Origin: Hyalangium ruber
GTDB lineage: Bacteria; Myxococcota; Myxococcia; Myxococcales; Myxococcaceae
DNA length: 64,000 bases
NCBI RefSeq assembly: GCF_034259325.1
Contig: NZ_JAXIVS010000011.1
Span: 62,001 to 126,000 of the forward strand
Direction: 5' to 3'
The translations under genes were made by a program, and so were the position numbers. Below are positions 1 through 64,000 of this stretch, one piece after another. Positions within the stretch are counted from its first letter, which is position 1, and each line of letters begins with the position of its first letter. The notes beneath the pieces were generated by a model, which saw nothing but the letters and a program-made list of their open reading frames with translations, was not told the DNA's origin and ran no database searches.

Positions 1-703
1 CCTGCCGGCGAGGCGTGTTGATGTTCGCCTCCTGCATGGCGGAGTTGAGGTAGGGCAGGAGCTGCTGCGCGCGGCCCTCGGGGAGGTTGGGCATGATGGC
101 CCGGAGCTGCTGGAGCGACACGCCGCCCGTGGTCGGCACGTTGCCGGGGCCGGTGACGGGGCCCGGGCCGGTGACGGGGCCGTTGCCTCCGGGGATGGTC
201 AGGCGCTGGCCGGCATAGATGAGGTTGGGGTTGGAGATGCCGTTGGCGGAGGCAATCGCCCCCACGGTGGTGCCGAAGCGCCCGGCGATGCCGCTCAGCG
301 TGTCTCCGCTCTGCACCGTGTAGCTGCGCGAGCCGCCGCCAGCCGGGGGCGCGCTGGGCGCCTGGGGCGCGGAGCCCCCGGGGATGGTGAGGCGCTGACC
401 GGCGTAGATGCGGTTGGGGTTGGAGATGCCGTTGGCGGAGGCGATCGCCCCCACGGTGGTGCCGAAGCGCCCGGCGATGCCGCTCAACGTGTCGCCACTC
501 TGGACGGTGTAGCCGCGCGAGCCGCCGCTGGGAGTCGCGGTGGGGGCGTCGAAGCCGTCGGGGATGGTGAGCTGCTGGCCCGCGTAGATCCGGTCCGGGT
601 TGGCGATCCGATTGGTCTGGGCGAGGCGGTCCACGGAGGTGTTGAAGCGCTTGGCGATGCCTCCGAGGGTGTCACCACTGCGGATCGTGTAGGACTGGGA
701 CAC
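1..703 (-). CDS. LysM-repeat cell-wall hydrolase, GH19-like, 3' part missing
   Basis: The gene reads leftward and runs off the window; the first 234 codons are visible. Three LysM modules (about residues 4-48, 60-104 and 117-161) of the [19 protein letters not shown] type bind peptidoglycan or chitin-like glycans. After a Gly/Pro linker the protein enters [19 protein letters not shown], continuing to [13 protein letters not shown]. This resembles the start of the GH19 chitinase/endolysin catalytic domain, so the protein is probably a muralytic or chitinolytic enzyme. The GTG start at 703 was chosen because GGAG (712-709) lies 5 nt upstream and the first LysM begins immediately after it. No Sec signal peptide is visible, so export may be non-classical or the enzyme may act after lysis. 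The catalytic residues lie outside the window, so the GH19 call rests on the N-terminal edge of the domain only. Confidence 0.75.
191..532. repeat. Tandem duplication of LysM modules
   Basis: The DNA of LysM modules 2 and 3 of the leftmost gene (about 191-343 and 380-532) is nearly identical, with only scattered substitutions over about 150 bp and a period of about 189 bp. Module 1 (560-691) is clearly more diverged. This indicates a recent duplication or gene conversion inside the gene. Confidence 0.85.
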
Positions 704-730
704 AAGGACTCCGTGCGAAGATGGTGCCCT

Positions 731-773
731 GATTCTCGAATCAACCGTGGAAAAGTTGCGGATTCAGAGAATC
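731..773. promoter_or_regulatory. Imperfect inverted repeat upstream of LysM gene
   Basis: The 357 bases between the LysM gene start (703) and the lyase start (1061) hold no convincing gene. They contain gattctcgaatc (731-742) and gattcagagaatc (761-773), which are inverted copies differing by one bulged base, 18 nt apart. This is the only AT-richer dyad in the divergent spacer and lies 28-70 nt upstream of the LysM gene. It could be an operator or a leader hairpin of the leftward transcript. No clear -35/-10 pair was seen. Confidence 0.4.
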
Positions 774-1060
774 TGGAGCCCGTGGCTGCTCGCCTGCAGC
801 GAGAGCAGGCTCGGTAGGGGATATGTTGAGTACGAAATAAATCCCGCGCTTGCGCCTTGGTGAGCTCGCAAGGCGTGACCGCATCCCGCGGCCGCAGACC
901 CGGAGCAGACCCACCCAGACCCTCGCGGCGTCCCCAACGTCAGGGCTCGAGCCCTGCGTCACGGGAGAGCTGTACCCCCAAACCCCCCAACCCGCACCTC
1001 CCGGCTGCCTCGCGCGGCACGGAGCAGTCCCCCCTTTGCCTTCACACAAGGACTCTCATT

Positions 1061-2248
1061 TTGAAGAAAGCCCTTTTCCTGGTCGGATCTTTGCTCGTCA
1101 TCAACAGCCTCGCCTGTGGCTCGCAGGACATGGTCACCGGTGGTGAAGAACCCGCGCTCGTGGAAACCGAGACGGAGGCGTTGACCCTGCAGAACTGCAC
1201 GCCGTTGGCGGCCTCGTCCGTCATCGCCAGCGGCAATGACGGCAATCCGCCAGCCAATACCCTCGATGATCAGCTCGGCACCCGCTGGAGCAACCTCGGC
1301 AAGGGCTCCTGGATCGACTACGACCTGGGCTCCAACCAGACGGTCTCCGCGGCGGCCATCGCCTGGCACCAAGGCAACACCCGGACCAACACCTTCACGC
1401 TCTCCACCTCGTTGGATGGGATGACGTACACCCCGGTCTACACGGGCACGAGCAGCGGCACTACGACGGCGGCGGAGACATATGCCTTCACCGCCCGCAC
1501 CGCGCGCCGCCTGCGCATCACCGTGAACGGCAACAGCCTGAACGAGTGGGCCAGCATCGCCGAGGCGCGCGTGTGCTCCGGCACGACGCCTCCGCCCTCC
1601 ACCGTCGTGTGGCGCGGGGACTTCGAGACAGGGGACCGCACCCAGTGGTCCGGGACGCAGATGGTGAGCGCGGACCGGCTGCAGGTGGTGTCCTCGCCGA
1701 TGCGCGAGGGCCGCTACGCCATGAAGGTCACCGTGCGGCAGGGCGATGACCCCATCAACTCCAGCGGCAACCGCAACGAGCTGTTCCGCATGACGCGAGA
1801 GCCGACGGGCTCGGAGTACTACTACAAGTGGAGCACGATGTTCGCCACGGACTTCCCGAGCGTGAAGACCTGGCAGCTCTTCGCCCAGTGGCACCACGAG
1901 GGCAGCAGCGGCTCGCCGCCCGTGGAGTTCTACGTGAACGGTGAGGAGATTCGCCTGAACATCGGCGGCAACCCCGGCACCATCGTGTGGCGCACGCCCC
2001 TGGTCCGTGGGGCGTGGCAGGACTTCATCTTCCACGTGAAGTGGTCGCCGAACGCGAGCGTGGGCTTCGTCGAGCTGTACCACAACGGCAAGCTCGTCCT
2101 GCCCAAGCGCTACATCGCCACCCAGTACTCGGGGATGCTCAACTACCTGAAGCTGGGCCTGTACCGGAACGAGACCGTGTCCCAGGTGGGCGTGCTGTAC
2201 CACGACGGTTTCACCATGGCGAAGCAGCTCTCGGACGTGCTCCCGTAG
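1061..2248 (+). CDS. Secreted lipoprotein: F5/8C domain plus polysaccharide lyase
   Basis: Predicted surface lipoprotein of 395 aa. The TTG start at 1061 is preferred over longer in-frame starts because AAGGA (1048-1052) sits 8 nt upstream and translation begins with MKKALFLVGSLLVINSLAC, a type II signal peptide with lipobox SLAC. Residues about 45-175 form a discoidin-like F5/8 type C carbohydrate-binding domain (ANTLDDQLGTRWSNLGKGSW, then LRITVNG). After a short linker, residues about 180-395 resemble the heparin-lyase-I-like beta-jelly-roll family (Polysacc_lyase): RNELFR, YYYKWSTMF, WQLFAQWHHEG and the late VGVLYHDGF strand. The expected role is beta-elimination cleavage of an acidic polysaccharide at the cell surface. 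The substrate cannot be read from sequence. It is the first of three same-strand genes with a polysaccharide flavour. Confidence 0.8.
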   Translation: MKKALFLVGSLLVINSLACGSQDMVTGGEEPALVETETEALTLQNCTPLAASSVIASGNDGNPPANTLDDQLGTRWSNLGKGSWIDYDLGSNQTVSAAAIAWHQGNTRTNTFTLSTSLDGMTYTPVYTGTSSGTTTAAETYAFTARTARRLRITVNGNSLNEWASIAEARVCSGTTPPPSTVVWRGDFETGDRTQWSGTQMVSADRLQVVSSPMREGRYAMKVTVRQGDDPINSSGNRNELFRMTREPTGSEYYYKWSTMFATDFPSVKTWQLFAQWHHEGSSGSPPVEFYVNGEEIRLNIGGNPGTIVWRTPLVRGAWQDFIFHVKWSPNASVGFVELYHNGKLVLPKRYIATQYSGMLNYLKLGLYRNETVSQVGVLYHDGFTMAKQLSDVLP

Positions 2249-2383
2249 CGGCTGCCTCCAAGTCAGGACTCCGGAGCCTGGGAGCGGCTGGCTGCATGGC
2301 TGCTCCCGGGCTCGCCGGGCATGAACGTTTGCCTACCCGGTAAGGCAATGGAGGCCCGGCTCCCTGTGCGCCACCTTGGGAAC

Positions 2384-3778
2384 ATGGAACTGGGCTTCGA
2401 GACGATCGGGAACGCCACGCTCATCTGTCACGACGGCGGGCCAGTGCTGGTGACGGACCCTTGGTTGGATGGGGGCGCCTACTTTGGCAGCTGGACGCTG
2501 TCGCACGAGATACCGGAAGCCCAGCGCGAGCACGTTCGTGGCTGCCGGTACGTGTGGCTGTCCCACGGGCACCCGGACCACCTGAGCACGGAGTCGCTGG
2601 AGAAGCTGCGCGACAAGACGGTGCTCCTGCCCAACCACTTCGGCCACCGCATCCGCGATGACCTCAAGGCCCAGGGCTTCAATGTGGAGGTGCTGGTGGA
2701 TCGGGTGTGGACGCCGCTCACCCCGCGCCTGCGGGTGATGTGCATCCCCGACATGAACCAGGACGCGGTGCTGCTGGTGGACCTCGGCGGGCGGCTCATC
2801 GTGAACCTCAACGACGCGGGGGACCGGGGCTGGGGCCGCTTCGTGCGCAAGGTCATCTCCGGCTACTCGGAGTCCTACCTGCTAGCGCTGTCCGGTTATG
2901 GCGACGCGGACATGATCAACTACTTCACCGAGGACGGGTCGCGGCTCCCCCCGTACGCCGCGGCGAAGACGCCCGTGGGCCAGACGATCGCGCGGATGGC
3001 GAGCTTCTATGGCGTGCGCTACTTCGTGCCCTTCAGCTCCATGCACAAGTACCAGCGCAACGACAGCGTCTGGGCCTCCGAGTACACCACCACGCTGGAG
3101 GACTATGCCCGGGGCTTCGAGTCCTCGACGTGCGAGCTGCTGCCCGCCTTCATCCAGCGCGATTTCCTCCATGATCGCCTCGAGTCCATCTCCCCGCGAG
3201 AGCGGGCCCTCCAGCCCGTGGACCCCAAGGTCTTCGGCGACGACTGGAGCGAGCACCTGAACTCCCGCGAGGCTCAGGACCTGGAGGCGTACTTCCGGCG
3301 GGTCCACCACCTGGAGCGGGTCCTGGACTTCCTGCGCTTCCGTGTGGGCGGCCGGGAGCACTTCATCCCCTTCCGTCGGGGACGCTTCCACAAGGGCATC
3401 ACCTTCGAGGCGCCGCGCAACTCGCTGATGACGGCGGTGCGCTACGAGGTCTTCGATGATCTGCTCATCGGCAACTTCATGAAGACGACGCTGCACGGCG
3501 ACTTCGGAGAGGGACGGCTGTACCCGGACTTCAGCCCCTATGTGGCGAAGTACGCGGACAACGGGCGGGTGCGCACGCGCAACGAGCTGGCGGCGTACTT
3601 CGCGGAGTACCGGCGCAGGGATCCGGTCGGCTTCCTCCGCTCGCGCCTGGAGACGCACTGCATGCGGCCGCTGCAGACCCAGTCCGCGGAGCTGCTGCGC
3701 GCGGTGCTCAAGCCGGACTCGCCGGCGTTCCGCAAGGCCAAGGAGGCCTTCTGGAAGGTGCGCCGGGCGGTGCTGTAG
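2384..3778 (+). CDS. MBL-fold metallo-hydrolase, CMAH/UlaG-like
   Basis: A 464-aa cytosolic protein with a metallo-beta-lactamase fold in its N-terminal half. DPWLDGGAYFGSW and WLSHGHPDHLS carry the HxHxDH metal-binding signature, followed by LVDLGGRLIVNLNDA. The long C-terminal part is reminiscent of the bacterial relatives of CMP-N-acetylneuraminate hydroxylase and UlaG lactonase found near polysaccharide genes; the N-terminal Rieske domain of true CMAH is absent. The start is uncertain. ATG 2384 gives MELGFETIGNATLI, the usual beginning of the fold, whereas ATG 2348 and 2321 add poorly conserved residues; none has a strong ribosome site. The gene lies 135 bp downstream of the lyase and 105 bp upstream of the TIM-barrel lipoprotein. 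Hydrolysis or modification of a sugar derivative is inferred; the substrate is unknown. Confidence 0.7.
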   Translation: MELGFETIGNATLICHDGGPVLVTDPWLDGGAYFGSWTLSHEIPEAQREHVRGCRYVWLSHGHPDHLSTESLEKLRDKTVLLPNHFGHRIRDDLKAQGFNVEVLVDRVWTPLTPRLRVMCIPDMNQDAVLLVDLGGRLIVNLNDAGDRGWGRFVRKVISGYSESYLLALSGYGDADMINYFTEDGSRLPPYAAAKTPVGQTIARMASFYGVRYFVPFSSMHKYQRNDSVWASEYTTTLEDYARGFESSTCELLPAFIQRDFLHDRLESISPRERALQPVDPKVFGDDWSEHLNSREAQDLEAYFRRVHHLERVLDFLRFRVGGREHFIPFRRGRFHKGITFEAPRNSLMTAVRYEVFDDLLIGNFMKTTLHGDFGEGRLYPDFSPYVAKYADNGRVRTRNELAAYFAEYRRRDPVGFLRSRLETHCMRPLQTQSAELLRAVLKPDSPAFRKAKEAFWKVRRAVL

Positions 3779-3883
3779 AGCAGGCGGCTCGTCCCCAACA
3801 TCCGCCCGCGCCTCTGCTCGCGGAACGTGCGGGCCCCCGGGGTGGGAGAAATGCCGCGCCCCCGCCCCGGCTGTTGGGGGGCC

Positions 3884-5641
3884 ATGAAATACAACCTCCT
3901 ATTGCCTGCCCTCCTGGCGATCGTTGCATGTGGTCCCGGGACGGCCGAACGCTCCGAGGCCGAGAGCCTCTCGACGGGTGAGGCGGCCCTCGTCGCCCCC
4001 GTTGCTGGCTCCGTCCCCACAGGCCTGCCTCCCCAGTTGTTGGTGGGCCTGTTCGAGGACGCCGGACAGAGCTGGATGAAGAACAGCGGCGTGCCCTGGA
4101 ACGTGCGGTACCGCTACTTCGTCAAGGGCTGGATCGACAACTGGGGCTGGGGCCCCACCGAGGGCAAGTGGGGCCTGGACTACATGCGCGAGTGTGACGC
4201 GCAGGGCTTCATCCCCGCCATCCAGTACTACCAGCTGAACGATGAGCCCGGCGGCGGCGAGGCGCAGCTGCTCTCCAAGGTCCAGAACGCGACCACCATG
4301 CGCAGCTACTTCTCCGACTTCAAGGTGTTGATGCAGCGGGCGAAGGAGTTCGGCAAGCCGGTGCTCGTCATGGTGGAGGCGGACGGCTTCGGGCTGCTGC
4401 AGAAGCAGGCGCTCAACAATCCGAATACCGCGGCGGCGGTGGCCTCCACGGGGCTGCCGGAGCTGGCCGGGCTGCCGAACACCGCGGCCGGCTGGGGGCT
4501 CGCCTTCCTCCAGCTCCGCAAGGCGGTGGGGGCCAGCAACGTCATCCTGGGCATCCACGTCTCCGCGTGGGCTGGGGACGGAGATCTCGCCCACTTCTCC
4601 GTCACCACGCCGCTGGAGCCGGAGGTGACGAAGGTCCACTCGTTCCTCAAGCCGCTCGGCCTGGCCTCCAACGTGACGGGGGCGACCTGGGACGTGCTGG
4701 TGACGGATCCGCTCGATCGCGATGCGGAGTTCTTCCAGCGGATGTTCGGGCAGGACCGGTGGTGGGACCCCAGCGACTCGGCCCCCATCACCTCCAAGAG
4801 CTTCAACCGGTATGCGGAGTGGCTGCGCCTGTGGAACGTCGCCTCCGGCAAGCGCTGGGTGCTGTGGCAACTGCCCCTGGGCAACTCGAACCACCTGGGC
4901 GTGGACAACACGCGCGACGCGCCGCGCGAGGGCTACCGCGACAACCGCGCCGAGTACTTCTTTGGCACCAGCGGCGCCGCCCATCGGGAGAAGTTCGCTG
5001 GCAGCGGCGTCATCGCCCTGCTCTTCGGCAAGGGCGAGGGCCGGCAGAGCTCGTACACGAACGACTACTACACCGATGGCCAGCTCTTCATGAAGAGCCG
5101 GGCCGGCGCCTTCCTGAAGGCGGGGGGGCTCGTCATCCCCGCGGGGCCCACCTTGCCCGGCACGACGCCTCCGCCCACGCCTCCGCCGTCCACGGACCCC
5201 GCACCCTTCCACTTCGAGAATGGCACCCAGGGGTGGACACGCTGGGGCGCCACCATCACGGGCATCTCCTCCTCTTCCGCTCGCGCCTGGGCGGGCAGCC
5301 GCTCGCTCGCGGTGTCGATGGCGGGCGCCGTGAATGGCCTGGCCAAGGTCTACGTGCCCGGCGCCTCGGTGCCCCGAGGCCGCACGGTCTCCTTCCGCGT
5401 CTGGGTCCCGGCGGGCAGCCGCGTCACCGCGCTCCAGCCCTATGTTCAGCAGGGCGCGGGGGGAGGGTGGCGGTATACCGGAACGTGGATCTCCGCCGCG
5501 ACCCTGAGGACTGGCGCCTGGAACACCGTCAGCGTTCAGGTGCCCGCGAACGCGGTGCTACCGCTCCAGGAGCTGGGGCTCGAGCTCTCCACCAACGGGA
5601 GCTGGACGGGCACCGTCCACGTCGACTCGGTGAGCTGGTAG
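3884..5641 (+). CDS. Lipoprotein with TIM-barrel glycosidase-like and C-terminal beta domain
   Basis: A 585-aa predicted lipoprotein. The ATG at 3884 follows a G-rich ribosome site and starts MKYNLLLPALLAIVACG, a type II signal peptide; the longer upstream in-frame start would destroy it. Residues about 45-420 look like a (beta/alpha)8 glycoside-hydrolase-type barrel (FIPAIQYYQLND, KPVLVMVEADGFG, VILGIHVSAWA, RWVLWQLPLGN). Glu in VMVEADG and Asp or Glu in other strand ends are possible catalytic acids, but I cannot assign a GH family. A TPPPTPPPST linker leads to a C-terminal beta-sandwich (about 455-585; FHFENGTQGWTRWG to GTVHVDSVSW) typical of carbohydrate-binding modules. Position behind a polysaccharide lyase and an MBL hydrolase suggests joint glycan processing. 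Function beyond secreted glycan-active protein is not claimed. Confidence 0.65.
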   Translation: MKYNLLLPALLAIVACGPGTAERSEAESLSTGEAALVAPVAGSVPTGLPPQLLVGLFEDAGQSWMKNSGVPWNVRYRYFVKGWIDNWGWGPTEGKWGLDYMRECDAQGFIPAIQYYQLNDEPGGGEAQLLSKVQNATTMRSYFSDFKVLMQRAKEFGKPVLVMVEADGFGLLQKQALNNPNTAAAVASTGLPELAGLPNTAAGWGLAFLQLRKAVGASNVILGIHVSAWAGDGDLAHFSVTTPLEPEVTKVHSFLKPLGLASNVTGATWDVLVTDPLDRDAEFFQRMFGQDRWWDPSDSAPITSKSFNRYAEWLRLWNVASGKRWVLWQLPLGNSNHLGVDNTRDAPREGYRDNRAEYFFGTSGAAHREKFAGSGVIALLFGKGEGRQSSYTNDYYTDGQLFMKSRAGAFLKAGGLVIPAGPTLPGTTPPPTPPPSTDPAPFHFENGTQGWTRWGATITGISSSSARAWAGSRSLAVSMAGAVNGLAKVYVPGASVPRGRTVSFRVWVPAGSRVTALQPYVQQGAGGGWRYTGTWISAATLRTGAWNTVSVQVPANAVLPLQELGLELSTNGSWTGTVHVDSVSW

Positions 5642-5652
5642 GCCCGAGCGAC

Positions 5653-6033
5653 TCAGCCTGGCGTCTCGCGCACGAGCTTCCCAAAGGGCGCGAGCGCGAG
5701 CATGGCCAGCTTCACGTGCTGAATGGCGAACGGAATGCCGATGATCGTCAGCGCCAGCGTCAGGGCGAGCCCGATGTGGCTCAGGAAGATCCAGATGCCG
5801 GCGACGAGGATCCAGAAGACATTCAGCACGCAGCCGACGGGGCTGCTGCCCGGCGCGTCGAGGATCTCTCGACCGAAGGGCAGCAGCGACAGCCCGGCGA
5901 TCTTGAAGCACTGCAGACCGAAGGGGATGCCAATGACGGTGAGGCACAGCAACAGCCCGCCGATCAGGTACTCGAGGAAGATGATGAATCCCCCTCCGAG
6001 GATGATCCACAGGATGTTCAGGATCGGGCGCAT
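5653..6033 (-). CDS. YccF-family inner membrane protein
   Basis: A 126-aa protein made of two YccF repeats, each with a hydrophobic hairpin and the motif TVIGIPFGLQCFKIAGLSLLPFG (residues about 32-54) or TIIGIPFAIQHVKLAMLALAPFG (about 95-117). At least three membrane segments are visible (WIILGGGFIIFLEYLIGGLLL, FWILVAGIWIFL and LALTLALTIIGIPF). The family is widespread in inner membranes and its role is not established. The ATG at 6033 gives the usual family length and start (MRPILNILWIILGG). The gene lies 9 nt downstream of the aminotransferase on the same strand, so it may be co-transcribed with the lrp-aminotransferase pair. Confidence 0.85.
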   Translation of the reverse strand: MRPILNILWIILGGGFIIFLEYLIGGLLLCLTVIGIPFGLQCFKIAGLSLLPFGREILDAPGSSPVGCVLNVFWILVAGIWIFLSHIGLALTLALTIIGIPFAIQHVKLAMLALAPFGKLVRETPG

Positions 6034-6042
6034 GCCCGTACC

Positions 6043-7251
6043 CTACTTCGCCGCGAGCACCGCGCCCAGTCGCCGCATGCCCTCGTCGATGATCTCCGGC
6101 GGGCGGTTGGAGTAGTTCAAGCGGATGAACTGGGGCTGCGGGTTGGCGGCGAAGAACGAGGTGCCGGGCACGAAGGCCACGCGCTGCTCCAGCGCTCGCG
6201 GGAAGAGCTCATCCCCGCTCAGGCCGCGCGGCAGCTCCGCCCACAGGAACATGCCGCCATCCGGGTGGGTCCACCGCATGTCCTTCGGCATGTGCGCCGT
6301 CAGCGAATTCAGCATCGCCTGGCACCGCGCGCCGTAGTGCAGGCGCAGCTGGCTCAGGTGCCCCTCGTAGTCGAAGCGCTGCAGCAGCCGGTAGGTGGCC
6401 CGCTGCGCGAGCGTGGCCGTGTGCAGATCCGCCGCCTGCTTGATGATGGTGAGGCTGCGAATGAGCTCCTTGGGGCCCACCGCCCAGCCGATGCGCAGCC
6501 CCGGCGCCAGCGTCTTCGAGAAGGTGCCCAGGTGGACCACCACGCCCGCCTCGTCCAGCGAGGCCAGCGGCGGCAGGTGCGTGCCCCGGAAGCGCAGCTC
6601 GCCGTACGGGTTGTCCTCGAGGATGAGCACCCCGTGCGTCTGCGCGAAGCGCACCAGCGCGTGCCGACGCTCCACCGACAGCGTGGTGCCCTTCGGGTTG
6701 GAGAAGTTGGGCACCAGGTAGATGAGCTTGAGCCGGCGCTCGGTGACGAGCTCCTCCAGCTCGTCTACGCACATGCCCTCGTCGTCGCTGCCGACAACGC
6801 GGATGTCGGCCTCGTAGCCGGCGAAGTTCTGCAGCGCCGCCAGGTAGCTGGGGTTCTCCACCACGACGATGTCACCCGGATCCAGCATCGCCTTGGCCAC
6901 CAGGTCGATGCCCTGCTGCGAGCCGTTGGTGATGAGCACCTGCTCGGACGTGGCGCGGATGCCGCGCTGGGCCATGTGCCCACGGATCCACTCGCGCAGC
7001 GGCGCGTAGCCCTCGGTGGTGCTGTACTGCAGCGCCGCCCGGCCCTCGTCCGCGAGCACCTCGGCGTGCGCCTGCGCGATCGCCTCCATGGGGAACAGCT
7101 CGGGGGCGGGCAGGCCCCCGGCGAAGGAGAGGATGTCCGGACGCTCGGCCACCTTGAGGATCTCTCGCACCGCGGACGGCTTCAGCCGCGCCATGCGCCG
7201 CGCGAGCGGGAGCGAAATAGGAGTGGGATGCACGCTAGCGGCGAGGGTCAC
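6043..7251 (-). CDS. PLP-dependent class I/II aminotransferase, LysN/MocR-like
   Basis: A 402-aa fold-type I aminotransferase of the group containing 2-aminoadipate transaminase and the catalytic half of MocR regulators. Visible family marks are SFAGGLPAPELFP at the N terminus, ITNGSQQGIDL, NPSYLAALQNFAG, LVPNFSNPKG, the Asn-Pro-Tyr segment EDNPYGELRF, the Schiff-base lysine in GTFSKTLAPGLRIGW, and RLNYSN near the C terminus. It transfers amino groups between an amino acid and a 2-oxo acid; the substrate is unknown. An earlier TTG start at 7257 is open, but AAAGGAG lies only 1 nt from it and a standard 7 nt from GTG 7251, so 7251 is chosen. The adjoining Lrp/AsnC gene ends at 7254 on the same strand, an operon arrangement that implies amino-acid-responsive control. 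Confidence 0.85.
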   Translation of the reverse strand: MTLAASVHPTPISLPLARRMARLKPSAVREILKVAERPDILSFAGGLPAPELFPMEAIAQAHAEVLADEGRAALQYSTTEGYAPLREWIRGHMAQRGIRATSEQVLITNGSQQGIDLVAKAMLDPGDIVVVENPSYLAALQNFAGYEADIRVVGSDDEGMCVDELEELVTERRLKLIYLVPNFSNPKGTTLSVERRHALVRFAQTHGVLILEDNPYGELRFRGTHLPPLASLDEAGVVVHLGTFSKTLAPGLRIGWAVGPKELIRSLTIIKQAADLHTATLAQRATYRLLQRFDYEGHLSQLRLHYGARCQAMLNSLTAHMPKDMRWTHPDGGMFLWAELPRGLSGDELFPRALEQRVAFVPGTSFFAANPQPQFIRLNYSNRPPEIIDEGMRRLGAVLAAK

Positions 7252-7253
7252 GG

Positions 7254-7724
7254 TCAATCTCCTTTCAGGAGAACAGCAGAGGGCTGTACGAGCGTCTCTT
7301 CTTTGATGGATGTCAGAACGATGGTGGTGTTGGTGCGAGTGACGCCGGAGATGGTGCGCAGCGTCTCCACGAGCAGCTGATCGAGCGTGCGCGTGTTCGC
7401 CGTGCGTACCTTGAGGATGTACGAGTCCTGGCCGGCGACGCGGTGCGCCTCGAGCACCTCGGGCAGCGTCAGCACCTTCTGGGCGAAGTTCTCGAAGTAC
7501 TTGGGGTGCTCGATGTTCACCCCGATGAAGGCGGTGATGTCATTGCCCAGCTTCGTCGCGTCCACGCGCGCCGTGTAGCCGGTGATGACGCGACGCTCCT
7601 CCAGCTTGCGGATGCGCTCGGCGACCGCCGGCTGCGACAGCCCGACCGCGCGGGCGATCTCCAACTGAGTCGCCCTCCCGTCACGCTGTAACATGTCGAT
7701 GATGCGGTAGTCCTGAGCGTCCAT
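7254..7724 (-). CDS. Lrp/AsnC-family transcriptional regulator
   Basis: A 156-aa feast/famine regulator. Residues 1-60 form the AsnC-type winged helix-turn-helix (MDAQDYRIIDMLQRDGR, LEIARAVGLSQPAVAERIRKL). Residues about 65-140 form the RAM ligand-binding and oligomerisation domain (YFENFAQKVLTLPEV, AGQDSYILKVR). ATG 7724 is preferred because family members begin with MDxxDxxIL. An open TTG start at 7757 would add MTLIKIRSLWP, which is better explained as leader. It probably controls itself and the aminotransferase directly downstream. The AT-rich leader upstream (7741-7800) stands out from the GC-rich background and carries promoter-like hexamers. Confidence 0.9.
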   Translation of the reverse strand: MDAQDYRIIDMLQRDGRATQLEIARAVGLSQPAVAERIRKLEERRVITGYTARVDATKLGNDITAFIGVNIEHPKYFENFAQKVLTLPEVLEAHRVAGQDSYILKVRTANTRTLDQLLVETLRTISGVTRTNTTIVLTSIKEETLVQPSAVLLKGD

Positions 7725-7763
7725 GGGCCAGAGGGACCTTATTTTTATAAGCGTCAACTGACT

Positions 7764-7802
7764 CTGGCAGATAGGATATTATTGCTGTTCCAAAGTTTCA
7801 AG
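7764..7802 (-). promoter_or_regulatory. Probable sigma70-type promoter of the lrp-aminotransferase operon
   Basis: Reading leftward, ttgaaa (-35-like) is followed after 17 nt by tatcct (-10-like, 4/6), inside an AT-rich island 40-75 nt upstream of the lrp ATG. A further AT tract (ttataaaaataa) lies between this and the start. Lrp-family sites are degenerate, so autoregulation here is an inference. Confidence 0.4.
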
Positions 7803-7822
7803 GGGATCTGGCGGCTCCGGTT

Positions 7823-8584
7823 TTACTCGAAGCTGCCGTGGCGGCCGGCCCCCTGGGCGAAGCGGCGGGCGCCCGCGAGGGACTCGGACTGGAGCACCTG
7901 GATGCCCCGCTCGAACTCCTGGCGGAGCGCGGTCTCCAGGGGCAGTCCGTCCTGCTCGTAGGCCGAGCGCCGATCGGCGTTCATGCAGGCCTGGGGAAAC
8001 GCGGCGAGTTCCCGCGCCAGCGCCTCGGCCGCCTGTCGGGCCGTCCCGGGCGGCACCACCCGGTTGACGAGCCCCATGCCCAGCGCCTCCTGTGCGGATA
8101 CGGGGCGCCCGGTGAGGATCAGATCCAACGCGCGCGACAGGCCGATGAGCCGCGGCAGCCGCACCGTTCCTCCATCGATGAGCGGCACGCCCCAGCGGCG
8201 GCAGAAAACGCCCAGCACCGCGTCCTCCTCGGCCACCCGCAAGTCACACCAGAGCGCCAGCTCCAGCCCGCCGGCGACGGCATGCCCCGAGAGCGCTCCA
8301 ATGACCGGCTTGCTCAGCAGCATGCGCGAGGGCCCCATGGGCCCATCTCCCTCGGGGGCCAGCCGGGGCAGCCGCCCCTCGGCCACGGCCTTGAGGTCCG
8401 CCCCCGCGCAGAAGGTGCCTCCCTCGCCGAAGAAGACGCCCACCTTGGCGTCGGGGTCCGCGTCGAAGGCCCGGAAGGCGTCCGCGAGCGACTGCGCCGT
8501 GGTGCCGTCCACGGCGTTGCGCACCTCGGGGCGGTGGAGGATGACGGTGGTGACGGGCCCGCGCTTCTCGACCTGGACGTTCAT
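7823..8584 (-). CDS. Crotonase-superfamily protein (enoyl-CoA hydratase/isomerase-like)
   Basis: A 253-aa crotonase-fold protein. The acyl-CoA oxyanion-hole segments are present: EGGTFCAGADLKAVAEG and ALSGHAVAGGLELALWCDLR. The first catalytic glutamate of enoyl-CoA hydratases is kept (GGLELALW). The second, normally in a GxPE motif, falls in GVFCRRWGVPLIDGG and is replaced by Cys. Ordinary hydration of enoyl-CoA is therefore doubtful; an isomerase, hydrolase or other crotonase chemistry is possible. Such CRRWGVPLIDGGT proteins form a recognisable subfamily usually annotated only as enoyl-CoA hydratase-like. ATG 8584 gives the standard MNVQVEKRGPVTTVILHRPE start. The gene stands alone, divergent from the CBS protein gene. 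Confidence 0.85.
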   Translation of the reverse strand: MNVQVEKRGPVTTVILHRPEVRNAVDGTTAQSLADAFRAFDADPDAKVGVFFGEGGTFCAGADLKAVAEGRLPRLAPEGDGPMGPSRMLLSKPVIGALSGHAVAGGLELALWCDLRVAEEDAVLGVFCRRWGVPLIDGGTVRLPRLIGLSRALDLILTGRPVSAQEALGMGLVNRVVPPGTARQAAEALARELAAFPQACMNADRRSAYEQDGLPLETALRQEFERGIQVLQSESLAGARRFAQGAGRHGSFE

Positions 8585-8785
8585 GCGGGCGCAGCCTCGC
8601 ACGGGCCCTCTGGGAGCGGAACCTGTCTCCTCGCGCCACGGCCGGCCGTGCTTCCCACGCAGAGGCTGCGCCACAACGAGCGGCGCGGCGCAAGATCTGC
8701 GGTCTTCCCGCGTCATCCCCAACGAGAGCGGATGGCCTGGGCCCTGCAACGCCACCGCCGGACCCACGCACCCCGGAAGGAATCC

Positions 8786-9241
8786 ATGAAGGCCAGCCGC
8801 ATCATGACCATCAATGTGACCTGCATCACCCCGGAGACTCCGCTGCCGCGCGCTCAGGCGCTCATGAAGCAGCTCCGTGTGCGTCACCTGCCCGTGGTGA
8901 CCCAGGGTGTGCTCTGCGGCATCCTCTCGGACCGGGATCTGCTGTCGCGGGGCTCGCTCCTCGAGGGGACGTTCGTGCTCCCGGACATCTCCACCAGCCA
9001 GGCGATGACGCTGCGGCCGATCACCTGTCGGGCCGGGACGCCCGTCTCGCAGCTCGCCGCGCTGATGCTCGAGCACCGGATCGACTCGCTGCCCATCGTC
9101 AATGCCTTCAACGAGCTGGTCGGACTGGTCACCTCGACAGATCTGATGTCGCTGCTGCTCGAGCCCGAGCAGCTCTCCAACGAACCGCCCTTCCGCTTCC
9201 AAATGTGTACGGCCGACGAGCGGATGGCTCCGAGCGCTTGA
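8786..9241 (+). CDS. CBS-domain pair protein
   Basis: A 151-aa soluble protein consisting almost wholly of two CBS motifs. Residues about 1-60 begin with MKASRIMTINVTCITPETPL and contain VRHLPVVTQGVLCGILSDRDLL. Residues about 70-130 contain SQAMTLRPITCRAGTPVSQ and IDSLPIVNAFNELVGLVTSTDL. Such Bateman modules bind adenosyl ligands (AMP, ATP, SAM) and usually regulate a partner protein or act as energy sensors. No effector domain is attached. The ATG at 8786 is supported by GGAAGGA 5 nt upstream. The divergent 201-bp spacer on its left contains a 14-bp perfect palindrome (8637-8650). Confidence 0.9.
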   Translation: MKASRIMTINVTCITPETPLPRAQALMKQLRVRHLPVVTQGVLCGILSDRDLLSRGSLLEGTFVLPDISTSQAMTLRPITCRAGTPVSQLAALMLEHRIDSLPIVNAFNELVGLVTSTDLMSLLLEPEQLSNEPPFRFQMCTADERMAPSA

Positions 9242-9282
9242 GCGCCTGAGCGGGCGTCCACCTTCGGTTAAGGTGCGCGCCC

Positions 9283-10896
9283 ATGACCCGCTCGCTCTGT
9301 GTCCTGGCCGTGTTGTGCGGCGCGCTCACCGCCCGCGCCGCTCCGCCCGTGCGTCCCGCCGCCGCCGCGCCTCCCGGCTGGCAGCTCGAGTGGGCGCGCG
9401 GTGCCGTGTTCTACGAGGTGTTCGTCCGCAGCTTCGCCGACTCCAACGGCGACGGGGTGGGGGACTTCAACGGCCTCACGAGCAAGCTGGACTACCTGAA
9501 GGAGCTGGGCGTGGAGGGGCTGTGGCTCATGCCCATCTTCGAGTCGCCCAGCTACCACGGTTACGACGTCGTCAATTACGAGAAGGTGGACTCGGAGTAC
9601 GGCACCGAGGAGGACTTCGATCGGCTGCTGCGCGAGGCCCACCGGCGCGGCATCCGCATCGTGGTGGACTTCGTCATCAACCACACCGGCGCCGAGCACC
9701 CGTGGTTCGTGGAGTCAGCCGCTTCTCCCGACTCGCCCCGCCGCGACTGGTACGTCTGGCGCCAGGATGATCCCGGCTGGAAGCAGCCCTGGGGCAACGG
9801 GCCCACGTGGCACCGCAAGGGCGACGCGTACTACTACGGCATCTTCTGGAGCGGCATGCCGGACCTCAACCACCGCAATCCCGAGGTGCGCGCGGAGATG
9901 AAGCGGCTGGCCTCGCTGTGGCTGGCGCGGGGCGTGGACGGCTTCCGACTGGATGCCGCCCGCCACATCACCGAGAAGGGGCCGGGCGAGGCGCAGAACA
10001 ACACGCCGGAGACGCACGCCTTCTGGCGGGAGTTCTCCGCCCACGTGCGCGGGGTGCGCCCCGACGCGCTCCTGGTGGGCGAGGTGTGGAGCACCACCCC
10101 GGAGATCCTCCCGTACTACGGCTCGACGGCGCGGCTGCGCGGCGGTGACGAGCTGCCCATGCTCTTCAACTTCCCGGTCGCCGAGGCCGCGGTGAACGCG
10201 CTCGAGACGGGCGACCCGGCGCGCCTGGCCACCACGCTCGCCGAGGTGACCAAGGCCTACCCGTCGGGCGTGCTGGATGCGCCCTTCCTCACCAACCATG
10301 ATCAGACGCGCGTGGCCACCCTGCTCAAGGGGGACGAGCGGCGGCTGCGCAGCGCCCCTGCGGTGCTCCTGACGCTGCCGGGCACTCCCTTCCTTTATTA
10401 CGGCGAGGAGATCGGCCTGCCCAACGGCCCGGGCGAGGAGGGCGATCCCGCCAAGCGCCGGCCCCTGCCCTGGGATGGCTCGGAGAAGGGGGGCTTCACC
10501 GCGGGCAAGCCCTGGAAGCCCTTCGTCGAGGGCTGGCAGGCCCGGAACGTGGCCGCGCAGCTCGCGGACCCCGGCTCGTTGCTGCACCGCTACCGGCTGC
10601 TCATCCACGTGCGCCGCGCCTCGCCCGCGCTGCGGCTGGGCACGCTGAAGCTGCTGCCCGCGAGCAAGGAGGCCCCCTCCGTGGTGGCCTTCCTCCGGGA
10701 GGCCGAAGGCGAGCGCGTGCTGGTGGTCCACAATGTGGGCGCCACGCCGGCCACCGTGCTCCAGGCGCTCCCGGCGGCGCCCGGGGAGGCCCTCTTCTCG
10801 GATCCCGAGGTGACGGCCACCGCCGAGCAGGGCAAGCGCGGCACGTGGCGGCTATCGGTGCCCGCGTACTCCAGCGCGGTTTGGCGCCTGCGATGA
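9283..10896 (+). CDS. Secreted GH13 alpha-amylase-family glucosidase
   Basis: A 537-aa exported enzyme with a type I signal peptide ([19 protein letters not shown], cleavage before APP). The GH13 barrel starts at [20 protein letters not shown]. The conserved regions follow in order: DFVINH (region I), [12 protein letters not shown] with nucleophile Asp about 224 (region II), LLVGEVW with acid/base Glu about 267 (region III) and FLTNHDQTR with Asp about 340 (region IV). A C-terminal beta domain (LVVHNVG to the end) is present. The architecture fits alpha-amylases and oligo-glucosidases acting on maltodextrins outside the cytoplasm. The SDR gene starts within its stop codon, so the two are translationally coupled. 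Confidence 0.92.
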
Positions 10897-11675
10897 GAGC
10901 GGTCATTACGGGAGCCAGCGGCACGGTCGGCACGCGCCTGAGCGCGCACCTGCGCCAGGAGGGCTTCGAGGTCATCCCCTGGGACCGGCGGCGGGTCCCC
11001 GTGGATGACTACTGGGCCATGGAGCGCTTCGTCCGCGAGACGGCGCCGGACGTGCTCTTCCACCTGGCCACGGCCTCCGAGCCCACGGGCCGGCCCGGTG
11101 AGTCGTGGCTGATCAACTACGAGTGGACCAGCGAGCTGGCGTGGATCACCCGCACGTTGGGCGTGCGCTTCGTGTTCTCCAGCACGACGCTGGTGTTCTC
11201 CAACGACGCGCGCGGGCCCTTCACGGTGGACTCGCGGCCGGATGCCACCGAGGGCTACGGGTACGAGAAGCGCCGGGCCGAGGAGCGTGCCTTCTTCCAG
11301 AACCCCGAGGCGCGCGTGGTGCGGCTGGGATGGCAGATCGGCGAGCAGCTCACGGGCAACAACATGCTGGCCTTCCTGGAGGACAAGATGCGCCAGGAGG
11401 GCCGGGTGGAGGCGAGCACGCGTTGGTACCCGGCCTGCTCTCCGCTGGAGGACACCGTGCGGGCGCTGCGCGAGCTGGCCTGGGCCGCGCAGGGGCTCTA
11501 CATGCTCGACTCGAACGAGCGGTGGACCTTCTACGAGATCGCCCGTGCGCTCAGCGCGCGCCACGGCAACCGGTGGCGGGTGGAGCCCTCGGAGCGCTTC
11601 GTGTTCGACCAGCGGATGCGGGATGAGCGGGTGAAGCTCCCCTCCCTGAAGGCGTGGCTGCCGGAGCTGCCGTAG
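10893..11675 (+). CDS. NAD(P)-dependent SDR, RmlD-like
   Basis: A 260-aa extended short-chain dehydrogenase/reductase resembling dTDP-4-dehydrorhamnose reductase (RmlD) and related epimerases. The Rossmann glycine motif TGASGTVGTRL is at residues 6-16, VFSSTTLVFSND contains the catalytic Ser/Thr strand, and YGYEKRRAE holds the YxxxK pair. The protein is slightly short (RmlD is about 290 aa). The ATG overlaps the amylase stop codon in an ATGA arrangement, which indicates coupled translation. A nucleotide-sugar or other small-molecule carbonyl is the expected substrate. Pairing with a secreted amylase is unusual, and the linked function is not obvious. Confidence 0.8.
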   Translation: MRAVITGASGTVGTRLSAHLRQEGFEVIPWDRRRVPVDDYWAMERFVRETAPDVLFHLATASEPTGRPGESWLINYEWTSELAWITRTLGVRFVFSSTTLVFSNDARGPFTVDSRPDATEGYGYEKRRAEERAFFQNPEARVVRLGWQIGEQLTGNNMLAFLEDKMRQEGRVEASTRWYPACSPLEDTVRALRELAWAAQGLYMLDSNERWTFYEIARALSARHGNRWRVEPSERFVFDQRMRDERVKLPSLKAWLPELP

Positions 11676-11690
11676 GCCGGGCTCGCCGCA

Positions 11691-11705
11691 GTCGCTCGCG
11701 TTCAC
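11691..11705. repeat. 15-bp direct repeat, left copy
   Basis: gtcgctcgcgttcac occurs here and again, identically, at 14890-14904. The two copies are exactly 15 bp long with diverged flanks and enclose the DUF2381-kinase gene pair. Confidence 0.7.
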
Positions 11706-11789
11706 TTCGACCTTACCCATTTTTTCGTCGGCCCGAGTGCGACTGAGGGGGCTAGCGTCGCACTACAATGCCGCACATCTGCTAGGGTT

Positions 11790-11808
11790 GAGAACCTCGG
11801 AGGTTCTC
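11790..11808 (+). promoter_or_regulatory. Hairpin that could bury the ribosome site of the DUF2381 gene
   Basis: gagaacctc and gaggttctc form a perfect 9-bp inverted repeat around one base, immediately upstream of the DUF2381 start (11814 or 11817). The GGAGG (11799-11803) that would serve as ribosome site is in the 3' arm and is complementary to CCTC in the 5' arm. A -10-like tacaat lies at 11764-11769, so the hairpin would be in the leader of that transcript. It could also end the upstream amylase-SDR transcript, although the tail (tttcctt) is weak. Confidence 0.5.
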
Positions 11809-11813
11809 TTTCC

Positions 11814-12701
11814 TTGGTGTTACCCACTAAGTGGCATCCCTTCGCGCTGGCGCTGCTGGTCACGAGCACAGCCGCCGCCCAGCCCCAGGCTTCAGCACGG
11901 CAGCGCCAGGATCGGCGTGCCGCGCTGCCCGCCACTGACGCTGAGCCTATCCCCGAGGTGTACGTAGCCGCCGGCAACCTCACCACGGTGGCCTTCAACG
12001 GGCCCTTGGACAGGGACAGCCTCGTGGTAGACCGCACCCGCTTCAAGTGGGTGGACGTCGGGGACCGCATCCTCGCCCTGGAGCCCTTCACGGACCTCGG
12101 GTCGGGCGAGCGGCTCATCATGCAGGTGGGCTTCAAGGACAGGGCCCTGCCAGCGAAGGCCATCCTCGCCGTCACCTCCAAGGAGGACGTGATGGACGGC
12201 AAAGTGGAAATGCACCGGAGGGCGAACACCCCCGAGGCACTGCTCGCGGCCCTCACGCAGAAGGAAGCCGAGTTGGCGGAGTTCAAGGCTCGGTACGCCG
12301 GCAGCGGCCCTGCGGGGCTCATGCTCTCTGAGTGGCTCACCGAGGAGAGTGGCCCGGTCATCCTGGTGGTGGAGTCCCCAGCAGCCGATGGTCACGGACT
12401 TGAAGTGCAAAAAGCCTTTGGCTTCCTGGGCAAGGGCTCAGCGCTGGTCGCCATCCGGCTGCGCAACATCCCGGGCCAGAAGCCGTGGGCGATGGAGCAG
12501 GTGCGCGTTGCCGGCCCAGGCGGCGCGGCGGTGAAGGTGCTCTCGGCGCAGATGAAGCCGGTGCAACTCGTGCCTGGCGAGGAGGGGCTCGTGGTGGTGG
12601 AGGTGCAGACGCCACCCTGGACGGCCGGCAAGCCCTTCAGCGTGGACCTAGTGGCTATCAGCGGCGAGCGCCGCCTCTCTATCACCTTGGTGAAGAAGTA
12701 G
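11814..12701 (+). CDS. DUF2381 family protein (TIGR02268 myxobacterial paralogous family)
   Basis: A 295-aa exported protein of the myxobacterial family DUF2381. The N-terminal signal peptide (WHPFALALLVTSTAAAQ) is followed by the family hallmarks EVYVAAGNLTTVAFNGPLDR, ILALEPFTDLGSGERLIMQV and the C-terminal EEGLVVVEVQTPPW. The family is known from Myxococcales, often beside Ser/Thr kinase-like genes; its function is not established. The start is TTG 11814 or GTG 11817, neither ideally spaced from GGAGG at 11799-11803. The kinase-like gene begins 10 bp downstream, so both are probably co-transcribed. The hairpin over the ribosome site suggests translational control. Confidence 0.85.
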   Translation: MVLPTKWHPFALALLVTSTAAAQPQASARQRQDRRAALPATDAEPIPEVYVAAGNLTTVAFNGPLDRDSLVVDRTRFKWVDVGDRILALEPFTDLGSGERLIMQVGFKDRALPAKAILAVTSKEDVMDGKVEMHRRANTPEALLAALTQKEAELAEFKARYAGSGPAGLMLSEWLTEESGPVILVVESPAADGHGLEVQKAFGFLGKGSALVAIRLRNIPGQKPWAMEQVRVAGPGGAAVKVLSAQMKPVQLVPGEEGLVVVEVQTPPWTAGKPFSVDLVAISGERRLSITLVKK

Positions 12702-12711
12702 GAGCCCGCCC

Positions 12712-14541
12712 ATGGTAACTAACGCCGTTCACCCCGATCACCTCAGGCCGGGGGATATGGTAGGCCCCTGGAAGATTGTTGAGTCGCTGGGCACTGGCAA
12801 CTTCGGCCACGCCTTCAAAGTCGAGCGCGAGGGGATCTTCTTCACGATGAAGATGGCGGTGCGCCCCGCGCCCGAGTTGCCCAAGGACACCCCCGAGGAA
12901 GCCCTGGAGGAGCGGCAAGTGGATGGGCGCATGTGCCACGAGGGCGCCATCCTCTTGGCCAACACCAGTCACCCGGGCCTGCCACACCTGCGCGAGGTAG
13001 GCCGCTGGCCCCACCCCGTCTGGGGTTACCTCTACATCATCACCGACTACGTGCTCGGCGAGCCCTTCCAGGATTGGAGGGAGCATGCCCAGCCCACCGT
13101 CGCCCAGTTCGTGGACGTCTTCATCGAGGTGGTGCGCGTGGTGGAGGGGCTGCACGCCAAGGGCATCTCCATCCGGGACTTCAAGAGTGAGCACGTCATC
13201 GTCCCGGAGGACCACAAGCCAGTGGTGGTGGACCTGGGCAGCGCGTGGCTGCCAGGCGGCTCCATCCTCACCGTGGGGCTGGCACCGGGCACGCCCCACA
13301 TGCTGCCCCCGGAGTGCGTCGCCTTCATTCGAGAAGGCTCCTGGAAGCAGGGCGCCCGGTTTGATCCGGGGAAAGCGGGTGACCTCTACCAGCTCGGTAT
13401 CTTCCTGTACGAAGCGCTCACAGAGTGCTGGCCCTTCGATCCGCGGCTGACGAAGGACGAGTTGCTGGTGGCCATTGAGAACGTCGTCCCGCGCCCACCG
13501 CATCGTATCAACCCCGAGGTTCCCGAATCCCTCAGCCGCATCGCCATGAAGTTGCTCGAGAAGCAGCCCGAGGATCGCTACGAGAGCGCAGAGTCCCTGC
13601 TCAAGGCGCTCTGGGATGCCAACAAGGAGCGCGCCACGACGGCATGGAAGGTGTCGCTGCGGCTTCCTCCTCAAGGCCCGGCTCCCGTGACCCAGGACGA
13701 GGTGGAGGAGCGACGACTCCTGCAGCAGGAATCGGAGCGCAGAGCTCAGGAGGCACAGAAGGAGAAGGAAGAAGAACTCTCACGTGAGCAGGCACTGGAG
13801 GAGTTCTCCGCCACCATTCAGGAACTGGGGGCCAAGGCGCAAGCCGCTGAGGCACTGGAGGCGGAGGCGCGTGCCGCTGCTGAGAAGGCTGCCCGCCGCA
13901 AGAAGCGATGGCGGAGAATCGTCCTCGGGGCGGGTTCGCTCCTGCTGCTCCTGACGTTCTGGGTTGCCTGGCAGGTGTGGCGTACTCCCGTCCTGCCTTC
14001 CCCCGCTGCATCCGAGAAAGGAAGCTCGCTCGTGTCCACCATCAGCAACTCCCGGCCCGTGAGGGCCACCGCAGCCTGGCTGTGCGTCACATTCAGCGTC
14101 GGATGCACTGCGGCCCAAGTGCGGCCTCTGCCGGAGGACTGCCCTGCGGAAGCTGTCCGCAGCATGGAGGAGATGAACCTCCTCAACCAAGGCGCGTACA
14201 GCGTGGTCATCGACATCAATCAGCCCGGCAAGCAGCAGCAGGAGGGCATCTACTGGCCAGGGCCCATCGTCAGCAGGGTGGTGAAGTACTCATGGACAGG
14301 CCCGCTCCCCGAGGGAACCCTCCTCTATGGGCAACTCTGGACGGAGGGGTTGACCAAGGAAGGGCAGGAGGCCGTGTTGGGCCGCTATACCGAGGCCCTC
14401 CTGCCGGATGGGCGCCGCGTCCCTGTGTGCTTCGTGCTGGGGGACCTGACGGGACTCACCATCAAGAACCCAGGCTCCAAGCCGCGGGAGGCCCGCCTGC
14501 CGCGGGAGTGGAGTGTCTTGGCTGTTCGCCGCTGGCCGTAA
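12712..14541 (+). CDS. Membrane Ser/Thr kinase-like protein with altered catalytic motifs and periplasmic tail
   Basis: A 609-aa protein. The N-terminal protein-kinase domain (about 18-300) has a glycine loop (GTGNFG, 27-32) and an ATP-lysine in FTMKMA (Lys47). The catalytic loop, however, reads IRDFKSEHVIV (154-164): His of HRD is Ile and the Asn of the loop is His. The DFG motif is DLG (174-176). Kinase activity is thus uncertain. A charged coiled-coil (about 325-400; EEERRLLQQESERRAQ-like) leads to one membrane helix (about 403-423). The tail (441-609) looks like an independent lipoprotein: RPVRATAAWLCVTFSVGC then a folded beta domain. A GTG at 14032 with AAAGGA 9 nt upstream could start it separately. 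Partner of the DUF2381 gene 10 bp upstream. Confidence 0.85.
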   Translation: MVTNAVHPDHLRPGDMVGPWKIVESLGTGNFGHAFKVEREGIFFTMKMAVRPAPELPKDTPEEALEERQVDGRMCHEGAILLANTSHPGLPHLREVGRWPHPVWGYLYIITDYVLGEPFQDWREHAQPTVAQFVDVFIEVVRVVEGLHAKGISIRDFKSEHVIVPEDHKPVVVDLGSAWLPGGSILTVGLAPGTPHMLPPECVAFIREGSWKQGARFDPGKAGDLYQLGIFLYEALTECWPFDPRLTKDELLVAIENVVPRPPHRINPEVPESLSRIAMKLLEKQPEDRYESAESLLKALWDANKERATTAWKVSLRLPPQGPAPVTQDEVEERRLLQQESERRAQEAQKEKEEELSREQALEEFSATIQELGAKAQAAEALEAEARAAAEKAARRKKRWRRIVLGAGSLLLLLTFWVAWQVWRTPVLPSPAASEKGSSLVSTISNSRPVRATAAWLCVTFSVGCTAAQVRPLPEDCPAEAVRSMEEMNLLNQGAYSVVIDINQPGKQQQEGIYWPGPIVSRVVKYSWTGPLPEGTLLYGQLWTEGLTKEGQEAVLGRYTEALLPDGRRVPVCFVLGDLTGLTIKNPGSKPREARLPREWSVLAVRRWP

Positions 14542-14755
14542 GTAACCTTGAAGAAGCCTTGGGGCTCAGCGATGGACCTCTCTCGAGGCACACCTCTCCC
14601 GGCGCTGGACACGCCACCTGGAGGTGCCCACTTTGTTTGGAGGTGCTACCGGGCTTCATGGCTGCTACCACCACGCCGATGAGGCAGGTGCCGAGCAGCA
14701 GGCCACCAGAGGCGGGCCCCATCATCAACTGTCCCATGCGGCGGTCAGAGTGCAT
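14462..14755 (-). pseudogene. Possible remnant or small membrane-protein ORF
   Basis: An open frame of 97 codons on the minus strand overlaps the end of the kinase gene. Its first 60 or so codons have GC-rich third positions and encode MGQLMMGPASGGLLLGTCLI followed by VVVAAMKPG, which looks like a real membrane segment. No ribosome site is visible and the C-terminal part looks non-coding. It may be a decayed fragment in the 556-bp spacer, or chance. Low confidence. Confidence 0.2.
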
Positions 14756-14759
14756 CGCT

Positions 14760-14800
14760 CAGGAGGCAACCCAGTACAGCCCTCGGCTGGTTGTCTCCTG
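14760..14800. repeat. 12-bp inverted repeat, strong stem-loop
   Basis: caggaggcaacc (14760-14771) and ggttgtctcctg (14789-14800) pair over 12 positions (one G-U), with an inner agcc/ggct stem (14778-14788). No T tract follows, so it does not look like a simple terminator. It may be a processing signal, an RNA element or a mobile-element end. Confidence 0.55.
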
Positions 14801-14889
14801 AGCGCCAGAACCACAGTTTCAAGGCTGCCGCGTTTGACCGCGTTCGGGTCATTGCCGACCCGCCGGAACGAGCCAAAATTCTGGATAAG

Positions 14890-14904
14890 GTCGCTCGCGT
14901 TCAC
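14890..14904. repeat. 15-bp direct repeat, right copy
   Basis: Identical to 11691-11705 (gtcgctcgcgttcac). The 3.2 kb between the copies holds the DUF2381 and kinase-like genes. Confidence 0.7.
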
Positions 14905-15002
14905 GCATGGACGCGGCGAGCAAACGAATTGTCCGGAATTACAAGTCTCTTAATTTTTGAGATCCAGCGAAAAACCTGCCCTGAGGGCTCTGCCGTACCC
15001 TG

Positions 15003-15041
15003 AAAGCGGTCACAACCTCACCGCTTTTTTGCGGCGAGGTT
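15003..15041 (+). promoter_or_regulatory. Terminator/anti-terminator-like overlapping hairpins
   Basis: aaagcggt (15003-15010) pairs with accgcttt (15020-15027) and runs into a T tract ending at 15030, the form of a Rho-independent terminator. The right arm of that stem is also part of aacctcaccgc (15014-15024), which pairs with gcggcgaggtt (15031-15041) with one mismatch around a six-T loop. The two stems cannot form together. The arrangement, 57 nt upstream of the lipoprotein start, resembles an attenuator; a plain terminator for the upstream genes is the alternative. Confidence 0.5.
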
Positions 15042-15056
15042 GAAGTGGCTGCTCTA

Positions 15057-15077
15057 GCGCCCGTTCCCCACGGGCGC
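15057..15077 (+). promoter_or_regulatory. Leader hairpin next to ribosome site
   Basis: gcgcccgt (15057-15064) and acgggcgc (15070-15077) form a perfect 8-bp stem with loop tcccc. The loop is complementary to gggga of the ribosome site (about 15084-15088) of the gene starting at 15098, so a pseudoknot-like contact is possible. Seen in sequence; regulation is inference. Confidence 0.4.
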
Positions 15078-15097
15078 CCTAACGGGGAGGAGAGCAC

Positions 15098-16048
15098 ATG
15101 GAGCGAAAACTGGCTGGGATGGCGCAGCAGGGCATTCCGCGGGTCGGGCTTCAGCAGTGGCTGTGGAACCTGATGTGGGTTCTCGGGGTGGCAACGACCG
15201 CGGCGTGTGGCCCCATGGAACCGGGGGTGGAGGCCGAGGCTTCATCGCTGGAGACCCGGACGCAGGCGGTGAAGACCCTCAACGGGCTGTCGGTCAACGG
15301 GCTGTCGGTCAACGGGTTGTCGGTCAACGGGCTGTCGGTCAACGGCCTTTCCTCGGTGGAGTTCAGGCAGTGGTTCAACCAGAACCCGGCCGAGCATGAC
15401 GCCGTGATGGAGTACGTGAGCCTGTGCGCGATGCCCGCGGGCACGTCTCTCACCTATCTCAACCCGTCGACGGGGCTGAGCTACACGTGGCAGGGCCAGC
15501 TGGGACTGGCGCCCGACTGGAGCGTGGGGCAGGCGCCGAGCCGCAAGGAGCAGCAGGTCGTCTCCGCGTGCCTGGCGGCCCACGTGAACAAGTTCGGCAA
15601 GCACGTGCCCCTGTCCGTGCTGGGAAAGAGCGCGAAGGGCGTGCCCATTCCCTTCACGGACGAGGAGCTGGCGCGCTTCTCCGAGCGGGAGTCGTGCTTC
15701 TTCGGCAACTTCTTCAATGGCCGGGGCGGCTTCGCGGCCAACGATCGGCCCCGACTGAAGGACACCGAGAGCACCTCGCGGGCCTGCGGCCTGGCCTCGC
15801 GAGGCACCGAGGAAAGCTGCCCCGCCGTGGCGCACGTGGGGTTCTGCGACGACTTCTGCACGCGAGACGCCTCGAGCAAGTACTACGCGCAGTGCACCTA
15901 TCAGGGGGAAACCTTCGTCCCCCTCACCACCCGCATCAAGCCTCAGGAGATCTTCACCTGTGGCGATGGGGTGTGTCAGTTCACTGAGAGCTGCGGGAAT
16001 GGCTCCGTGCCCGGTAGCTGCAAGGCCGACTGCGGCCGCTGCGGGTAG
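15098..16048 (+). CDS. Lipoprotein with NGLSV pentapeptide repeats and Cys-rich C terminus
   Basis: A 316-aa predicted lipoprotein. A long N-terminal region ends in the hydrophobic stretch WLWNLMWVLGVATTAACG with lipobox TAAC. The mature N terminus carries five tandem pentapeptides of the NGLSV type (residues about 62-86). The rest (about 87-316) is an uncharacterised domain rich in cysteines, ending with CGDGVCQFTESCGNG and CKADCGRCG, probably disulphide-linked outside the cytoplasm. The NGLSx repeat is seen in several myxobacterial secreted proteins; no function is known to me. ATG 15098 has an excellent ribosome site (GGGGAGGAG). The leader has unusual secondary structure. It is convergent with the membrane protein gene ending at 16076. 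Confidence 0.75.
   Translation: MERKLAGMAQQGIPRVGLQQWLWNLMWVLGVATTAACGPMEPGVEAEASSLETRTQAVKTLNGLSVNGLSVNGLSVNGLSVNGLSSVEFRQWFNQNPAEHDAVMEYVSLCAMPAGTSLTYLNPSTGLSYTWQGQLGLAPDWSVGQAPSRKEQQVVSACLAAHVNKFGKHVPLSVLGKSAKGVPIPFTDEELARFSERESCFFGNFFNGRGGFAANDRPRLKDTESTSRACGLASRGTEESCPAVAHVGFCDDFCTRDASSKYYAQCTYQGETFVPLTTRIKPQEIFTCGDGVCQFTESCGNGSVPGSCKADCGRCG
15281..15355 (+). repeat. Five tandem 15-bp repeats encoding NGLSV
   Basis: The unit aacgggctgtcggtc is repeated four times with single-base changes and a fifth diverged copy (aacggcctttcctcg), all in frame. It is a coding repeat prone to copy-number change by slippage. Confidence 0.95.
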
Positions 16049-16075
16049 ACTCGCGGGCGTGCGCTGAACTCGCGC

Positions 16076-17491
16076 TCAGGGAGGCCCCTTCCGCCGGACG
16101 AGCACGGTCTGGCGGAGAGGGGTGCTGGACGCGAAGGACAACCAGGACGACTGGAGGGCGGTGTCTCGCTCCCAGAGCACCTCGTAGCCCCGTGCCGTGA
16201 AGTCCTCGGTGGCCAGCCCGTACCACCACTGGCCGATGAGGTTGTCCCAGATGACGACGGTGCCGGTGGGCAGCTCCGCGATGCGCGCCAGGGCCCCCTC
16301 GCGTGAGACGGGGAGCTTGGCTCGGCTGCCGCCCGGATCGAGGTCCAGGAAGACGAAGGTGAAGAAGTCCGAGGCGACGAGGGGCTGAGCGAGCTCCACG
16401 CGCGAGCGGGCCTCCTGGATGGCGTGGAGCGTGGCCTTGGGCAGGTGTGAGAGAGGCTGCAGCTCGACCAACACCAGCCCCTGCACGGCCTGGAGCCCGA
16501 GCAGCGCGGGCAGCAGGGCCTTTGCTCGCAGGCGAGGGAAGCGCTCCTCCAGCCACGCCACGCCAGTGAGGGCGATGAGGGCGTTGGAGGTGACGAGGGT
16601 GGCGAAGTAGCGATCGAAACCCGTGGAGGCGAAGCCGCCGGTCGTGAAGAGCAAGGCGTGGATGACGAGCACCACGGCGCAGAAGAGGACAGAGAGCCTC
16701 GCGGTGCCGCCCGCGCGCCACGAGGGCCTCAGCCCGACGAGCCACGGCACCAGCGCGGCGAAGCCCACGATGAGCGGCCAGCGCAGGAGATAGTGGAACG
16801 GAGGGCCGCTCCACTGGGTGCCGTGGACGGGCCAGGGGAAGGTGTCGAGGAGGTAGCGCCAGTTACCCGTGAGCGCCAGGACGGTGAGCTCCCACAGCAC
16901 GGCGCCCAACCCCAGCATCAGCAGTGGCAAGAGGGCGCGCCGGTCGCGCAGCGCCTCGAAGCCCCACAGCGCCGCGAGTACGCCCAGGATGATGGCCCCC
17001 TCGGGACGCGCCAACGGAAGAAAGGACCAGAGGGCGGCAGCCAGGAGCCTGCGGCCGGACTCCAGCGCCAGGAAGCCGGCGGCGAGCACCAGCGCGAAGA
17101 GGGCCTCGGTCATCACGTCCGTGCCCACCTGGAGCAGCACGGGCTGGAGCATCGTCAGGGGCACGGCCAGCCAGGGACGGGGGAGCGACAGCCGCCGCGC
17201 GAGCAGGTAGGTGAGCCAGCCGGTCGACGCGCAGAGGAGCACGGTGAAGAGGCGCATCGGCGCATAGCCGAGCTGGCCCGGCACGGCGTAGAGGGTGGCG
17301 AACAGCGGCCGGGACCAGACGGTCAGCAGGCGATAGGGGAAGGGGGCCGGGTTGGGGGCGGTGGGCCACCGGCTGTAGATGGCGTGGATGGCAGCGTCCT
17401 GGTCCCCGGAGGCGGGAAAGCCCAGGAGCAGCACCGCGTAGGGGATCAGACAGGCGATCAGCGCGAACAGCGCGGCGCGGTGGGCTCTCAT
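16076..17491 (-). CDS. GT-C-like polytopic membrane protein
   Basis: A 471-aa protein with about ten hydrophobic segments from residue 5 to about 350 and a soluble C-terminal domain (about 370-471). The topology, the early acidic loop PASGDQDAAIHAIYSRWP and the following PFPYRLLTVWSRPLFA are typical of GT-C polyprenyl-phosphate-sugar-dependent transferases (ArnT/PMT-like). A transferase acting on the periplasmic side of the membrane is the likely role. The acceptor is unknown, and a precise family cannot be given. ATG 17491 gives MRAHRAALFALIACLIP. The gene is divergent from the ECF sigma operon, with 113 bp between. Confidence 0.65.
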   Translation of the reverse strand: MRAHRAALFALIACLIPYAVLLLGFPASGDQDAAIHAIYSRWPTAPNPAPFPYRLLTVWSRPLFATLYAVPGQLGYAPMRLFTVLLCASTGWLTYLLARRLSLPRPWLAVPLTMLQPVLLQVGTDVMTEALFALVLAAGFLALESGRRLLAAALWSFLPLARPEGAIILGVLAALWGFEALRDRRALLPLLMLGLGAVLWELTVLALTGNWRYLLDTFPWPVHGTQWSGPPFHYLLRWPLIVGFAALVPWLVGLRPSWRAGGTARLSVLFCAVVLVIHALLFTTGGFASTGFDRYFATLVTSNALIALTGVAWLEERFPRLRAKALLPALLGLQAVQGLVLVELQPLSHLPKATLHAIQEARSRVELAQPLVASDFFTFVFLDLDPGGSRAKLPVSREGALARIAELPTGTVVIWDNLIGQWWYGLATEDFTARGYEVLWERDTALQSSWLSFASSTPLRQTVLVRRKGPP

Positions 17492-17565
17492 TGGCGCGCA
17501 GCCTAGCGAGATTCCCCAGCATTTCCGCTACTTTGGCGTCTCGACTCCCCGCCGCCGAGGCGCGC

Positions 17566-17591
17566 GGAAACGTTTTTGGGGCCCAAACGTA
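17566..17591 (+). promoter_or_regulatory. Candidate ECF-type promoter and dyad upstream of sigma gene
   Basis: ggaaac (17566-17571), 16 nt, then cgta (17588-17591) matches the general -35/-10 form of ECF sigma promoters, which often drive their own sigma gene. The same stretch is a dyad, acgttt (17570-17575) and aaacgt (17585-17590). Transcription from here would begin only about 7 nt before the ATG at 17605, so the leader would lack its ribosome site. Either the transcript is nearly leaderless or the match is fortuitous. Confidence 0.4.
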
Positions 17592-17604
17592 CGTGAGGCA
17601 GAGG

Positions 17605-18144
17605 ATGGGGAGCCTGACGGACGAAGAGCTCATGGAACGATTCTGCCAGGGTGACGAGGCCGCGTTCGAAGCGCTCTTCGGCCGTCATGCGGGGCGCGTG
17701 CAGGGCTTCCTGGCGCGGATGGTGCGCGACGGGCCGCTGGCGGAGGACCTGCTGCAGCAGACGTTCCTGTCCGTCATCCGGGCCCGAGGCCGGTACGAGC
17801 TGGGCACCCGCTTCATTCCCTGGCTGATGACGATCGCGGCCAACGCGGCCCGGGACGCGCTGCGCCACCAGCGGCATGTCGAGGCCTGGTCGAGCCAGCG
17901 CCCCGCGGCTCCGGCCTCGGTCCCGCCGGGCGTGGGCGATCCAGGCGTGCGCAGGCACATCCAGGACGCGCTGCAGCAGATTCCTCCGGACCAGCGAGAG
18001 GCGGTCATCCTCAGCAAGGTGGAGGGCTGGTCGTTCGAGGAGATCGCCACGATGCGGGGGATCACCGTGGGGGCGGCCCGGCTCCGGGCGCACCGTGGCT
18101 ACGAGAAGCTCCGGCAGTTGCTGGACGGGCTGGGAGAGGCCTGA
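17605..18144 (+). CDS. ECF-type RNA polymerase sigma factor
   Basis: A 179-aa sigma70-family factor with only regions 2 and 4, the ECF layout. Region 2 includes GDEAAFEALFGRHAG, LAEDLLQQTFLSVIRARG and FIPWLMTIAANAARDALRHQ. Region 4 includes LQQIPPDQREAVILSKVEGW and the helix-turn-helix SFEEIATMRGITVGAARLRAHRGYEKL. ATG 17605 is chosen for GAGG 7 nt upstream; an earlier in-frame start at 17491 would add a non-conserved leader. Its stop overlaps the next start by one base (TGATG). The next product, a six-helix DUF1109-like membrane protein, is probably its anti-sigma factor, so the signal is likely sensed at the membrane. Confidence 0.9.
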   Translation: MGSLTDEELMERFCQGDEAAFEALFGRHAGRVQGFLARMVRDGPLAEDLLQQTFLSVIRARGRYELGTRFIPWLMTIAANAARDALRHQRHVEAWSSQRPAAPASVPPGVGDPGVRRHIQDALQQIPPDQREAVILSKVEGWSFEEIATMRGITVGAARLRAHRGYEKLRQLLDGLGEA

Positions 18145-18806
18145 TGCAACCTTCTTCCGTCGATACGTTGCTCCTGCGGGAGCCTCCCGCCAACGGCGCC
18201 GCGCTCGAGCGTGCGCTCACCGCAGCCCGGGGAGAGCTGGCGTTGAAGCGGCCGGTGCGGCGTTGGCGCACGCAGGCGGTGTGGGTGGTCGCGTCGTCTG
18301 TGGCCATGGTGGGCTCGGTGGCGGCGGTGCTGTTGGCGGTGGAGCAACTGACCCTGTCGGACCTGCTGGGGCGGGCGCACCTGTTCGCGCTGCTGTGGGT
18401 GACCGGGGCGGTGTGCGCCTGGAGTTCGCTGTCTCCGCGCGGGCGCGGGCTGCGGCGGGTCGGCGTGCTGCTGGCGATGGTCAGCGCCGCCACCCTTGTC
18501 TTCTCGCGGGGAGCGGCCGCCTCGGCGCCCTCGCTGCCTCCATGGGTATGTACGGTGAGCCACCTCGGGGTGGCGATCGGCCCGTTGATCGTCTCGGTGT
18601 TGGCCCTGCGCGCCGCCGCCTTCCATCCGCTGCGCGCGCTCGTGGCGGGGCTGGCGGTGGGGACGACGGGGGCGCTGATGGGAGAGCTCGCGTGCGCGCA
18701 GGATTGGCGGCACGTGGCGGGCTACCACCTGTCGGCGTGGGCGCTCGTCGCCCTGGTGGAGTTGGCGGTGTCGAAGTTCCTCAAGCCCCGGTCGTTCGCG
18801 CCATGA
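18144..18806 (+). CDS. DUF1109/NrsF-like membrane protein, probable anti-sigma factor
   Basis: A 220-aa protein with a short cytosolic N terminus (1-45) and six hydrophobic helices (starting at WVVASSVAMVGSVAAVLLAV and ending at SAWALVALVELAVSKFL). Length, topology and the late motif GELACAQDWRHVAGYHLSAWA (Cys, His and His) resemble the DUF1109/NrsF anti-sigma family that holds ECF factors at the membrane. Family membership is inferred from topology and context rather than strong sequence identity. Its ATG overlaps the sigma gene stop, and its own stop overlaps the next start (ATGA), so all three products are likely made together. Confidence 0.65.
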   Translation: MQPSSVDTLLLREPPANGAALERALTAARGELALKRPVRRWRTQAVWVVASSVAMVGSVAAVLLAVEQLTLSDLLGRAHLFALLWVTGAVCAWSSLSPRGRGLRRVGVLLAMVSAATLVFSRGAAASAPSLPPWVCTVSHLGVAIGPLIVSVLALRAAAFHPLRALVAGLAVGTTGALMGELACAQDWRHVAGYHLSAWALVALVELAVSKFLKPRSFAP

Positions 18807-19135
18807 ATCAGGATCCGTCTCTCATCGTGTCGGAGGACGTGGAGGGAGCACCCGTGCGCATCGGCGAGAAGGTGCGGATCGCGCGCGCTCCCCCGGAGGA
18901 TGTGCTCAGCCAGCGTTTCCTCGGCCGCGTCGGCGTCGTGGTGGCGCTGGTCTTCGATGATCCTCGCCTCCAGTACCCGGCGGATCCGCTCATCCAGGTC
19001 CGAGTCCCCGGGCTCGGAGAGGACCTGTTCTTCTTCGAGGAGCTCGAACTCACGCCGGAGTGGGCACGGCGCCCGCTGCCTCCGGTGCGGCGAGCGCGGC
19101 CGGTCGATGAACGCGACCCGGCGGATCTGTCCTGA
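18803..19135 (+). CDS. Small conserved-looking protein, third gene of ECF operon
   Basis: A 110-aa soluble protein whose ATG overlaps the stop of the membrane protein by 4 nt. The centre (VRIGEKVRIARAPPEDVLSQ to LIQVRVPGLGEDLFFFEELE) looks like an SH3-like beta barrel of the kind found in nitrile-hydratase-like and KOW proteins. No catalytic residues or export signal are recognised. Tight coupling to the sigma and putative anti-sigma genes suggests a role in the same response. I do not recognise the family. Confidence 0.6.
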   Translation: MNQDPSLIVSEDVEGAPVRIGEKVRIARAPPEDVLSQRFLGRVGVVVALVFDDPRLQYPADPLIQVRVPGLGEDLFFFEELELTPEWARRPLPPVRRARPVDERDPADLS

Positions 19136-19193
19136 CGGGGCTCGAACCCGACCCCTGGCGGAGGAGGTCTTCCAGAGCGCTCCGGCGGGTGGC

Positions 19194-19448
19194 TCAGGGC
19201 TTGATGCGCTCGCGCCAGCCGGCCTCGGCGGCGCGCTCCGCCGCCAGGATTCGCCGAACGTCCTCGTGGGCGGCGGCCTCGGCCTCCGCTCGCGGCATTC
19301 CGCCCAGAAACTCCCGGATGGCGGCGCGCTCCTCGAAGAGGGCCTGCTCGGCCTCGGACATGCTGGGCAGGTCCATATGGGGACGTGGCTTCTGGTGACC
19401 CATGAAGCCGCAGGTGTACCCCGACTCCCTGACACGCGTCTTCGCCAC
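19194..19448 (-). CDS. Small hypothetical protein
   Basis: An 84-codon frame with strongly GC-rich third positions and a natural composition, ending with an Ala/Glu-rich amphipathic helix (FEERAAIREFLGGMPRAEAE, then EDVRRILAAERAAEAGWRER). GTG 19448 or the internal ATG giving MGHQKPRPHMDLPSMSEAEQ could be the start; neither has a good ribosome site. It lies between the ECF operon and the CFA-synthase terminator. It might be a truncated or orphan gene. No function is proposed. Confidence 0.45.
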   Translation of the reverse strand: MAKTRVRESGYTCGFMGHQKPRPHMDLPSMSEAEQALFEERAAIREFLGGMPRAEAEAAAHEDVRRILAAERAAEAGWRERIKP

Positions 19449-19500
19449 CTGGCAGGCAGTGCGTGGGGATCCACCGTGTCAGGTCCTCTCGCGCTGCATG

Positions 19501-19535
19501 AAAACGGGGCGGACCCCGGAAAGAGGTCCGCCCCG
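19501..19535 (-). terminator. Rho-independent terminator of the CFA-synthase-family gene
   Basis: cggggcggacc (19505-19515) and ggtccgccccg (19525-19535) form a perfect 11-bp stem with a 9-nt loop. Reading leftward it is followed by tttt (19504-19501). It lies 23 bp beyond the stop codon at 19558. Confidence 0.85.
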
Positions 19536-19557
19536 AGGTGCTGCTCACTGAGCTGAC

Positions 19558-20748
19558 TCAGCCCTGCGAGGCCTTCTTGGCGCGCTTCGGAGCCTCGGAG
19601 GCGAGATCCCGCTCACCCAGGTTCGTGGCGCCGATCCAGCGCTGGCGGTTGAAGCGGTTGAGGTTCTTGTTGGCGACCACCTGGAAGGCGGTGGAGCTGC
19701 CCTGAGCGGCGATCTCCACCGACCAGCCGAGGAACACCTCCCACAGGCGGTACCACCACTCGCCGTAGGCCTTCACCACGGCCTCGCGGTTCTGCACCCA
19801 GTTGTCGTACCAGCGCGAGATGGTGAACGAGTAGTGGATGCCGATGTTCTCCACGGAGTGGATCTCGAAGCCCGCCTTCTCCATGTGCTCCACCACGAAG
19901 CTCAGCGGCATGGAGGCGTCGGCGCCGGGGAAGATGTACTTGTTCATGAACAAGCCCCAGACCAGGTCTTCGAGGTTGAAGCCCAGCAGGCCGTTGCGGG
20001 CGCGCAGGCCGGCGATCTGGAGGAAGAAGATGCCGTCGTCGTCGAGCAGGTTGTAGACCTGATCCATGAAGGCGCCGAACTTGCGAACGCCCACGTGCTC
20101 GGCCATCTCCAGGCAGGAGATCTTGTTGAAGCGCTCCTTGGGGATGTCGCGGTAGTCCATCACCAGCGCGCGTGCGGAGGCGGAGACGCCCTCGCGCTTG
20201 CACTGCTCGTTGGCGAACTCGGCGCCCTTCTCCGCCACGGTGATGCCGGTGGCGTCCACGCCGTAGTCACGCGCGGCGTGGGCCACGAGGGTTCCCCAGC
20301 CACAGCCGATGTCCAGGAGGCGCTCGCCCTTCTTCAGCTGCATCTTCTCGCAGACCAGGCGGATCTTCTGGTCCTGCGCCTGCTCCAGCGTGTCGTCCAG
20401 GGAGCGGAAGAAGCCGGACGTGTAGACCATGCGGGGCCCGAGGAAGGCGCCGAAGAAGTCGTTGCCGCGGTCATAGTGGGCGCGGCCGATGCGGATGTCT
20501 TGCTCCTGCGAGTGGATGAGCACCTCGGGCAGGAAGCGGGTGAAGACGAACTTGAAGTGGTCTCCGACCAGGCTGTAGTCCACCACCGCGTCACGCTGCT
20601 TGATGAAGTCGCGGAAGTCGCCCTGGATGTCGATGCGCTCGTGGATGAAGTCATCGATGAGCGTGGTGATGGGGATCTTCTGGCCCCCGTAGCGGGAGCG
20701 GACTTCAGGAGACTTCGGGATGATGCGCTGGTGCAGGGAGGTGTCCAT
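19558..20748 (-). CDS. Cyclopropane-fatty-acyl-phospholipid synthase family methyltransferase
   Basis: A 396-aa SAM-dependent enzyme of the CFA synthase/mycolic-acid methyltransferase family. The characteristic entry YDRGNDFFGAFLGPRMVYTSGFF precedes SAM motif I (RLLDIGCGWGTLVAHAA), then SCLEMAEHVG, and the late HYSFTISRWYDNWVQN. It adds a methylene or methyl group to unsaturated acyl chains of membrane lipids. The N-terminal region (1-80) is compatible with the lipid-binding part but shorter than in E. coli Cfa. ATG 20748 is the best start (MDTSLHQRIIPKSPEVRSRY); upstream in-frame codons are not conserved-looking. It is a monocistronic unit with its own terminator, divergent from the symporter gene. 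Confidence 0.88.
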   Translation of the reverse strand: MDTSLHQRIIPKSPEVRSRYGGQKIPITTLIDDFIHERIDIQGDFRDFIKQRDAVVDYSLVGDHFKFVFTRFLPEVLIHSQEQDIRIGRAHYDRGNDFFGAFLGPRMVYTSGFFRSLDDTLEQAQDQKIRLVCEKMQLKKGERLLDIGCGWGTLVAHAARDYGVDATGITVAEKGAEFANEQCKREGVSASARALVMDYRDIPKERFNKISCLEMAEHVGVRKFGAFMDQVYNLLDDDGIFFLQIAGLRARNGLLGFNLEDLVWGLFMNKYIFPGADASMPLSFVVEHMEKAGFEIHSVENIGIHYSFTISRWYDNWVQNREAVVKAYGEWWYRLWEVFLGWSVEIAAQGSSTAFQVVANKNLNRFNRQRWIGATNLGERDLASEAPKRAKKASQG

Positions 20749-20846
20749 GCGTACCTGATAAGTGCCTGCCGCGGGATTGCGGGCTGGAAAGGGCGCCGGA
20801 TACTGACACACCATGTCGCGCGGGAGCGGAGGGAATCCACACGCGC

Positions 20847-22046
20847 ATGCATCTCAACCTCATCGAAACCGTCGCATTCGCGGGCATCGTCCTGTATGCC
20901 GGGCAGGGCGTGCGCTGGCTGGTCCCTCCGCTGGCTCGGTACAACATTCCTGCTCCGGTGATCGGTGGGTTGTTGGTCGCCACCGCGCTGACGGTCTCCC
21001 GGAGCGCGGGCTACACGCCCCTCACCTTCGATACCGCGCTCCAGAGTCCGCTGATGATCGCCTTCTTCGCGAGCATCGGCTTCGCGGCGTCGCTCTCGCT
21101 GCTGCGCATGGGTGGGCCGCAGGTCGCCTTCTTCTTCATCGCCTCCACCGTGCTCACCGTCCTCCAGAACGTGGTGGGCGTGCTCCTGACGTATCCGCTC
21201 GGAGTGCCGCCGCTGTTTGGCGTCCTCGCGGGCTCCGTGACGTTGGCGGGGGGGCCCGCGACGGGGCTCGCGTTCGCGCCGCTCTTCGAGCAGGCCGGAG
21301 TGGTGGGCGCTCCCGCCATCGCCATCGCTGCGGCGATGTTGGGCATCATCTCGGGAGGTTTGATTGGTGGCCCCGTGGCGACGTTCCTCATCCGGCGCCA
21401 TGGGCTCAAGTCCCAGGCGGCCTCGCTTCCCGCCGCCGGAGCCGCCGAGGCCCACACCCCTTCGGCCCCGGGAGCGGAGGAGAGCGCTCGGGCCCTGCTG
21501 AAGCACGTGGTGATTTTGCTGGCGACCCTCTGGGTGGGCGGGTGGATCAGCCAGGGCTTCAAGGCGCTGGGGGTGACGCTGCCCGGCTACATCGGCGCGA
21601 TGCTGACGGCGGCCTTCCTGCGCAACCTCGATGACCGGACGCGGTGGCTGCGGTTGTCCGGCCCGCACCTCGAGGCGCTCGGTGGCGCGGCGCTCTCGTT
21701 GTTCATCACCATGGCGTTGATGACGCTGGAGTTGTGGAAGCTCGCCTCGGTGGCCTTGCCCCTGCTGATCCTCGTGACCGTGCAGGTGGCCCTCACGGCG
21801 GCGGTCTGCTTCTGGCCGATGTTCCGCCTGATGGGGCGGGACTACGACTCCGCGGTGATGGGTGGAGGCCTGTGCGGGTTCATGCTGGGCACCACGGCGA
21901 ACGCTGTCGCGAACATGGAGGCGCTGGTCCACAAATATGGCCCAGCGCCACGCGCCTTCCTCGTGGTGCCCATGGTGGGCGCGTTCTTCATCGACTTCAG
22001 CAATGCCGTGGTGATTACCGTCTTCCTCAACCTGTTCCGAGGCTGA
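20847..22046 (+). CDS. Sodium/glutamate symporter family protein (GltS-like)
   Basis: A 399-aa polytopic inner-membrane protein with about ten helices in two inverted halves, as in the GltS family. Marks include YNIPAPVIGGLLVA near the N terminus, the first re-entrant-type loop SVTLAGGPATGLAFAPLFE, and the second-half counterparts LPGYIGAMLTAAFLRN, MGGGLCGFMLGTTANAVANM and PRAFLVVPMVGAFFIDFSNA. The family imports glutamate with Na+. The first loop reads GGPATG where E. coli has GGHGT, so substrate preference may differ. ATG 20847 gives the normal length. It stands alone between the CFA gene and a dipeptidase. Confidence 0.85.
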   Translation: MHLNLIETVAFAGIVLYAGQGVRWLVPPLARYNIPAPVIGGLLVATALTVSRSAGYTPLTFDTALQSPLMIAFFASIGFAASLSLLRMGGPQVAFFFIASTVLTVLQNVVGVLLTYPLGVPPLFGVLAGSVTLAGGPATGLAFAPLFEQAGVVGAPAIAIAAAMLGIISGGLIGGPVATFLIRRHGLKSQAASLPAAGAAEAHTPSAPGAEESARALLKHVVILLATLWVGGWISQGFKALGVTLPGYIGAMLTAAFLRNLDDRTRWLRLSGPHLEALGGAALSLFITMALMTLELWKLASVALPLLILVTVQVALTAAVCFWPMFRLMGRDYDSAVMGGGLCGFMLGTTANAVANMEALVHKYGPAPRAFLVVPMVGAFFIDFSNAVVITVFLNLFRG

Positions 22047-22108
22047 GGGTGGCTGGGCGCGGACGCCCAGATGCGACCTACCAGGGTGTCCTGATAGCAT
22101 CCGCCGCC

Positions 22109-23845
22109 ATGATTCGACCCCTCTCCAAGTTCCTCCCGGTGCTGGCCCTCTCGACGGGGCTGGTCGCTCCCACCGCGCTCGCGTGTACCAGCCTGCTGGT
22201 CAACCAGGGGGCCACGGCGGACGGCTCCACCCTCATCACCTACTCCGCGGACTCGCACGAGCTGTACGGGGAGCTGTACTACACCCCCGCGCGTCGCAAT
22301 GGCCCCAGCGCCATGCGCGACATCATCGAGTGGGACACGGGCAAGTTCCTGGGCCGCATCAAGGAGGCCCCCGTCACGTACAGCGTGGTGGGCAACATGA
22401 ACGAGCACCAGCTCACCATCGGTGAATCCACCTTCACCGGTCGCAAGGAGCTGGAGGGGCCCGCAGGAATCGTCGACTACGGCTCGCTCATCTACGTCGC
22501 CCTGGAGCGCGCGAAGACGGCCCGCGAGGCCATCAAGGTCATGACCGACCTGGTCGCCGAGTATGGCTACGCCTCCACCGGTGAGTCCTTCTCCATCGCC
22601 GATCCCAAGGAGGCGTGGATCCTGGAGATGATCGGCAAGGGCGCGGGACAGAAGGGCGCGGTGTGGGTCGCTCGCCGGCTGCCCGAGGGGTACCTGTCGG
22701 CGCACGCCAACCAGGCCCGCATCCGCCAGTTCCCGCTCAATGACGCGGAGAACGTCCTCTACTCCAAGGACGTCATCTCCTTCGCGCGCGAGAAGGGCTG
22801 GTTCACCGGCGCGGACAAGGACTTCAGCTTCGCCGACACCTACCACCCGATCGACTTCGAGAGCCTGCGCTTCGCCGAGGCGCGCGTATGGAGCATCTTC
22901 CGCCGCGCGGCACCGTCGGCCAAGTTGGGCGTGGACTACGTGGATGGTTCGGCCCCAGCCAAGCGCCTGCCCCTCTGGGTGAAGCCGGACAAGAAGCTGG
23001 CCGTGCAGGACGTGATGGGGTTGATGCGCGACCACTTCGAGGGCACGTCCTTCGACATGACCAAGGACGTGGGCTCCGGGCCGTACGCCGTGCCCTACCG
23101 CTGGCGGCCGATGACCTGGGAGGTGGATGGCAAGAAGTACCTCCACGAGCGCGCCATCTCCACGCAGCAGACGGGCTTCTCCTTCGTGGCGCAGATGCGC
23201 TCCTGGATGCCGGCGCCCATCGGCGGCGTGCTCTGGTTCGGCGTGGATGACACGTTCACCACCGTGTACACGCCCATGTACGCGGGCATCCGCCGCTCGC
23301 CGAAGAACTTCGCCCAGGGCGTGGCCAGCCGCGGCGAGTTCTCCTGGGACTCGTCCTTCTGGGTGTTCAACTGGGTGACCAACCAGGCCTATGCCCGCTG
23401 GAGCGACATGATCGTCGATGTCCAGAAGGCGCAGGGCGAGCTGGAGGGGCAGTTCCTCGCCGACCAGACCGACATCGAGAAGGCCGCGCTGGAGCTCTAC
23501 AAGAACTCGCCCGAGCAGGCGCGCGTCTACCTCACCGACTACTCGACGCAGCAGGGAGACAAGGTCCACGCCCGCTGGCGCAAGCTGGGGGAGCAGCTGC
23601 TCGTGAAGTACATCGACGGCAACGTGCGCGACGAGATGGGCAAGGTGAACCACCCCAAGTACCAGGAGTCCTGGTACCGGCGCATCGTGCAGGACACCGG
23701 CGCGCGCCTGGTGATCCCCGCCGAGGAGAAGCCCGCCGAAGCCAAGCCCGCCGCGGTGAAGCCGGAGCCGAAGCCCCAGCCTGAGCCCGAGGTGAAGCCG
23801 GGGCAGAAGCCCACGGTGCCGGCGGTGCCCAACAGGGCAGGTTAG
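22109..23845 (+). CDS. Secreted C69-family dipeptidase
   Basis: A 578-aa exported Ntn hydrolase of peptidase family C69 (PepD-like). The signal peptide MIRPLSKFLPVLALSTGLVA runs to PTALA, and cleavage leaves Cys26 as the new N terminus. CTSLLVNQGATADGSTLITY is the family signature in which this Cys is the nucleophile. WILEMIGKG, AHANQARI and GGVLWFGVDDTFTTVYTPMY are further conserved blocks. The C-terminal 35 residues form a Lys/Pro/Glu-rich tail (EEKPAEAKPAAVKPEPKPQP), probably unstructured. It would cut dipeptides in the periplasm or outside, fitting the proteolytic diet of myxobacteria. ATG 22109 is the only start that yields a proper signal peptide. Confidence 0.88.
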   Translation: MIRPLSKFLPVLALSTGLVAPTALACTSLLVNQGATADGSTLITYSADSHELYGELYYTPARRNGPSAMRDIIEWDTGKFLGRIKEAPVTYSVVGNMNEHQLTIGESTFTGRKELEGPAGIVDYGSLIYVALERAKTAREAIKVMTDLVAEYGYASTGESFSIADPKEAWILEMIGKGAGQKGAVWVARRLPEGYLSAHANQARIRQFPLNDAENVLYSKDVISFAREKGWFTGADKDFSFADTYHPIDFESLRFAEARVWSIFRRAAPSAKLGVDYVDGSAPAKRLPLWVKPDKKLAVQDVMGLMRDHFEGTSFDMTKDVGSGPYAVPYRWRPMTWEVDGKKYLHERAISTQQTGFSFVAQMRSWMPAPIGGVLWFGVDDTFTTVYTPMYAGIRRSPKNFAQGVASRGEFSWDSSFWVFNWVTNQAYARWSDMIVDVQKAQGELEGQFLADQTDIEKAALELYKNSPEQARVYLTDYSTQQGDKVHARWRKLGEQLLVKYIDGNVRDEMGKVNHPKYQESWYRRIVQDTGARLVIPAEEKPAEAKPAAVKPEPKPQPEPEVKPGQKPTVPAVPNRAG

Positions 23846-23911
23846 GGCCGGGCGGGAGCGGCGCCGACCGTGGCGAAAGGCCACGCAATCGGCTGCTGCT
23901 GGCTTCGTATT

Positions 23912-23922
23912 CTACATTGTAG
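23912..23922. promoter_or_regulatory. Candidate PadR operator
   Basis: ctacattgtag is an 11-bp dyad (ctaca and tgtag around one T) inside an AT-rich patch 25-42 nt before the ADOP permease start. Dyads with TACA/TGTA halves are typical PadR sites, and a PadR gene follows the permease. Confidence 0.55.
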
Positions 23923-23953
23923 TAACTGAATCCCCCAGCGAGCCGAGGTGTAC

Positions 23954-26614
23954 GTGCCACAGCCTGACCCGAGGAATGGAGGCCCTCTGGAGGTCCCCTG
24001 TCTGCCTCTGGCGCTGCTGCGCTCGTGGCTTCCGTACGCCGAGCGGGACGAGGTGATTGCCGAGCTCTCCGCCGAGCTCGCTGCCCGGGAGGCCCGGGAG
24101 GGTCGCCGTGCCGCGCGCGCGTGGCTGTGGCGGCAGGTGCTCGGCTCGGTGCCACCGCTGGTGCGGCGGACGTTCTCTCGCGGCTGGAGCGGCTTCGAGC
24201 CGGCCTCCAGCCGCCTACGGCCTGGAGGGCCTCGGATGGAGAGCTTCATCATGGACTTGCGGTACGCGGCGCGGCGGCTGCGGGCCCGTCCGACCTACGC
24301 GCTGCTGGCGGTCCTCACCCTGGCCATTGGTGTGGGCGGGACGGCGGCGGCCTTCGGGCTGGTGCGGGGGTTGCTGATGACGCCGCTGCCGTACCCGGCC
24401 GAGGAGCGGCTCGGCCTGTTCTGGTCACCGGGGAACTGGACCGAGCAGGAGTTCCTCCACCTGTCGCCCGAGTGGTCCGGCTTCAGCGCCGTCGCGGCGT
24501 TCCGTCCCCAGGAACTCCCGCTGCGGCGTGGACCGGACGCGTCTCCGGAGCTGGTGCAGGCGACGTTCACGAGCGCCGGGCTCTTCGAGGTGCTCGGGGT
24601 GCGCCCCGCGCTCGGCCGAGGCTTCGAGCCCAACGACGACCGCCCCGGTGCCGCGCCGGCGGTGGTCCTCAGCCACGCGCTCTTCGAGGAGCTCGGCGGG
24701 CAGGCGTCACTGGTGGGGAACACGGTGGAGTTCGATGGGAAGGCGCACACGGTGGTGGGGGTCATGCCCCGGGGCTTCTGGTTCCCCGACCCGACGGTGG
24801 GCGCTTGGGTGGCGGAGCCGCTCAACGAAGAGGACAACGCCGGCAACTACGCGCTGGTGGGACGGCGGACGCCGGGGACCGATGGACCCGCGCTCGACCT
24901 GGCGCTGGGTCGGATTGCCTCGCGGCTCGGTGAGCGCTTCAAGTACCCGGAGGCCTGGGACAAGACGCGCGCACCCTCCATGATGCCCCTGCGAGAGCAC
25001 CTGCTCGGGTCGCTCCAGGCCCCGTTGCTCGCGACGCTCGCGGCGATGGCGGTGCTGCTGCTCATCGCGTGCGCCAATGTCGCCGCCCTGATGCTCGGGC
25101 AGGTGGACAGCCGCGCCACGGAGCTGGCGGTCCGCGTGGCGCTCGGCGCGGACAGCCGGCGGATGACGCAGCAACTGGTCGTGGAGGCGCTCCTGTTGGG
25201 GCTGGCCGCGGCCGCGGTCGGCGCCGCGATCGCCGTCCAGGGCTTCAGGGTGCTCTCCGAGGCGCTCCCGCTGGGGCCGTTGGCTCCGCACGGCTCGCTG
25301 GATTGGGGCGTGTTCTTCGCCGCGCTCGTGCTGGCGCTCGTCGCGGCGATCGGAGTGGCGCTGCTGCCGGCACGCTCGTTGCGGAAGTCGGATCCGCAGC
25401 GCGCGCTCGGCAGTGCGCGGACGGGTGGGATTGGCGCACGTGGTGGAAGGACCGAGGGGGTGCTGGTGGTGGGGCAGGTGGCGCTGGCGGTGCTGCTGAC
25501 GGCGGGGGCCGCGCTGCTGGTGCGCTCGGTGGCGAACCTGCGGGCCATCGATCCAGGCGTGGACACCTCCCATGTGGCGGTGGTGGACGTGGTGATGGAG
25601 GGCAATGTCGCGCCCGATGCGCGGCGGAGGCTGCTGGTGGAGCTGGAAGAGGCACTCGCGGTGCTGCCGGGAGTCCGCGCGGCGGGCGCCACCCTGAAGC
25701 TGCCCCTGCGGGGGCCAGGCCAGGACTGGGGAATCAAGGTGGAGGACAAGCCGGACCTCCCCGCCACCACCACCTATGTGCGGCTGGTGACGCCCGGGTA
25801 TTTCAAGGCGATCGGGATCCAGTTGCTCGAGGGCCGCCTGCTGGGGCCCGAGGACCGAGAGGACACGGAGCCCGCCGTGGTGATCAACCACACGCTTGCC
25901 ACGAGGTACTTCCCCGGCCAGAACCCCCTTGGGCGACGTATTGGCACGGGGATGGGCAAGTGGGCGCGGATCGTCGGGGTGGTGGAGGACGTGGCGGAGG
26001 CGAGGCTCACCGACGGCCCGGTCCCGGCTCGCTACATGCTCTACGCGCAGTTGACGGAGTACACGCCGACGGGGCACGCGCTGGTGCTCAGCGCGCAGCC
26101 AGGGCACGAGCCCGCGGCGCTGCTCGAAGAAGCTCGCAGGCGGATCGCCGCCATCTCCCCCTCCGTGGCGGTGCAGCGCACCACCACGCTCGAGGCGGTG
26201 TTCGCGCAGGCGATCGGCCCCGCGCGGCAGGTGATGTCGGTCCTCGCGCTGCTCACGGCGCTCGCGGTGGTGCTCGGCGCGGTGGGCGTCTACGGCGTCA
26301 CCGCCCACTTCGTCCGTCGGCGCCAGCGCGATCTGGGCATCTGCATCGCCCTCGGTCTGCGGCCTTCCCGCGTGGTGGCGCAGGTGGTGGTCCGGGGTGG
26401 GGCGCTGGTGCTGCTCGGGAGTGTGCTGGGCACCGCCGCGGCGCTCGCACTGGCGCGGCTGCTCTCCTCGTTCCTGTACGGGGTGAGCGCGGTGGACCCA
26501 TTGTCGCTGCTGGGGGCAACCCTGGCCCTGCTCGCCGTCGGCGTCGCCGCGGCGCTGCTGCCGGCCTGGCGCGCCAGTCGCCTGGATCCCGCCGCCGTGT
26601 TCCGCGAGGGATAG
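23954..26614 (+). CDS. ADOP-type (MacB/FtsX) ABC transporter permease
   Basis: An 886-aa permease of the acidobacterial duplicated orphan permease type. An N-terminal cytosolic prefix of about 90 residues (PYAERDEVIAELSAELAARE) precedes two MacB_PCD-FtsX units. The first has LRYAARRLRARPTYALLAVL, a periplasmic domain and three more helices at about 345-475. The second has its helix near GVLVVGQVALAVLLTAGAAL, a periplasmic domain and three terminal helices. No ATPase gene is adjacent, which is usual for this orphan class. GTG 23954 is preferred (GAGG 5 nt upstream) over GTG 23948. The PadR regulator gene lies 55 bp downstream, a frequent partnership. The substrate is unknown; export of peptides or lipids is the general expectation. 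Confidence 0.88.
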   Translation: MPQPDPRNGGPLEVPCLPLALLRSWLPYAERDEVIAELSAELAAREAREGRRAARAWLWRQVLGSVPPLVRRTFSRGWSGFEPASSRLRPGGPRMESFIMDLRYAARRLRARPTYALLAVLTLAIGVGGTAAAFGLVRGLLMTPLPYPAEERLGLFWSPGNWTEQEFLHLSPEWSGFSAVAAFRPQELPLRRGPDASPELVQATFTSAGLFEVLGVRPALGRGFEPNDDRPGAAPAVVLSHALFEELGGQASLVGNTVEFDGKAHTVVGVMPRGFWFPDPTVGAWVAEPLNEEDNAGNYALVGRRTPGTDGPALDLALGRIASRLGERFKYPEAWDKTRAPSMMPLREHLLGSLQAPLLATLAAMAVLLLIACANVAALMLGQVDSRATELAVRVALGADSRRMTQQLVVEALLLGLAAAAVGAAIAVQGFRVLSEALPLGPLAPHGSLDWGVFFAALVLALVAAIGVALLPARSLRKSDPQRALGSARTGGIGARGGRTEGVLVVGQVALAVLLTAGAALLVRSVANLRAIDPGVDTSHVAVVDVVMEGNVAPDARRRLLVELEEALAVLPGVRAAGATLKLPLRGPGQDWGIKVEDKPDLPATTTYVRLVTPGYFKAIGIQLLEGRLLGPEDREDTEPAVVINHTLATRYFPGQNPLGRRIGTGMGKWARIVGVVEDVAEARLTDGPVPARYMLYAQLTEYTPTGHALVLSAQPGHEPAALLEEARRRIAAISPSVAVQRTTTLEAVFAQAIGPARQVMSVLALLTALAVVLGAVGVYGVTAHFVRRRQRDLGICIALGLRPSRVVAQVVVRGGALVLLGSVLGTAAALALARLLSSFLYGVSAVDPLSLLGATLALLAVGVAAALLPAWRASRLDPAAVFREG

Positions 26615-26669
26615 ACTCTCGCCCGTCGTAGCTGCCCCAGTCCGTCGTTGCCATAGGAGGAAGTCCCCC

Positions 26670-27041
26670 GTGCCGTCCCCATCCAGTACGACCTCTGACG
26701 CGCCCCTTGGCACCTTCGAGGAGCAGGTGCTGCTTGCCGTGCTGCGCACGGGTCGTACGCCCGACGGGAGCGGCGCCTACGGCATGGCCGTTCGCCGCGT
26801 GCTCGAGGAGGTGGCAGGGCGCGAGGTGGCGATCGGCGCGGTGTACGCCACGCTGGATCGGCTCGAGGTCAAGGAACTGGTCGCCTCGGAACGCGGCGAG
26901 GCGGGCGCTGGAGGTTCCCGCAGGCTGTTCGCCGTCACGCCTCGGGGGGCGCGTGCGCTGGCGGACTCACGCGAAATGCGGGAGCGGCTCTGGCGCGGCA
27001 TCGACCTCGCGCCCTTGCTCGCGGGTGCGAATCGTTCGTGA
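26670..27041 (+). CDS. PadR-family transcriptional regulator
   Basis: A 123-aa winged-helix regulator. LGTFEEQVLLAVLRTG opens the PadR domain, followed by YGMAVRRVLEE, VAIGAVYATLDRLEVKELVASE and a wing ending RRLFAVTPRGARAL. It lacks the long C-terminal dimerisation domain, as is normal for subfamily-2 PadR. GTG 26670 has AGGAGG 9 nt upstream. It is expected to repress the permease operon through the dyad at 23912-23922. The order (permease first, regulator second) is the reverse of the commonest arrangement. Confidence 0.9.
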   Translation: MPSPSSTTSDAPLGTFEEQVLLAVLRTGRTPDGSGAYGMAVRRVLEEVAGREVAIGAVYATLDRLEVKELVASERGEAGAGGSRRLFAVTPRGARALADSREMRERLWRGIDLAPLLAGANRS

Positions 27042-27124
27042 TTTCAGTCACTTAACGGAATTGGGAAAAAGATCGTTCGCCGTGTCGATCTCGAGAACCC
27101 TCGCTCGACGCATTGATAGAGCCT

Positions 27125-27170
27125 GGGTTCAGCCCCGGTCGAGCCGGGCTGGAAGCCCGGCTTTCAACCC
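27125..27170 (+). promoter_or_regulatory. Structured leader hairpin before the DGPF gene
   Basis: agccgggct (27142-27150) and agcccggct (27154-27162) form a 9-bp stem with a 3-nt loop. This is nested in an outer gggtt (27125-27129)/aaccc (27166-27170) pairing. A short T run follows the inner stem. It could terminate the padR transcript or fold in the leader of the next gene, whose start is 16 nt beyond. Confidence 0.45.
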
Positions 27171-27185
27171 ATAGGAGACACGACG

Positions 27186-27617
27186 ATGCGATTCATGATC
27201 CTGGTCAAGGCCACGAAGGACTCCGAGGCGGGCGTCATGCCGGACGAGAAGCTCCTGACCGCCATGATGAAGTACAACGAAGAGCTGGTGAAGGCGGGCG
27301 TGCTGGTGGCGGGCGAGGGGCTCCACCCGAGCTCGAAGGGCGCACGCGTCAAGTTCTCCGGGGACAAGCGCAGCGTCGTCGACGGGCCCTTCGCCGAGAC
27401 CAAGGAGCTGGTCGCCGGCTTCTGGATCTTCCAGGTGAAGTCGAAGGAAGAGGCGATCGAGTGGGTCAAGCGCTGCCCAAACCCCATGTACGAGGAGTCC
27501 GAGATCGAGATCCGTCAGGTGTTCGAAGCGGCGGACTTCGCCGAGAGCGACCCCACGGGAGAGATCAGGAAGAAGGAGGAGGAGCTGCGCGCCATGTCCG
27601 AGTCGCGTAATCGTTAG
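27186..27617 (+). CDS. DGPF/YCII-domain protein
   Basis: A 143-aa soluble protein with the DGPF variant of the YCII fold: MRFMILVKATKDSEAG at the start, GVLVAGEGLHPSS, then SVVDGPFAETKELVAGFWIF, the diagnostic motif at about residues 63-82. The domain is a ferredoxin-like fold of unsettled catalytic role. DGPF genes are the standard genomic partners of ECF42 sigma factors, and one follows 52 bp downstream. It is presumably a member of the regulon as well as the operon. Its ribosome site (GGAGA) is well placed before ATG 27186. Confidence 0.9.
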   Translation: MRFMILVKATKDSEAGVMPDEKLLTAMMKYNEELVKAGVLVAGEGLHPSSKGARVKFSGDKRSVVDGPFAETKELVAGFWIFQVKSKEEAIEWVKRCPNPMYEESEIEIRQVFEAADFAESDPTGEIRKKEEELRAMSESRNR

Positions 27618-27669
27618 TCGCGACGCCTCGGCCTTGCACCGGCGGCAGGAGGTGCTCTAGTCGGCGGCC

Positions 27670-28953
27670 GTGACGGCTGCCGACGCACATCGCGCGATCC
27701 ATGCGGTCTGGAGAATCGAGTCGGCCCGGCTCATCGCCGGTCTCGCGCGGTTCGTGCGCGATGTGGGGCTCGCCGAGGAGCTCGCGCAGGACGCGCTCGT
27801 CGCCGCGCTGGAGCGCTGGCCGGAGTCGGGGGTTCCGGACAACCCGGGTGCCTGGCTGATGGCTACCGCGAAGCATCGTGCGGTCGACGCGCTGCGCCGG
27901 GGCAAGCTGCTCGAGCGTAAGCACGAGGAGATCGTGTACCAGCTCGAGGCCCGGCAAGAGCGGGCCACGCCGGAGCTCGAGGCTGCGATCGATGAGAACG
28001 TGGGCGATGACCTCCTGCGCCTCGTGCTCACGGCCTGTCATCCAGTGCTCTCGACCGAGGCGCGCGTGGCGCTCACGCTCCGCTTGCTGGGAGGACTGAC
28101 GACCGAGGAGATCGCGCGCGCGTTCCTCGTCTCCGAGCCGACCGTCGCCCAGCGCATCGTCCGCGCCAAGCGGACGCTGGCCGAGGCGCATGTCCCCTTC
28201 GAGGTTCCGCGAGGGGCCGAGCTCACCGCCCGGCTGGCGTCGGTGCTGCAGGTCATCTACCTCATCTTCAACGAGGGCTACTCGGCGACCGCCGGGGATG
28301 ACTGGATGCGGCCGGAGCTCTGCGAGGACGCGCTCCGGCTGGGGCGTATCCTCGCCGGGCTCGTTCCGAATGAGCCCGAGGTCCACGGCCTCGTCGCGCT
28401 CATGGAGATCCAGGCCTCACGTTCCCGGGCACGGGTCGGCCCGTCGGGAGAGCCCATCCTGTTGCTCGAGCAGAAACGCTCGTTGTGGGATCGGATCCTC
28501 ATCCATCGAGGGCTCGCGGCCCTCGAGCGTGCGGAGGCGCTGGGAGGCGCGCGGGGCCCGTACGCGTTGCAGGCCGCGATCGCCGCCTGTCACGCGCGCG
28601 CGCGGACTGCGGAGGAGACGGACTGGGTGCGCATCGCGGCGCTCTACGGGGTGCTCGCCCAGGTCACGCCGTCCCCCGTCGTGGAGCTGAACCGCGCGGT
28701 CGCGCTCGGGATGGCGTTCGGTCCCGCCGCGGGCCTCGAGGTCGTCGATGCGCTGACCTCGGAGCCCGCGCTCGAGGGCTATCACCTCTTGCCGAGCGTG
28801 CGCGGCGATCTCCTCGCGAAACTCGAACGCTTCAACGAAGCACGGGAGGAGTTCGAGCGCGCGGCTTCACTCACACGCAACACCCGTGAGCGCGAGCTGC
28901 TGCTCGATCGCGCGGCGGCATGTGTGCGCAAGCCCTCCACCCAGCGGCAATGA
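27670..28953 (+). CDS. ECF42-type sigma factor with C-terminal TPR-like extension
   Basis: A 427-aa sigma factor. Region 2 (about 10-80; LAEELAQDALVAALERWPE, NPGAWLMATAKHRAVDALRR) and region 4 (about 115-175; LTACHPVLSTEARVALTLRL, LTTEEIARAFLVSEPTVAQR) are followed by the long helical domain of ECF42 factors (IYLIFNEGYSAT, then repeats with AALYGVLAQVTPSPVVELNR). ECF42 factors have no classical anti-sigma factor; the C-terminal domain and DGPF proteins are thought to replace it. GTG 27670 is the start. The DGPF gene lies directly upstream on the same strand, which agrees with the conserved synteny. Confidence 0.92.
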   Translation: MTAADAHRAIHAVWRIESARLIAGLARFVRDVGLAEELAQDALVAALERWPESGVPDNPGAWLMATAKHRAVDALRRGKLLERKHEEIVYQLEARQERATPELEAAIDENVGDDLLRLVLTACHPVLSTEARVALTLRLLGGLTTEEIARAFLVSEPTVAQRIVRAKRTLAEAHVPFEVPRGAELTARLASVLQVIYLIFNEGYSATAGDDWMRPELCEDALRLGRILAGLVPNEPEVHGLVALMEIQASRSRARVGPSGEPILLLEQKRSLWDRILIHRGLAALERAEALGGARGPYALQAAIAACHARARTAEETDWVRIAALYGVLAQVTPSPVVELNRAVALGMAFGPAAGLEVVDALTSEPALEGYHLLPSVRGDLLAKLERFNEAREEFERAASLTRNTRERELLLDRAAACVRKPSTQRQ

Positions 28954-28957
28954 GCGC

Positions 28958-29413
28958 TTAGGCTCGCATCGCGGCCGTGACAGGGTCCACATACGGCACG
29001 ACGGCGAGCTGTTGCCAGGTGTCGTGGAGCCCGTCGAGGTAGCTCACGAGGACGCCGGAGAGGTCCGCGCCATCGAGGCAGTTCAGGTTGACGGAGTAGT
29101 AGTCGCCCCCCAGCTCCGGGATGTTTCCGTGCCCGAAGGCGCGGAGTCCGCAGACCTTGCAGAACCGGGCATGGCTGGCCTCGGAGCGCGAGTAGTCACC
29201 GAGGGACTCCCGGCCAGAGAGGAGACGGAAGGCGCTCGGCTTCACGGTGGCGCCCCACCACGCGGTCTTCTTGCAGACGGTGCAGTTGCACCGGGTCGTC
29301 CCGGCGCTCGGGTCGAAGTCGACCTCGAAGCGTACGGCGCCGCACTGGCAGCTGCCTTTGTAGGTCCGGAGGCCAGGGGTCACGGTCGGCTGCGCGGAGT
29401 CGGAGGGGCTCAT
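28958..29413 (-). CDS. GFA/CENP-V-type zinc-binding protein
   Basis: A 151-aa protein of the glutathione-dependent formaldehyde-activating (GFA) fold. Zinc ligands are visible as CQCG (after YKGS), CNCTVC and CKVCG, with the late YYSVNLNCLDG. True formaldehyde-activating activity is proven for few members; most are of unknown substrate. ATG 29413 with GGAG 9 nt upstream is preferred over TTG 29428. It is convergent with the ECF42 gene, whose stop lies 4 bp away. Confidence 0.88.
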   Translation of the reverse strand: MSPSDSAQPTVTPGLRTYKGSCQCGAVRFEVDFDPSAGTTRCNCTVCKKTAWWGATVKPSAFRLLSGRESLGDYSRSEASHARFCKVCGLRAFGHGNIPELGGDYYSVNLNCLDGADLSGVLVSYLDGLHDTWQQLAVVPYVDPVTAAMRA

Positions 29414-29530
29414 GATCGGATGCTCCAAGGCGGTGGGCCAGACGCTCGCGGCGTCCCGGCCGGGTCATGAGAAAACACTAAGAAGGGTTGCGGACAGATT
29501 CGGTCCTCGAAAGCCCGAGGGTTGAAAAGC

Positions 29531-29563
29531 GAAAGGGCCCGGAACCTGACGGTCCCAGGCCCT
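29531..29563 (-). terminator. Terminator of the RCC1-repeat gene
   Basis: agggcccggaacc (29534-29546) and ggtcccaggccct (29551-29563) pair over 13 positions with two G-U pairs and a 4-nt loop. On the minus strand the stem is followed by ttcgctttt. It lies 26 bp past the stop at 29590. Confidence 0.75.
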
Positions 29564-29589
29564 CTGCCCCGGCAAGCGGGCGAAGCGGG

Positions 29590-31167
29590 TTACTGCGGCA
29601 CGTTGAGCTGGCCGCTGCTGTTGGAGCCCCAGCAGACCGGCTCGCCCGAAGTGCTCAGCGCGCAGTTGTGGTGGAAGCCCGCGGTGACCTGGGTGTAGTC
29701 GCCGCTGGGGGCGTTGAGCACGCCCTGGTAGCTGTCACCCCAGCAAGCGAGCTGACCGGAGGTGTCCACGCCGCAGGTGTGGATGTACCCGGCGCTGACC
29801 TGGGAGAACGAGATCGAGGGAGGGGTGGCCTGGCCCGACGAGTCCTGGCCCCAGCACACGGCGGTGTCGTCGATGAGCACCCCGCAGCTCGTGGTGTAGT
29901 TGGCGCTGATCTGCATGAAGTTGCCCGAGGGCGGCGTCGCCTGGCCCCAGCCGTCCTCACCCCAGCAGGCGACGGTGCCATCGGTCTCCAGCGCGCAGGT
30001 GTGGTAGCCGCCCGCGGCAACCCGGTAATAGTCGCCCGTCGTCGGAGGCGTGCCTTGCATGTTGCCCCAGCAATCGATGCCGAGGCTGATGGTCACGCCG
30101 CAGGTGTGGGTAACCCCCGCGCTCAGGGAGAGATAGGGGCCGGCCCGGTAGCTGGGCGCCTGGCCATACTCGTTGGAGCCCCAGCACTCGATCGAGCCAT
30201 TGGTGCGCAGGCCGCAGGTGAAGTCATAGCCGGCGCTGATCTGATTGAAGGGCCCCTGGACGAAGGAGGGGGCCTGGCCGGAGGTGTTGCTGCCCCAGCA
30301 CGAGACGTTGCCGTCACTGCGCAGCCCACAGGTGTGATAGCCGCCCGCGCTCAAGGCGAGCCAGGAGGCGGGAGGCGCCTCCGGGCAGGTGCCGCCCTGG
30401 GGGGTCCAGTTCGAGTTTTCGCAGGCGTACCACTGGAAGTCGCGTCCGCAGACCTGATTTCCGCATGCGACGGTGACGGTGTTGTCCTCATAGTCCGTAC
30501 CGGTACAGGAGCAGACGGGCGGCACATAGCAAACGCCGCCTTCGAAGGCCCAGCCGCCCTGCTGGCAGGAGTACCACTGGTAATCGGCGCCACAGACCGG
30601 CTCATTGCACGTGGTGGAGCTGACGGGGTTGCCCAGGTAGTCGGTGCCGCCGGGGCAATCGCAGAGGGGAGGGGGCGGCGAGCATTCATCCCGCTCCCAG
30701 ATGATGAAGTCGCGCAGGCCGACCGCGTCGTTTTCGTTCGGCCGCAGGACGGCCATGGCGAAGGTGCAGTAGTTCGTGTCGCTCGTGAACCAGGAGAACG
30801 GCACGTACTCCCCCGCGGACAGGGTCGCGAGCAGGACGCCGCCGTTGTGGTCGCCATCGCAGGAGTACCCGCTGCCCGAGGTCTTTCCGGTGCAGCCGTA
30901 GACCTCCACGCGGCTCTGCGAGTCCACGGGATCATTACAGGACCCATCGGTCCAGCCCGAGTAACAGACGCCCTCGCACGGGCCCGTGGGGCTATATCCC
31001 GTGTAGCCGTAGGGAAGCGGGGGCACGCTGCCGCAGAGGTGGGTGATCTGCCCCGTGCTGGAGGAGGCATGTCCCTCGGAAGGGAACGAAACCACCGCGG
31101 CGATCGCTGCGGCGAACACCAGCGTCAAGGCTGGACGGACAACGGACTGCTCTCGACGAAAATGCAT
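29590..31167 (-). CDS. Secreted RCC1-repeat protein
   Basis: A 525-aa exported protein. ATG 31167 (GGAG 5 nt upstream) gives MHFRREQSVVRPALTLVFAA and a Sec signal peptide cleaved after GHA. Residues about 35-165 form an unknown Cys-rich domain; two related modules of about 45 residues follow (CDCPGGTDYLGNPVSSTTCN and CSCTGTDYEDNTVTVACGNQ). From about 270 on there are seven RCC1-type blades (SAGGYHTCGLRSDGNVSCWG and variants), enough for a seven-bladed propeller. Each blade has a Cys pair, suggesting disulphide-stabilised extracellular propellers. The ligand is unknown. It is divergent from the kinase-sigma pair and has its own terminator. Confidence 0.85.
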   Translation of the reverse strand: MHFRREQSVVRPALTLVFAAAIAAVVSFPSEGHASSSTGQITHLCGSVPPLPYGYTGYSPTGPCEGVCYSGWTDGSCNDPVDSQSRVEVYGCTGKTSGSGYSCDGDHNGGVLLATLSAGEYVPFSWFTSDTNYCTFAMAVLRPNENDAVGLRDFIIWERDECSPPPPLCDCPGGTDYLGNPVSSTTCNEPVCGADYQWYSCQQGGWAFEGGVCYVPPVCSCTGTDYEDNTVTVACGNQVCGRDFQWYACENSNWTPQGGTCPEAPPASWLALSAGGYHTCGLRSDGNVSCWGSNTSGQAPSFVQGPFNQISAGYDFTCGLRTNGSIECWGSNEYGQAPSYRAGPYLSLSAGVTHTCGVTISLGIDCWGNMQGTPPTTGDYYRVAAGGYHTCALETDGTVACWGEDGWGQATPPSGNFMQISANYTTSCGVLIDDTAVCWGQDSSGQATPPSISFSQVSAGYIHTCGVDTSGQLACWGDSYQGVLNAPSGDYTQVTAGFHHNCALSTSGEPVCWGSNSSGQLNVPQ

Positions 31168-31300
31168 GAAGTCTCCCCGGCCCATCGATTCGAGCCTCGC
31201 CGGGGTGACAGTCCTCGCCGCCGGATGTCGCAAAAAAAGTTTCGAAACCGCACATCCCCCCCACCTTTCTTTGTCGAGGCGCTTCATCTAGAGGATCCGG

Positions 31301-34225
31301 ATGGGCGGTCCCACGGATGAGGTAGAGACCCGTTGCCTCGGTGAGAACACCCTGGATGGCCTGAGCCGAGGGCTGTTGTCCCCCGGAGAGCGCGAGGCCG
31401 CCGTGCGTCACCTCGACGCGTGCGACGCCTGCCGACAGCTCCTGGCCGCGCTGGGACACGCCATCAGCGGGCACGAGGTAGCGACACCGCCGACAGCCAC
31501 CGACACCGGCCCGAGGAAGCTGGCGCCTCGCCTCGCGGCCGGCGATCGGGTGGGACGCTACACGGTGCTCCACCTGGTGGGCGCTGGTGGGATGGGGGTC
31601 GTCTACGCGGCCTATGATCCCGAGCTCGACCGGCGCATCGCGCTGAAGCTGGTTCACGACGAGGCCCTCCCCAGCGACTCACGGGAAGAGGCGGCCGCAC
31701 GGCTGCTCCGGGAGGCGCAAGCGCTGGCGCGGCTCTCCCACCCTCATGTGATCACGGTGTTCGATGGGGGCCGCTTCGACGGGCAGGTCTTCCTGGCCAT
31801 GGAGTTCATCGAGGGGGGCACGTTGGGGCAATGGCTCCAGGCGGCCCCTCGCACGGCGGACGCGGTCCTGGCGATGTTCCTCGATGCGGGGCGAGGGCTC
31901 GCGGCGGCGCACAGCGCGGGACTGGTACACCGTGACTTCAAGCCGGACAACGTGCTCGTCGGCAAGGACGGCCGGGTGCGGGTGACGGACTTCGGTTTGG
32001 CACGGCTCGCCTCCTCGGGTGTACAGCCGCTCGGAGAAGGCGCGGCCTTGCCGCGAGCGCTGCCCGCCGGAGCGGAGGCGAGGACCCAGCCCGGGGCGCG
32101 GCTCGGTACGCCGCTGTACATGGCGCCCGAGCTGTGGCGTGGCGCCCCGGCGGACGCGCGCAGTGATCAATTCGCGTTTTGTGTCGCCCTCTACGAGGCG
32201 ATCCAGGGCGAGCGCCCCTTCACTGTGACCGAGCTCGCTGAAGAGTCGGCCCGGACCGAGCAGCGAGAGCTGCCGCGCGGAAACCGCGTCCCGCCACGGT
32301 GGCGGCAGATCCTCGTCCGAGGTCTGGCCGCCGCGCCCGAAGCGCGCTTTCCCTCCATGGTCGCGCTGCTCGCCGCGCTCGAGCGCACGCAGACCTCGCA
32401 GCGCAGGCGGCGCTTCCAGGTGGGCGCGTCGCTCGGTGTGGTGGCCTTGATCGCCGCGGGCCTTGGACTCGTCTCCTGGCGCTACCGGTCCCAGAACGTC
32501 TGCGCGGGTGCGCGCGAGCGGCTCGAGGGCACCTGGGACGAAGCCCGGAAGAGCGAGGTGCGCGCCGCCTTCCATGCGACCGGGTCGCGCCATGCCGAGG
32601 CGGCCTGGTCGGGAGCGGAGCTCCTCATGGATCGCTACGCGAACAACTGGGTCCAGATGCGCACCGACGCGTGCGAGGCGACCCACGTGCGCGGCGAGCA
32701 ATCCGGGGAGCTGCTGGACTTGCGCATGGAATGCCTCGGGCGGCGTCGCGCAGCCTTGAGCGGGCTGGCGCGTGTGCTGAGCGCCGCGGACACGGGCGTC
32801 GTGGAGAGGGCCGTATCCGCGGCGGGGCAACTGCCACCGATCGAGGAGTGCGCCTCGAAGGAAGCCCTCACCGCTCCGCTCCGCCCACCTCCCGACGAGG
32901 CGACCCGGACGCGGCTCCGGGCTGTTCGCGCACAGCTCGTCGAGGCGAAGGCGCTGCTCGCGGCGGGCCGACACGAGCCCAGCCGAGCGCTCGCGCAGGA
33001 GGCCATCGAGACCTCGAAGGCCTTGGCCTACAAGCCGGTCGAGGCCGAGGCGTTCCTGGCCCTCGCGCACACCTACGTCCGCTCGGAAGAAGGAGCCCTG
33101 GCGGAGAAGGCGCTCCACGGTGCCCTGATGGCCGCGGAGGCGAGCGCGCACCGCACCGTCGCCGCGCAGACCTCCCTGTTGCTCGCCCATGTCCACGGCC
33201 AGATGCTTCGGCGGAACGAGCAGGGACGCCTGTGGGCGGATCTCGGTGGAGCGATGTTGGAGCGCCTCGGGCAGGTGCCAGCGCTCTCGGCGGAGCGGCT
33301 GTTCATCATGGGGAACCTCCTGCTCGATGAAGGCCGCGCGAGCGAGGCGGCGCCGTTCTTCGAAGAGGCGCTCGTACTTCAGGAGCGGGCCCACGGCTCC
33401 GAGCACCCTCAGGTGGCGAGGACGCTCTCCCGGCTCGCCTCCACGATGGCGACGCTCGACCGCTCCGCGGAGGCGCTCACGTATGCGCAGCGTGCGCTCG
33501 CCATCAATGAGCGGCTGCTCGGCCCCGAGCATCCGGATTGCTCAGCCTCGCTTCATTCGATCGCGTTCGTGCTGGCGATCTCCGGCAGACCCGACGAGGC
33601 ACTGCCGCACATGAAGCGCGCCCTGGCCATCGAGGAGCGCGCCTTCGGCCCGAACCACCCCGCCATCGTGAAGTCGCTGATCAACCTCTCGAATGTCCAC
33701 CGCGAGGCGGCTGACGCCATTCCGCTGCTGGAGCGCGCACTGGCGATCCAGAACCAGGTCCCCGACGTGAATCACCCTGACAGGGTCTTCATCCTGAAGA
33801 ACCTGGCCATCAACCACGGGCTGCTCGACCACTTCCGAGAGCAACTCGAGTACGGGCAGCTCGCGCTCTCGATCGAAGAGAAGCTCCTCGGCCCGAATCA
33901 TGCGGACGTGGCGCAGACGCTCCACATGGTGGGGCAGGCGCATCAGCGACTCGGTGCGCCGGCCCGGGCGCTGCCGCTCCTGGAGCGCGCGTTCGCCATC
34001 GCCGAGGCACGTCCCCTCACGGACTCGTACTCCACGGGGCGTGACGTGCGGGTGGAGTTGCGGAAGACCCTGGCGAACACCCTCTGGACCTTGGGCCGTG
34101 AGCGCGCGAGAGCGCGCACCTTGATGGCGGGCGCGCTCGAGCTGGCGCGAGGGGGAGGAAGCACGCTGGCCCAGGAAGCCGCCGGGCTGGAAAAGTGGCT
34201 GGCCGAGCATCCGCTCCCACACTGA
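31301..34225 (+). CDS. Transmembrane Ser/Thr protein kinase with TPR sensor domain
   Basis: A 974-aa kinase. Residues 30-50 hold a zinc-finger-like HxxxCxxC (His37, Cys41, Cys44), as in anti-sigma factors. The kinase domain (about 85-355) is complete: GAGGMGVVY glycine loop, Lys116 in IALKLV, HRDFKPDN (210-217), DFGLAR (from Asp230) and LGTPLYMAPE. A membrane helix lies at about 374-395. The large outer part begins with a Cys-containing spacer (about 400-540) and then carries tetratricopeptide repeats of the kinesin-light-chain type (for example YAQRALAINERLLGPEHPDC). A sigma-factor gene starts 26 bp downstream. This fits kinase-controlled sigma factors, in which the kinase replaces an anti-sigma factor. 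Confidence 0.93.
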   Translation: MGGPTDEVETRCLGENTLDGLSRGLLSPGEREAAVRHLDACDACRQLLAALGHAISGHEVATPPTATDTGPRKLAPRLAAGDRVGRYTVLHLVGAGGMGVVYAAYDPELDRRIALKLVHDEALPSDSREEAAARLLREAQALARLSHPHVITVFDGGRFDGQVFLAMEFIEGGTLGQWLQAAPRTADAVLAMFLDAGRGLAAAHSAGLVHRDFKPDNVLVGKDGRVRVTDFGLARLASSGVQPLGEGAALPRALPAGAEARTQPGARLGTPLYMAPELWRGAPADARSDQFAFCVALYEAIQGERPFTVTELAEESARTEQRELPRGNRVPPRWRQILVRGLAAAPEARFPSMVALLAALERTQTSQRRRRFQVGASLGVVALIAAGLGLVSWRYRSQNVCAGARERLEGTWDEARKSEVRAAFHATGSRHAEAAWSGAELLMDRYANNWVQMRTDACEATHVRGEQSGELLDLRMECLGRRRAALSGLARVLSAADTGVVERAVSAAGQLPPIEECASKEALTAPLRPPPDEATRTRLRAVRAQLVEAKALLAAGRHEPSRALAQEAIETSKALAYKPVEAEAFLALAHTYVRSEEGALAEKALHGALMAAEASAHRTVAAQTSLLLAHVHGQMLRRNEQGRLWADLGGAMLERLGQVPALSAERLFIMGNLLLDEGRASEAAPFFEEALVLQERAHGSEHPQVARTLSRLASTMATLDRSAEALTYAQRALAINERLLGPEHPDCSASLHSIAFVLAISGRPDEALPHMKRALAIEERAFGPNHPAIVKSLINLSNVHREAADAIPLLERALAIQNQVPDVNHPDRVFILKNLAINHGLLDHFREQLEYGQLALSIEEKLLGPNHADVAQTLHMVGQAHQRLGAPARALPLLERAFAIAEARPLTDSYSTGRDVRVELRKTLANTLWTLGRERARARTLMAGALELARGGGSTLAQEAAGLEKWLAEHPLPH

Positions 34226-34251
34226 GGGTGTTATTCTGCTGCGCGGAGAGA

Positions 34252-35112
34252 ATGGGCCCCATGGACGATGGAATGGCTTCGAGCCGCTCTCCTCGGGGGT
34301 TGGAGCGGCTCTTCCGCGAGGGTCGAGAGGCGTGGCCGTCGCTGGCGCTCGAGGCCTCTTCGTTCATGCGGCACGTCGCGCGCCACGTCCCCGAGCGGAG
34401 CGACCCCGAGAAATACCTCGAGGGGTTGCATGGCGCGGACCTGTACCTGGCCTGCGCCTGCAAGGAAGGGGTTCCAGGGGCGGTCGCCGCGTTTCAGGCG
34501 AGCTATGGGGCCACGGTGGAGGCGGCGCTGCGCGGTCGGAACGTGCCACCGGCGGAGCGCGAGGAGCTGGGGCAGGCGTTCTGGGAGAAGCTCTTCGTGG
34601 GTCACCCGGGAGTCCCCGCGAAGATCGGCGATTACTCGGGCCGAGGGCCGCTCGGGGGGTGGGTGCGCGTGGCGGCGATGCGCGCGGCGCTCAACTTCTT
34701 CGAGCAGCGGAAGAGCGACCTGTTGCTGGTGGGGGCTCGGGTGGACGAGGTCCGCGAGCCCTGCACGTCGGATCCCGAACTCGACTTCCTCAAGTCGCAC
34801 TACCGGGACGAGGTCCATCAGGCGTTGAAGGACGCGCTCGCGGGCCTCGAGGCCGACGAGCGCAATGTGCTGCGGCTGCATTTCCTGGACGGGCTCAGCG
34901 CGGAGCGGATCGCCACGGTCTACGGAGTACACCGTGCCACGGTGGCGCGCTGGGTGGCGCGTGGCCGGGAGGCGCTCCTGACCGGGACGCGTCAGTTGCT
35001 CACGCAAAGGCTCCGTATCGAGCAGGGAGAGGTCGAGAGCATCCTCGGCATCGTCCGGAGCCAGCTCGGCCTGGCCCTGAGCAGCATCTTTCGGGCAGGG
35101 GACCCGCGGTAG
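34252..35112 (+). CDS. ECF-like sigma factor coupled to Ser/Thr kinase
   Basis: A 286-aa sigma70-family protein. Region 2 is divergent (FQASYGATVEAALRGRNVPP, REELGQAFWEKLFVGHPG, GPLGGWVRVAAMRAALNFFE). Region 4 is clear (LKDALAGLEADERNVLRLHF, LDGLSAERIATVYGVHRATVARWVARGREAL). An N-terminal extension of about 60 residues and a C-terminal tail are extra to the minimal ECF plan. This matches the kinase-associated group of myxobacterial ECF-like factors (ECF43-like). ATG 34252 is 3 nt from GGAG and ATG 34261 is 12 nt from it, so either may be used. Phosphorylation by the upstream kinase is the expected switch (inference). Confidence 0.85.
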   Translation: MGPMDDGMASSRSPRGLERLFREGREAWPSLALEASSFMRHVARHVPERSDPEKYLEGLHGADLYLACACKEGVPGAVAAFQASYGATVEAALRGRNVPPAEREELGQAFWEKLFVGHPGVPAKIGDYSGRGPLGGWVRVAAMRAALNFFEQRKSDLLLVGARVDEVREPCTSDPELDFLKSHYRDEVHQALKDALAGLEADERNVLRLHFLDGLSAERIATVYGVHRATVARWVARGREALLTGTRQLLTQRLRIEQGEVESILGIVRSQLGLALSSIFRAGDPR

Positions 35113-35119
35113 TACCGCG

Positions 35120-35515
35120 TCAGGGGAGGTTCAGCTGCCAGGACACGCCGTAGCGGTCGTTGACCCAGGTGAACTTGCGGCTGAACCCGTAGTTGCCCAT
35201 CGGCATGAGCGTGGAGCCGCCCTCCGAGAGGGCGGCGGAGAGCCGGTCGATCTCCTCCTCGGAAGCGCAGTCGACGAAGAATGAGAAGGCCGGCGTGAAG
35301 GTGAAGGCGTGCTTCGCCGGGCTGTCGATGCACAGCACCGTCTGGCCCGCGACGGAGAAGGAGGCCTTGAACACCGAGCCCTCGGCGCCGGGCCCGCCCG
35401 GGCCATAGCGAGCGATGTCGATGATCTCGCTCCCAGGGATGAGCGAGACGTAGAACTTCATCGCCTCTTCGGCCTTGCCCTCGAACATCAGAAACGGTCG
35501 AACTTGGGTTTTCAT
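35120..35515 (-). CDS. VOC-family protein, PhnB-like
   Basis: A 131-aa vicinal-oxygen-chelate fold protein of the PhnB/3-demethylubiquinone-methyltransferase-like group: MKTQVRPFLMFEGKAEEAMK, YVSLIPGSEIIDIARYGPGG, FTFTPAFSFFVDCASEEEID and NDRYGVSWQLN. Members bind small molecules or metals and often act in resistance or minor catabolic steps. Its ATG overlaps the stop of the flavin monooxygenase gene (ATGA), so both are in one operon and made together. Confidence 0.9.
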   Translation of the reverse strand: MKTQVRPFLMFEGKAEEAMKFYVSLIPGSEIIDIARYGPGGPGAEGSVFKASFSVAGQTVLCIDSPAKHAFTFTPAFSFFVDCASEEEIDRLSAALSEGGSTLMPMGNYGFSRKFTWVNDRYGVSWQLNLP

Positions 35516-37122
35516 GTGTCCTCGCTCGCCGGAGCATACAGGGCGGCCGGGTGGGTTCCGCTGCTCTTGTGAGCGTCTACGGACCTGGCTTTGTCGTCCA
35601 GTGCTCGCATCAGACGCTCGAGCCGCAGGCGCTCCTCATCCGTCAGCTCGGGTGAGGTGAAGGCTCCGAAGGCCGCGGCGTCCGCCGCATACCGCTCCGC
35701 TGCTTCAGGGAGAGCGTCCGGCCCGGTCAGCCGGAACGAAGGAGGGGAGAGCGGCCCGAACATCAGCGCCCGGGTGAGCGGGGGATATTGCTCGGGGAGC
35801 GGCTCCACGCCCACGAGGCGCGAGAGCATGAGCGCCATGGCCTCCATGCTTTGCTCCTGTGGCTGGCCTCGTCTCGCCTGATAGCGGGCGACTCCCTCCT
35901 TCATCTCGTCCATCGACGGCTTGGGCCGCACGTTCGCCCACGTGTAGGCGATCCATCGCGCCTGCAGCTCGAGCAGTGGGAAGAAGGGTCCGCCCACCTC
36001 GAAGATGCCGACGAACGCGAGCCCCTCCAACTCAGGGTGGAACGTGAAGCGGTGCAGGTCGATGTGCCGGGTGTCCACGTTCAACGTCTGGCGGAGCTCC
36101 TCCGACAGGAACGGCAGGTGCAGGTCATAGCCGGTGCCGAGGATGAGGGCATCGACCTCTTCGCTGGTGCCATCCGCGAAGGACACGCGCTGGCCGCGGA
36201 CCTCCGTGATCCACGGCTTCTGGGTGATGCGTCCTTCCGCGATGAGCGGCAGGTAGTGCTGGCTCAGCGTGATTCCCGCCTCGAAGAGGTTGTCGGAGGG
36301 CTTGAAGGCGCCGTACTGCTCAGGGCTTCCGCTCTTGCGGATGAGGAACTCCTTGATGCCGATGGCGATCCGCTCGAGCGGGAAGACTTCTCCGGCGAGC
36401 GCGCCCCAGCGTGTGAAGGCGAGATGCTCGTTGGGCACGCCTCCCGAGATCTTCTGCATGATGTAGCGCTGGCGCCGCATCGATGAGAGCACCCGCTGGG
36501 TGCCAAGCATCGCGAGATCGCTCGCGATCTCGAGCGCGCTGATGCTGCAGCCAGCGACCAGGACCCGCAGGCCGCGATACTTCTCCGGCTCCTTGTAGCG
36601 GAAGGAGTGCGTGACGCCGCCCGCTCCCGAGAAGGATTCGAGACCGGGGATCGCTGGGATGAACGGCTTGTGGAAGCGGCCGGAGGCGATGACCACATGG
36701 TCGAACGGCTCCTGCCGTGAGGCACCGCCCTCAGGCTTGGAGGACACGAGGTAGCGCCCGCTCTCTGGGCTGCGTTCGAGCCGCTCGATGGGCGTCCGCA
36801 GGCGCACGTACCGGAGGAGACCGAACTTCTCGGCATAGCGACGCAGGTACGCGAGCATCTCCTGGTTCCGAGGGAACATCGCGACGCCCTCCGCGTGGGG
36901 GAGGTCGCTGAAGCAGGTGGTCACGCGAGTGGAGTTGGTGCGCATGGAGGGCCATACGCCACTGTGTGTGCCTTCCGCGTTCCACTGGCCACCCATGTCG
37001 GCGCTCTGCTCGAAGAGGACGGGTTCGAAGCCGTGAGCCGCGAGGTACCTGGCGGCGACCAGCCCCGCAGGCCCCGCGCCCACGATGGCGACACGCTTGT
37101 TCGACTCGGGCTTCGGGCTCAC
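35512..37122 (-). CDS. Flavin-containing monooxygenase (FMO/BVMO type)
   Basis: A 536-aa FAD- and NADPH-dependent monooxygenase. VAIVGAGPAGLVAARYLAAH is the FAD Rossmann site (about 9-28), GGQWN follows, FSGAGGVTHSFRYKEPEKYR holds the FMO-type FxGxxxHS signature, and LVAGCSISALEIASDLA is the NADPH Rossmann site. LILGTGYDLHLPFL is the late conserved block. It inserts one oxygen atom into a soft nucleophile or a ketone; the substrate is unknown. GTG 37122 with AAGGAGG 9 nt upstream is preferred to longer starts. It is translationally coupled to the VOC gene and divergent from the P450, so the three enzymes may share a control region of about 88 bp. Confidence 0.9.
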   Translation of the reverse strand: MSPKPESNKRVAIVGAGPAGLVAARYLAAHGFEPVLFEQSADMGGQWNAEGTHSGVWPSMRTNSTRVTTCFSDLPHAEGVAMFPRNQEMLAYLRRYAEKFGLLRYVRLRTPIERLERSPESGRYLVSSKPEGGASRQEPFDHVVIASGRFHKPFIPAIPGLESFSGAGGVTHSFRYKEPEKYRGLRVLVAGCSISALEIASDLAMLGTQRVLSSMRRQRYIMQKISGGVPNEHLAFTRWGALAGEVFPLERIAIGIKEFLIRKSGSPEQYGAFKPSDNLFEAGITLSQHYLPLIAEGRITQKPWITEVRGQRVSFADGTSEEVDALILGTGYDLHLPFLSEELRQTLNVDTRHIDLHRFTFHPELEGLAFVGIFEVGGPFFPLLELQARWIAYTWANVRPKPSMDEMKEGVARYQARRGQPQEQSMEAMALMLSRLVGVEPLPEQYPPLTRALMFGPLSPPSFRLTGPDALPEAAERYAADAAAFGAFTSPELTDEERLRLERLMRALDDKARSVDAHKSSGTHPAALYAPASEDT

Positions 37123-37210
37123 CGTGGCTTGCCTCCTTGGACGGGGGGCCAGCATACCCAGCATCCGCAGGGGCCGGGCTAGGATGCACGGGCCCGCTGC
37201 TGGAGAACCG

Positions 37211-38395
37211 ATGATCGCCACCTTCGATATTGCCGCCCCTCACGTCCTCCGCAACCCCTACGCCGTGCTGTCGGAGATTCGCCGCTCGTCCGCCGTTTGC
37301 AAACTGATGCCCACGGGTTTCCTGGGGGTGGGCCGCTATGCGGACGTCCTGCGCGTGCTCCAGAACTCCCAGCACTTCTCGAACTCGGGCTACTCCGCCG
37401 GCATGCCGCCCGCGCTACGAGATCCGGAGCGCGCTGGGGGCTCCATCGTGCAGAGCGACCCGCCCCGGCACGGCAAGCTGCGCAGTCTGGTGACCAAGGC
37501 GTTCACTCCACGGACCGTCACCCAACTGGAGCCGCGTATCCGCCAGATCGCCCACGAGCTGGTGGACGCCGTGGTTGGCAAAGGCGAGTTCGAGCTGGTG
37601 CGTGACATCACCAACCCGCTGCCGATGATCGTCATCGCCGAGCTGCTCGGGGTGGGTGCCGATCGCCGCGGTGACTTCAAGCGCTGGTCGGACGACATGG
37701 TGAGCTCGTTGTCGCTGGTGCGCTCGGGCAACGTGGCGCAGGTGATGGCGTCGACGCAGGAGTTCTACGCGTACTTCGGTGGGGTGCTCGAGGAGCGGCG
37801 GCGCGATCCAAAAGGGGACCTCATCTCGCTGCTGATCCAGGCGGAGGTAGACGGCGCCCGGCTGACGCCTCGGGAGGTGCTGGGGTTCGCCAACACGCTG
37901 CTCATCGCCGGCAACGAGACCACGACGAGCCTCATCGGCAACACGCTGGCGACGCTGACGGACCACCCGGAGGTACTGGCCGAGGTGCAAGCGAACCCTT
38001 CGCTCATCCCCAATCTGGTGGAGGAGGTGCTGCGCTACGAGAGCCCGGCGCAGTGCATCTTCCGGCTGACCACCGCGGACGTGGAGGTAGGGGGCGAGCT
38101 CATTCCTCAGGGAACGGTGGTGCTGCCGCTGCTGGCCTCGGCGAACCGGGACGAGAGCCGCTTCCCGGACCCGGACCGCTTCGACATCCACCGGGACACC
38201 AAGGGACACCTGGCCTTCGGCATGGACATCCACTTCTGCCTCGGAGCGCCGCTGGCCCGGCTGGAGGCGAAGGTGATGCTGGAGGTGATGCTGTCGCGCC
38301 TGAAGGACCTCCAGCGCGTGGAGCAGGAGGTGACCTGGTCCCCCTCGTTCTTCATCCGCTCGCCCCAACACCTGCGGATGCGGGCCCGGGCGTAG
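37211..38395 (+). CDS. Cytochrome P450
   Basis: A 394-aa soluble bacterial P450. The I-helix oxygen-activation motif is AGNETTTS (about 233-240), the K-helix ExxR is in VEEVLRYESP, and the haem loop is FGMDIHFCLGAPLARLE with the thiolate ligand at Cys343. The first 30 residues resemble CYP107-like and other class I enzymes. It needs ferredoxin and reductase partners encoded elsewhere. ATG 37211 has GGAG 5 nt upstream. Its position opposite an FMO-VOC operon suggests tailoring or detoxification of a small molecule, although no biosynthetic scaffold gene lies nearby. Confidence 0.95.
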   Translation: MIATFDIAAPHVLRNPYAVLSEIRRSSAVCKLMPTGFLGVGRYADVLRVLQNSQHFSNSGYSAGMPPALRDPERAGGSIVQSDPPRHGKLRSLVTKAFTPRTVTQLEPRIRQIAHELVDAVVGKGEFELVRDITNPLPMIVIAELLGVGADRRGDFKRWSDDMVSSLSLVRSGNVAQVMASTQEFYAYFGGVLEERRRDPKGDLISLLIQAEVDGARLTPREVLGFANTLLIAGNETTTSLIGNTLATLTDHPEVLAEVQANPSLIPNLVEEVLRYESPAQCIFRLTTADVEVGGELIPQGTVVLPLLASANRDESRFPDPDRFDIHRDTKGHLAFGMDIHFCLGAPLARLEAKVMLEVMLSRLKDLQRVEQEVTWSPSFFIRSPQHLRMRARA

Positions 38396-38402
38396 CGGCG
38401 AC

Positions 38403-41400
38403 TCAGGGCTGGGCGGGGAGCAGCAAGGCTTCCCGGGTCTCTGCTGGCGGGTTTGCGCCGAGCGCCAGATAGATCTCGAACCACGCCAGATAGGAGCGCC
38501 AGGAGGGGTGCCGCTGGTCGAGGAGGGAGCGGTGCGCCTGGCCCAGCCGCTTGGGTACGTCGAAGGGCATCTGCGCGGTTCCCTCCGCGTGCAACTGCGC
38601 GGCGAACCAGAGCACATCCAGTTGACCGGTATGGACCGGCGCGTGGGTGCGCTCGAGCAGGGAGTCGGCGTGCGCGATCGCCTGGCCCAACCAGCGGGCC
38701 GCGAGCGCCGTGTCCCGGCGCTCCACGGCATTCTCGGCCAGCCGCAGCTCCACCAGCATCACCGCGCCGATGTCCTCATCGCGATCCGACTCGGCGAACC
38801 GCTCCAGGAACAGCGCACGCCGCTGTTCGAGTGCGCGGGCGGCGGCATCCGGGCGCCCGAGTCGGGTCTCCGCATTGGCGCGCAGTCCAGAGGCGATGAT
38901 GCCGTAGGAGCGCTGAACGTGCCGGGGCGTGGCGCGTGACAAGCTCAGTGTGGCTTGCACGGCGGGGGTCTCCAGCTGTCGATCAATGATGTCCAGATCC
39001 TCCAACGCGCGCTGCGGCTGATCCGCCCCTAGCGCCGCGGCGCAGCGGGCCAGCCTCACCACCAGCCGGTTGCGCAGGCCCTCCTCGTCGCTGGGGCCCG
39101 CTTCCAAGGTGGGCAGCGCGCGATCGTAGAGCGCCAATGCACGCTCGAAGCGGCCCGCGGCGAGGTTGTAGAGCGCCGCGCGATCCAGCGCGAGGGGGAT
39201 GAACCTGGCGAGCTTCGGTTTGGCATCCACCATGGCCAGGGCGCGATCCGCCGCCTGCGCTGCCTCCGCCTCGCGGCCAACGTGTAAGAGCGCTTGGGCG
39301 CGGGCAAGGGACACCGCCAGCCCCGCGGCGTTGTCCACGTAGGGATACTTGTCCCGTTGATCGAGGTAGCCCAAGGCGATGTGGTAGTTGCCCACCTGGG
39401 TATGCAACTGCCCCAGCGCGCCGAGGATCATCGCTCGGTAGCGGATGTTGTTCCGCACCAGGTCCAAGGCGATCAAGTAGTGCCGGTTGGCGCGCTCGGC
39501 GGCGGCGGGCTTCCGGCCACGGAGGAAGTCCTCGTGCTGAATGGCGCCAGCCAGCGCGTGTACCGCTCGCTGGTTCTTGAGTTCCTTCCACGAGGCGCGC
39601 AGCGCTCCCATGGCCGCCTCCACCGCCTGGGAGTGGGCGCTACCCTCCAGCTTGGGCAACTGGCGCGCCGTGAGGTAGGCCTTCACGAAGTGCGCGAGAG
39701 GCTTGGCCATCTTCTCGGAGGTGGTGGTGACCTCCTTCTCCACCACCTCGGGGGGGACGTCGGCGCGCAAGCGCAGGTTCATGGATTCAACAGCACTTTC
39801 CAGGGAGCCCGTCCGCTGCGTCACGAGGTCGAAGTCGGCGCGGGCCTCGTCCTTGCGCTCTCTCGCCAGCCGACGGTAGGCGCGGCCCATCATCGCGCGG
39901 CGAAACAACCGCTCGGCCCGGCGGAGTTCCTGGGTGCCGGGCGGGGCGTCGTCGATGTAGAGCGTCGCCAACGCCTCCAGCACGCCGTCAGCGCCGAGCC
40001 CCGCCGCGCGCTCGACGGCTTCTTGCACCAGCGCTCGCCGTCGAATGGGATCCGTCTGCTGGCGGTAGAACGCGGTCAACGCGTCCCGGACCGGGCGGGG
40101 AGGGCGCTCCTCATGTATTGCGTTGACGTACCGGCCCAGCTCCAAGGCGAACGCATAGGCCGAGCCGGCGGGTGCCGCTGCGAGCGCCTGGGCCATGGCG
40201 GCATCCGCCTCGTCGTAGGGGCGTCCCCGGTACAGGGCTCGGACGGCCGCGCGAGCGAAGTCGAGCTGGTCCTCGTCCTGGAAGGCCTTGTTCAGGGAGA
40301 GCCGGCGGCCGGCTTCGACCAGGGCCTGCCGATCGTCGAGCTTGCGGTACAGCGCGTCCGCTCGCTCGAAGTAGGCTTCCAGCACCGCGCGCGTCGAGGA
40401 GTCCGTTACCTGGGCCGCCTCCAGCTCCTGACGCGCCAGCGTGAAGTCGCCAGCGGCCTCGGCCAGCTCACTGCGCACCACGTGTTGAAAGACGGCCGAG
40501 GGCGGGCTGGGAGCAGCGGCGGGATCCAGCGCGGCCATGCGCTGGCGCCCGCTGTCGCTCAGCTCGTCCACCATGCGGCCGCGTTCGCGTTCCTTCATGG
40601 TTCGTCGGTGGTCGATGAGGATCTGCATCGGCTCCGCCAGGCCCGCGGTGGCGGGATCGGGCACCGAGCGCATCTGGCGGGCGTAGAACTCCGCCGCCTC
40701 GAAGTCCTCGAAAGCCAGGTGGAGCTGGCTCATGCGCATCATCAGCAGGCGGCGGGGCTTGGGCCGGGCTTCGCGCAGCAGGCGTTGGCGATAGAGCAGG
40801 AGCTGATCCGCGCGCCTGCCAACCATCCCCAGTTCCTCGTTGAGACGCGGAACGTCCCAGTTGCTGGGAACCTGTCCATCCAGCGGCAGCTGAAACACAT
40901 CCAGGGAGCGATCGCGCGAGCAGGTCGCGATGAGGGAGGCGGCCGCGGGCGCCGGGTACTGGCAGTTCCAGGACACACTGGTGAGCTGGTCCGGGCTGGA
41001 GGCAGCGGCCAGCTCGGGTGCGTCCTCGCGCTCGGCCTCGAAGGGCATCCGGAACAGCACTCCGCTGTCGCTGGCGTCGATCACCCCGTCCGCGTTGGAG
41101 TCCGTGAAGAACTGCACCACGTACAGGGAGCGCCCATCGACAGCGAACATCGGCTGTCCCGTCTTTCCTGGGAGATCGAGCGCCAGCCGTACGGGGGCCG
41201 CGCCGGGGCGATCCAGCCGAAGTGCCTCCAGGTGGGGCGCGGCGCGCGCGGCGAAGCCGGGGCCCACCTGCCGCACGGAGCGCTCGATCGGGACGTACAC
41301 CAGCCAGCGCCCATCGGGTGAGAGGGTGGGGCTGGTCAGGTTGCGATCGAGCAGAGGCCTGGCGCTCAATTCGCTACCTACGGTGACTCGCGACAGCCGC

Positions 41401-41867
41401 AGATCGCCTTGGATGGTCGCCCTGCTCACCAGCGCGATATGCGAGGCATCGATCCACTCCGCCTGCAGCGCGCTGGTCTCTTCCACGAGGCAGCGGCGAC
41501 CTTCCGCATCGGGCAAGTCCCGCACACACAGCTGACCGCTGGCCTGGTCTCGGAACGAGATGTAGAGCAGGTGTTTGCCGTCAGGGCTGATCCGCGGCCA
41601 CGTCACGTCGGCGCCTTCGTCGAAGAGGCGGCGCTCGCGGCCTCCTTCCAGATCCTGAACGTAGATCTCGGTCGCGATGTTGCGGTTGGACAGGAAGATC
41701 AGCGTGTTCCCATCGGGCGCCAACTGCCCCAGAAAGTGATCTCCCACGCCCACGGTGAGCAGCGAGGGCGTGCGCAAGCCTCCATCGTTTTCATCGTCCT
41801 GCGCCCAGGCGCCGCTCGCGAGGAGGACGGCCAGGGCCAAGAGGCAGGGGCCACGGGGCGTCAGCAC
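38403..41867 (-). CDS. Exported beta-propeller plus TPR giant protein
   Basis: An 1154-aa protein with a signal peptide (MLTPRGPCLLALAVLLASGA ending WAQ). Residues about 35-340 form a TolB/WD40-like propeller (LAPDGNTLIFLSNRN, ISPDGKHLLYISFR, LSPDGRWLVYVP). One blade contains DSNADGVIDASD (about 253-264), a dockerin/EF-hand-like calcium loop. Residues about 370-1150 are helical and TPR-like (LHLAFEDFEAAEFYARQM, ALGQLHTQVGNYHIALGYLD). Probably periplasmic or outer-membrane associated, acting as a scaffold. Its GTG lies inside the end of the small lipoprotein gene (7-nt overlap), making it the last gene of a three-gene operon. I do not recognise a named family for the whole protein. Confidence 0.75.
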   Translation of the reverse strand: MLTPRGPCLLALAVLLASGAWAQDDENDGGLRTPSLLTVGVGDHFLGQLAPDGNTLIFLSNRNIATEIYVQDLEGGRERRLFDEGADVTWPRISPDGKHLLYISFRDQASGQLCVRDLPDAEGRRCLVEETSALQAEWIDASHIALVSRATIQGDLRLSRVTVGSELSARPLLDRNLTSPTLSPDGRWLVYVPIERSVRQVGPGFAARAAPHLEALRLDRPGAAPVRLALDLPGKTGQPMFAVDGRSLYVVQFFTDSNADGVIDASDSGVLFRMPFEAEREDAPELAAASSPDQLTSVSWNCQYPAPAAASLIATCSRDRSLDVFQLPLDGQVPSNWDVPRLNEELGMVGRRADQLLLYRQRLLREARPKPRRLLMMRMSQLHLAFEDFEAAEFYARQMRSVPDPATAGLAEPMQILIDHRRTMKERERGRMVDELSDSGRQRMAALDPAAAPSPPSAVFQHVVRSELAEAAGDFTLARQELEAAQVTDSSTRAVLEAYFERADALYRKLDDRQALVEAGRRLSLNKAFQDEDQLDFARAAVRALYRGRPYDEADAAMAQALAAAPAGSAYAFALELGRYVNAIHEERPPRPVRDALTAFYRQQTDPIRRRALVQEAVERAAGLGADGVLEALATLYIDDAPPGTQELRRAERLFRRAMMGRAYRRLARERKDEARADFDLVTQRTGSLESAVESMNLRLRADVPPEVVEKEVTTTSEKMAKPLAHFVKAYLTARQLPKLEGSAHSQAVEAAMGALRASWKELKNQRAVHALAGAIQHEDFLRGRKPAAAERANRHYLIALDLVRNNIRYRAMILGALGQLHTQVGNYHIALGYLDQRDKYPYVDNAAGLAVSLARAQALLHVGREAEAAQAADRALAMVDAKPKLARFIPLALDRAALYNLAAGRFERALALYDRALPTLEAGPSDEEGLRNRLVVRLARCAAALGADQPQRALEDLDIIDRQLETPAVQATLSLSRATPRHVQRSYGIIASGLRANAETRLGRPDAAARALEQRRALFLERFAESDRDEDIGAVMLVELRLAENAVERRDTALAARWLGQAIAHADSLLERTHAPVHTGQLDVLWFAAQLHAEGTAQMPFDVPKRLGQAHRSLLDQRHPSWRSYLAWFEIYLALGANPPAETREALLLPAQP

Positions 41868-42400
41868 TTCTTCTCTCCCCAGGTGCCGTCATCGGCTTCC
41901 ACCCAGCCGCCGCAGACCACCCCCTGGGCGTGGACCTGTTGCCAGCTCCGGCGCAACGACTCTTCGGGCACGCCGGGGCGGACCGTTCGCATCCATTGCC
42001 ACAGCTGCAGCCGGGCTCGGTTCACCCGCTCCACCAGGGCGACGTCATCGGCCGACAAACGCCTGGCCTGGCACTGACGCCGGGTGTCCACCAGCAGCCC
42101 GTCCTTTCCTTCGCCCACGCAGTGACGGCGGAGCAGTTCGTCGACGCGGTCCGCCTGCGTCTTGCCCACGTTCTCGACCAACGCCGTGGGTTGGAGGCCC
42201 AGCTCCTCCAGTTGGTTGGGTGTGAGCGGCACCGGCGTCGGGCTCATTCCCGCGCGAGCCAGCCGCTGCTCCACCTCCTTGAACGAGCCCGCGGCCTGTT
42301 CTTCGAGCGCGGTCGCGCGATCGACCATGACGATCTCCGGGGCGCTGATGCACCCGGCGGAGGCGAGGGCGGCAAGCAGCAGCAACACGCGGTGTTTCAC
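41861..42400 (-). CDS. Small lipoprotein, middle gene of AsmA-propeller operon
   Basis: A 179-aa lipoprotein with signal MKHRVLLLLAALASAGC and lipobox SAGC. The mature part is mostly helical and charged (ATALEEQAAGSFKEVEQRLA, LTPNQLEELGLQPTALVENV, DRVDELLRRHCVGEGKDGLL) with several Cys. A DUF1318/YdbL-like relationship is possible, because YnbE/YdbL-type small proteins accompany the AsmA-like YdbH in enterobacteria, but the identity is weak. GTG 42400 overlaps the AsmA-like stop codon (GTGA), and its own stop overlaps the next start. All three products are therefore strongly coupled. Confidence 0.75.
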   Translation of the reverse strand: MKHRVLLLLAALASAGCISAPEIVMVDRATALEEQAAGSFKEVEQRLARAGMSPTPVPLTPNQLEELGLQPTALVENVGKTQADRVDELLRRHCVGEGKDGLLVDTRRQCQARRLSADDVALVERVNRARLQLWQWMRTVRPGVPEESLRRSWQQVHAQGVVCGGWVEADDGTWGEKKC

Positions 42401-45400
42401 GGCGTGGCCTCCACGAGGGACAAGGAGTTGATGACACGGTCGACGATGGGGCCCATGGGAATGCCCCGGATCTCGTCGATGCTGAGCAGGCTGGCCGCGC
42501 CGCCCATGGTGATGCTCAGGCGGCCAAAGCCATGGTTGAAGCTCACCCGCACGTTCTTCGGGTAACCCAGTCCCAACGCGTAGCGGACGCGGTTGGTCGC
42601 GGGATCGGTGTGGTGCGGATCCTCGAGGTCGAGCAGATCGAGCAGGTGACGGTTGCCAATGCGCAGGATCTCCGCGCGCCCGTTGACGCTGCGGTCCTTG
42701 CCCGAGACGACCACGGCGATATTTCCGTCGAAGGGCTCGCCTCGGGACGACTGCACGCCGGTCGCCCGCACGTGTGCCTGCAGGGTGGAGTGATTTCCTT
42801 GCCAGTCCAGCATGCACTGCCCGGTGATACGCCCACCGCGGACGCCCATCTCCAGCTGACTCATGGAGACCACGTTCTGGTTGATGGACAGGTTTCCGGC
42901 CAGGGGCGCGATGGAGAGGTAGGGCGTGGTGATGCTGCCCGCCGACACGAAGCCACTGCGCGAGAGCAAGGGGTGTTGGTCGGTGAAGCGAAGCATCGAG
43001 TACGGGTTCACGTCGATGTCGCTCAGCAGTCGCACCTGGCCTTGGGAGAGCTCCACGTTCTCGGTCAGCGGCACGTTGCCATCGAGCGCCTGGACCGAGA
43101 TCCCCGCTTCGGGCAGCCGCACGTGTACGTTCTGGAGGAGCAGGTTGGAGAGGGTTCGGAAGACCACCAGATCGGGCGAAGCCACCTGGAAATCGACCGT
43201 GACCTTGCCGCTGCTCTCGAGCCGGCCCGGCTGCGCGAGCTTGGACAAGTCCTGGGTCAACTCACCTTGGACCGCCAGGCGGCGCCCGTTGTCGCTGAGG
43301 TCGAGCCGGCCTCTGGCTTTCAGCTGGGTACTTGTCCCCGCATGGGTCAGTTGCAGGTCGGGGACGTGAATGACGCCGTTGGGCTTACGGCGAGCGGAGA
43401 ACGACCACTCCAGATCCTGAACCGGATAGGGCAGTGCCGGCCTCTGTTCGAGGGAGCGGACCTTCATGAGGTGTCTCAGCTCGACCTCGTCCGCCTCCAA
43501 CCGCTCGGTGAAGGTGGCGGTGGTGTCGCTGGACAGGTCGGCGAGGGAGAGCCGGCGATCGCCCATGCCCACGGTGAGTTTCTCCACCGTCAGGAGGCTG
43601 TGGACGCTTCGCCGTGCCCCTTCGACGTGCGACTCGACCTGCCAGTGCAGGGCAGGGAGGTTGAGCGACTGGCCCGCCTGTCTCCAGCGGATGCCGCGTG
43701 CGTCCACCACCGCCTTTCCCTCGAAGCTCGCCGTCCGCTGAGGGGCGGGGGCCAGGCTGGGGGTGCCGTCGGCGGCGATGTCCGTGAGCACTCCGAGCAG
43801 CGTGCCATGCAACTCGACGTTCAGCGCGAGCCGCGAGGTGTCCAGCTCCGTGGGCACCTGAGCCTTGGCCAGAAGGGGGGACCATTCCCCGAGGGTCGGA
43901 AGGTCGCCCTTCACATCCACGCGAAGCGCGCGGGCTTTTCGGTCGAACGCCAGTGCGGCATCGAGCGCGATCTTCAGCCCTGCATGGCTGGTGAGCCCAA
44001 GCCGAAGCGACGGCTTGCGGCGATCGAGGTTCAGCGTCACGGCCTGGTGCTGAGGACCCATGTCCTTCTCACCGGCGCGCAGCCCTTCGACCTTGAGGTC
44101 CAGTTCGCCCTGATGCCGCCAGGAGTCTCCTTGAGAGCGCATCACGGCGGTGAGGCTGCTGGCCGACACGTCGTCCCATCCCGGCCGCTGCAGGCGCAGC
44201 TCCGTTCGGTGCTCCAACCGGGGCGAGGGGGAAAAGAGCGCCGCCAGTCTGCCGGTGGAGGCCAGGTTGACGGCCAGCTGATTCCAGGGAACGCGCGCGG
44301 CGACCGACTCGGGGATGAAGGGCCGAACAGCCACGAGGTCCGGGGTCTGGACGGCCAAGGTGTACGCCACATCGTCGGTCCCCTTGGTGGCATCCAGCGA
44401 CGCGTGCATCGTGCCAAGGTCGAGTTCCAGATGGGCGCGGGCCCGGCCAAGTCGCGGCTCGTCCCACCGAGGGAAGGCCTCCGACGCGTCGAGCTTGATG
44501 CGCACGGGGCCCTGCAGCACCTCGCGTCCATCCGCCAGGACCACCCGGAGCGCCCCCACGGGCACATCCGCCTTCAGCGCGAAGGGCGGCTCACCCGCCA
44601 AGGGAGCTTGGAGGTGAAAGCCAAGACGTTCCGCGGACGCACGGATCCCAGAGGCACGGAGGTCCAAGGCATCCACCATTCCGGACAGGGCAACATCCCC
44701 CGCAACCTGGATGGGCGAGGAGAGGTCTGGCCGCAGCTGCCGACCCTTCAGCTCCCCGGAGGCCTTCGGAATACGAAGCGTGGTGGGCCCCCCGACATCG
44801 AGCGCTTGAAGCGCAAAGGTGAGTCGAGCGTCCAGCCCCTTGGACGAATCCGGAGTCGCCACCAGGGAGACGCGTCCATTGCCGAGGGCCACCCGAAGAT
44901 CGTCTTGAGCGAGCTGGAGCGCCGCGACGTCGACGTCCAGCCCGAGTTTCCCTTGAGGGCCCAGCTGCGGCATGGCGCTGAGCGTGAGCTCCTGAGCGTC
45001 CAGATGCACGGTGCCGCGCTCGAGGGAGAACGGCCGCAAATCGGCGGGAATCCATTGCAACAGTCGCCCGAGATCCAGATCCACTGAGAGCCGCGTCACG
45101 ACGGGCGGGACATCCGCCGCATCCGGAAGCACCAACCGGGCTTGCACTTCGGCGCTGTCGGTCAGTTGGGTGCGGTCCAGCTCGATGGCGATGTGCCGCT
45201 TCTCACCATCGAACTTCGCGGAGGCCGAGCCGTGCAGCAGGGAGCGGACGGTGAACCGCGGATCGAAGGTCTGCCGTGCGACATCGAGATCCACCCGCAC
45301 GCGAGTGTCCATCGCCCCCGCCTCCGCCGAGAGGGCCAGTTCCAGCAGGGCCTGGGCCGACGGAAGGGCTGCGCCTTCACGGCTCACTTCCAGGGCAAGC

Positions 45401-46083
45401 GGCGTACCGGTCTGGCCGAGCTGCGCGGAGAGCTTCCATCCGTCGTTCTGATGCTTCGCTTCGGCTGTGGCTGCGAGCCCACGTAGGGACCAGCGCTCGA
45501 GCACTTCGCTGTTCCGAACGCGCACGTAGCTCAACGATCCGCCCGACACCTCAACCTTCCCCAAGGGGGGCGCGGAGGCCAGGAGGACAGCGAGCTGCTG
45601 CGAGGCTCCGAGGGGGGCTTTCACGGGCGGCGGCTCAGGTGTACTCGGCCCCATCAACTCCGTAAGAGACGTGGGCCCCGCATCGTCGGCCACCAGGACA
45701 AAGGCCACGTCCCGCACCGCCACCCGCTCAATCTGGGTGGCCCCGCTTAGCAGCGAGCTGGGTGACCATTGCGCCTCCAGCGTGCCGACGCGCAGCAGTT
45801 CGGGCGCGACGGTGTGAAAGGGCGACGGGGTACGCACCACCAGCCCTTCGAGCCGCAGGCCCGAGAGCAGGGCGACCTCGGCTGTCTGGTAGTCCAGCCG
45901 CAGGCCGGTGGCCGCTTCCGCCTTGGAGACGATGCGCTGTTTCAACCAGGGGTGTTCGAGGTTGTGCAGCGCGGCCACCGTCGTAGCCAACACCAGCGCG
46001 AGGGCCGCACCGAGTGCCAGGAGCACGCCTGCGATGATTCGAGCCAGCTGACGGCGAGGTCGTCCAGCTCCGTGGGATTCCAT
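42397..46083 (-). CDS. AsmA/TamB-like bridge protein (YdbH-like)
   Basis: A 1228-aa protein. One N-terminal membrane anchor (about 14-38; IIAGVLLALGAALALVLATT) is followed by EHPWLKQRIVSKAEAATGLRLD, the classical AsmA-type entry. A very long run of short beta-strand repeats (LELDLGTMHASLD, LDVDVAALQLAQDDLRVALG, and so on) forms the extended groove of repeating-beta-groove proteins such as YdbH, TamB and AsmA. It ends with an amphipathic segment (FGRLSITMGGAASLLSIDEI). These proteins bridge inner and outer membranes and carry phospholipids. Similarity is architectural; YdbH is favoured by the small lipoprotein following it. It is the first gene of an operon with overlapping junctions, 116 bp after the EEP gene. 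Confidence 0.75.
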   Translation of the reverse strand: MESHGAGRPRRQLARIIAGVLLALGAALALVLATTVAALHNLEHPWLKQRIVSKAEAATGLRLDYQTAEVALLSGLRLEGLVVRTPSPFHTVAPELLRVGTLEAQWSPSSLLSGATQIERVAVRDVAFVLVADDAGPTSLTELMGPSTPEPPPVKAPLGASQQLAVLLASAPPLGKVEVSGGSLSYVRVRNSEVLERWSLRGLAATAEAKHQNDGWKLSAQLGQTGTPLALEVSREGAALPSAQALLELALSAEAGAMDTRVRVDLDVARQTFDPRFTVRSLLHGSASAKFDGEKRHIAIELDRTQLTDSAEVQARLVLPDAADVPPVVTRLSVDLDLGRLLQWIPADLRPFSLERGTVHLDAQELTLSAMPQLGPQGKLGLDVDVAALQLAQDDLRVALGNGRVSLVATPDSSKGLDARLTFALQALDVGGPTTLRIPKASGELKGRQLRPDLSSPIQVAGDVALSGMVDALDLRASGIRASAERLGFHLQAPLAGEPPFALKADVPVGALRVVLADGREVLQGPVRIKLDASEAFPRWDEPRLGRARAHLELDLGTMHASLDATKGTDDVAYTLAVQTPDLVAVRPFIPESVAARVPWNQLAVNLASTGRLAALFSPSPRLEHRTELRLQRPGWDDVSASSLTAVMRSQGDSWRHQGELDLKVEGLRAGEKDMGPQHQAVTLNLDRRKPSLRLGLTSHAGLKIALDAALAFDRKARALRVDVKGDLPTLGEWSPLLAKAQVPTELDTSRLALNVELHGTLLGVLTDIAADGTPSLAPAPQRTASFEGKAVVDARGIRWRQAGQSLNLPALHWQVESHVEGARRSVHSLLTVEKLTVGMGDRRLSLADLSSDTTATFTERLEADEVELRHLMKVRSLEQRPALPYPVQDLEWSFSARRKPNGVIHVPDLQLTHAGTSTQLKARGRLDLSDNGRRLAVQGELTQDLSKLAQPGRLESSGKVTVDFQVASPDLVVFRTLSNLLLQNVHVRLPEAGISVQALDGNVPLTENVELSQGQVRLLSDIDVNPYSMLRFTDQHPLLSRSGFVSAGSITTPYLSIAPLAGNLSINQNVVSMSQLEMGVRGGRITGQCMLDWQGNHSTLQAHVRATGVQSSRGEPFDGNIAVVVSGKDRSVNGRAEILRIGNRHLLDLLDLEDPHHTDPATNRVRYALGLGYPKNVRVSFNHGFGRLSITMGGAASLLSIDEIRGIPMGPIVDRVINSLSLVEATP

Positions 46084-46199
46084 GATGTTCGACAGGGAGC
46101 GAGCGGCCCTCCTCGTCCTACCATGTGGCGGAAGCGGGTTTCAATCACCGGGCCCCGTCGAGACCACCTCCCGCGCTCGCAAGCAGAGGTGGCGGCGGC

Positions 46200-46979
46200 T
46201 CAGGCGCGCAGCAGCCGCGCGGCGATCGGCAGGTGATCAGAGGGCTCGGTCTCCGACGGCATCGGCGTCTGGGCATCCAGCTCCAGCAGCCGGACCGGTT
46301 GCGCTTGCAGCGCGCGCGAGTGGAAGAGGAAGTCGATGGTCTTGGGCCTGCCGTTCGCGTTGCAGGTCGGCTGGTGCCTTCCCGCGTAGGCATCGAGCAG
46401 CCCCGCCGCCGCGAACGCTCGGACCAGCGGATCCCCAGGCTGCGCGTTGAAGTCGCCGCCCACGACCCACAGGGCCTCCGAGTCCCGCCGGACCAGTTCC
46501 TCGAGCAGCTCGGTCGCCTGTTGCATCCCCTGGTGCTGCTCCACGGGCTTGTCCGGCCGGTCCCAGCGCAGGTGGGTGCAGGCCACGCGCAGCCGGTCCC
46601 CTCCGGCATCGAAGTCCACGACCAGCGCCAGGTTCCCGGAGATGCGCCCGTCCTCCAGCCGGTCCCCGAAGTAATGGGCTCGGTGGCCCAGGCAACGCTC
46701 CATGCGGTGGAACACCGCGCAGCCATCGGGTCGGCCCTGCTGCTTCAGGGCCAGCACGCCCGAGTACCCGCGCGGCTCCAGCGCCCGCTGGAGCGCGGCG
46801 AAGCTGTTGGGCTCCACCTCCTGCAGGCAGACGATGTCCGCATCCAGCCCCGTGATGCGCTGGGTCAGCGCCTCCTGGCGCCCCTGCGGCCGGAGGAGGT
46901 CCGCGGGCGTGTGCGGAAACCACTCGGGCTTGAGGTAGGCGTCCGCCAGGATGTTGTACGAGGCGATTCGAAGGTCCAC
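46200..46979 (-). CDS. Endonuclease/exonuclease/phosphatase (EEP) family protein
   Basis: A 259-aa protein of the DNase I-like metallo-phosphodiesterase superfamily. LRIASYNILADAYLKPEWFP at the start, ADIVCLQEVE (metal-binding Glu), VVGGDFNAQPGD (catalytic Asp and Asn) and TEPSDHLPIAARL (Asp and His) are all present. The ASYNILADAYLKP opening resembles the CCR4/2'-phosphodiesterase branch. The substrate is not clear. The start is GTG 46979 or TTG 46985, and neither has a ribosome site. The tRNA-operon terminator (46990-47023) ends only a few bases upstream, leaving no room for a normal promoter between them. Expression may depend on read-through or on a promoter hidden in the tRNA genes. Confidence 0.85.
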   Translation of the reverse strand: MDLRIASYNILADAYLKPEWFPHTPADLLRPQGRQEALTQRITGLDADIVCLQEVEPNSFAALQRALEPRGYSGVLALKQQGRPDGCAVFHRMERCLGHRAHYFGDRLEDGRISGNLALVVDFDAGGDRLRVACTHLRWDRPDKPVEQHQGMQQATELLEELVRRDSEALWVVGGDFNAQPGDPLVRAFAAAGLLDAYAGRHQPTCNANGRPKTIDFLFHSRALQAQPVRLLELDAQTPMPSETEPSDHLPIAARLLRA

Positions 46980-46983
46980 CGCC

Positions 46984-47023
46984 AAAGACGAAGGGCCCGG
47001 AACCTTGCGATTCCGGGCCCTTC
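46984..47023 (-). terminator. Terminator of the tRNA-Val/tRNA-Asp operon
   Basis: gaagggcccggaa (46990-47002) and ttccgggcccttc (47011-47023) form a perfect 13-bp stem with an 8-nt loop. Reading leftward it is followed by gtcttt. It sits 3 bp beyond the 3' end of tRNA-Asp and immediately before the EEP gene start. Confidence 0.85.
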
Positions 47024-47026
47024 TAT

Positions 47027-47103
<77 letters not shown>

Positions 47104-47111
47104 ACAACTCT

Positions 47112-47183
47112 TGGGCGGAACAGGGATCGAACCTGTGACCCTCGCCTTGTAAGGGCGACGCTCTACCGCTGAGCTATCCGCCC
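47112..47183 (-). tRNA. tRNA-Val (TAC)
   Basis: A 72-nt tRNA on the minus strand. The acceptor stem GGGCGGA pairs with TCCGCCC, the D arm is AGCTCAGCGGTAGAGC, the anticodon stem-loop is TCGCC-CTTACAA-GGCGA (anticodon TAC, Val) and the T arm is CAGGTTCGATCCCTG. The discriminator is A. The CCA end is not encoded, unlike in the neighbouring tRNA-Asp, so it must be added after transcription. Confidence 0.95.
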
Positions 47184-47215
47184 TGAGCGCGTTCGCCGCG
47201 ACCAACGTGGGCGGC

Positions 47216-47244
47216 CTTGTATCGACCGCCTCCGCCACTGTCAA
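47216..47244 (-). promoter_or_regulatory. Sigma70-type promoter of the tRNA operon
   Basis: On the minus strand a perfect TTGACA (47244-47239) is separated by 17 nt from TACAAG (47221-47216, 4/6 match). It is 33 nt upstream of the first base of tRNA-Val, an ideal position for a tRNA promoter. Confidence 0.8.
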
Positions 47245-47457
47245 GCCTACGTTTTTGAGGCCTCGATCATTCCCCCAAAAGCCCCAACCTGCCCCTCAGG
47301 AGCCCGGACGGGCAGGGGGCTCGCTCCATGACATTTCAGTCCTTTCGGGCATGGTCGCGTTGACTCTGCTCCCCGTGAGATGCTGGAAGGCCGCTCTACG
47401 GGCAAGCGCGGGCCCGCTGCATCCATCCCCCCGAAACCGCGCTGGGAGTTGTCCCCC

Positions 47458-49851
47458 ATGAAGATGGCCACCGACCCCCTTGGCAGGGCCCTCGGGTCCT
47501 TGCCCTGGCGTTCCCTCCTGACCGCGAGCCTGGTCGCGGCGCTGGCGGCTTGCGGTCCCTCGGACCCCAGCGCCTCCTTCCTCGCCGAGCAGCTCGAGCA
47601 GACAGGCGTCCAGCAGCAGGAGGCGGTGACCTGGACCCTGGGGGCCAGCTACGACTCGACCAAGGCCAACATCACCTTCCGTGTCTACTCCGCGCGCGCC
47701 ACCCGCCTCGAGGTGTGGCTCTACAAGACTCCGTACGGCGCCCAGGAGGTGGTGAAGTACGTGATGACCAAGGACACGGCCACCAACATCTGGTCGAAGA
47801 CCGTGGCCGTCTCCACCCTGCAGACCACCTACGGGATTACCGGCCCCGTGTACTACGGCTATCGCGCCTGGGGCCCGAACTGGCCGTACAACAGCAGCTG
47901 GGCCAAGGGTACGGCCACCGGCTTCATCTCGGATGTCGACGCGAGCGGCAACCGCTTCAACCCCAACAAGCTGCTGCTGGACCCCTACGCGCTGGAGATC
48001 AGCCACGATCCGTCCAACGCCAACAGCACGGACGGCACGGTGTTCGGCTCCGGGCCGCTCTACCGCAACCTGGACAGCGGCGCGCGGGCGCCCAAGGGCG
48101 TCGTCCTGGCGGGGGATACCCAGTCCATCGGCACCAAGCCCACGCGCGCGCTGAAGGATGACGTCATCTACGAGGTGCATGTGCGCGGCCTCACGAAGAA
48201 CGACACGAGCATCACCGCCGCCTACCGGGGCACCTACAAGGGCGCGGGCTTGAAGGCGGCCTCTCTGGCGGCGCTGGGGGTCACCGCCGTGGAGTTCCTG
48301 CCCGTGCAGGAGACCGAGAACGACGCCAACGACAACGTCGCCAGCACCGCGGGGGACAACTACTGGGGCTACATGACCCTGAACTACTTCGCCCCGGACC
48401 GCCGCTACGCCTACGACAAGTCGGCGGGTGGCCCCACGCGCGAGTTCAAGGAGATGGTCAAGGCCTTCCACGACAACGGTATCAAGGTCTTCGTCGACGT
48501 GGTCTACAACCACACCGGCGAGGGCGGCGCGTGGAACGGTAACGACTCGAGCACCTTCAACGTCTACACGTTCCGCGGCCTGGACAACCCCACCTACTAC
48601 AGCCTCACGGCCGACAAGCAGTTCAGCTGGGACAACACCGGCGTGGGCGGCAACTTCAACACCTTCAACCCGAAGGCGCAGGACCTCATCATCCACTCGC
48701 TGGCGTACTGGAAGGACACGCTGGGCGTGGACGGGTTCCGCTTCGACCTGGCCTCGGTGCTGGGCAACACCTGCGAGCACGGCTGCTTCAACTACGACAA
48801 GCTGAACAGCGGCACCGCGCTCAACCGCATCCTGAACACCCTGACGCCGCGCGCGGCCGCGGGCGGCGTGGGCACCGACTTCATCGCCGAGCCGTGGGCC
48901 ATCGGTGGCAACTCGTACCAGGTGGGCAACTTCCCAGGGGCCTGGTCCGAGTGGAACGGCATCTTCCGCGACACGCTGCGCAAGGACCAGAACCAGATGG
49001 GCATGGAGACGGTGACGCCCAGCCAGCTGGCCACGCGCTTCGCCGGCTCGTCGGACCTGTACGGCGATGATGGCCGCAAGCCGTTCAACTCCATCAACTT
49101 CATGGTGGCCCACGACGGCCTCTCCCTGGACGACCTCTACAGCTGCAACAGCAAGAACAACAACCAGGCGTGGCCCTACGGCCCCTCGGATGGTGGCGAG
49201 GACAACAACCACAGCTGGGACCAGGGCGGCATCGCCGCGGACCAGCGCAAGGCGGCGCGCAACGGCTTCGCCTTCCTGATGCTGAGCGCCGGCACGCCGA
49301 TGTTCACCGGCGGCGACGAGTTCCTCCGCACCCAGTACTGCAACAACAACGTCTACAACCTGGACTCGGACAAGAACTGGCTGAACTACGTGCTGACCAC
49401 GGACCAGACGAGCTTCAAGACGTTCGCCCAGCGCCTCATCGCCTTCCGCAAGGCGCACCCGGCGCTGCGGCCGCTCAACTTCTACAGCGCCGTGGACAAC
49501 AACGGGAACGTGATGGAGCAGCACCGCTGGTTCAAGCCCGATGGCCTGGTGCCGGACTCCGCCTACTTCAACAACGGCGGCAACCACGCCCTGGCCTTCC
49601 GCGTGGACGGCACCGAGTTCGGTGACCCGGCCAGCGCCATCTACGTGGCCTACAACGGCTGGTCCGGCAACGTGGACTTCAAGCTGCCGTGGCCGGGCAC
49701 CGGCAAGAGCTGGTACCGGGTGACGGACACCTGCAACTGGGCCGAGGGCGCCAGCCAGGTGGCCAGCCCCGGCGCCGAGACGCTGCTGGGCGGCGAGAAC
49801 TACGTCTACGGCGTGTGCGGCCGGGGCGTGCTGCTGCTCATCGCCAAGTAA
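47458..49851 (+). CDS. Isoamylase-type glycogen debranching enzyme, lipoprotein
   Basis: A 797-aa GH13 isoamylase resembling the secreted Pseudomonas enzyme rather than cytosolic GlgX. ATG 47458 (GGGAG 9 nt upstream) begins a lipoprotein signal ending SLVAALAACG. An N-terminal beta-sandwich (about 45-165; LGASYDSTKANITFRVYSAR) precedes the barrel. Catalytic blocks are DVVYNHTGEGG, GFRFDLASV with nucleophile Asp430, FIAEPWAIGG with acid/base Glu478 and NFMVAHDG with Asp553. It hydrolyses alpha-1,6 branches of glycogen or amylopectin. Lipid anchoring at the cell surface suggests use of external glucans, and the secreted amylase at 9.3 kb would complement it. It is not in an obvious operon with hemE. 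Confidence 0.92.
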   Translation: MKMATDPLGRALGSLPWRSLLTASLVAALAACGPSDPSASFLAEQLEQTGVQQQEAVTWTLGASYDSTKANITFRVYSARATRLEVWLYKTPYGAQEVVKYVMTKDTATNIWSKTVAVSTLQTTYGITGPVYYGYRAWGPNWPYNSSWAKGTATGFISDVDASGNRFNPNKLLLDPYALEISHDPSNANSTDGTVFGSGPLYRNLDSGARAPKGVVLAGDTQSIGTKPTRALKDDVIYEVHVRGLTKNDTSITAAYRGTYKGAGLKAASLAALGVTAVEFLPVQETENDANDNVASTAGDNYWGYMTLNYFAPDRRYAYDKSAGGPTREFKEMVKAFHDNGIKVFVDVVYNHTGEGGAWNGNDSSTFNVYTFRGLDNPTYYSLTADKQFSWDNTGVGGNFNTFNPKAQDLIIHSLAYWKDTLGVDGFRFDLASVLGNTCEHGCFNYDKLNSGTALNRILNTLTPRAAAGGVGTDFIAEPWAIGGNSYQVGNFPGAWSEWNGIFRDTLRKDQNQMGMETVTPSQLATRFAGSSDLYGDDGRKPFNSINFMVAHDGLSLDDLYSCNSKNNNQAWPYGPSDGGEDNNHSWDQGGIAADQRKAARNGFAFLMLSAGTPMFTGGDEFLRTQYCNNNVYNLDSDKNWLNYVLTTDQTSFKTFAQRLIAFRKAHPALRPLNFYSAVDNNGNVMEQHRWFKPDGLVPDSAYFNNGGNHALAFRVDGTEFGDPASAIYVAYNGWSGNVDFKLPWPGTGKSWYRVTDTCNWAEGASQVASPGAETLLGGENYVYGVCGRGVLLLIAK

Positions 49852-49904
49852 GCGCAGGGCTCGAAGGCGCGGCGCAGGATAGGGCCGCTGCCTCCGAAAC
49901 TTCA

Positions 49905-49940
49905 GGGCCGGGCTCGCTCCGTGGGGAGTGGGTCCGGCCC
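49905..49940 (+). terminator. Possible terminator after isoamylase gene
   Basis: gggccgg (49905-49911) and ccggccc (49934-49940) form the base of a hairpin with further inner pairing (ctcc/ggag). No clear T tract follows, so termination is only suggested by position 53 bp beyond the stop. Confidence 0.35.
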
Positions 49941-50039
49941 GCGTCATTTAGAGCGCGGGGCGGTGCGTGGGGCAGGACTTCCGCGTCGAAGTCCGGTATG
50001 GGCGGAGCACGGCGCCAGACGACGCCGGAGGACTCCCGC

Positions 50040-51077
50040 ATGAACGACAGACTCCTGAAGGCCGCGCGCCGCCAGCCCACCGACACCACACCGGTGTGGC
50101 TCATGCGCCAGGCGGGCCGCTACCTGCCCGAGTACCGCGCCATCCGCGGCAACATCGCGTTCCTGGACTTGTGCAAGCACCCGGACCTGGCCGCCGAGGT
50201 GACGGTGCAGCCCATCACCCGCCTGGGTGTGGACGCGGCCATCATCTTCTCGGACATCCTCATCCCCGTGGAGGCCATGGGCATCGCCCTGGAGCTGGGG
50301 GACAAGGGGCCGCACTTCCCCAACCCCGTGCGCACCGCGGCGGACATCGAGCGGCTGGCGGTGCCGGACCCCGTGGAGGGCACTGGCTTCGTCGCCGAGG
50401 CCATCCGCCGCACGCGCAAGGCGCTCAATGACTCGGTGCCCGTCATCGGCTTCGCGGGCGCGCCGTTCACCCTGGCGGCCTATATGGTCGAGGGCGGCGG
50501 CTCCAAGAGCTACATGCTCATCAAGCGCCTGCTCTTCGAGCAGCCGAAGCTGGCGCACACACTGTTCCAGAAGCTCACCGACACGCTCATCCCGTACCTG
50601 AAGATGCAGGTGGAGGCGGGGGCGAAGGTTGTCCAGATCTTCGACTCGTGGGGCGGAGAGCTGGGCCCCTACGACTTCGAGCGCTTCAGCCTCCCGTACC
50701 TCACGCGGATGGTGAAGGAGCTGCAGGCCACGGGCGTGCCCGTCATCGTCTTCGGCACGGGCATGTCTCCGCACCTGCCGCTGCTCAAGCGCACCGGCGC
50801 GGACGTCATCGGCCTGGATTGGCGCATCCAGATGGACGAGGGCCGGCGCGTGCTGGGGCAGGACGTGGCGGTGCAGGGCAACCTGGATCCGCTCCACCTC
50901 TTCCTGCCGCGCGAGGAGCTGGAGGCCCGCGTGGTGGACATCCTCAAGCGCGCAGGGCCGGTGGGGCACATCTTCAACCTCGGCCACGGCATCCTCCCGC
51001 CCACGGATCCGGAGGCCGCGAAGTTCCTGGTGGACTCCGTACACCGCTACGGCACCGCGCTCCGCCAGAGCCCCTGA
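50040..51077 (+). CDS. hemE: Uroporphyrinogen decarboxylase
   Basis: A 345-aa cytosolic enzyme that decarboxylates the four acetate side chains of uroporphyrinogen III to give coproporphyrinogen III in haem synthesis. The N-terminal signature PVWLMRQAGRYLPEYR (about 18-33) binds substrate carboxylates. FSDILIPVEAMG contains the catalytic Asp region, and GFAGAPFTLAAYMVEGGGSK is the second UroD signature. QIFDSWGGEL, GLDWR and FNLGHGILPPTDPE complete the family set. Length is normal. ATG 50040 follows GGAGGA. It is placed alone between isoamylase and the fad genes; other hem genes are not in the window. Confidence 0.97.
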   Translation: MNDRLLKAARRQPTDTTPVWLMRQAGRYLPEYRAIRGNIAFLDLCKHPDLAAEVTVQPITRLGVDAAIIFSDILIPVEAMGIALELGDKGPHFPNPVRTAADIERLAVPDPVEGTGFVAEAIRRTRKALNDSVPVIGFAGAPFTLAAYMVEGGGSKSYMLIKRLLFEQPKLAHTLFQKLTDTLIPYLKMQVEAGAKVVQIFDSWGGELGPYDFERFSLPYLTRMVKELQATGVPVIVFGTGMSPHLPLLKRTGADVIGLDWRIQMDEGRRVLGQDVAVQGNLDPLHLFLPREELEARVVDILKRAGPVGHIFNLGHGILPPTDPEAAKFLVDSVHRYGTALRQSP

Positions 51078-51127
51078 CGCTCGGCAAACCCCCGGCTTTC
51101 CATGCGAGCAGCCGGGCTTCGTCCGCC

Positions 51128-51147
51128 GATTGACTCTAGAATCAATC
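51128..51147. promoter_or_regulatory. Palindromic operator upstream of fadI-fadJ
   Basis: gattgactctagaatcaatc reads the same on both strands at 18 of 20 positions. It lies 5 bp upstream of the -35 hexamer of the fadI promoter, the position of a repressor or activator site. A fatty-acid-responsive TetR/GntR-type regulator is likely by context. Confidence 0.65.
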
Positions 51148-51152
51148 TCCCG

Positions 51153-51182
51153 TTGACGCGTCGCATCAAGGGCCGTTACAAG
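51153..51182 (+). promoter_or_regulatory. Sigma70-type promoter of fadI-fadJ
   Basis: ttgacg (51153-51158), 18-nt spacer, tacaag (51177-51182). The -10 is the same hexamer as in the tRNA promoter of this window. It is 29 bp upstream of the fadI ATG, giving a short leader that includes the ribosome site. Confidence 0.6.
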
Positions 51183-51211
51183 TTCCTCACTCGCAGTTGG
51201 AGGTGAGGAAC

Positions 51212-52510
51212 ATGGCACGTGAGAGCAACGGCCACCGTCGAGTGGCCATCGTCCGTGGGCTGCGGACTCCGTTCGTGAAGGCGGGCAGCGTCTTCTCGGG
51301 GCTCACCGCCCTGGACCTGGGGAAGCTGGTGGTCCAGGAGCTGGTGCAGCGGGCGGACATCGATCCCCATGAAATCAACCAGGTGGTCTTCGGGCAGGTC
51401 ATCCCCACGCTGACGGCCCCCTCCATCGCGCGCGAGGTGGTCATCGCCGCGGGCCTGCCGCGCAAGATCGAGGCGTTCACCGTGGCGCGCGCCTGCGCCA
51501 CCTCCATCCAGGCGATGACCACGGCGGCCAATGCCATCGCCGTGGGCGAGGCGGACGTCGTCATCGCGGGTGGCACCGAGTCCATGTCGGACGCCCCCAT
51601 CTTCACCAGTCGCCCGCTGGCGCATGCGCTGGTGGCGGCCTCCAAGGCCAAGAGCTTCCCGGACAAGCTCAAGCCCTTCCAGAAGCTCAAGGCGAAGGAT
51701 CTGCTGCCCGTGCCGCCGGCCATCGCCGAGTACTCCACCGGCCTCACCATGGGTGAGAGCGCCGAGAAGATGGCCAAGGAGAACGGCATCTCCCGTGAGG
51801 AGCAGGACCGCATTGCCCTTGCCTCGCACCACAACGCCGCGCGCGCCTGGAAGGAAGGCCGCTTCGATGGCGAGGTGATGCACGTCGTCGTCCCTCCGAA
51901 GTACGAGGACGTGGCGGCCCAGGACAACATCGTCCGTGAGGACACCAGCCTGGAGGCGCTCGGGCAGCTTCGGCCCGTGTTCGACCGCAAGTACGGCACC
52001 ATCACCGCCGGCAATGCCTCGCCGCTCACCGATGGCGCCGGCGCCCTGCTGCTGATGAGCGAGGAGAAGGCCAAGGCGCTCGGGCTGGAGCCGCTCGGCT
52101 ACCTGCGCGCGCACGCCTACGCCGCCACGGACCCGGGGGACCAGCTCCTGCAGGGGCCCGCCTATGCGGCGCCCATCGCGTTGCAGCGCGCCGGCATGAA
52201 GCTGGCCGACATCGACCTGGTGGAGATGCATGAGGCGTTCGCCGCGCAGGTGGCGAGCAACATCCAGGCCCTGGCCTCGCCCGCCTTCGCCAAGAAGGCC
52301 GGCTGGAGCGGCCCGGTGGGCGAGGTGGACCGCGAGCGGCTCAACGTGAACGGTGGCTCCATCTCCCTCGGTCACCCCTTCGGGGCCACGGGGGCGCGCA
52401 TCGTCACCCAGGCCCTCAATGAGTTGAAGCGACGGAACAAGAACACGGTGCTCTGCACCGTCTGCGCCGCTGGCGGCCTGGGCGCCGCGGTGGTCCTGGA
52501 GCGTGCGTAA
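51212..52510 (+). CDS. fadI: Acetyl-CoA acyltransferase, fatty-acid oxidation thiolase
   Basis: A 432-aa thiolase of the FadI type, longer than FadA because of the loop insertion VAASKAKSFPDKLKPFQKLK (about 145-164). Nucleophile Cys95 is in VARACATSIQAM, the active-site His in GGSISLGHPFGATGAR, and the second Cys in CTVCAAGGLG. It cleaves 3-ketoacyl-CoA to acetyl-CoA and a shortened acyl-CoA. ATG 51212 is preferred to TTG 51197, which lies within the ribosome-site region GGAGGTGAGGA. Its TAA shares one base with the fadJ ATG (TAATG), so both subunits of the complex are produced together. Confidence 0.95.
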   Translation: MARESNGHRRVAIVRGLRTPFVKAGSVFSGLTALDLGKLVVQELVQRADIDPHEINQVVFGQVIPTLTAPSIAREVVIAAGLPRKIEAFTVARACATSIQAMTTAANAIAVGEADVVIAGGTESMSDAPIFTSRPLAHALVAASKAKSFPDKLKPFQKLKAKDLLPVPPAIAEYSTGLTMGESAEKMAKENGISREEQDRIALASHHNAARAWKEGRFDGEVMHVVVPPKYEDVAAQDNIVREDTSLEALGQLRPVFDRKYGTITAGNASPLTDGAGALLLMSEEKAKALGLEPLGYLRAHAYAATDPGDQLLQGPAYAAPIALQRAGMKLADIDLVEMHEAFAAQVASNIQALASPAFAKKAGWSGPVGEVDRERLNVNGGSISLGHPFGATGARIVTQALNELKRRNKNTVLCTVCAAGGLGAAVVLERA

Positions 52511-54744
52511 TGGCCATCAAACTCGAAGAGCTCGAGGCGAAGCAGGGCTTCACCTACCAGGTCGAGGACGGCGTCGCGGTCCTCACGTTCGATCTGCCAG
52601 GTGAGTCGGTGAACACGCTCTCCCCGGAGACGGGCGAGGCGTTCTCGGAGCTGCTGGGCCGCGCGGAGCAGGATCCGGCGGTGAAGGCGGTGGTGTTCAC
52701 CTCCGGCAAGAAGGACAACTTCGTGGCCGGGGCGAAGATCGACTTCCTCCAGACCATCAAGAGCGCAGCCGAGGCCACGGAGACCTCGCGCAAGGCCCAA
52801 GAGGGCTTCGACCGGCTGGATGCGTTCCCCAAGCCGGTGGTGGCGGCCATCCACGGCTCGTGTCTCGGCGGCGGGCTGGAGTGGGCGCTGGCGTGTGACT
52901 ACCGCCTGGCCACCGACAGCCCGAAGACGACGCTCGGCTTGCCCGAGGTACAGCTCGGACTGCTGCCGGGCGCGGGCGGCACCCAGCGGCTGCCGGCGCT
53001 CATCGGCGTCCAGGCGGCGTTGGACCTCATCCTCGCCGGCAAGAACGTGAAGCCCTCCAAGGCGAAGAAGCTCGGGCTGGTGGATGAGGTGGTGCCGGTG
53101 CCGCTGCTGCGCTCGGTGGCGCTCCAGCGCGCGCGGGAGCTGGCCGCCGGGACGCTGAAGGTGGAGCGTCCGCATGGCCAGCGCCTCAAGGCCGTGGCCG
53201 CGCAGTCGAAGAAGGGCCTGTCGGGGCTGCTCCAGAGCCTCTCCAACAAGGAGATGTGGGCCGAGGTGGCGCTCGAGGCCAACCCGCTCGGCCGGAAGAT
53301 CCTCTTCGACCAGGCGCGCAAGCAGCTCCTCAAGAAGACGCGCGGCAAGTACCCCGCTCCGGAGAAGGCCCTGGAGGCCATTCGCGCGGGTGTGGAGTCT
53401 GGTCGCAAGGTAGGGCTGGAGACCGAGGCGCGGCTGTTCGGCGAGCTGGTGGTGTCGGATACCTCCAAGCGGCTGGTGGAGATCTTCTTCGCCACCACCG
53501 CGCTCAAGAAGGAGAACGGCACCTCCAACCCGAGCGTGAAGGCGCGCGAGGTGAAGAAGATCGGCGTGCTCGGCGGCGGGCTGATGGGCGGCGGCATCGC
53601 CTACGTGTCCTCGGTGCTCCAGGGCGTGCCGGTGCGCGTGAAGGACCGCGACGACGTGGGCGTGGGGCGTGCGCTCAAGCAGGTGCAGAGCATCCTGGAT
53701 GAGCGGGTGAAGAAGCGCTCGCTGACCTGGCGCGAGTCCGCCGCGAAGCTGGCGATGGTGTCCGCGGGCACCGACTACAGCGGCTTCAAGAACGTGGACA
53801 TCGTCATCGAGGCCGTGTTCGAGGACCTGAAGCTCAAGCACCGCATCATCGCCGAGACGGAGGCCGTCACCCGCGACGACTGCATCTTCGCCTCCAACAC
53901 CTCCAGCCTGCCCATCACCGAGCTGGCCAAGGGCAGCAAGCGGCCCGCGCAGGTCATCGGGATGCACTACTTCAGCCCGGTCCACAAGATGCCGCTGCTG
54001 GAGATCATCACCCACCCGGGCACGGCCGAGTGGGTGACGGCCACCTGCGTGGAGGTCGGCCGCAAGCAGGGCAAGACGGTCATCGTCGTCAATGACGGCG
54101 TGGGCTTCTACACCTCGCGCATCCTCGCCCCGTACATAAACGAGGCGGCGTACCTGCTGGCCGAGGGCGCCGACATCGCCGAGCTGGACAAGGCGCTGGT
54201 CGACTTCGGCTTCCCCGTGGGGCCCATCACCCTGCTGGACGAGGTGGGCATCGACGTGGCCCACAAGGTCGGCCCCATCATGGAGGCCGCGTTCGGCAAG
54301 CGACTGGCGGCGCCGAAGACGCTCGAGAAGGTCATCGAGGACGGGCGCCTGGGCCGCAAGAACGGCAAGGGCTTCTACACCTACGCCGGGAAGAAGAAGC
54401 AGGTGGATGCCTCCATCTACGCGCTGCTGCCGCACGGCACGGAGCGGCGGAGCTTCGACCGGACGGAGATGGCCGAGCGCTGCGCGCTGCAGATGGTGAA
54501 CGAGGCCATCCGCTGCCTGGGCGAGGGCATCCTCCGCAGCCCGAGGGATGGGGACGTGGGCGCCATCTTCGGCCTGGGCTTCCCCCCGTTCCTGGGCGGC
54601 CCCTTCCGCTACGCGGACAGCCTGACTCCCGCGGTGCTGCTCAGCCGGTTGGAGCACTACCAGGACAAGTACGGGGAGCGCTTCACCCCCGCGCCGGCCC
54701 TGGAGGGCATGGTGAAGGAGAACAAGACGTTCTATCCCCGGTAG
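52510..54744 (+). CDS. fadJ: Multifunctional enoyl-CoA hydratase/3-hydroxyacyl-CoA dehydrogenase
   Basis: A 744-aa alpha subunit of the beta-oxidation complex. The N-terminal crotonase domain (about 12-200) keeps both catalytic glutamates (GGGLEWALACDYRLA and LGLPEVQLGLLPGAGGTQRL). A linker helix region leads to the NAD-binding domain (about 345-525; IGVLGGGLMGGGIAYVSSVL) with catalytic His in MHYFSPVHKMPLLEII. Two C-terminal 3HCDH domains (about 530-740) include GPITLLDEVGIDVAHKVG. It hydrates enoyl-CoA and oxidises the product to 3-ketoacyl-CoA for the FadI thiolase encoded immediately upstream. The gene follows fadI with one shared base. Confidence 0.95.
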   Translation: MAIKLEELEAKQGFTYQVEDGVAVLTFDLPGESVNTLSPETGEAFSELLGRAEQDPAVKAVVFTSGKKDNFVAGAKIDFLQTIKSAAEATETSRKAQEGFDRLDAFPKPVVAAIHGSCLGGGLEWALACDYRLATDSPKTTLGLPEVQLGLLPGAGGTQRLPALIGVQAALDLILAGKNVKPSKAKKLGLVDEVVPVPLLRSVALQRARELAAGTLKVERPHGQRLKAVAAQSKKGLSGLLQSLSNKEMWAEVALEANPLGRKILFDQARKQLLKKTRGKYPAPEKALEAIRAGVESGRKVGLETEARLFGELVVSDTSKRLVEIFFATTALKKENGTSNPSVKAREVKKIGVLGGGLMGGGIAYVSSVLQGVPVRVKDRDDVGVGRALKQVQSILDERVKKRSLTWRESAAKLAMVSAGTDYSGFKNVDIVIEAVFEDLKLKHRIIAETEAVTRDDCIFASNTSSLPITELAKGSKRPAQVIGMHYFSPVHKMPLLEIITHPGTAEWVTATCVEVGRKQGKTVIVVNDGVGFYTSRILAPYINEAAYLLAEGADIAELDKALVDFGFPVGPITLLDEVGIDVAHKVGPIMEAAFGKRLAAPKTLEKVIEDGRLGRKNGKGFYTYAGKKKQVDASIYALLPHGTERRSFDRTEMAERCALQMVNEAIRCLGEGILRSPRDGDVGAIFGLGFPPFLGGPFRYADSLTPAVLLSRLEHYQDKYGERFTPAPALEGMVKENKTFYPR

Positions 54745-54791
54745 TCCGTCACCCTTGACCCTGGAGCGGTTCTGGACGAAGTCCCAGCGCC

Positions 54792-55922
54792 ATGAACCGC
54801 TCCGCCCCCCACCTCATCGCCCTGACGGCCCTCGGCGCGCTCCTGGCGTGTACGGTGGCCGTCTCGGTGAGCTCGTGGGCCTTCCCCGAGGGCTACAGCC
54901 CCGCCCGGGAGACGTGGTCCGGGCTCCCTCCGCCCATGGGCTGGGTGCGCTACGACGCCGGCTGGTACGCCCACATCGCCACCCAGGGCTACAGCTACAC
55001 GCCGGGGCAGCAGAGCCCCGTGGCCTTCTTCCCCGCGTACCCGCTCGTGCTCCGAGGGCTCACGTCGGTGGGCCTCGACACCTTCCTGGCCGGCGTGCTG
55101 TTCACCATGGTGTGTGGCGTGCTGGCGCTGGTGCTCTTCACCCTCTGGGCCCGCACGCGCGCCGACGAGGACACCGTCCGCAACGCGGGCCTGCTGCTCG
55201 CCCTGTACCCCTTCGCCTTCTTCCTCTACGGGGCGATGTACTCGGACGCGTTCTTCTTGCTGCTCATCGTCGGCGCCTTCCTGCTCCTGGAGCGGGGGCA
55301 CCTGCTGCCTGCCGTGCTGTTGGCGGCCGTGGCCACCGCCGCCAGGCCCGTGGCGCCCGCGCTCGTGCTCGGGTTGCTGGCCCGCAGGTTGGAGTGGAAG
55401 CACGAGCGCGGCCTGCGCTGGAGTGTCACGGATCTGCTTCCGGTGCTCGCCGCCACCGGGTTCCTGCTCTACGTCTTCTATCTCTGGCGGACCTTTGGCG
55501 AGCCGATGGCCTTCGTGAAGGTGCAGTCCGCGCCCGGCTGGGACCAGATGCCCGGCTGGCGCACGTGGGCCAAGGTCCGCTGGTTCCAGGGCTTCTTCCG
55601 GGGCATGCCGGTGGGGGACTTCCTGAGGTTGGTGGGGCACGCCGCCTTCACCCTGGGCGCGCTCGCGTTGGTGTGGCCCACCGTGAAGCGGCTGGGCTGG
55701 GGCTATGGCCTCTACTCGGCCGCCATCGTTGGACTGCCCGCGCTCTCCAGCAAGGACTTCATGGGAATGGGGCGCTACCTGTTGCCCGCCTTCCCGCTGT
55801 TCCTCACGCTGGCGCTGTTGCTGCGCGAGCGCCCCCGCTTGCGCCTCGGGGTGATTGCCAGCAGCGCGGCGCTCATGCTCGCGCTGGCCGCGGCCTTCGG
55901 GGCCGCGCAGTACGTCTCATGA
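54792..55922 (+). CDS. PIG-V-like GT-C membrane mannosyltransferase family protein
   Basis: A 376-aa membrane protein with about nine hydrophobic segments. The first loop has WVRYDAGWYAHIATQGYSYT, the conserved aspartate-containing loop of GT-C/PIG-V-type mannosyltransferases (RYDAGWYxxIA), then FFPAYPLVLR, DAFFLLLIVGAFLLLERGH and the later FGEPMAFVKVQSAPGW, all typical of bacterial PIG-V relatives. It should move a sugar from a polyprenyl-phosphate donor to an acceptor on the outer face of the membrane. ATG 54792 gives a normal hydrophobic N terminus. The methyltransferase gene begins 34 bp downstream, so they may be co-transcribed. Confidence 0.8.
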   Translation: MNRSAPHLIALTALGALLACTVAVSVSSWAFPEGYSPARETWSGLPPPMGWVRYDAGWYAHIATQGYSYTPGQQSPVAFFPAYPLVLRGLTSVGLDTFLAGVLFTMVCGVLALVLFTLWARTRADEDTVRNAGLLLALYPFAFFLYGAMYSDAFFLLLIVGAFLLLERGHLLPAVLLAAVATAARPVAPALVLGLLARRLEWKHERGLRWSVTDLLPVLAATGFLLYVFYLWRTFGEPMAFVKVQSAPGWDQMPGWRTWAKVRWFQGFFRGMPVGDFLRLVGHAAFTLGALALVWPTVKRLGWGYGLYSAAIVGLPALSSKDFMGMGRYLLPAFPLFLTLALLLRERPRLRLGVIASSAALMLALAAAFGAAQYVS

Positions 55923-55956
55923 TGCAGGGCATCCTTTTCTCCGAACGGAACGTCTC

Positions 55957-56628
55957 GTGAGCACGCTCCTCGATCAGTCCTTGGCGCTGTTCTCCTCGCT
56001 GCCTCGCGCCGAGCGCTTCCACGTGCGAGCCCGGGCCTTCTCCGCGCCGCTGGAGGCCATGGCCCACCGGCTGCCCGCGGGGGGCACCGTGGCCGACGTG
56101 GGCTGTGGCCATGGGCTGCTCTCCGCGCTCATGGCCCTGTCCGACCCGAGCCGCACCGTGTACGGCGTGGATCCGGATCCGCGCAAGGTGATGTGGGCCT
56201 CGCAAGGCCCCGGCCGGCTCCCCAACGTCCATGCCGAGGTGGGCACCGTGGAGAGCCTCGCGGCCCTGCGCCCTGGCCAGTTCGACGCGGCCGTGGTGTG
56301 TGACGTGCTGTACCTGCTGCCCGAGGAGCGGTGGCCCGCGTTCCTCCGCACGGTGCGGAGCCTGCTGCGGCCCGGCGGGCGCTTCCTCTTGAAGGAGGCG
56401 GAAGGGGACCACTCCTGGAAGCACTACAAGTGCCTCGCGCAGGAGTGGGTGATGGTGAAGCTTATCGGTCGCACGAAGGCCGGTGGCGGGCTGGTGCTCA
56501 AGCCGCGCAGCGCGATGGAGACCCTGCTGCGAGCGTCGGGCTTCGAGGTGCGCGAGACGGTGGAGCTGGATGCCGGCTACACCACCCCGCACATCCTCTA
56601 TGTGGCGGAAGCTTCTACGGCTCGGTGA
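55957..56628 (+). CDS. Class I SAM-dependent methyltransferase
   Basis: A 223-aa cytosolic methyltransferase. Motif I is VADVGCGHGLLSALMAL (about 48-64), motif II VYGVDPDPRKVMWASQ, then FDAAVVCDVLYLLPEERWPA and the post-motif III LLRPGGRFLLKEA. The C-terminal region ending with GYTTPHILYVAEA contacts substrate in this group. The substrate is unknown; neighbouring glycosyltransferases suggest a lipid or sugar. GTG 55957 is the best start in frame. The 3' end overlaps the convergent lipoprotein gene by 14 nt. Confidence 0.8.
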   Translation: MSTLLDQSLALFSSLPRAERFHVRARAFSAPLEAMAHRLPAGGTVADVGCGHGLLSALMALSDPSRTVYGVDPDPRKVMWASQGPGRLPNVHAEVGTVESLAALRPGQFDAAVVCDVLYLLPEERWPAFLRTVRSLLRPGGRFLLKEAEGDHSWKHYKCLAQEWVMVKLIGRTKAGGGLVLKPRSAMETLLRASGFEVRETVELDAGYTTPHILYVAEASTAR

Positions 56629-56968
56629 CGGACTCGAGCTCGAACACCCCCTCCATTCCCTCTCCGTGGGGAGTGCCCTCCGCCACAAGGCCGCCCGGCT
56701 CGAACAGCTGGTTGGCCAGCTGCTTGCGGCGCTCCAGGGGCATGGAGTCGGGGAACGCGATGTCACTCACCAGCACCGAGTCATCGGTGCCCAGGGCGGT
56801 GACGAGGATGGTGGGGCAGGGCGCCTGGGTACACTGAATCCCGCTGTTGGTGAGCTGGTACTTGCCGGACTGGCCCGAGGTGGTGGGCGGGTTGTCCGAG
56901 TCGAGCGCCCCGGGCAGACCACACGCCGAGGCACCCATCATCAGGAACGCTACGAGGGACTTTCGCAT
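56615..56968 (-). CDS. Small lipoprotein
   Basis: A 117-aa predicted lipoprotein: MRKSLVAFLMMGASACGLPG with lipobox SAC, then a polar linker and a small beta-rich domain (YQLTNSGIQCTQAPCPTILV, DDSVLVSDIAFPDS) with a Cys pair, ending ELESVTEP. No family is recognised. ATG 56968 is chosen because it starts the signal peptide cleanly. No strong ribosome site is visible. It overlaps the end of the methyltransferase gene tail-to-tail. Confidence 0.65.
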   Translation of the reverse strand: MRKSLVAFLMMGASACGLPGALDSDNPPTTSGQSGKYQLTNSGIQCTQAPCPTILVTALGTDDSVLVSDIAFPDSMPLERRKQLANQLFEPGGLVAEGTPHGEGMEGVFELESVTEP

Positions 56969-57095
56969 GCATGGGGGCAGTGCAAGGCGTGTTCCCGCCC
57001 CCCTCTCTAGGGATCTCACGCGTTTGAGGAGACAGCCCCCTCAAGAATCCGTCGAGGCCCGCCGCGAATCGTCAGCGCAGCGATGCCCTCAGCCC

Positions 57096-57941
57096 TCAGC
57101 CCTCGGCGCGCAGGGACGCGTAGGTAGCCAGGGTGATGCCGCGCTCCCGTAGCCGCGTCTTCACCCGAGGGCTGGTCAGGGCTTCCATCTCCGCCTGCCA
57201 GCCGTAGGTCCACGCCGGATCCTCTGGCACGTGGGGCGTGCCCTCACCGGGGTGGCAGCCCACCTCGAAGTCCCCCTCGGGCAGCGAGTCCAGCAGGGAC
57301 AGCAGGGTGGGCTCATCCAGCCGGCCCGCCTCGAAGACGCCTCCCGCGCTCACCCGCCGCACGCCCGAGGTGGGGCGTGCCGTCCGAGCCAGCACCGACA
57401 GGAGCAGTGTCTTCAGCGCGGGGCCCGGCGCCCGCAGCCACGCGGCGCGAGGCAGTCGGTCCGGCCAGCGCAGGGGCAAGCCCTCCCGCCGCGCGAGCGT
57501 CTCCACCAGCGGACGGATGCCGGGCAGCAGGTGCAGGTGCTGATGCGCATCCAGGTGGTCCACCTCGGCGCCCAGCGCGCGGGCGCGGGCCAGCTGCGCC
57601 TCCAGCTCCCGTGCCACCTCCTCGCGCCGCACCCGGCCGGTGAGCCACGCGCGGGCAAAGTCCGCCCAGCTCGCGCGCAGCCGCCCACCCGGCGCCAGCG
57701 TGGGTACCTCCGCCGCAGGAGCCGCGCTGGGCAGTCGCGTGGAGAGCGCCAGATGGACGCCCATCGCCAGCCCCTGGGCCTTCGCGCGGGAGACGGCCTC
57801 GGGCGCGCTGGGGCCCGTCGCCAGCAACGTGGCGCTGGTGACGATGCCCTCGCGGTGCGCGCGGAGGATTCCGGTGTCCAGGGAAGGGTGCAGCCCCAGA
57901 TCGTCCGCGTTGACGATGAGGCGCGTGCGGCCTCGTCCCAC
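57096..57941 (-). CDS. YdjC/ChbG-family carbohydrate deacetylase
   Basis: A 281-aa hydrolase of the YdjC family. LIVNADDLGLHPSLDTGIL holds the metal-binding Asp pair, GVHLALS the conserved His, and VDHLDAHQHLHLLPGI the second metal His cluster. FEVGCHPG is the last conserved block. The family removes N-acetyl groups from oligosaccharides such as chitobiose or from lipid-linked sugars (as in ArnD-like and hopanoid enzymes). GTG 57941 lies 12 bp downstream of the GT2 stop on the same strand. The pairing suggests that the deacetylase acts on the product of the glycosyltransferase. Confidence 0.88.
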   Translation of the reverse strand: MGRGRTRLIVNADDLGLHPSLDTGILRAHREGIVTSATLLATGPSAPEAVSRAKAQGLAMGVHLALSTRLPSAAPAAEVPTLAPGGRLRASWADFARAWLTGRVRREEVARELEAQLARARALGAEVDHLDAHQHLHLLPGIRPLVETLARREGLPLRWPDRLPRAAWLRAPGPALKTLLLSVLARTARPTSGVRRVSAGGVFEAGRLDEPTLLSLLDSLPEGDFEVGCHPGEGTPHVPEDPAWTYGWQAEMEALTSPRVKTRLRERGITLATYASLRAEG

Positions 57942-57953
57942 AGTGCGACCCGC

Positions 57954-58748
57954 CTACCCGTGCTTGCGGCGCCAGGCCGCGGGGGTGGCATGCAGCGGCG
58001 CCACGTCCGGAGGCAGCCGCACCGGCTTGATCGCCTGAGGTGGCTCGCGCGTCTCCGGGTAGAGGTTCACCAGCTCGCGCACCATCTTCATGATGACCGA
58101 GGGCGAGGCCAGCGTGGACACGCCGCGGGTGCGCGGGAAGTAGTCCACCCCCATCTGGAAGACGCGGAAGCCCTTGCGGATGGCCTTCACCACCAGCTCC
58201 GCGTCGATGAACGAGCCCAGGCTCTTGAGCTCCACCGACTCCAGCACCCGGCGGTGCATCACCTTGAAGCTGAAGTTCACGTCCTTGATGTTGATGTCGA
58301 ACAGCGAGCGGATGAGCAGGTTGTAGACGAACGAGTAGAGGATGCGCTTGGGCCCCTCGCTCGTCCGGTCGAACCGGAAGGCGCAGATCATGTCCGCCTC
58401 CAGGTAGTCCATGAGGTGAAGCGCCCGCTCCAGCTCTCTCAGGTCCCACGGCAGGTCGATGTCCGAGTAGACGACGATGTCCTTGGTGGACGCCGACAGC
58501 CCCGTGCGCATCGCCCCGCCCAGCTTCAGGTTCACCGGGTGAGTGATGACCTTGAGCTGCGGAATCTTCGTCGCCAGCTCCTCGGCGATCTCCTTGGTGC
58601 GGTCCGTGGACGCGTCGTTGACGACGATGATCTCGAAGTCGTCCGTGAGCCGCGGCAGCACGTCCAGGGCCCGAGACACGGCGCGCTCGACGTAGTCCTC
58701 CTCGTTCCAGGCGGGGAGGAAGAGGCTGATGCTCGGGTAGGTGGCCAA
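57954..58748 (-). CDS. Family 2 glycosyltransferase (DPM1-like)
   Basis: A 264-aa GT-A enzyme. ISLFLPAWNEEDYVERAVS begins the fold, DDFEIIVVNDASTDRT is the nucleotide site, and VVYSDIDLPWDLRE contains the DxD metal motif. VNFSFKVMHRR and FPRTRGVSTLASPSVIMKMV follow as in dolichyl/polyprenyl-phosphate sugar transferases. It lacks the C-terminal membrane helices of GtrB-type enzymes. Likely function: making a polyprenyl-phosphate sugar that a GT-C enzyme could use, and two GT-C-like proteins are encoded in this window. TTG 58748 with AGGA 6 nt upstream gives MATYPSISLF; the longer frame upstream looks non-coding. Operon with the YdjC gene. Confidence 0.88.
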   Translation of the reverse strand: MATYPSISLFLPAWNEEDYVERAVSRALDVLPRLTDDFEIIVVNDASTDRTKEIAEELATKIPQLKVITHPVNLKLGGAMRTGLSASTKDIVVYSDIDLPWDLRELERALHLMDYLEADMICAFRFDRTSEGPKRILYSFVYNLLIRSLFDINIKDVNFSFKVMHRRVLESVELKSLGSFIDAELVVKAIRKGFRVFQMGVDYFPRTRGVSTLASPSVIMKMVRELVNLYPETREPPQAIKPVRLPPDVAPLHATPAAWRRKHG

Positions 58749-58839
58749 GGAAGGTCCTCGCGACGTTCGAAGAGAGAGGCTGGGTAGCAGACGGCGGCCC
58801 TGGGACGCAATCGTGGGAGTCGCCCTCGCTCGGAAGCCC

Positions 58840-59814
58840 ATGCTACCGTCCCCGGCCTTACTTCACGGGGACAGTGTGGGAGACAAGCCCTTCGCCTTGC
58901 TGGTGGTAGAGGATTCCCGGGCGACTGCGGCGAAGCTGGCCGGAGCGCTGGGATCCGAGGCCTATGCCCCCCGGGTGGTGCCTCCCGGCCCGGAGGTGCT
59001 CCGGCTCGCCATGGAGGTGGATCTCGTCCTGTGGTGCCTGGGCCCGGACGATGACCTGGCGCTGCTGCGCCGCCTGATGGATGTCGAGGTGCCGACCAGG
59101 CGGGTGCCCGTGCTCGCCATTGCCCCCATGGAGGCGCGCGAGCTGCGCCTGACCGCCCTTCGGTTGGGGGTGGAGGTGGTGTCCGAGCCCTGGGACGAGG
59201 AGGAGCTGCGCGTTCGGATGCAGCGCTGCTTCTCCCACCACCTGGCGCTGGGAACTCTGGGCGCGCAGGTGATCGAGCTGCAGAAGCTCTCCGTGCTGGA
59301 CGGGCTGACGCTCGTCCACAACCGGCGCTACTTCCAGGAGCGGCTGCGCGAGGAGTTCCGCAGCGCCCAGCGCTACGACGATGCGCTCGCCCTCATCCTC
59401 GTGGACCTGGACCACTTCCGGGCCCTCAATGACCGCCACGGCCAGCCCGTGGGGGACGAAGTCCTGCGCGCCGTGGCCCGCGTCCTCCAGAAGACCGTGC
59501 GCGAGACGGACCTCGTCGCCCGCTATGGCGGCGAGGAGTTCGCCGTGCTCCTGCCGCGCACCCACATGGCTGGCGCCATCACCGTGGCCGAGCGCATCTG
59601 GAAGGAGATGGGCGGCCTGCACCTGGGGCCCGAGCGGCAGCTCCAGGTCACCGTCTCCCTGGGCATCTCCAGCTTCCCCCACCGCACCGTGCTCTCGCCC
59701 GAGCAGCTCGTGCTCACCGCCGAAGAGGCGCTCGTCCGGGCCAAGACCGAAGGGCGCAACCGCATCTGCCTGCACTCGCCCGTCTCCTTGTTGGCGGGCT
59801 CCCGACGGGGGTAG
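58840..59814 (+). CDS. Diguanylate cyclase with degenerate receiver domain
   Basis: A 324-aa protein. Residues about 15-135 have the receiver fold (FALLVVEDSRATAAKLAGAL), but the segment expected to hold the phospho-acceptor Asp reads VDLVLWCLGPDDDL, so ordinary phosphorylation is unlikely. The GGDEF domain (about 150-315) is intact: LDGLTLVHNRRYFQERL, ILVDLDHFRALND, the inhibitory I-site RETD (221-224), and GGEEF (230-234), which predicts active c-di-GMP synthesis with feedback control. ATG 58840 is used; GTG 58876 (MGDKPFALLVVED) is equally possible. It is divergent from the GT2-YdjC pair, 91 bp apart, hinting at a link with polysaccharide production. Confidence 0.88.
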   Translation: MLPSPALLHGDSVGDKPFALLVVEDSRATAAKLAGALGSEAYAPRVVPPGPEVLRLAMEVDLVLWCLGPDDDLALLRRLMDVEVPTRRVPVLAIAPMEARELRLTALRLGVEVVSEPWDEEELRVRMQRCFSHHLALGTLGAQVIELQKLSVLDGLTLVHNRRYFQERLREEFRSAQRYDDALALILVDLDHFRALNDRHGQPVGDEVLRAVARVLQKTVRETDLVARYGGEEFAVLLPRTHMAGAITVAERIWKEMGGLHLGPERQLQVTVSLGISSFPHRTVLSPEQLVLTAEEALVRAKTEGRNRICLHSPVSLLAGSRRG

Positions 59815-59832
59815 GACAAATCCGTATAAACC

Positions 59833-59852
59833 GGAATGACCCGGGTCATTCC
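59833..59852. promoter_or_regulatory. Perfect 20-bp palindrome
   Basis: ggaatgacccgggtcattcc is a perfect palindrome 18 bp after the diguanylate cyclase stop and about 170 bp before the histidine kinase start. Its left 13 bases recur at 59899-59911. As RNA it would be an 8-bp stem with a 4-nt loop but without a T tract, so a protein-binding site is favoured. Confidence 0.65.
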
Positions 59853-59863
59853 CGATCGCACCT

Positions 59864-59926
59864 GGGTCGATATGGACCCTTTGTCACCTTCAGGGTATGG
59901 AATGACCCGGGGTGGGTCTTTGTCAC
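59864..59926. promoter_or_regulatory. Cluster of gggtc/gaccc half-sites and tttgtcac repeats
   Basis: gggtcgatatggaccc (59864-59879) is a second dyad, ggaatgacccggg (59899-59911) repeats most of the 20-bp palindrome, and gggtc recurs at 59914-59918. Two tttgtcac direct repeats (about 59879 and 59919) alternate with them, before an AT-rich run. This looks like a multi-site control region for the kinase-response regulator operon. Confidence 0.5.
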
Positions 59927-60021
59927 GAAATTTAAAAAAGAGAAGAATCAACAGGTTGGCGCCGCCCTGTGTTGGGTATCCGGTGGCCGCGTCATTGCAA
60001 ATGTTTGACACGGAAAGATAG

Positions 60022-61599
60022 GTGAGGCTGAGAGTGGGGCTTACGCACACACAGGAGGCGGGTTCCCGCGGGCGACTGCTCCTGGTGGACGACGAGGAGA
60101 ACATCCTCAAGTCCATCCGGCGCGTGTTGCGTCGCGGAGAATGGGAAATCGAGACCGCCACGGACGCCGAGGAAGGGCTGCGGCGGTTGGAGCTGTTCGC
60201 GCCCCAGGTGGTCATTTCTGACTTCCGCATGCCGGGGATGAACGGGGTGGACTTCCTCACGCGCGTGAAAGAGCAGGTACCGCGCGCCCAGCGCATCATG
60301 CTCACCGGTCAGGCGGACCAGACGGCCATCGAAGAGGCCATCAACCGCTCGGAGATCTTCCGCTTCATCTCCAAGCCGTGGAACGACAGCCACCTGGTGC
60401 TCACCGTCAAGAGCGCCTTCGAGCAGTACGCGCTCGTGGAGGACAACGAGCGGCTGATGCGGGTGACGCAGGAGCAGAACGCGGAGCTCAAGCAGCTCAA
60501 CACCGAGCTGGAGGCGCGCGTCGAGTCGCGCACGCTGATGCTCAGCCAGGCCAAGCGCGACTGGGAGCAGACGTTCGACTGCATCGAGTCGCCGCTGGCC
60601 GTCATGCAGTCGGACTATTCGGTGCGCCGGGCGAACATGGCGTACCTGAAGGTGGCCTCGCAGGGAGAGGGGGCCAACGCCTCGGCGGCCACGTGCTACC
60701 AGTACCTCTTCGGGCGGGACACGCCGTGCCAGGGCTGCCCGCTGCCGGTGGCGCTGGAGACGGGCAAGAGCGCGCGGGCGGAGATTCAGCAGGCGGGGCG
60801 CAGCTACGTGGTGGCCGCCTTCCCCATGCCGGGGGATGGGCGCGTGGTGTGCTCGTACCGCGACGTCACCGAGGAGCACGCGCTCACCAAGCGGCTCATC
60901 GAGACGGAGAAGATGGCGGCGGTGGGCCAGCTGGCGGGCGGCGTGGCGCACGAGATCAACAACCCGCTGGGCGGCATCCTCGCCTTCGCGCAGTTGATGA
61001 AGCGCGATGAGGGCCGCAACGCGGACGACAAGGAGTCGCTGGATCTCATCGAGGAGAGCGCGTTGCGCTGCAAGCGCATCGTCGAGAGCCTGCTGAAGTT
61101 CAGCCGTCACAGTCGTGTCGAGGACCGCCGGCCGTTCGACTTGTCCAAGTGCGTGGAAGACGCGACGGTGCTCTTCAAGGCGCAGCTCAAGGCCAACCCC
61201 AAGGTGAAGCTGGAGCTGAACCTGGCCAGTGATTTGCCCAAGCTGTTCGGCGATCCGGCGCAGCTGTCCCAGGTGTTGCTCAACCTCCTGCAGAACGGGC
61301 TCCAGGCGCTGCCCCATGCGGAAGGTGAGCTCAAGGTGGACACGGGGCGCGAGGGGGACCGCTGCTTCTTCACGGTCTCCGATACGGGCACGGGCATCGA
61401 GGAGCGCTACCTGCCGCGCATCTTCGAGCCGTCCTTCACCACCAAGGCCCCCGGCGAGGGGACAGGGCTCGGCCTGTCCATCGCCTACCGCATCGTCCAG
61501 GACCACGGGGGCGTCTTCCAGGTCGACACTCAGCTCGGCCAGGGCTCCCGCTTCACCGTCTTTCTTCCCATACCCCTGCAGCTCGAGAGGTTGCCGTGA
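60022..61599 (+). CDS. Hybrid histidine kinase: receiver-PAS-HisKA-HATPase
   Basis: A 525-aa soluble kinase. The N-terminal receiver (about 17-130) has RLLLVDDEENILKSIRRVLR, phospho-acceptor Asp67 in VVISDFRMPGM, and FRFISKPWND. A coiled coil (about 140-185) leads to a PAS domain (about 190-290) carrying CYQYLFGRDTPCQGCPL (Cys225, Cys236, Cys239), a cysteine motif seen in redox- or metal-sensitive PAS folds. HisKA holds His310 in GGVAHEINNPLGGILAF. HATPase motifs are LLNLLQNGLQALP, DTGTGIEE and GEGTGLGLSIAYRIV. GTG 60022 or GTG 60034 may start it; the latter has better-spaced GAGG. The stop overlaps the response-regulator start (GTGA). Confidence 0.9.
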   Translation: MRLRVGLTHTQEAGSRGRLLLVDDEENILKSIRRVLRRGEWEIETATDAEEGLRRLELFAPQVVISDFRMPGMNGVDFLTRVKEQVPRAQRIMLTGQADQTAIEEAINRSEIFRFISKPWNDSHLVLTVKSAFEQYALVEDNERLMRVTQEQNAELKQLNTELEARVESRTLMLSQAKRDWEQTFDCIESPLAVMQSDYSVRRANMAYLKVASQGEGANASAATCYQYLFGRDTPCQGCPLPVALETGKSARAEIQQAGRSYVVAAFPMPGDGRVVCSYRDVTEEHALTKRLIETEKMAAVGQLAGGVAHEINNPLGGILAFAQLMKRDEGRNADDKESLDLIEESALRCKRIVESLLKFSRHSRVEDRRPFDLSKCVEDATVLFKAQLKANPKVKLELNLASDLPKLFGDPAQLSQVLLNLLQNGLQALPHAEGELKVDTGREGDRCFFTVSDTGTGIEERYLPRIFEPSFTTKAPGEGTGLGLSIAYRIVQDHGGVFQVDTQLGQGSRFTVFLPIPLQLERLP

Positions 61600-63044
61600 C
61601 CCAGCCCAAACGCGCCAAGATCCTCGTGGTGGACGATGACACCGTCGTTCTGAAGGCCGTCACTTCGATTCTGCAGCGCGAGGGCTACCCCGTCGTCGCG
61701 GTGGACGACGCCGTCGAGGGGTTGGCGGCCGCGAAGGACCCCTCCATCGACGTGGCGGTGCTGGACATCAACATGCCCCACCTGTCCGGCATGGATCTGC
61801 TCAAGGCCATCAAGGCCGAGCGGCCGGACGTCGAGGTCATCATGATGACGGCCTACGCCACGGTGGAGACCGCGGTGGAGGCGGTGAAGGCCGGCGCGTA
61901 CGACTACCTGACCAAGCCGTTCGAGAACATCGACGACTTGAGCCTGACGGTGGGCAAGGCGGCCGAGCGCAAGGCGCTCAAGGACCGTACCCGCGCGCTG
62001 GAGGAGGCGCTCACCGCGCGCAGCCAGTTCGAGGACCTCATCGGCCAGTCCTCGCAGATGCGCGCCGTCTTCAAGCTGGTGGAGACGGTGAGCCACTCCA
62101 CGGCCACGGTGCTCATCCAGGGTGAGAGCGGCACCGGTAAGGAGCTGGTGGCCCGCGCCATCCACTACCGCAGCGCGCGCAAGGACAAGCCCTTCGTCGC
62201 CATCAACTGCTCGGCGCTCACCGAGACGCTGCTGGAGAGCGAGCTGTTCGGCCACATGAAGGGGGCCTTCACGGGGGCCACCGGCAACAAGAAGGGTCTG
62301 TTCGAGGCGGCCGACGGCGGCACCATCTTCCTGGACGAGATCGGCGATGTGCCGCCCGCCACCCAGGTACGCCTGCTGCGCGTGTTGCAGGAGGGTGAAG
62401 TCAAGCGCGTGGGCGCCAACGAGCCAGTGAAGGTGGACGTGCGGGTGATTGCCGCCACGCACGTGGACCTGACGCGCGCCAAGGAGCAGGGCAAGTTCCG
62501 CGAGGACCTCTTCTACCGCCTCAACGTCATCACCATCGACCTGCCGCCGCTGCGCGACAGGCCGGAGGACGTGCCGCTCTTGGCCCACCACTTCCTGAAG
62601 ATGTACGCGGCGAAGCTGGCCAAGAAGGTGACGGGCTTCACCCCGCGCGCCATGGAGGCGCTCACCGTGAACCGGTGGACGGGCAACGTGCGCGAGCTGG
62701 AGAACGTGATTGAGCGCGCGGTGGTGCTCACCTCCAACGAGGTGCTGGACGTGGAGGACCTGCCGCCGGGCTTCCAGGAGTCGCCGCAGGCGGGCTCTCC
62801 GGTGGAGGTGTTCAGCCTGGCGCACCTGCCCTACGCGCAGGCCAAGCGCCTGGCGATGCGGGCCTTCGAGCGGCGCTACCTCACCGCGCTGCTGGAGCGG
62901 AACAACAACAACGTCTCCAGCGCCGCGCGCGCCGCGGGCGTGGACCGCTCCAACTTCCGCCGCCTGCTCAAGCAGTACGAGGTGGCAGGCCGCACCATGA
63001 AGACGCGCAAGGGCGAGGGCAACTCGCCATTAGAAGTGGCCTAG
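61596..63044 (+). CDS. NtrC-family sigma54-dependent response regulator
   Basis: A 482-aa activator. The receiver (about 8-125) has KILVVDDDTVVL and phospho-acceptor Asp57 in VAVLDINMPHLSG. The AAA+ domain (about 145-375) has Walker A GESGTGKE (176-183), the sigma54-contacting GAFTGA loop (223-228), GGTIFLDEIGDVPP (Walker B) and RWTGNVRELENVIERAVVL. The C-terminal Fis-type helix-turn-helix (NNNNVSSAARAAGVDRSNFR) binds DNA. All elements for activating sigma54 promoters are intact. GTG 61596 overlaps the kinase stop, so kinase and regulator form a coupled two-component system. Such NtrC-like activators are abundant in myxobacterial development. Its targets are not visible here. Confidence 0.95.
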   Translation: MTQPKRAKILVVDDDTVVLKAVTSILQREGYPVVAVDDAVEGLAAAKDPSIDVAVLDINMPHLSGMDLLKAIKAERPDVEVIMMTAYATVETAVEAVKAGAYDYLTKPFENIDDLSLTVGKAAERKALKDRTRALEEALTARSQFEDLIGQSSQMRAVFKLVETVSHSTATVLIQGESGTGKELVARAIHYRSARKDKPFVAINCSALTETLLESELFGHMKGAFTGATGNKKGLFEAADGGTIFLDEIGDVPPATQVRLLRVLQEGEVKRVGANEPVKVDVRVIAATHVDLTRAKEQGKFREDLFYRLNVITIDLPPLRDRPEDVPLLAHHFLKMYAAKLAKKVTGFTPRAMEALTVNRWTGNVRELENVIERAVVLTSNEVLDVEDLPPGFQESPQAGSPVEVFSLAHLPYAQAKRLAMRAFERRYLTALLERNNNNVSSAARAAGVDRSNFRRLLKQYEVAGRTMKTRKGEGNSPLEVA

Positions 63045-63048
63045 CCGT

Positions 63049-64000
63049 TCAGCCTTCCTCGCCGGGCTCGCGGCCTCGTGCCGCGAGCTGGCGCTGGAAC
63101 TCCTCGTAGCGCTCGGCCAGCTCTCGCTCACGCCCGTTCGTGGTGGGCTTGTAGAAGCGGCGAGCCTTGAGCGCCTCGGGCAGGTAGTCCTCCGGCACGT
63201 AGTTGCCCTCGAAGTTGTGGGGGTACTTGTAGCCGCCCCCGTAGCCCATGGACTTCATCAGCTTGGTGGGCGCGTTGCGCAGGTTCATGGGCACCGGCAG
63301 CGCGCCCTCCTGTGTCACCGCCGCCCGCGCCTCGCCATAGGAGGTGAGCACGGCGTTCGACTTGGGCGCCAGCGCCAGGTACGTCACCGCCTGGGTGAGC
63401 GGCAGCACGCCCTCCGGCATCCCCACCAGCTGGAAGGCGTGCAGCGCGTCCACCGCCCCCCCCAGCGCCTGCGGGTCCGCGTTGCCGATGTCCTCCGAGG
63501 CGAAGATGACCATGCGCCGGAAGACGAAGACGGGGTCCTCTCCGGCCTCCAGCATGCGCGTCATCCAGTAGAGCGCCGCGTCCACGTCCGAGCCGCGCAT
63601 GGATTTGATGAAGGCGCTGACGACGTTGTAGTGCTCCTCGCCGCCCTTGTCGTAGAGCAGCATCTTCTGCTGCAGCGCCTCCTCGGCGGCCTTCTTGTCC
63701 ACGCGCGTGCCCCCGTAGGCGGCCGCGGCCTCCAGGGCGGTGAGGGCCTTGCGCGCGTCGCCTCCCGCGGCCTGGGCGATGAACTCCAGCGCCTCGTCCT
63801 CCACCTGCACCTTGCCACCCAGGCCCTTGGGGGACTCCAGGGCGCGGCGCATCACGGAGATGAGCTCCTCCTCCTCCAGCCCGCGCAGGGTGACGACGCG
63901 GCAGCGGGACAGGAGCGCCGCGTTCACCTCGAAGGAGGGGTTCTCCGTGGTGGCGCCAATCAGCGTCACCGTGCCCTTCTCCACGTGGGGCAGGAGCGCG
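63049..64000 (-). CDS. rarA: Replication-associated recombination protein A (MgsA/RarA), 5' part missing
   Basis: The gene enters from the right edge; about 317 C-terminal codons are visible. TLIGATTENPSFEVNAALLSRC is the sensor-1/arginine-finger region of the clamp-loader-like AAA+ ATPase. The lid (about AAGGDARKALTALEAAAAYG) and the helical oligomerisation domain with DKGGEEHYNVVSAFIKSMRG, FASEDIGNADPQAL and KSMGYGGGYKYPHNFEGNYV are all typical of RarA. It acts at stalled replication forks. Walker A and B motifs lie beyond the window. It is convergent with the NtrC-like gene, 4 bp apart. Confidence 0.95.
   Translation of the reverse strand, partial: ALLPHVEKGTVTLIGATTENPSFEVNAALLSRCRVVTLRGLEEEELISVMRRALESPKGLGGKVQVEDEALEFIAQAAGGDARKALTALEAAAAYGGTRVDKKAAEEALQQKMLLYDKGGEEHYNVVSAFIKSMRGSDVDAALYWMTRMLEAGEDPVFVFRRMVIFASEDIGNADPQALGGAVDALHAFQLVGMPEGVLPLTQAVTYLALAPKSNAVLTSYGEARAAVTQEGALPVPMNLRNAPTKLMKSMGYGGGYKYPHNFEGNYVPEDYLPEALKARRFYKPTTNGRERELAERYEEFQRQLAARGREPGEEG

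What the first reader, a model, noticed from the sequence alone, without database searches (positions are those of the whole stretch)
38403..46083. Undescribed envelope operon: AsmA/TamB-like bridge, small lipoprotein, exported propeller-TPR giant
Three genes are fused into one translational unit: the AsmA-like stop overlaps the lipoprotein GTG (GTGA), and the lipoprotein stop overlaps the next GTG by 7 nt. A bridge-type repeating-beta-groove protein, a lipoprotein and a 1154-aa periplasmic propeller/TPR scaffold with a calcium-loop-like DSNADGVIDASD would make a plausible lipid-transport or envelope-surveillance complex. The order recalls YdbH with its small partners in enterobacteria, but the giant third protein is new to me.
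Basis: partly seen in the sequence, partly recalled or inferred. Interest (0 to 1): 0.72.

Follow-up and report, generated by a model that had tools for sequence, protein, structure and literature searches.

The report
Coupled envelope-bridge operon of myxobacteria
Three overlapping genes that travel together in myxobacteria probably encode a lipid-carrying bridge between the two cell membranes, a lipid-anchored partner related to E. coli YdbL, and a large periplasmic scaffold whose longer relatives carry a caspase-like protease domain.

Summary
In detail: three minus-strand genes (AsmA-like 46083-42397, lipoprotein 42400-41861, exported propeller/helical-repeat protein 41867-38403) overlap by 4 and 7 nt. 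The trio is a real unit: strong matches to all three fall in the same 70 of 193 Myxococcota genomes, and the 7-nt overlap recurs in 46 of 55 loci. One complete genome shows a deletion remnant. Hylemonella and Methylotuvimicrobium also carry the genes, probably by transfer. The lipoprotein is a DUF1318/YdbL relative. The AsmA protein is a predicted beta-groove bridge but not a YdbH-family member, and no YnbE was found. The third protein has a TolB-like propeller plus a ~40-helix solenoid, and is collinear with the N-terminal half of ~2,500-aa relatives. Those follow the same lipoprotein in 10 other genomes; a C-terminal CHAT (caspase-like) domain is found in 7 of the 8 that could be judged. Best reading: an AsmA-family intermembrane phospholipid bridge with a YdbL-type lipoprotein at its outer-membrane end and a periplasmic scaffold. 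Physical contact and lipid transport are inferred, not shown. New variant of a known kind.

The parts
42397..46083 (-). AsmA-superfamily protein, 1228 aa; N-terminal membrane helix, then a long series of beta strands
   Evidence: Pfam AsmA 41.5 bits vs cut-off 29.8; AF2 of residues 29-1228 pLDDT 84.5, pTM 0.51; Foldseek best match LPD-3 E 8.7e-7, low TM-score
42499..43254 (-). C-terminal part of the AsmA-like protein (residues 944-1195), which holds all 17 invariant columns of a 29-sequence alignment; presumed outer-membrane-side docking end
   Evidence: the docking role is inferred from YdbH and TamB
41861..42400 (-). DUF1318 (YdbL-like) lipoprotein, 179 aa, lipobox ASAGC
   Evidence: DUF1318 E 2.5e-5, 25.1 bits, below cut-off 27; 25-member profile without E. 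coli rows hits solved YdbL 28oj E 5.9e-5
41870..42154 (-). DUF1318 segment of the lipoprotein (residues 83-177)
38403..41867 (-). exported 1154-aa protein: Sec-type signal peptide, TolB-like beta-propeller, long helical-repeat solenoid
   Evidence: AF2 pLDDT 88.3, pTM 0.77
40869..41777 (-). TolB-like beta-propeller (residues 31-333)
   Evidence: PD40 59.1 bits; TolB chains Z 22-25, rmsd 2.3-2.9, 235-250 aligned
41067..41102 (-). calcium-type loop DSNADGVIDASD (residues 256-267) in the propeller
   Evidence: D256, D260, D264, D267 invariant in 35 sequences; calcium binding not tested
38457..40853 (-). helical-repeat (TPR-like) solenoid, residues 339-1137
   Evidence: about 40 helices in the AF2 model; LGN/Pins TPR Z 20-21 over 758-1145
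42397..42400 (-). 4-nt stop/start overlap GTGA between gene 1 and gene 2
   Evidence: a 4-nt overlap is available in 46 of 53 relatives
41861..41867 (-). 7-nt stop/start overlap GTGCTGA between gene 2 and gene 3
   Evidence: RTGYTGA in 46 of 55 relatives

Best explanation
The operon encodes an AsmA-family intermembrane bridge. Protein 1 is anchored in the inner membrane by its N-terminal helix and spans the periplasm as a beta-groove along which phospholipids slide. Its strongly conserved C-terminus meets protein 2, an outer-membrane lipoprotein of the YdbL (DUF1318) family that combines in one polypeptide a lipid-anchored N-terminal segment (the job of YnbE in E. coli) and a YdbL-type chaperone-like domain. 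Protein 3 is a soluble periplasmic scaffold: its TolB-like propeller binds the outer-membrane end (lipoprotein or AsmA C-terminus) and its long solenoid braces or caps the bridge. Overlapping genes keep the subunits in ratio. Shown by computation: gene overlaps, domain content, predicted folds, co-conservation, one joint deletion, and presence in two distant lineages that fits transfer. Inferred: the physical complex, phospholipid as cargo, hydrophobic lining of the groove, outer-membrane location of the lipoprotein, and each protein's job.
For: Same 70 of 193 genomes for all three genes (set equality checked). In 55 named loci genes 2 and 3 are together in 55 (gene 2 only half present in L118), gene 1 is in the locus in 53, next to gene 2 in 51. 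Pairwise distances of the three proteins correlate at r 0.93-0.94 over 32 of the 55 loci. A complete one-contig genome without the trio, G162, keeps a 206-bp 3' piece of gene 3. Presence in Hylemonella and Methylotuvimicrobium. Predicted all-beta bridge whose top structural match is a bridge-type lipid-transfer protein. DUF1318 links the lipoprotein to YdbL of the E. coli ydbH-ynbE-ydbL locus; YdbH works with the outer-membrane lipoprotein YnbE (passages of PMC12977461 and PMC11784454). E. coli ydbH/ynbE, with the same 4-nt overlap, is strongly translation-coupled in experiment (PMC6728339 passages).
Against: No interface was modelled, as no co-folding tool is offered. The AsmA protein does not align with YdbH and PF11739 is absent from all 70 trio genomes at E 0.001, so the transport role rests on superfamily and fold. 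AF2 pTM of the bridge is 0.51 and Foldseek TM-scores are at most 0.2 for the five best hits. The window lipoprotein's own DUF1318 score is below the curated cut-off, a 14-member profile of the short-variant lipoproteins alone finds no solved structure at E up to 10, and its hhalign probability against YdbL is 47.6 (E 1.9e-4). 123 of 193 Myxococcota genomes lack the trio, so it is not generally essential there. Distance correlations of this size can come from shared ancestry alone.
Confidence: 0.6

Rival explanations
1. The AsmA-like protein with its lipoprotein and scaffold assembles or exports something other than phospholipid (outer-membrane proteins, surface lipoproteins or a polysaccharide), as TamB or GspN do, with the propeller/TPR-like protein linking periplasmic and outer-membrane parts as PG1058 does in type IX secretion.
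For: Weak GspN-model match (16.2 bits, cut-off 50); GspN is used in type II secretion of surface lipoproteins (PMC12802150, title and start of abstract in the listing). PG1058, an exported TPR plus propeller lipoprotein, is needed for T9SS export and proposed as a scaffold (PMC5053529 abstract).
Against: No flanking gene family recurs in more than 3 of 28 divergent loci except one small lipoprotein in 9 (flanks were clustered, not annotated). No TamB Pfam match. The YdbL link points to the YdbH-type lipid system.
Confidence: 0.17
2. The unit is mainly a surveillance or quality-control device: the propeller-solenoid protein senses envelope state, in its long form as a CHAT-domain lipoprotein, and the AsmA and DUF1318 proteins are its receptor or clients rather than a transport route.
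For: Collinear long relatives, with CHAT found by Pfam in 7 of 8 that could be judged. In one family the long form stands beside a large membrane-protein gene, a chemoreceptor-type protein in the one scanned, instead of the AsmA gene. Calcium-type loop conserved.
Against: The window version has no CHAT domain. The AsmA gene stays beside the lipoprotein gene in that family although the giant is not there (L079-L083), which points to bridge plus lipoprotein as the core.
Confidence: 0.16
3. Ordinary neighbouring genes without shared function.
For: Short overlaps are common in compact high-GC genomes (general knowledge).
Against: Same 70 genomes for all three, joint deletion remnant, presence together in distant lineages, non-recurring flanks.
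Confidence: 0.02

Closest known systems
E. coli YdbH-YnbE-YdbL intermembrane phospholipid bridge
   Same: AsmA-superfamily bridge gene first, 4-nt overlap to a lipoprotein gene, and a DUF1318 protein in the locus.
   Different: Bridge not in the YdbH family; no YnbE found; the DUF1318 protein is itself the lipoprotein; a 1154-aa propeller-solenoid protein is added.
TAM (TamA/TamB) and TamL/TamB of Bacteroidota
   Same: Inner-membrane anchor and long beta structure; Pfam AsmA match. TamL shows that an AsmA-family bridge can pair with an outer-membrane lipoprotein outside E. coli (PMC12045153, start of abstract and passages).
   Different: No TamB Pfam match; TamL is a TamA-like barrel protein, whereas the lipoprotein here is a small DUF1318 protein.
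TolB of Tol-Pal
   Same: Propeller fold, Z 22-25.
   Different: TIGR02800 47.1 bits against a cut-off of 343.15; a ~800-residue solenoid follows the propeller; the own genome has a separate 389-aa ORF with the propeller match (G000:C2:563700-564155), perhaps the true TolB.
PG1058 (PorE), type IX secretion component
   Same: Exported protein joining TPR and beta-propeller; proposed periplasm-outer-membrane scaffold (abstract).
   Different: Opposite domain order, extra carboxypeptidase-regulatory and OmpA-C-like domains, itself a predicted lipoprotein; here no lipobox and no OmpA match. The name PorE is recalled.
TPR-CHAT proteases (e.g. Csx29 of Craspase)
   Same: Long relatives of the third protein end in a CHAT domain after TPRs.
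   Different: Those relatives have exported-lipoprotein N-termini (by eye) and mostly lie behind an AsmA-type gene, unlike the CRISPR-associated Csx29 (listing and start of abstract of PMC10028731); the window protein has no CHAT.

Membership tests
YdbH-YnbE-YdbL system | bridge belongs to YdbH family PF11739 | tested here: not met
   0 of 29 AsmA-like members match PF11739 at E 0.01; control E. coli YdbH 969.8 bits; PF11739 at E 0.001 in 9 of 193 genomes, 1 over cut-off, none of them among the 70 trio genomes; hhalign probability 0.3
YdbH-YnbE-YdbL system | YnbE-like lipoprotein PF13617 | tested here: not met
   only DUF1318 found in the 28 proteins scanned at E 0.01; no PF13617 match in the own genome at E 0.1, control genomes ring; control YnbE 59.3 bits
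YdbH-YnbE-YdbL system | DUF1318 (YdbL) protein in the operon | tested here: met
   23 of 28 scanned at E 0.01, one of the 28 being E. coli YdbL itself; window protein 25.1 bits, below cut-off 27; relative L079 over cut-off, 36.9 bits; 25-member profile without E. coli hits solved YdbL E 5.9e-5
YdbH-YnbE-YdbL system | phospholipid transport between the membranes | not testable with these tools
   needs genetics or biochemistry
AsmA superfamily | Pfam AsmA match over cut-off | tested here: met
   41.5 bits vs 29.8; AsmA match at E 0.01 in 23 of 29 members scanned
AsmA superfamily | N-terminal helix followed by long beta structure | tested here: met
   model of residues 29-1228, pLDDT 84.5, helices then about 60 strands; hydrophobic lining of a groove not measured
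TAM (TamB) | TamB Pfam domain | tested here: not met
   no TamB family among Pfam matches of the window protein at E 1 or of 29 members at E 0.01
TAM (TamB) | Omp85 (TamA-type) partner encoded nearby | tested here: inconclusive
   no flanking family recurs in more than 3 of 28 loci except a small lipoprotein, but flanks were not annotated
TolB | TolB equivalog model over cut-off | tested here: not met
   47.1 bits vs 343.15
TolB | TolB propeller fold | tested here: met
   Z 22-25 with TolB chains
TPR-CHAT proteases | CHAT domain in the window protein | tested here: not met
   no CHAT match in P0003 at E 1; found by Pfam in 7 of 8 long relatives scanned (not in L066)
PG1058/PorE | TPR, propeller, CRD, OmpA-C-like order | tested here: not met
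   propeller first then solenoid, no OmpA match; definition from the abstract

The most novel reading that the evidence does not exclude
An old form of this machine is an intermembrane lipid bridge that carries its own outer-membrane-anchored caspase-like (CHAT) protease: a propeller reads the bridge's outer-membrane end, a TPR solenoid transmits the state, and the CHAT domain cleaves an envelope substrate when the bridge is jammed or empty. The Myxococcales version in the window has kept the sensing half without the protease. If so, caspase-like proteolysis operates in a bacterial periplasm as part of lipid homeostasis.
Probability: 0.28. Interest if true: 0.87.

Novelty: new variant of a known kind. 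Interest (0 to 1): 0.66.

Why it matters
Which outer-membrane partners AsmA-family bridges use is an open question. A 2024 review notes for E. [quoted passage not shown] 1 legend); in Bacteroidota the lipoprotein TamL pairs with TamB (PMC12045153). Here a bridge outside the YdbH family has a gene-coupled lipoprotein that is a YdbL relative. The same small domain thus sits beside two bridges that do not align in sequence, which argues that DUF1318 acts on bridges in general. The trio also names a large new candidate subunit with a predicted structure and testable contacts, present in a Myxococcus xanthus strain and in Methylotuvimicrobium buryatense 5G, and it connects lipid bridges to CHAT-domain lipoproteins.

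Tried and rejected
YdbH membership of the AsmA protein: rejected. TamB family: no match. TolB orthology of gene 3: rejected by score. A first hhalign of the lipoprotein alignment against YdbL (probability 97.8, E 7.5e-13) was circular, because E. coli YdbL was a row of alignment A2; I discard it and use A6 (E 1.9e-4, probability 47.6) and A7 (solved YdbL 28oj E 5.9e-5). A6 alone finds no solved structure. A recurring neighbour that would reveal cargo: none except a small CxxCH lipoprotein. Promoter/terminator scan: uninformative (0 promoters; 1 terminator-like site against 2.9 expected). VIA-align of the AsmA model lists apoB and beta-barrels at Z 9-14, read as a common beta arrangement only. 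Sequence search of solved structures with the AsmA profile: no match. A direct test for the trio in other Comamonadaceae or Methylococcales was not possible. Literature on the name DUF1318: 1 paper listed, on hemp rhizosphere.

Rows dropped: for the tree I left out L112, L118, L129, L134, L135, L138 (short, broken or edge) and thinned close Myxococcaceae, so 37 of 55 loci plus the window were used; it is a quick tree without bootstrap or AU test, with long branches and uneven composition flagged by the tool. For the distance correlation 32 of 55 loci were used. Exceptions to the trio: L118 has only the C-terminal half of gene 2 plus gene 3 and no AsmA match in the upstream 9.4 kb; L112 ends at a contig edge. 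Of 10 long-form genomes, no AsmA match was seen upstream in G002 (8.5 kb) or G026 (0.8 kb examined, contig of 4,908 bases). The AsmA profile used there contains the rows of L066, L068, L071, L074, L075, L076, L080 and L083, so those matches are by construction; L187, L189, L079, L081 and L082 are independent. In G005 (L066) Pfam finds no CHAT at E 1e-4 although a His and a Cys motif are visible. The long forms of G026 and G030 run off their contigs and were not judged for CHAT.
Full report
WHAT IS THERE. The three ORFs and both overlaps are as described. Gene 1 (46083-42397, minus strand) encodes 1228 aa, gene 2 (42400-41861) a 179-aa lipoprotein, gene 3 (41867-38403) 1154 aa. Upstream on the same strand, 116 nt away, is an endonuclease/exonuclease/phosphatase-family gene, and downstream, 7 nt away, a convergent P450 gene.

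DOMAINS. Gene 1 product: Pfam AsmA 41.5 bits over a cut-off of 29.8, weak DUF748. Gene 2 product: DUF1318 (the YdbL family) at E 2.5e-5 but 25.1 bits, just under the cut-off of 27. Of 28 proteins scanned (the window's, 26 relatives, and E. coli YdbL as one row) 23 match DUF1318 at E 0.01; relative L079 is over the cut-off with 36.9 bits. A profile of 25 family members without E. coli rows finds one solved structure, 28oj, named 'Probable chaperone-like protein YdbL' (E 5.9e-5). Gene 3 product: PD40 propeller repeats (59.1 bits) and a TolB model match far under its cut-off.

PREDICTED STRUCTURES. AF2 with a 35-row alignment gives the gene 3 product pLDDT 88.3, pTM 0.77: a propeller and then about 40 helices. 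The propeller superposes on TolB (Z 22-25, rmsd 2.3-2.9, 235-250 residues) and the C-terminal part of the solenoid on LGN/Pins TPRs (Z 20-21). The gene 1 product (residues 29-1228, 29 rows) gives pLDDT 84.5, pTM 0.51, an almost unbroken series of strands. The best Foldseek match is the bridge-type lipid-transfer protein LPD-3 (E 8.7e-7, probability 1.00), then apolipoprotein B; TM-scores are low. All 17 invariant columns of the AsmA alignment lie between full-length residues 944 and 1195. In other bridges this end meets the outer-membrane partner: strand pairing between the YdbH C-terminus and YnbE has been proposed (PMC12045153 passage).

IS IT A UNIT? Yes. In 193 Myxococcota genomes, strong matches to gene 1 (E below 1e-30), gene 2 (over 100 bits) and gene 3 (over 400 bits) fall in the same 70 genomes (listings; set equality checked), side by side by coordinates except in G168, where 5.9 kb separates genes 1 and 2. 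In genera where other members have the trio, G122, G084, G153 and G162 lack all three; for G162, a one-contig genome, a 206-bp 3' piece of gene 3 shows a deletion, for the others loss is an inference. A scan of the named genome collection (one genome for each of 84,980 species, by two degenerate peptide patterns) gave 55 loci: genes 2 and 3 together in 55 of 55, gene 1 in the locus in 53 of 55, next to gene 2 in 51. Exceptions: L112 (contig edge), L118 (half of gene 2, no AsmA match upstream), L101 (the same contig as G168) and L131 (Methylotuvimicrobium, 7.4 kb between). The 7-nt overlap RTGYTGA is at the gene 2 stop in 46 of 55, and a 4-nt overlap start for gene 2 exists in 46 of 53. Distances of the three proteins correlate at r 0.93, 0.93 and 0.94 (496 pairs from 32 loci); shared ancestry alone raises such values. 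In 28 divergent loci no flanking family recurs in more than 3 except a small lipoprotein.

TRANSFER. Hylemonella gracilis (two strains, with several flanking genes shared between them) carries the trio, gene 3 at 63-66% identity to Myxococcaceae. The quick tree nests the pair between a Myxococcaceae MAG and the other Myxococcaceae/Archangiaceae (SH-aLRT 98 and 100). Methylotuvimicrobium buryatense 5G groups with a MAG labelled Myxococcaceae (100, both on long branches). 'Comamonas sp. KCTC 72670' groups with M. xanthus and may be a mislabelled assembly.

THE LONG VERSION. In other Myxococcota families the gene after the DUF1318 lipoprotein encodes about 2,500-2,850 aa. Pfam finds PD40 and TPR repeats in all 8 scanned and a C-terminal CHAT domain in 7 of the 8 (L068, L071, L073, L074, L075, L206, L207; E 3e-32 to 5e-51); in L066 CHAT is not found at E 1e-4. 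The N-termini of L066, L068, L071, L074 and L075 look like lipoprotein signals by eye. The gene 3 family profile aligns from about position 10-24 to 950-1110 with the first ~950-1,140 residues of all 10 giants examined (full-sequence E 7e-27 to 8e-58; in L075 in two pieces), so the window protein corresponds to their N-terminal half. A His and a Cys in CHAT-like motifs are visible in all 10 (that these are the catalytic pair is recalled). By position, a long relative lies directly behind the lipoprotein in 10 genomes (G002, G005, G011, G018, G025, G026, G030, G034, G038, G041); in G026 and G030 it runs off the contig. An AsmA match lies upstream in 8 of these 10. In 8 genomes of one family (f13) the long relative is on another contig than the lipoprotein, and in the five read (L067, L069, L070, L072, L077) a large membrane-protein gene stands beside it, a chemoreceptor-type protein in L070, the one scanned. 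In that family the lipoprotein gene faces an AsmA gene tail to tail in the five loci L079-L083. Two of the eight (G027, G042) also hold the short trio. Of 88 genomes with the lipoprotein among 195 searched, all but G045 (70% complete) and G019 (partial match) also have a short or long gene 3 relative, and none of the 86 genomes with such a relative lacks the lipoprotein. Whether the short form lost the CHAT half or the long form gained it is not settled.

A FOURTH GENE. In 9 of 28 divergent loci a small gene lies directly downstream. In the eight read in full it encodes a short protein with a lipobox-like N-terminus and a CxxCH haem motif (one of three scanned has a weak cytochrome c match). 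The window has no such gene: a convergent P450 gene follows.

MECHANISM. Best supported is an AsmA-family bridge in which the DUF1318 lipoprotein does the anchoring job of YnbE and the chaperone-like job of YdbL, braced by the propeller-solenoid protein. The lipid role is inherited from the superfamily and the YdbL link: YdbH interacts with the outer-membrane lipoprotein YnbE in E. coli (Kumar et al. 2024, not held, seen only as cited in PMC12977461 and PMC11784454), and YhdP, TamB and YdbH are redundant but essential for outer-membrane lipid homeostasis (PMC8593681, title, start of abstract and one passage). E. coli ydbH/ynbE, with a 4-nt overlap, is experimentally translation-coupled (PMC6728339 passages). 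Nothing here measures lipid transfer.

MEMBERSHIP AND NOVELTY. It is an AsmA-superfamily system but not a YdbH-YnbE-YdbL system: two defining features fail (YdbH family; YnbE) and one is met (DUF1318). It may work like one, with a different bridge, a fused-role lipoprotein and a new large subunit. I found no paper on this trio among the rows listed by the searches (full-text library of open-licence papers only; between 1 and 30 rows listed per search). The most novel reading, a lipid bridge with its own periplasmic caspase-like protease, rests on operon position and collinearity and is untested.

Noticed in passing
L070:3755-14300 (also L067, L069, L072, L077): Long propeller-TPR proteins (CHAT-like motifs read in four of the five) beside a large membrane-protein gene (MCP signalling domain in L070, the one scanned) in one Myxococcota family: a possible receptor-coupled exported caspase-like protease.
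   Followed up: partly
L121:11301-11834; also L120, L123, L124, L125, L137, L139, L140, L141: A small lipobox-bearing CxxCH (haem-type) protein gene directly after gene 3 in 9 divergent loci (eight read in full).
   Followed up: partly
L100, L102 (Hylemonella gracilis): The whole trio in two Betaproteobacteria strains, nested among Myxococcaceae on a quick tree and with flanking genes shared between the two strains: probable inter-phylum transfer of a cell-envelope operon.
   Followed up: partly
L131 (Methylotuvimicrobium buryatense 5G): Genes 2 and 3 together and the AsmA gene 7.4 kb upstream in a methanotroph genome.
   Followed up: partly
L094 (BNCN01000004.1): Record titled Comamonas sp. 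KCTC 72670 carries a Myxococcus-like trio (75% to the window, groups with M. xanthus); possibly a mislabelled or mixed assembly.
   Followed up: no
L065:8466-8671 (G162): 206-bp 3' remnant of gene 3 in a one-contig genome without the trio: a deletion of the unit.
   Followed up: yes
window 41861-42400: In the short version the lipoprotein keeps Cys94, Cys163 and a C-terminal Cys179 (invariant in 14 of 14) and nearly always Cys110, suggesting two disulfides; the C-terminal TGC-TGA also supplies the next gene's GTG.
   Followed up: partly
L052 / L101 (G168): 5.9 kb between the AsmA gene and the lipoprotein gene, the only break of adjacency among the 70 genomes.
   Followed up: no
G000 (own genome): Ten CHAT-domain matches in the own genome, none on the trio's contig C11.
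   Followed up: no
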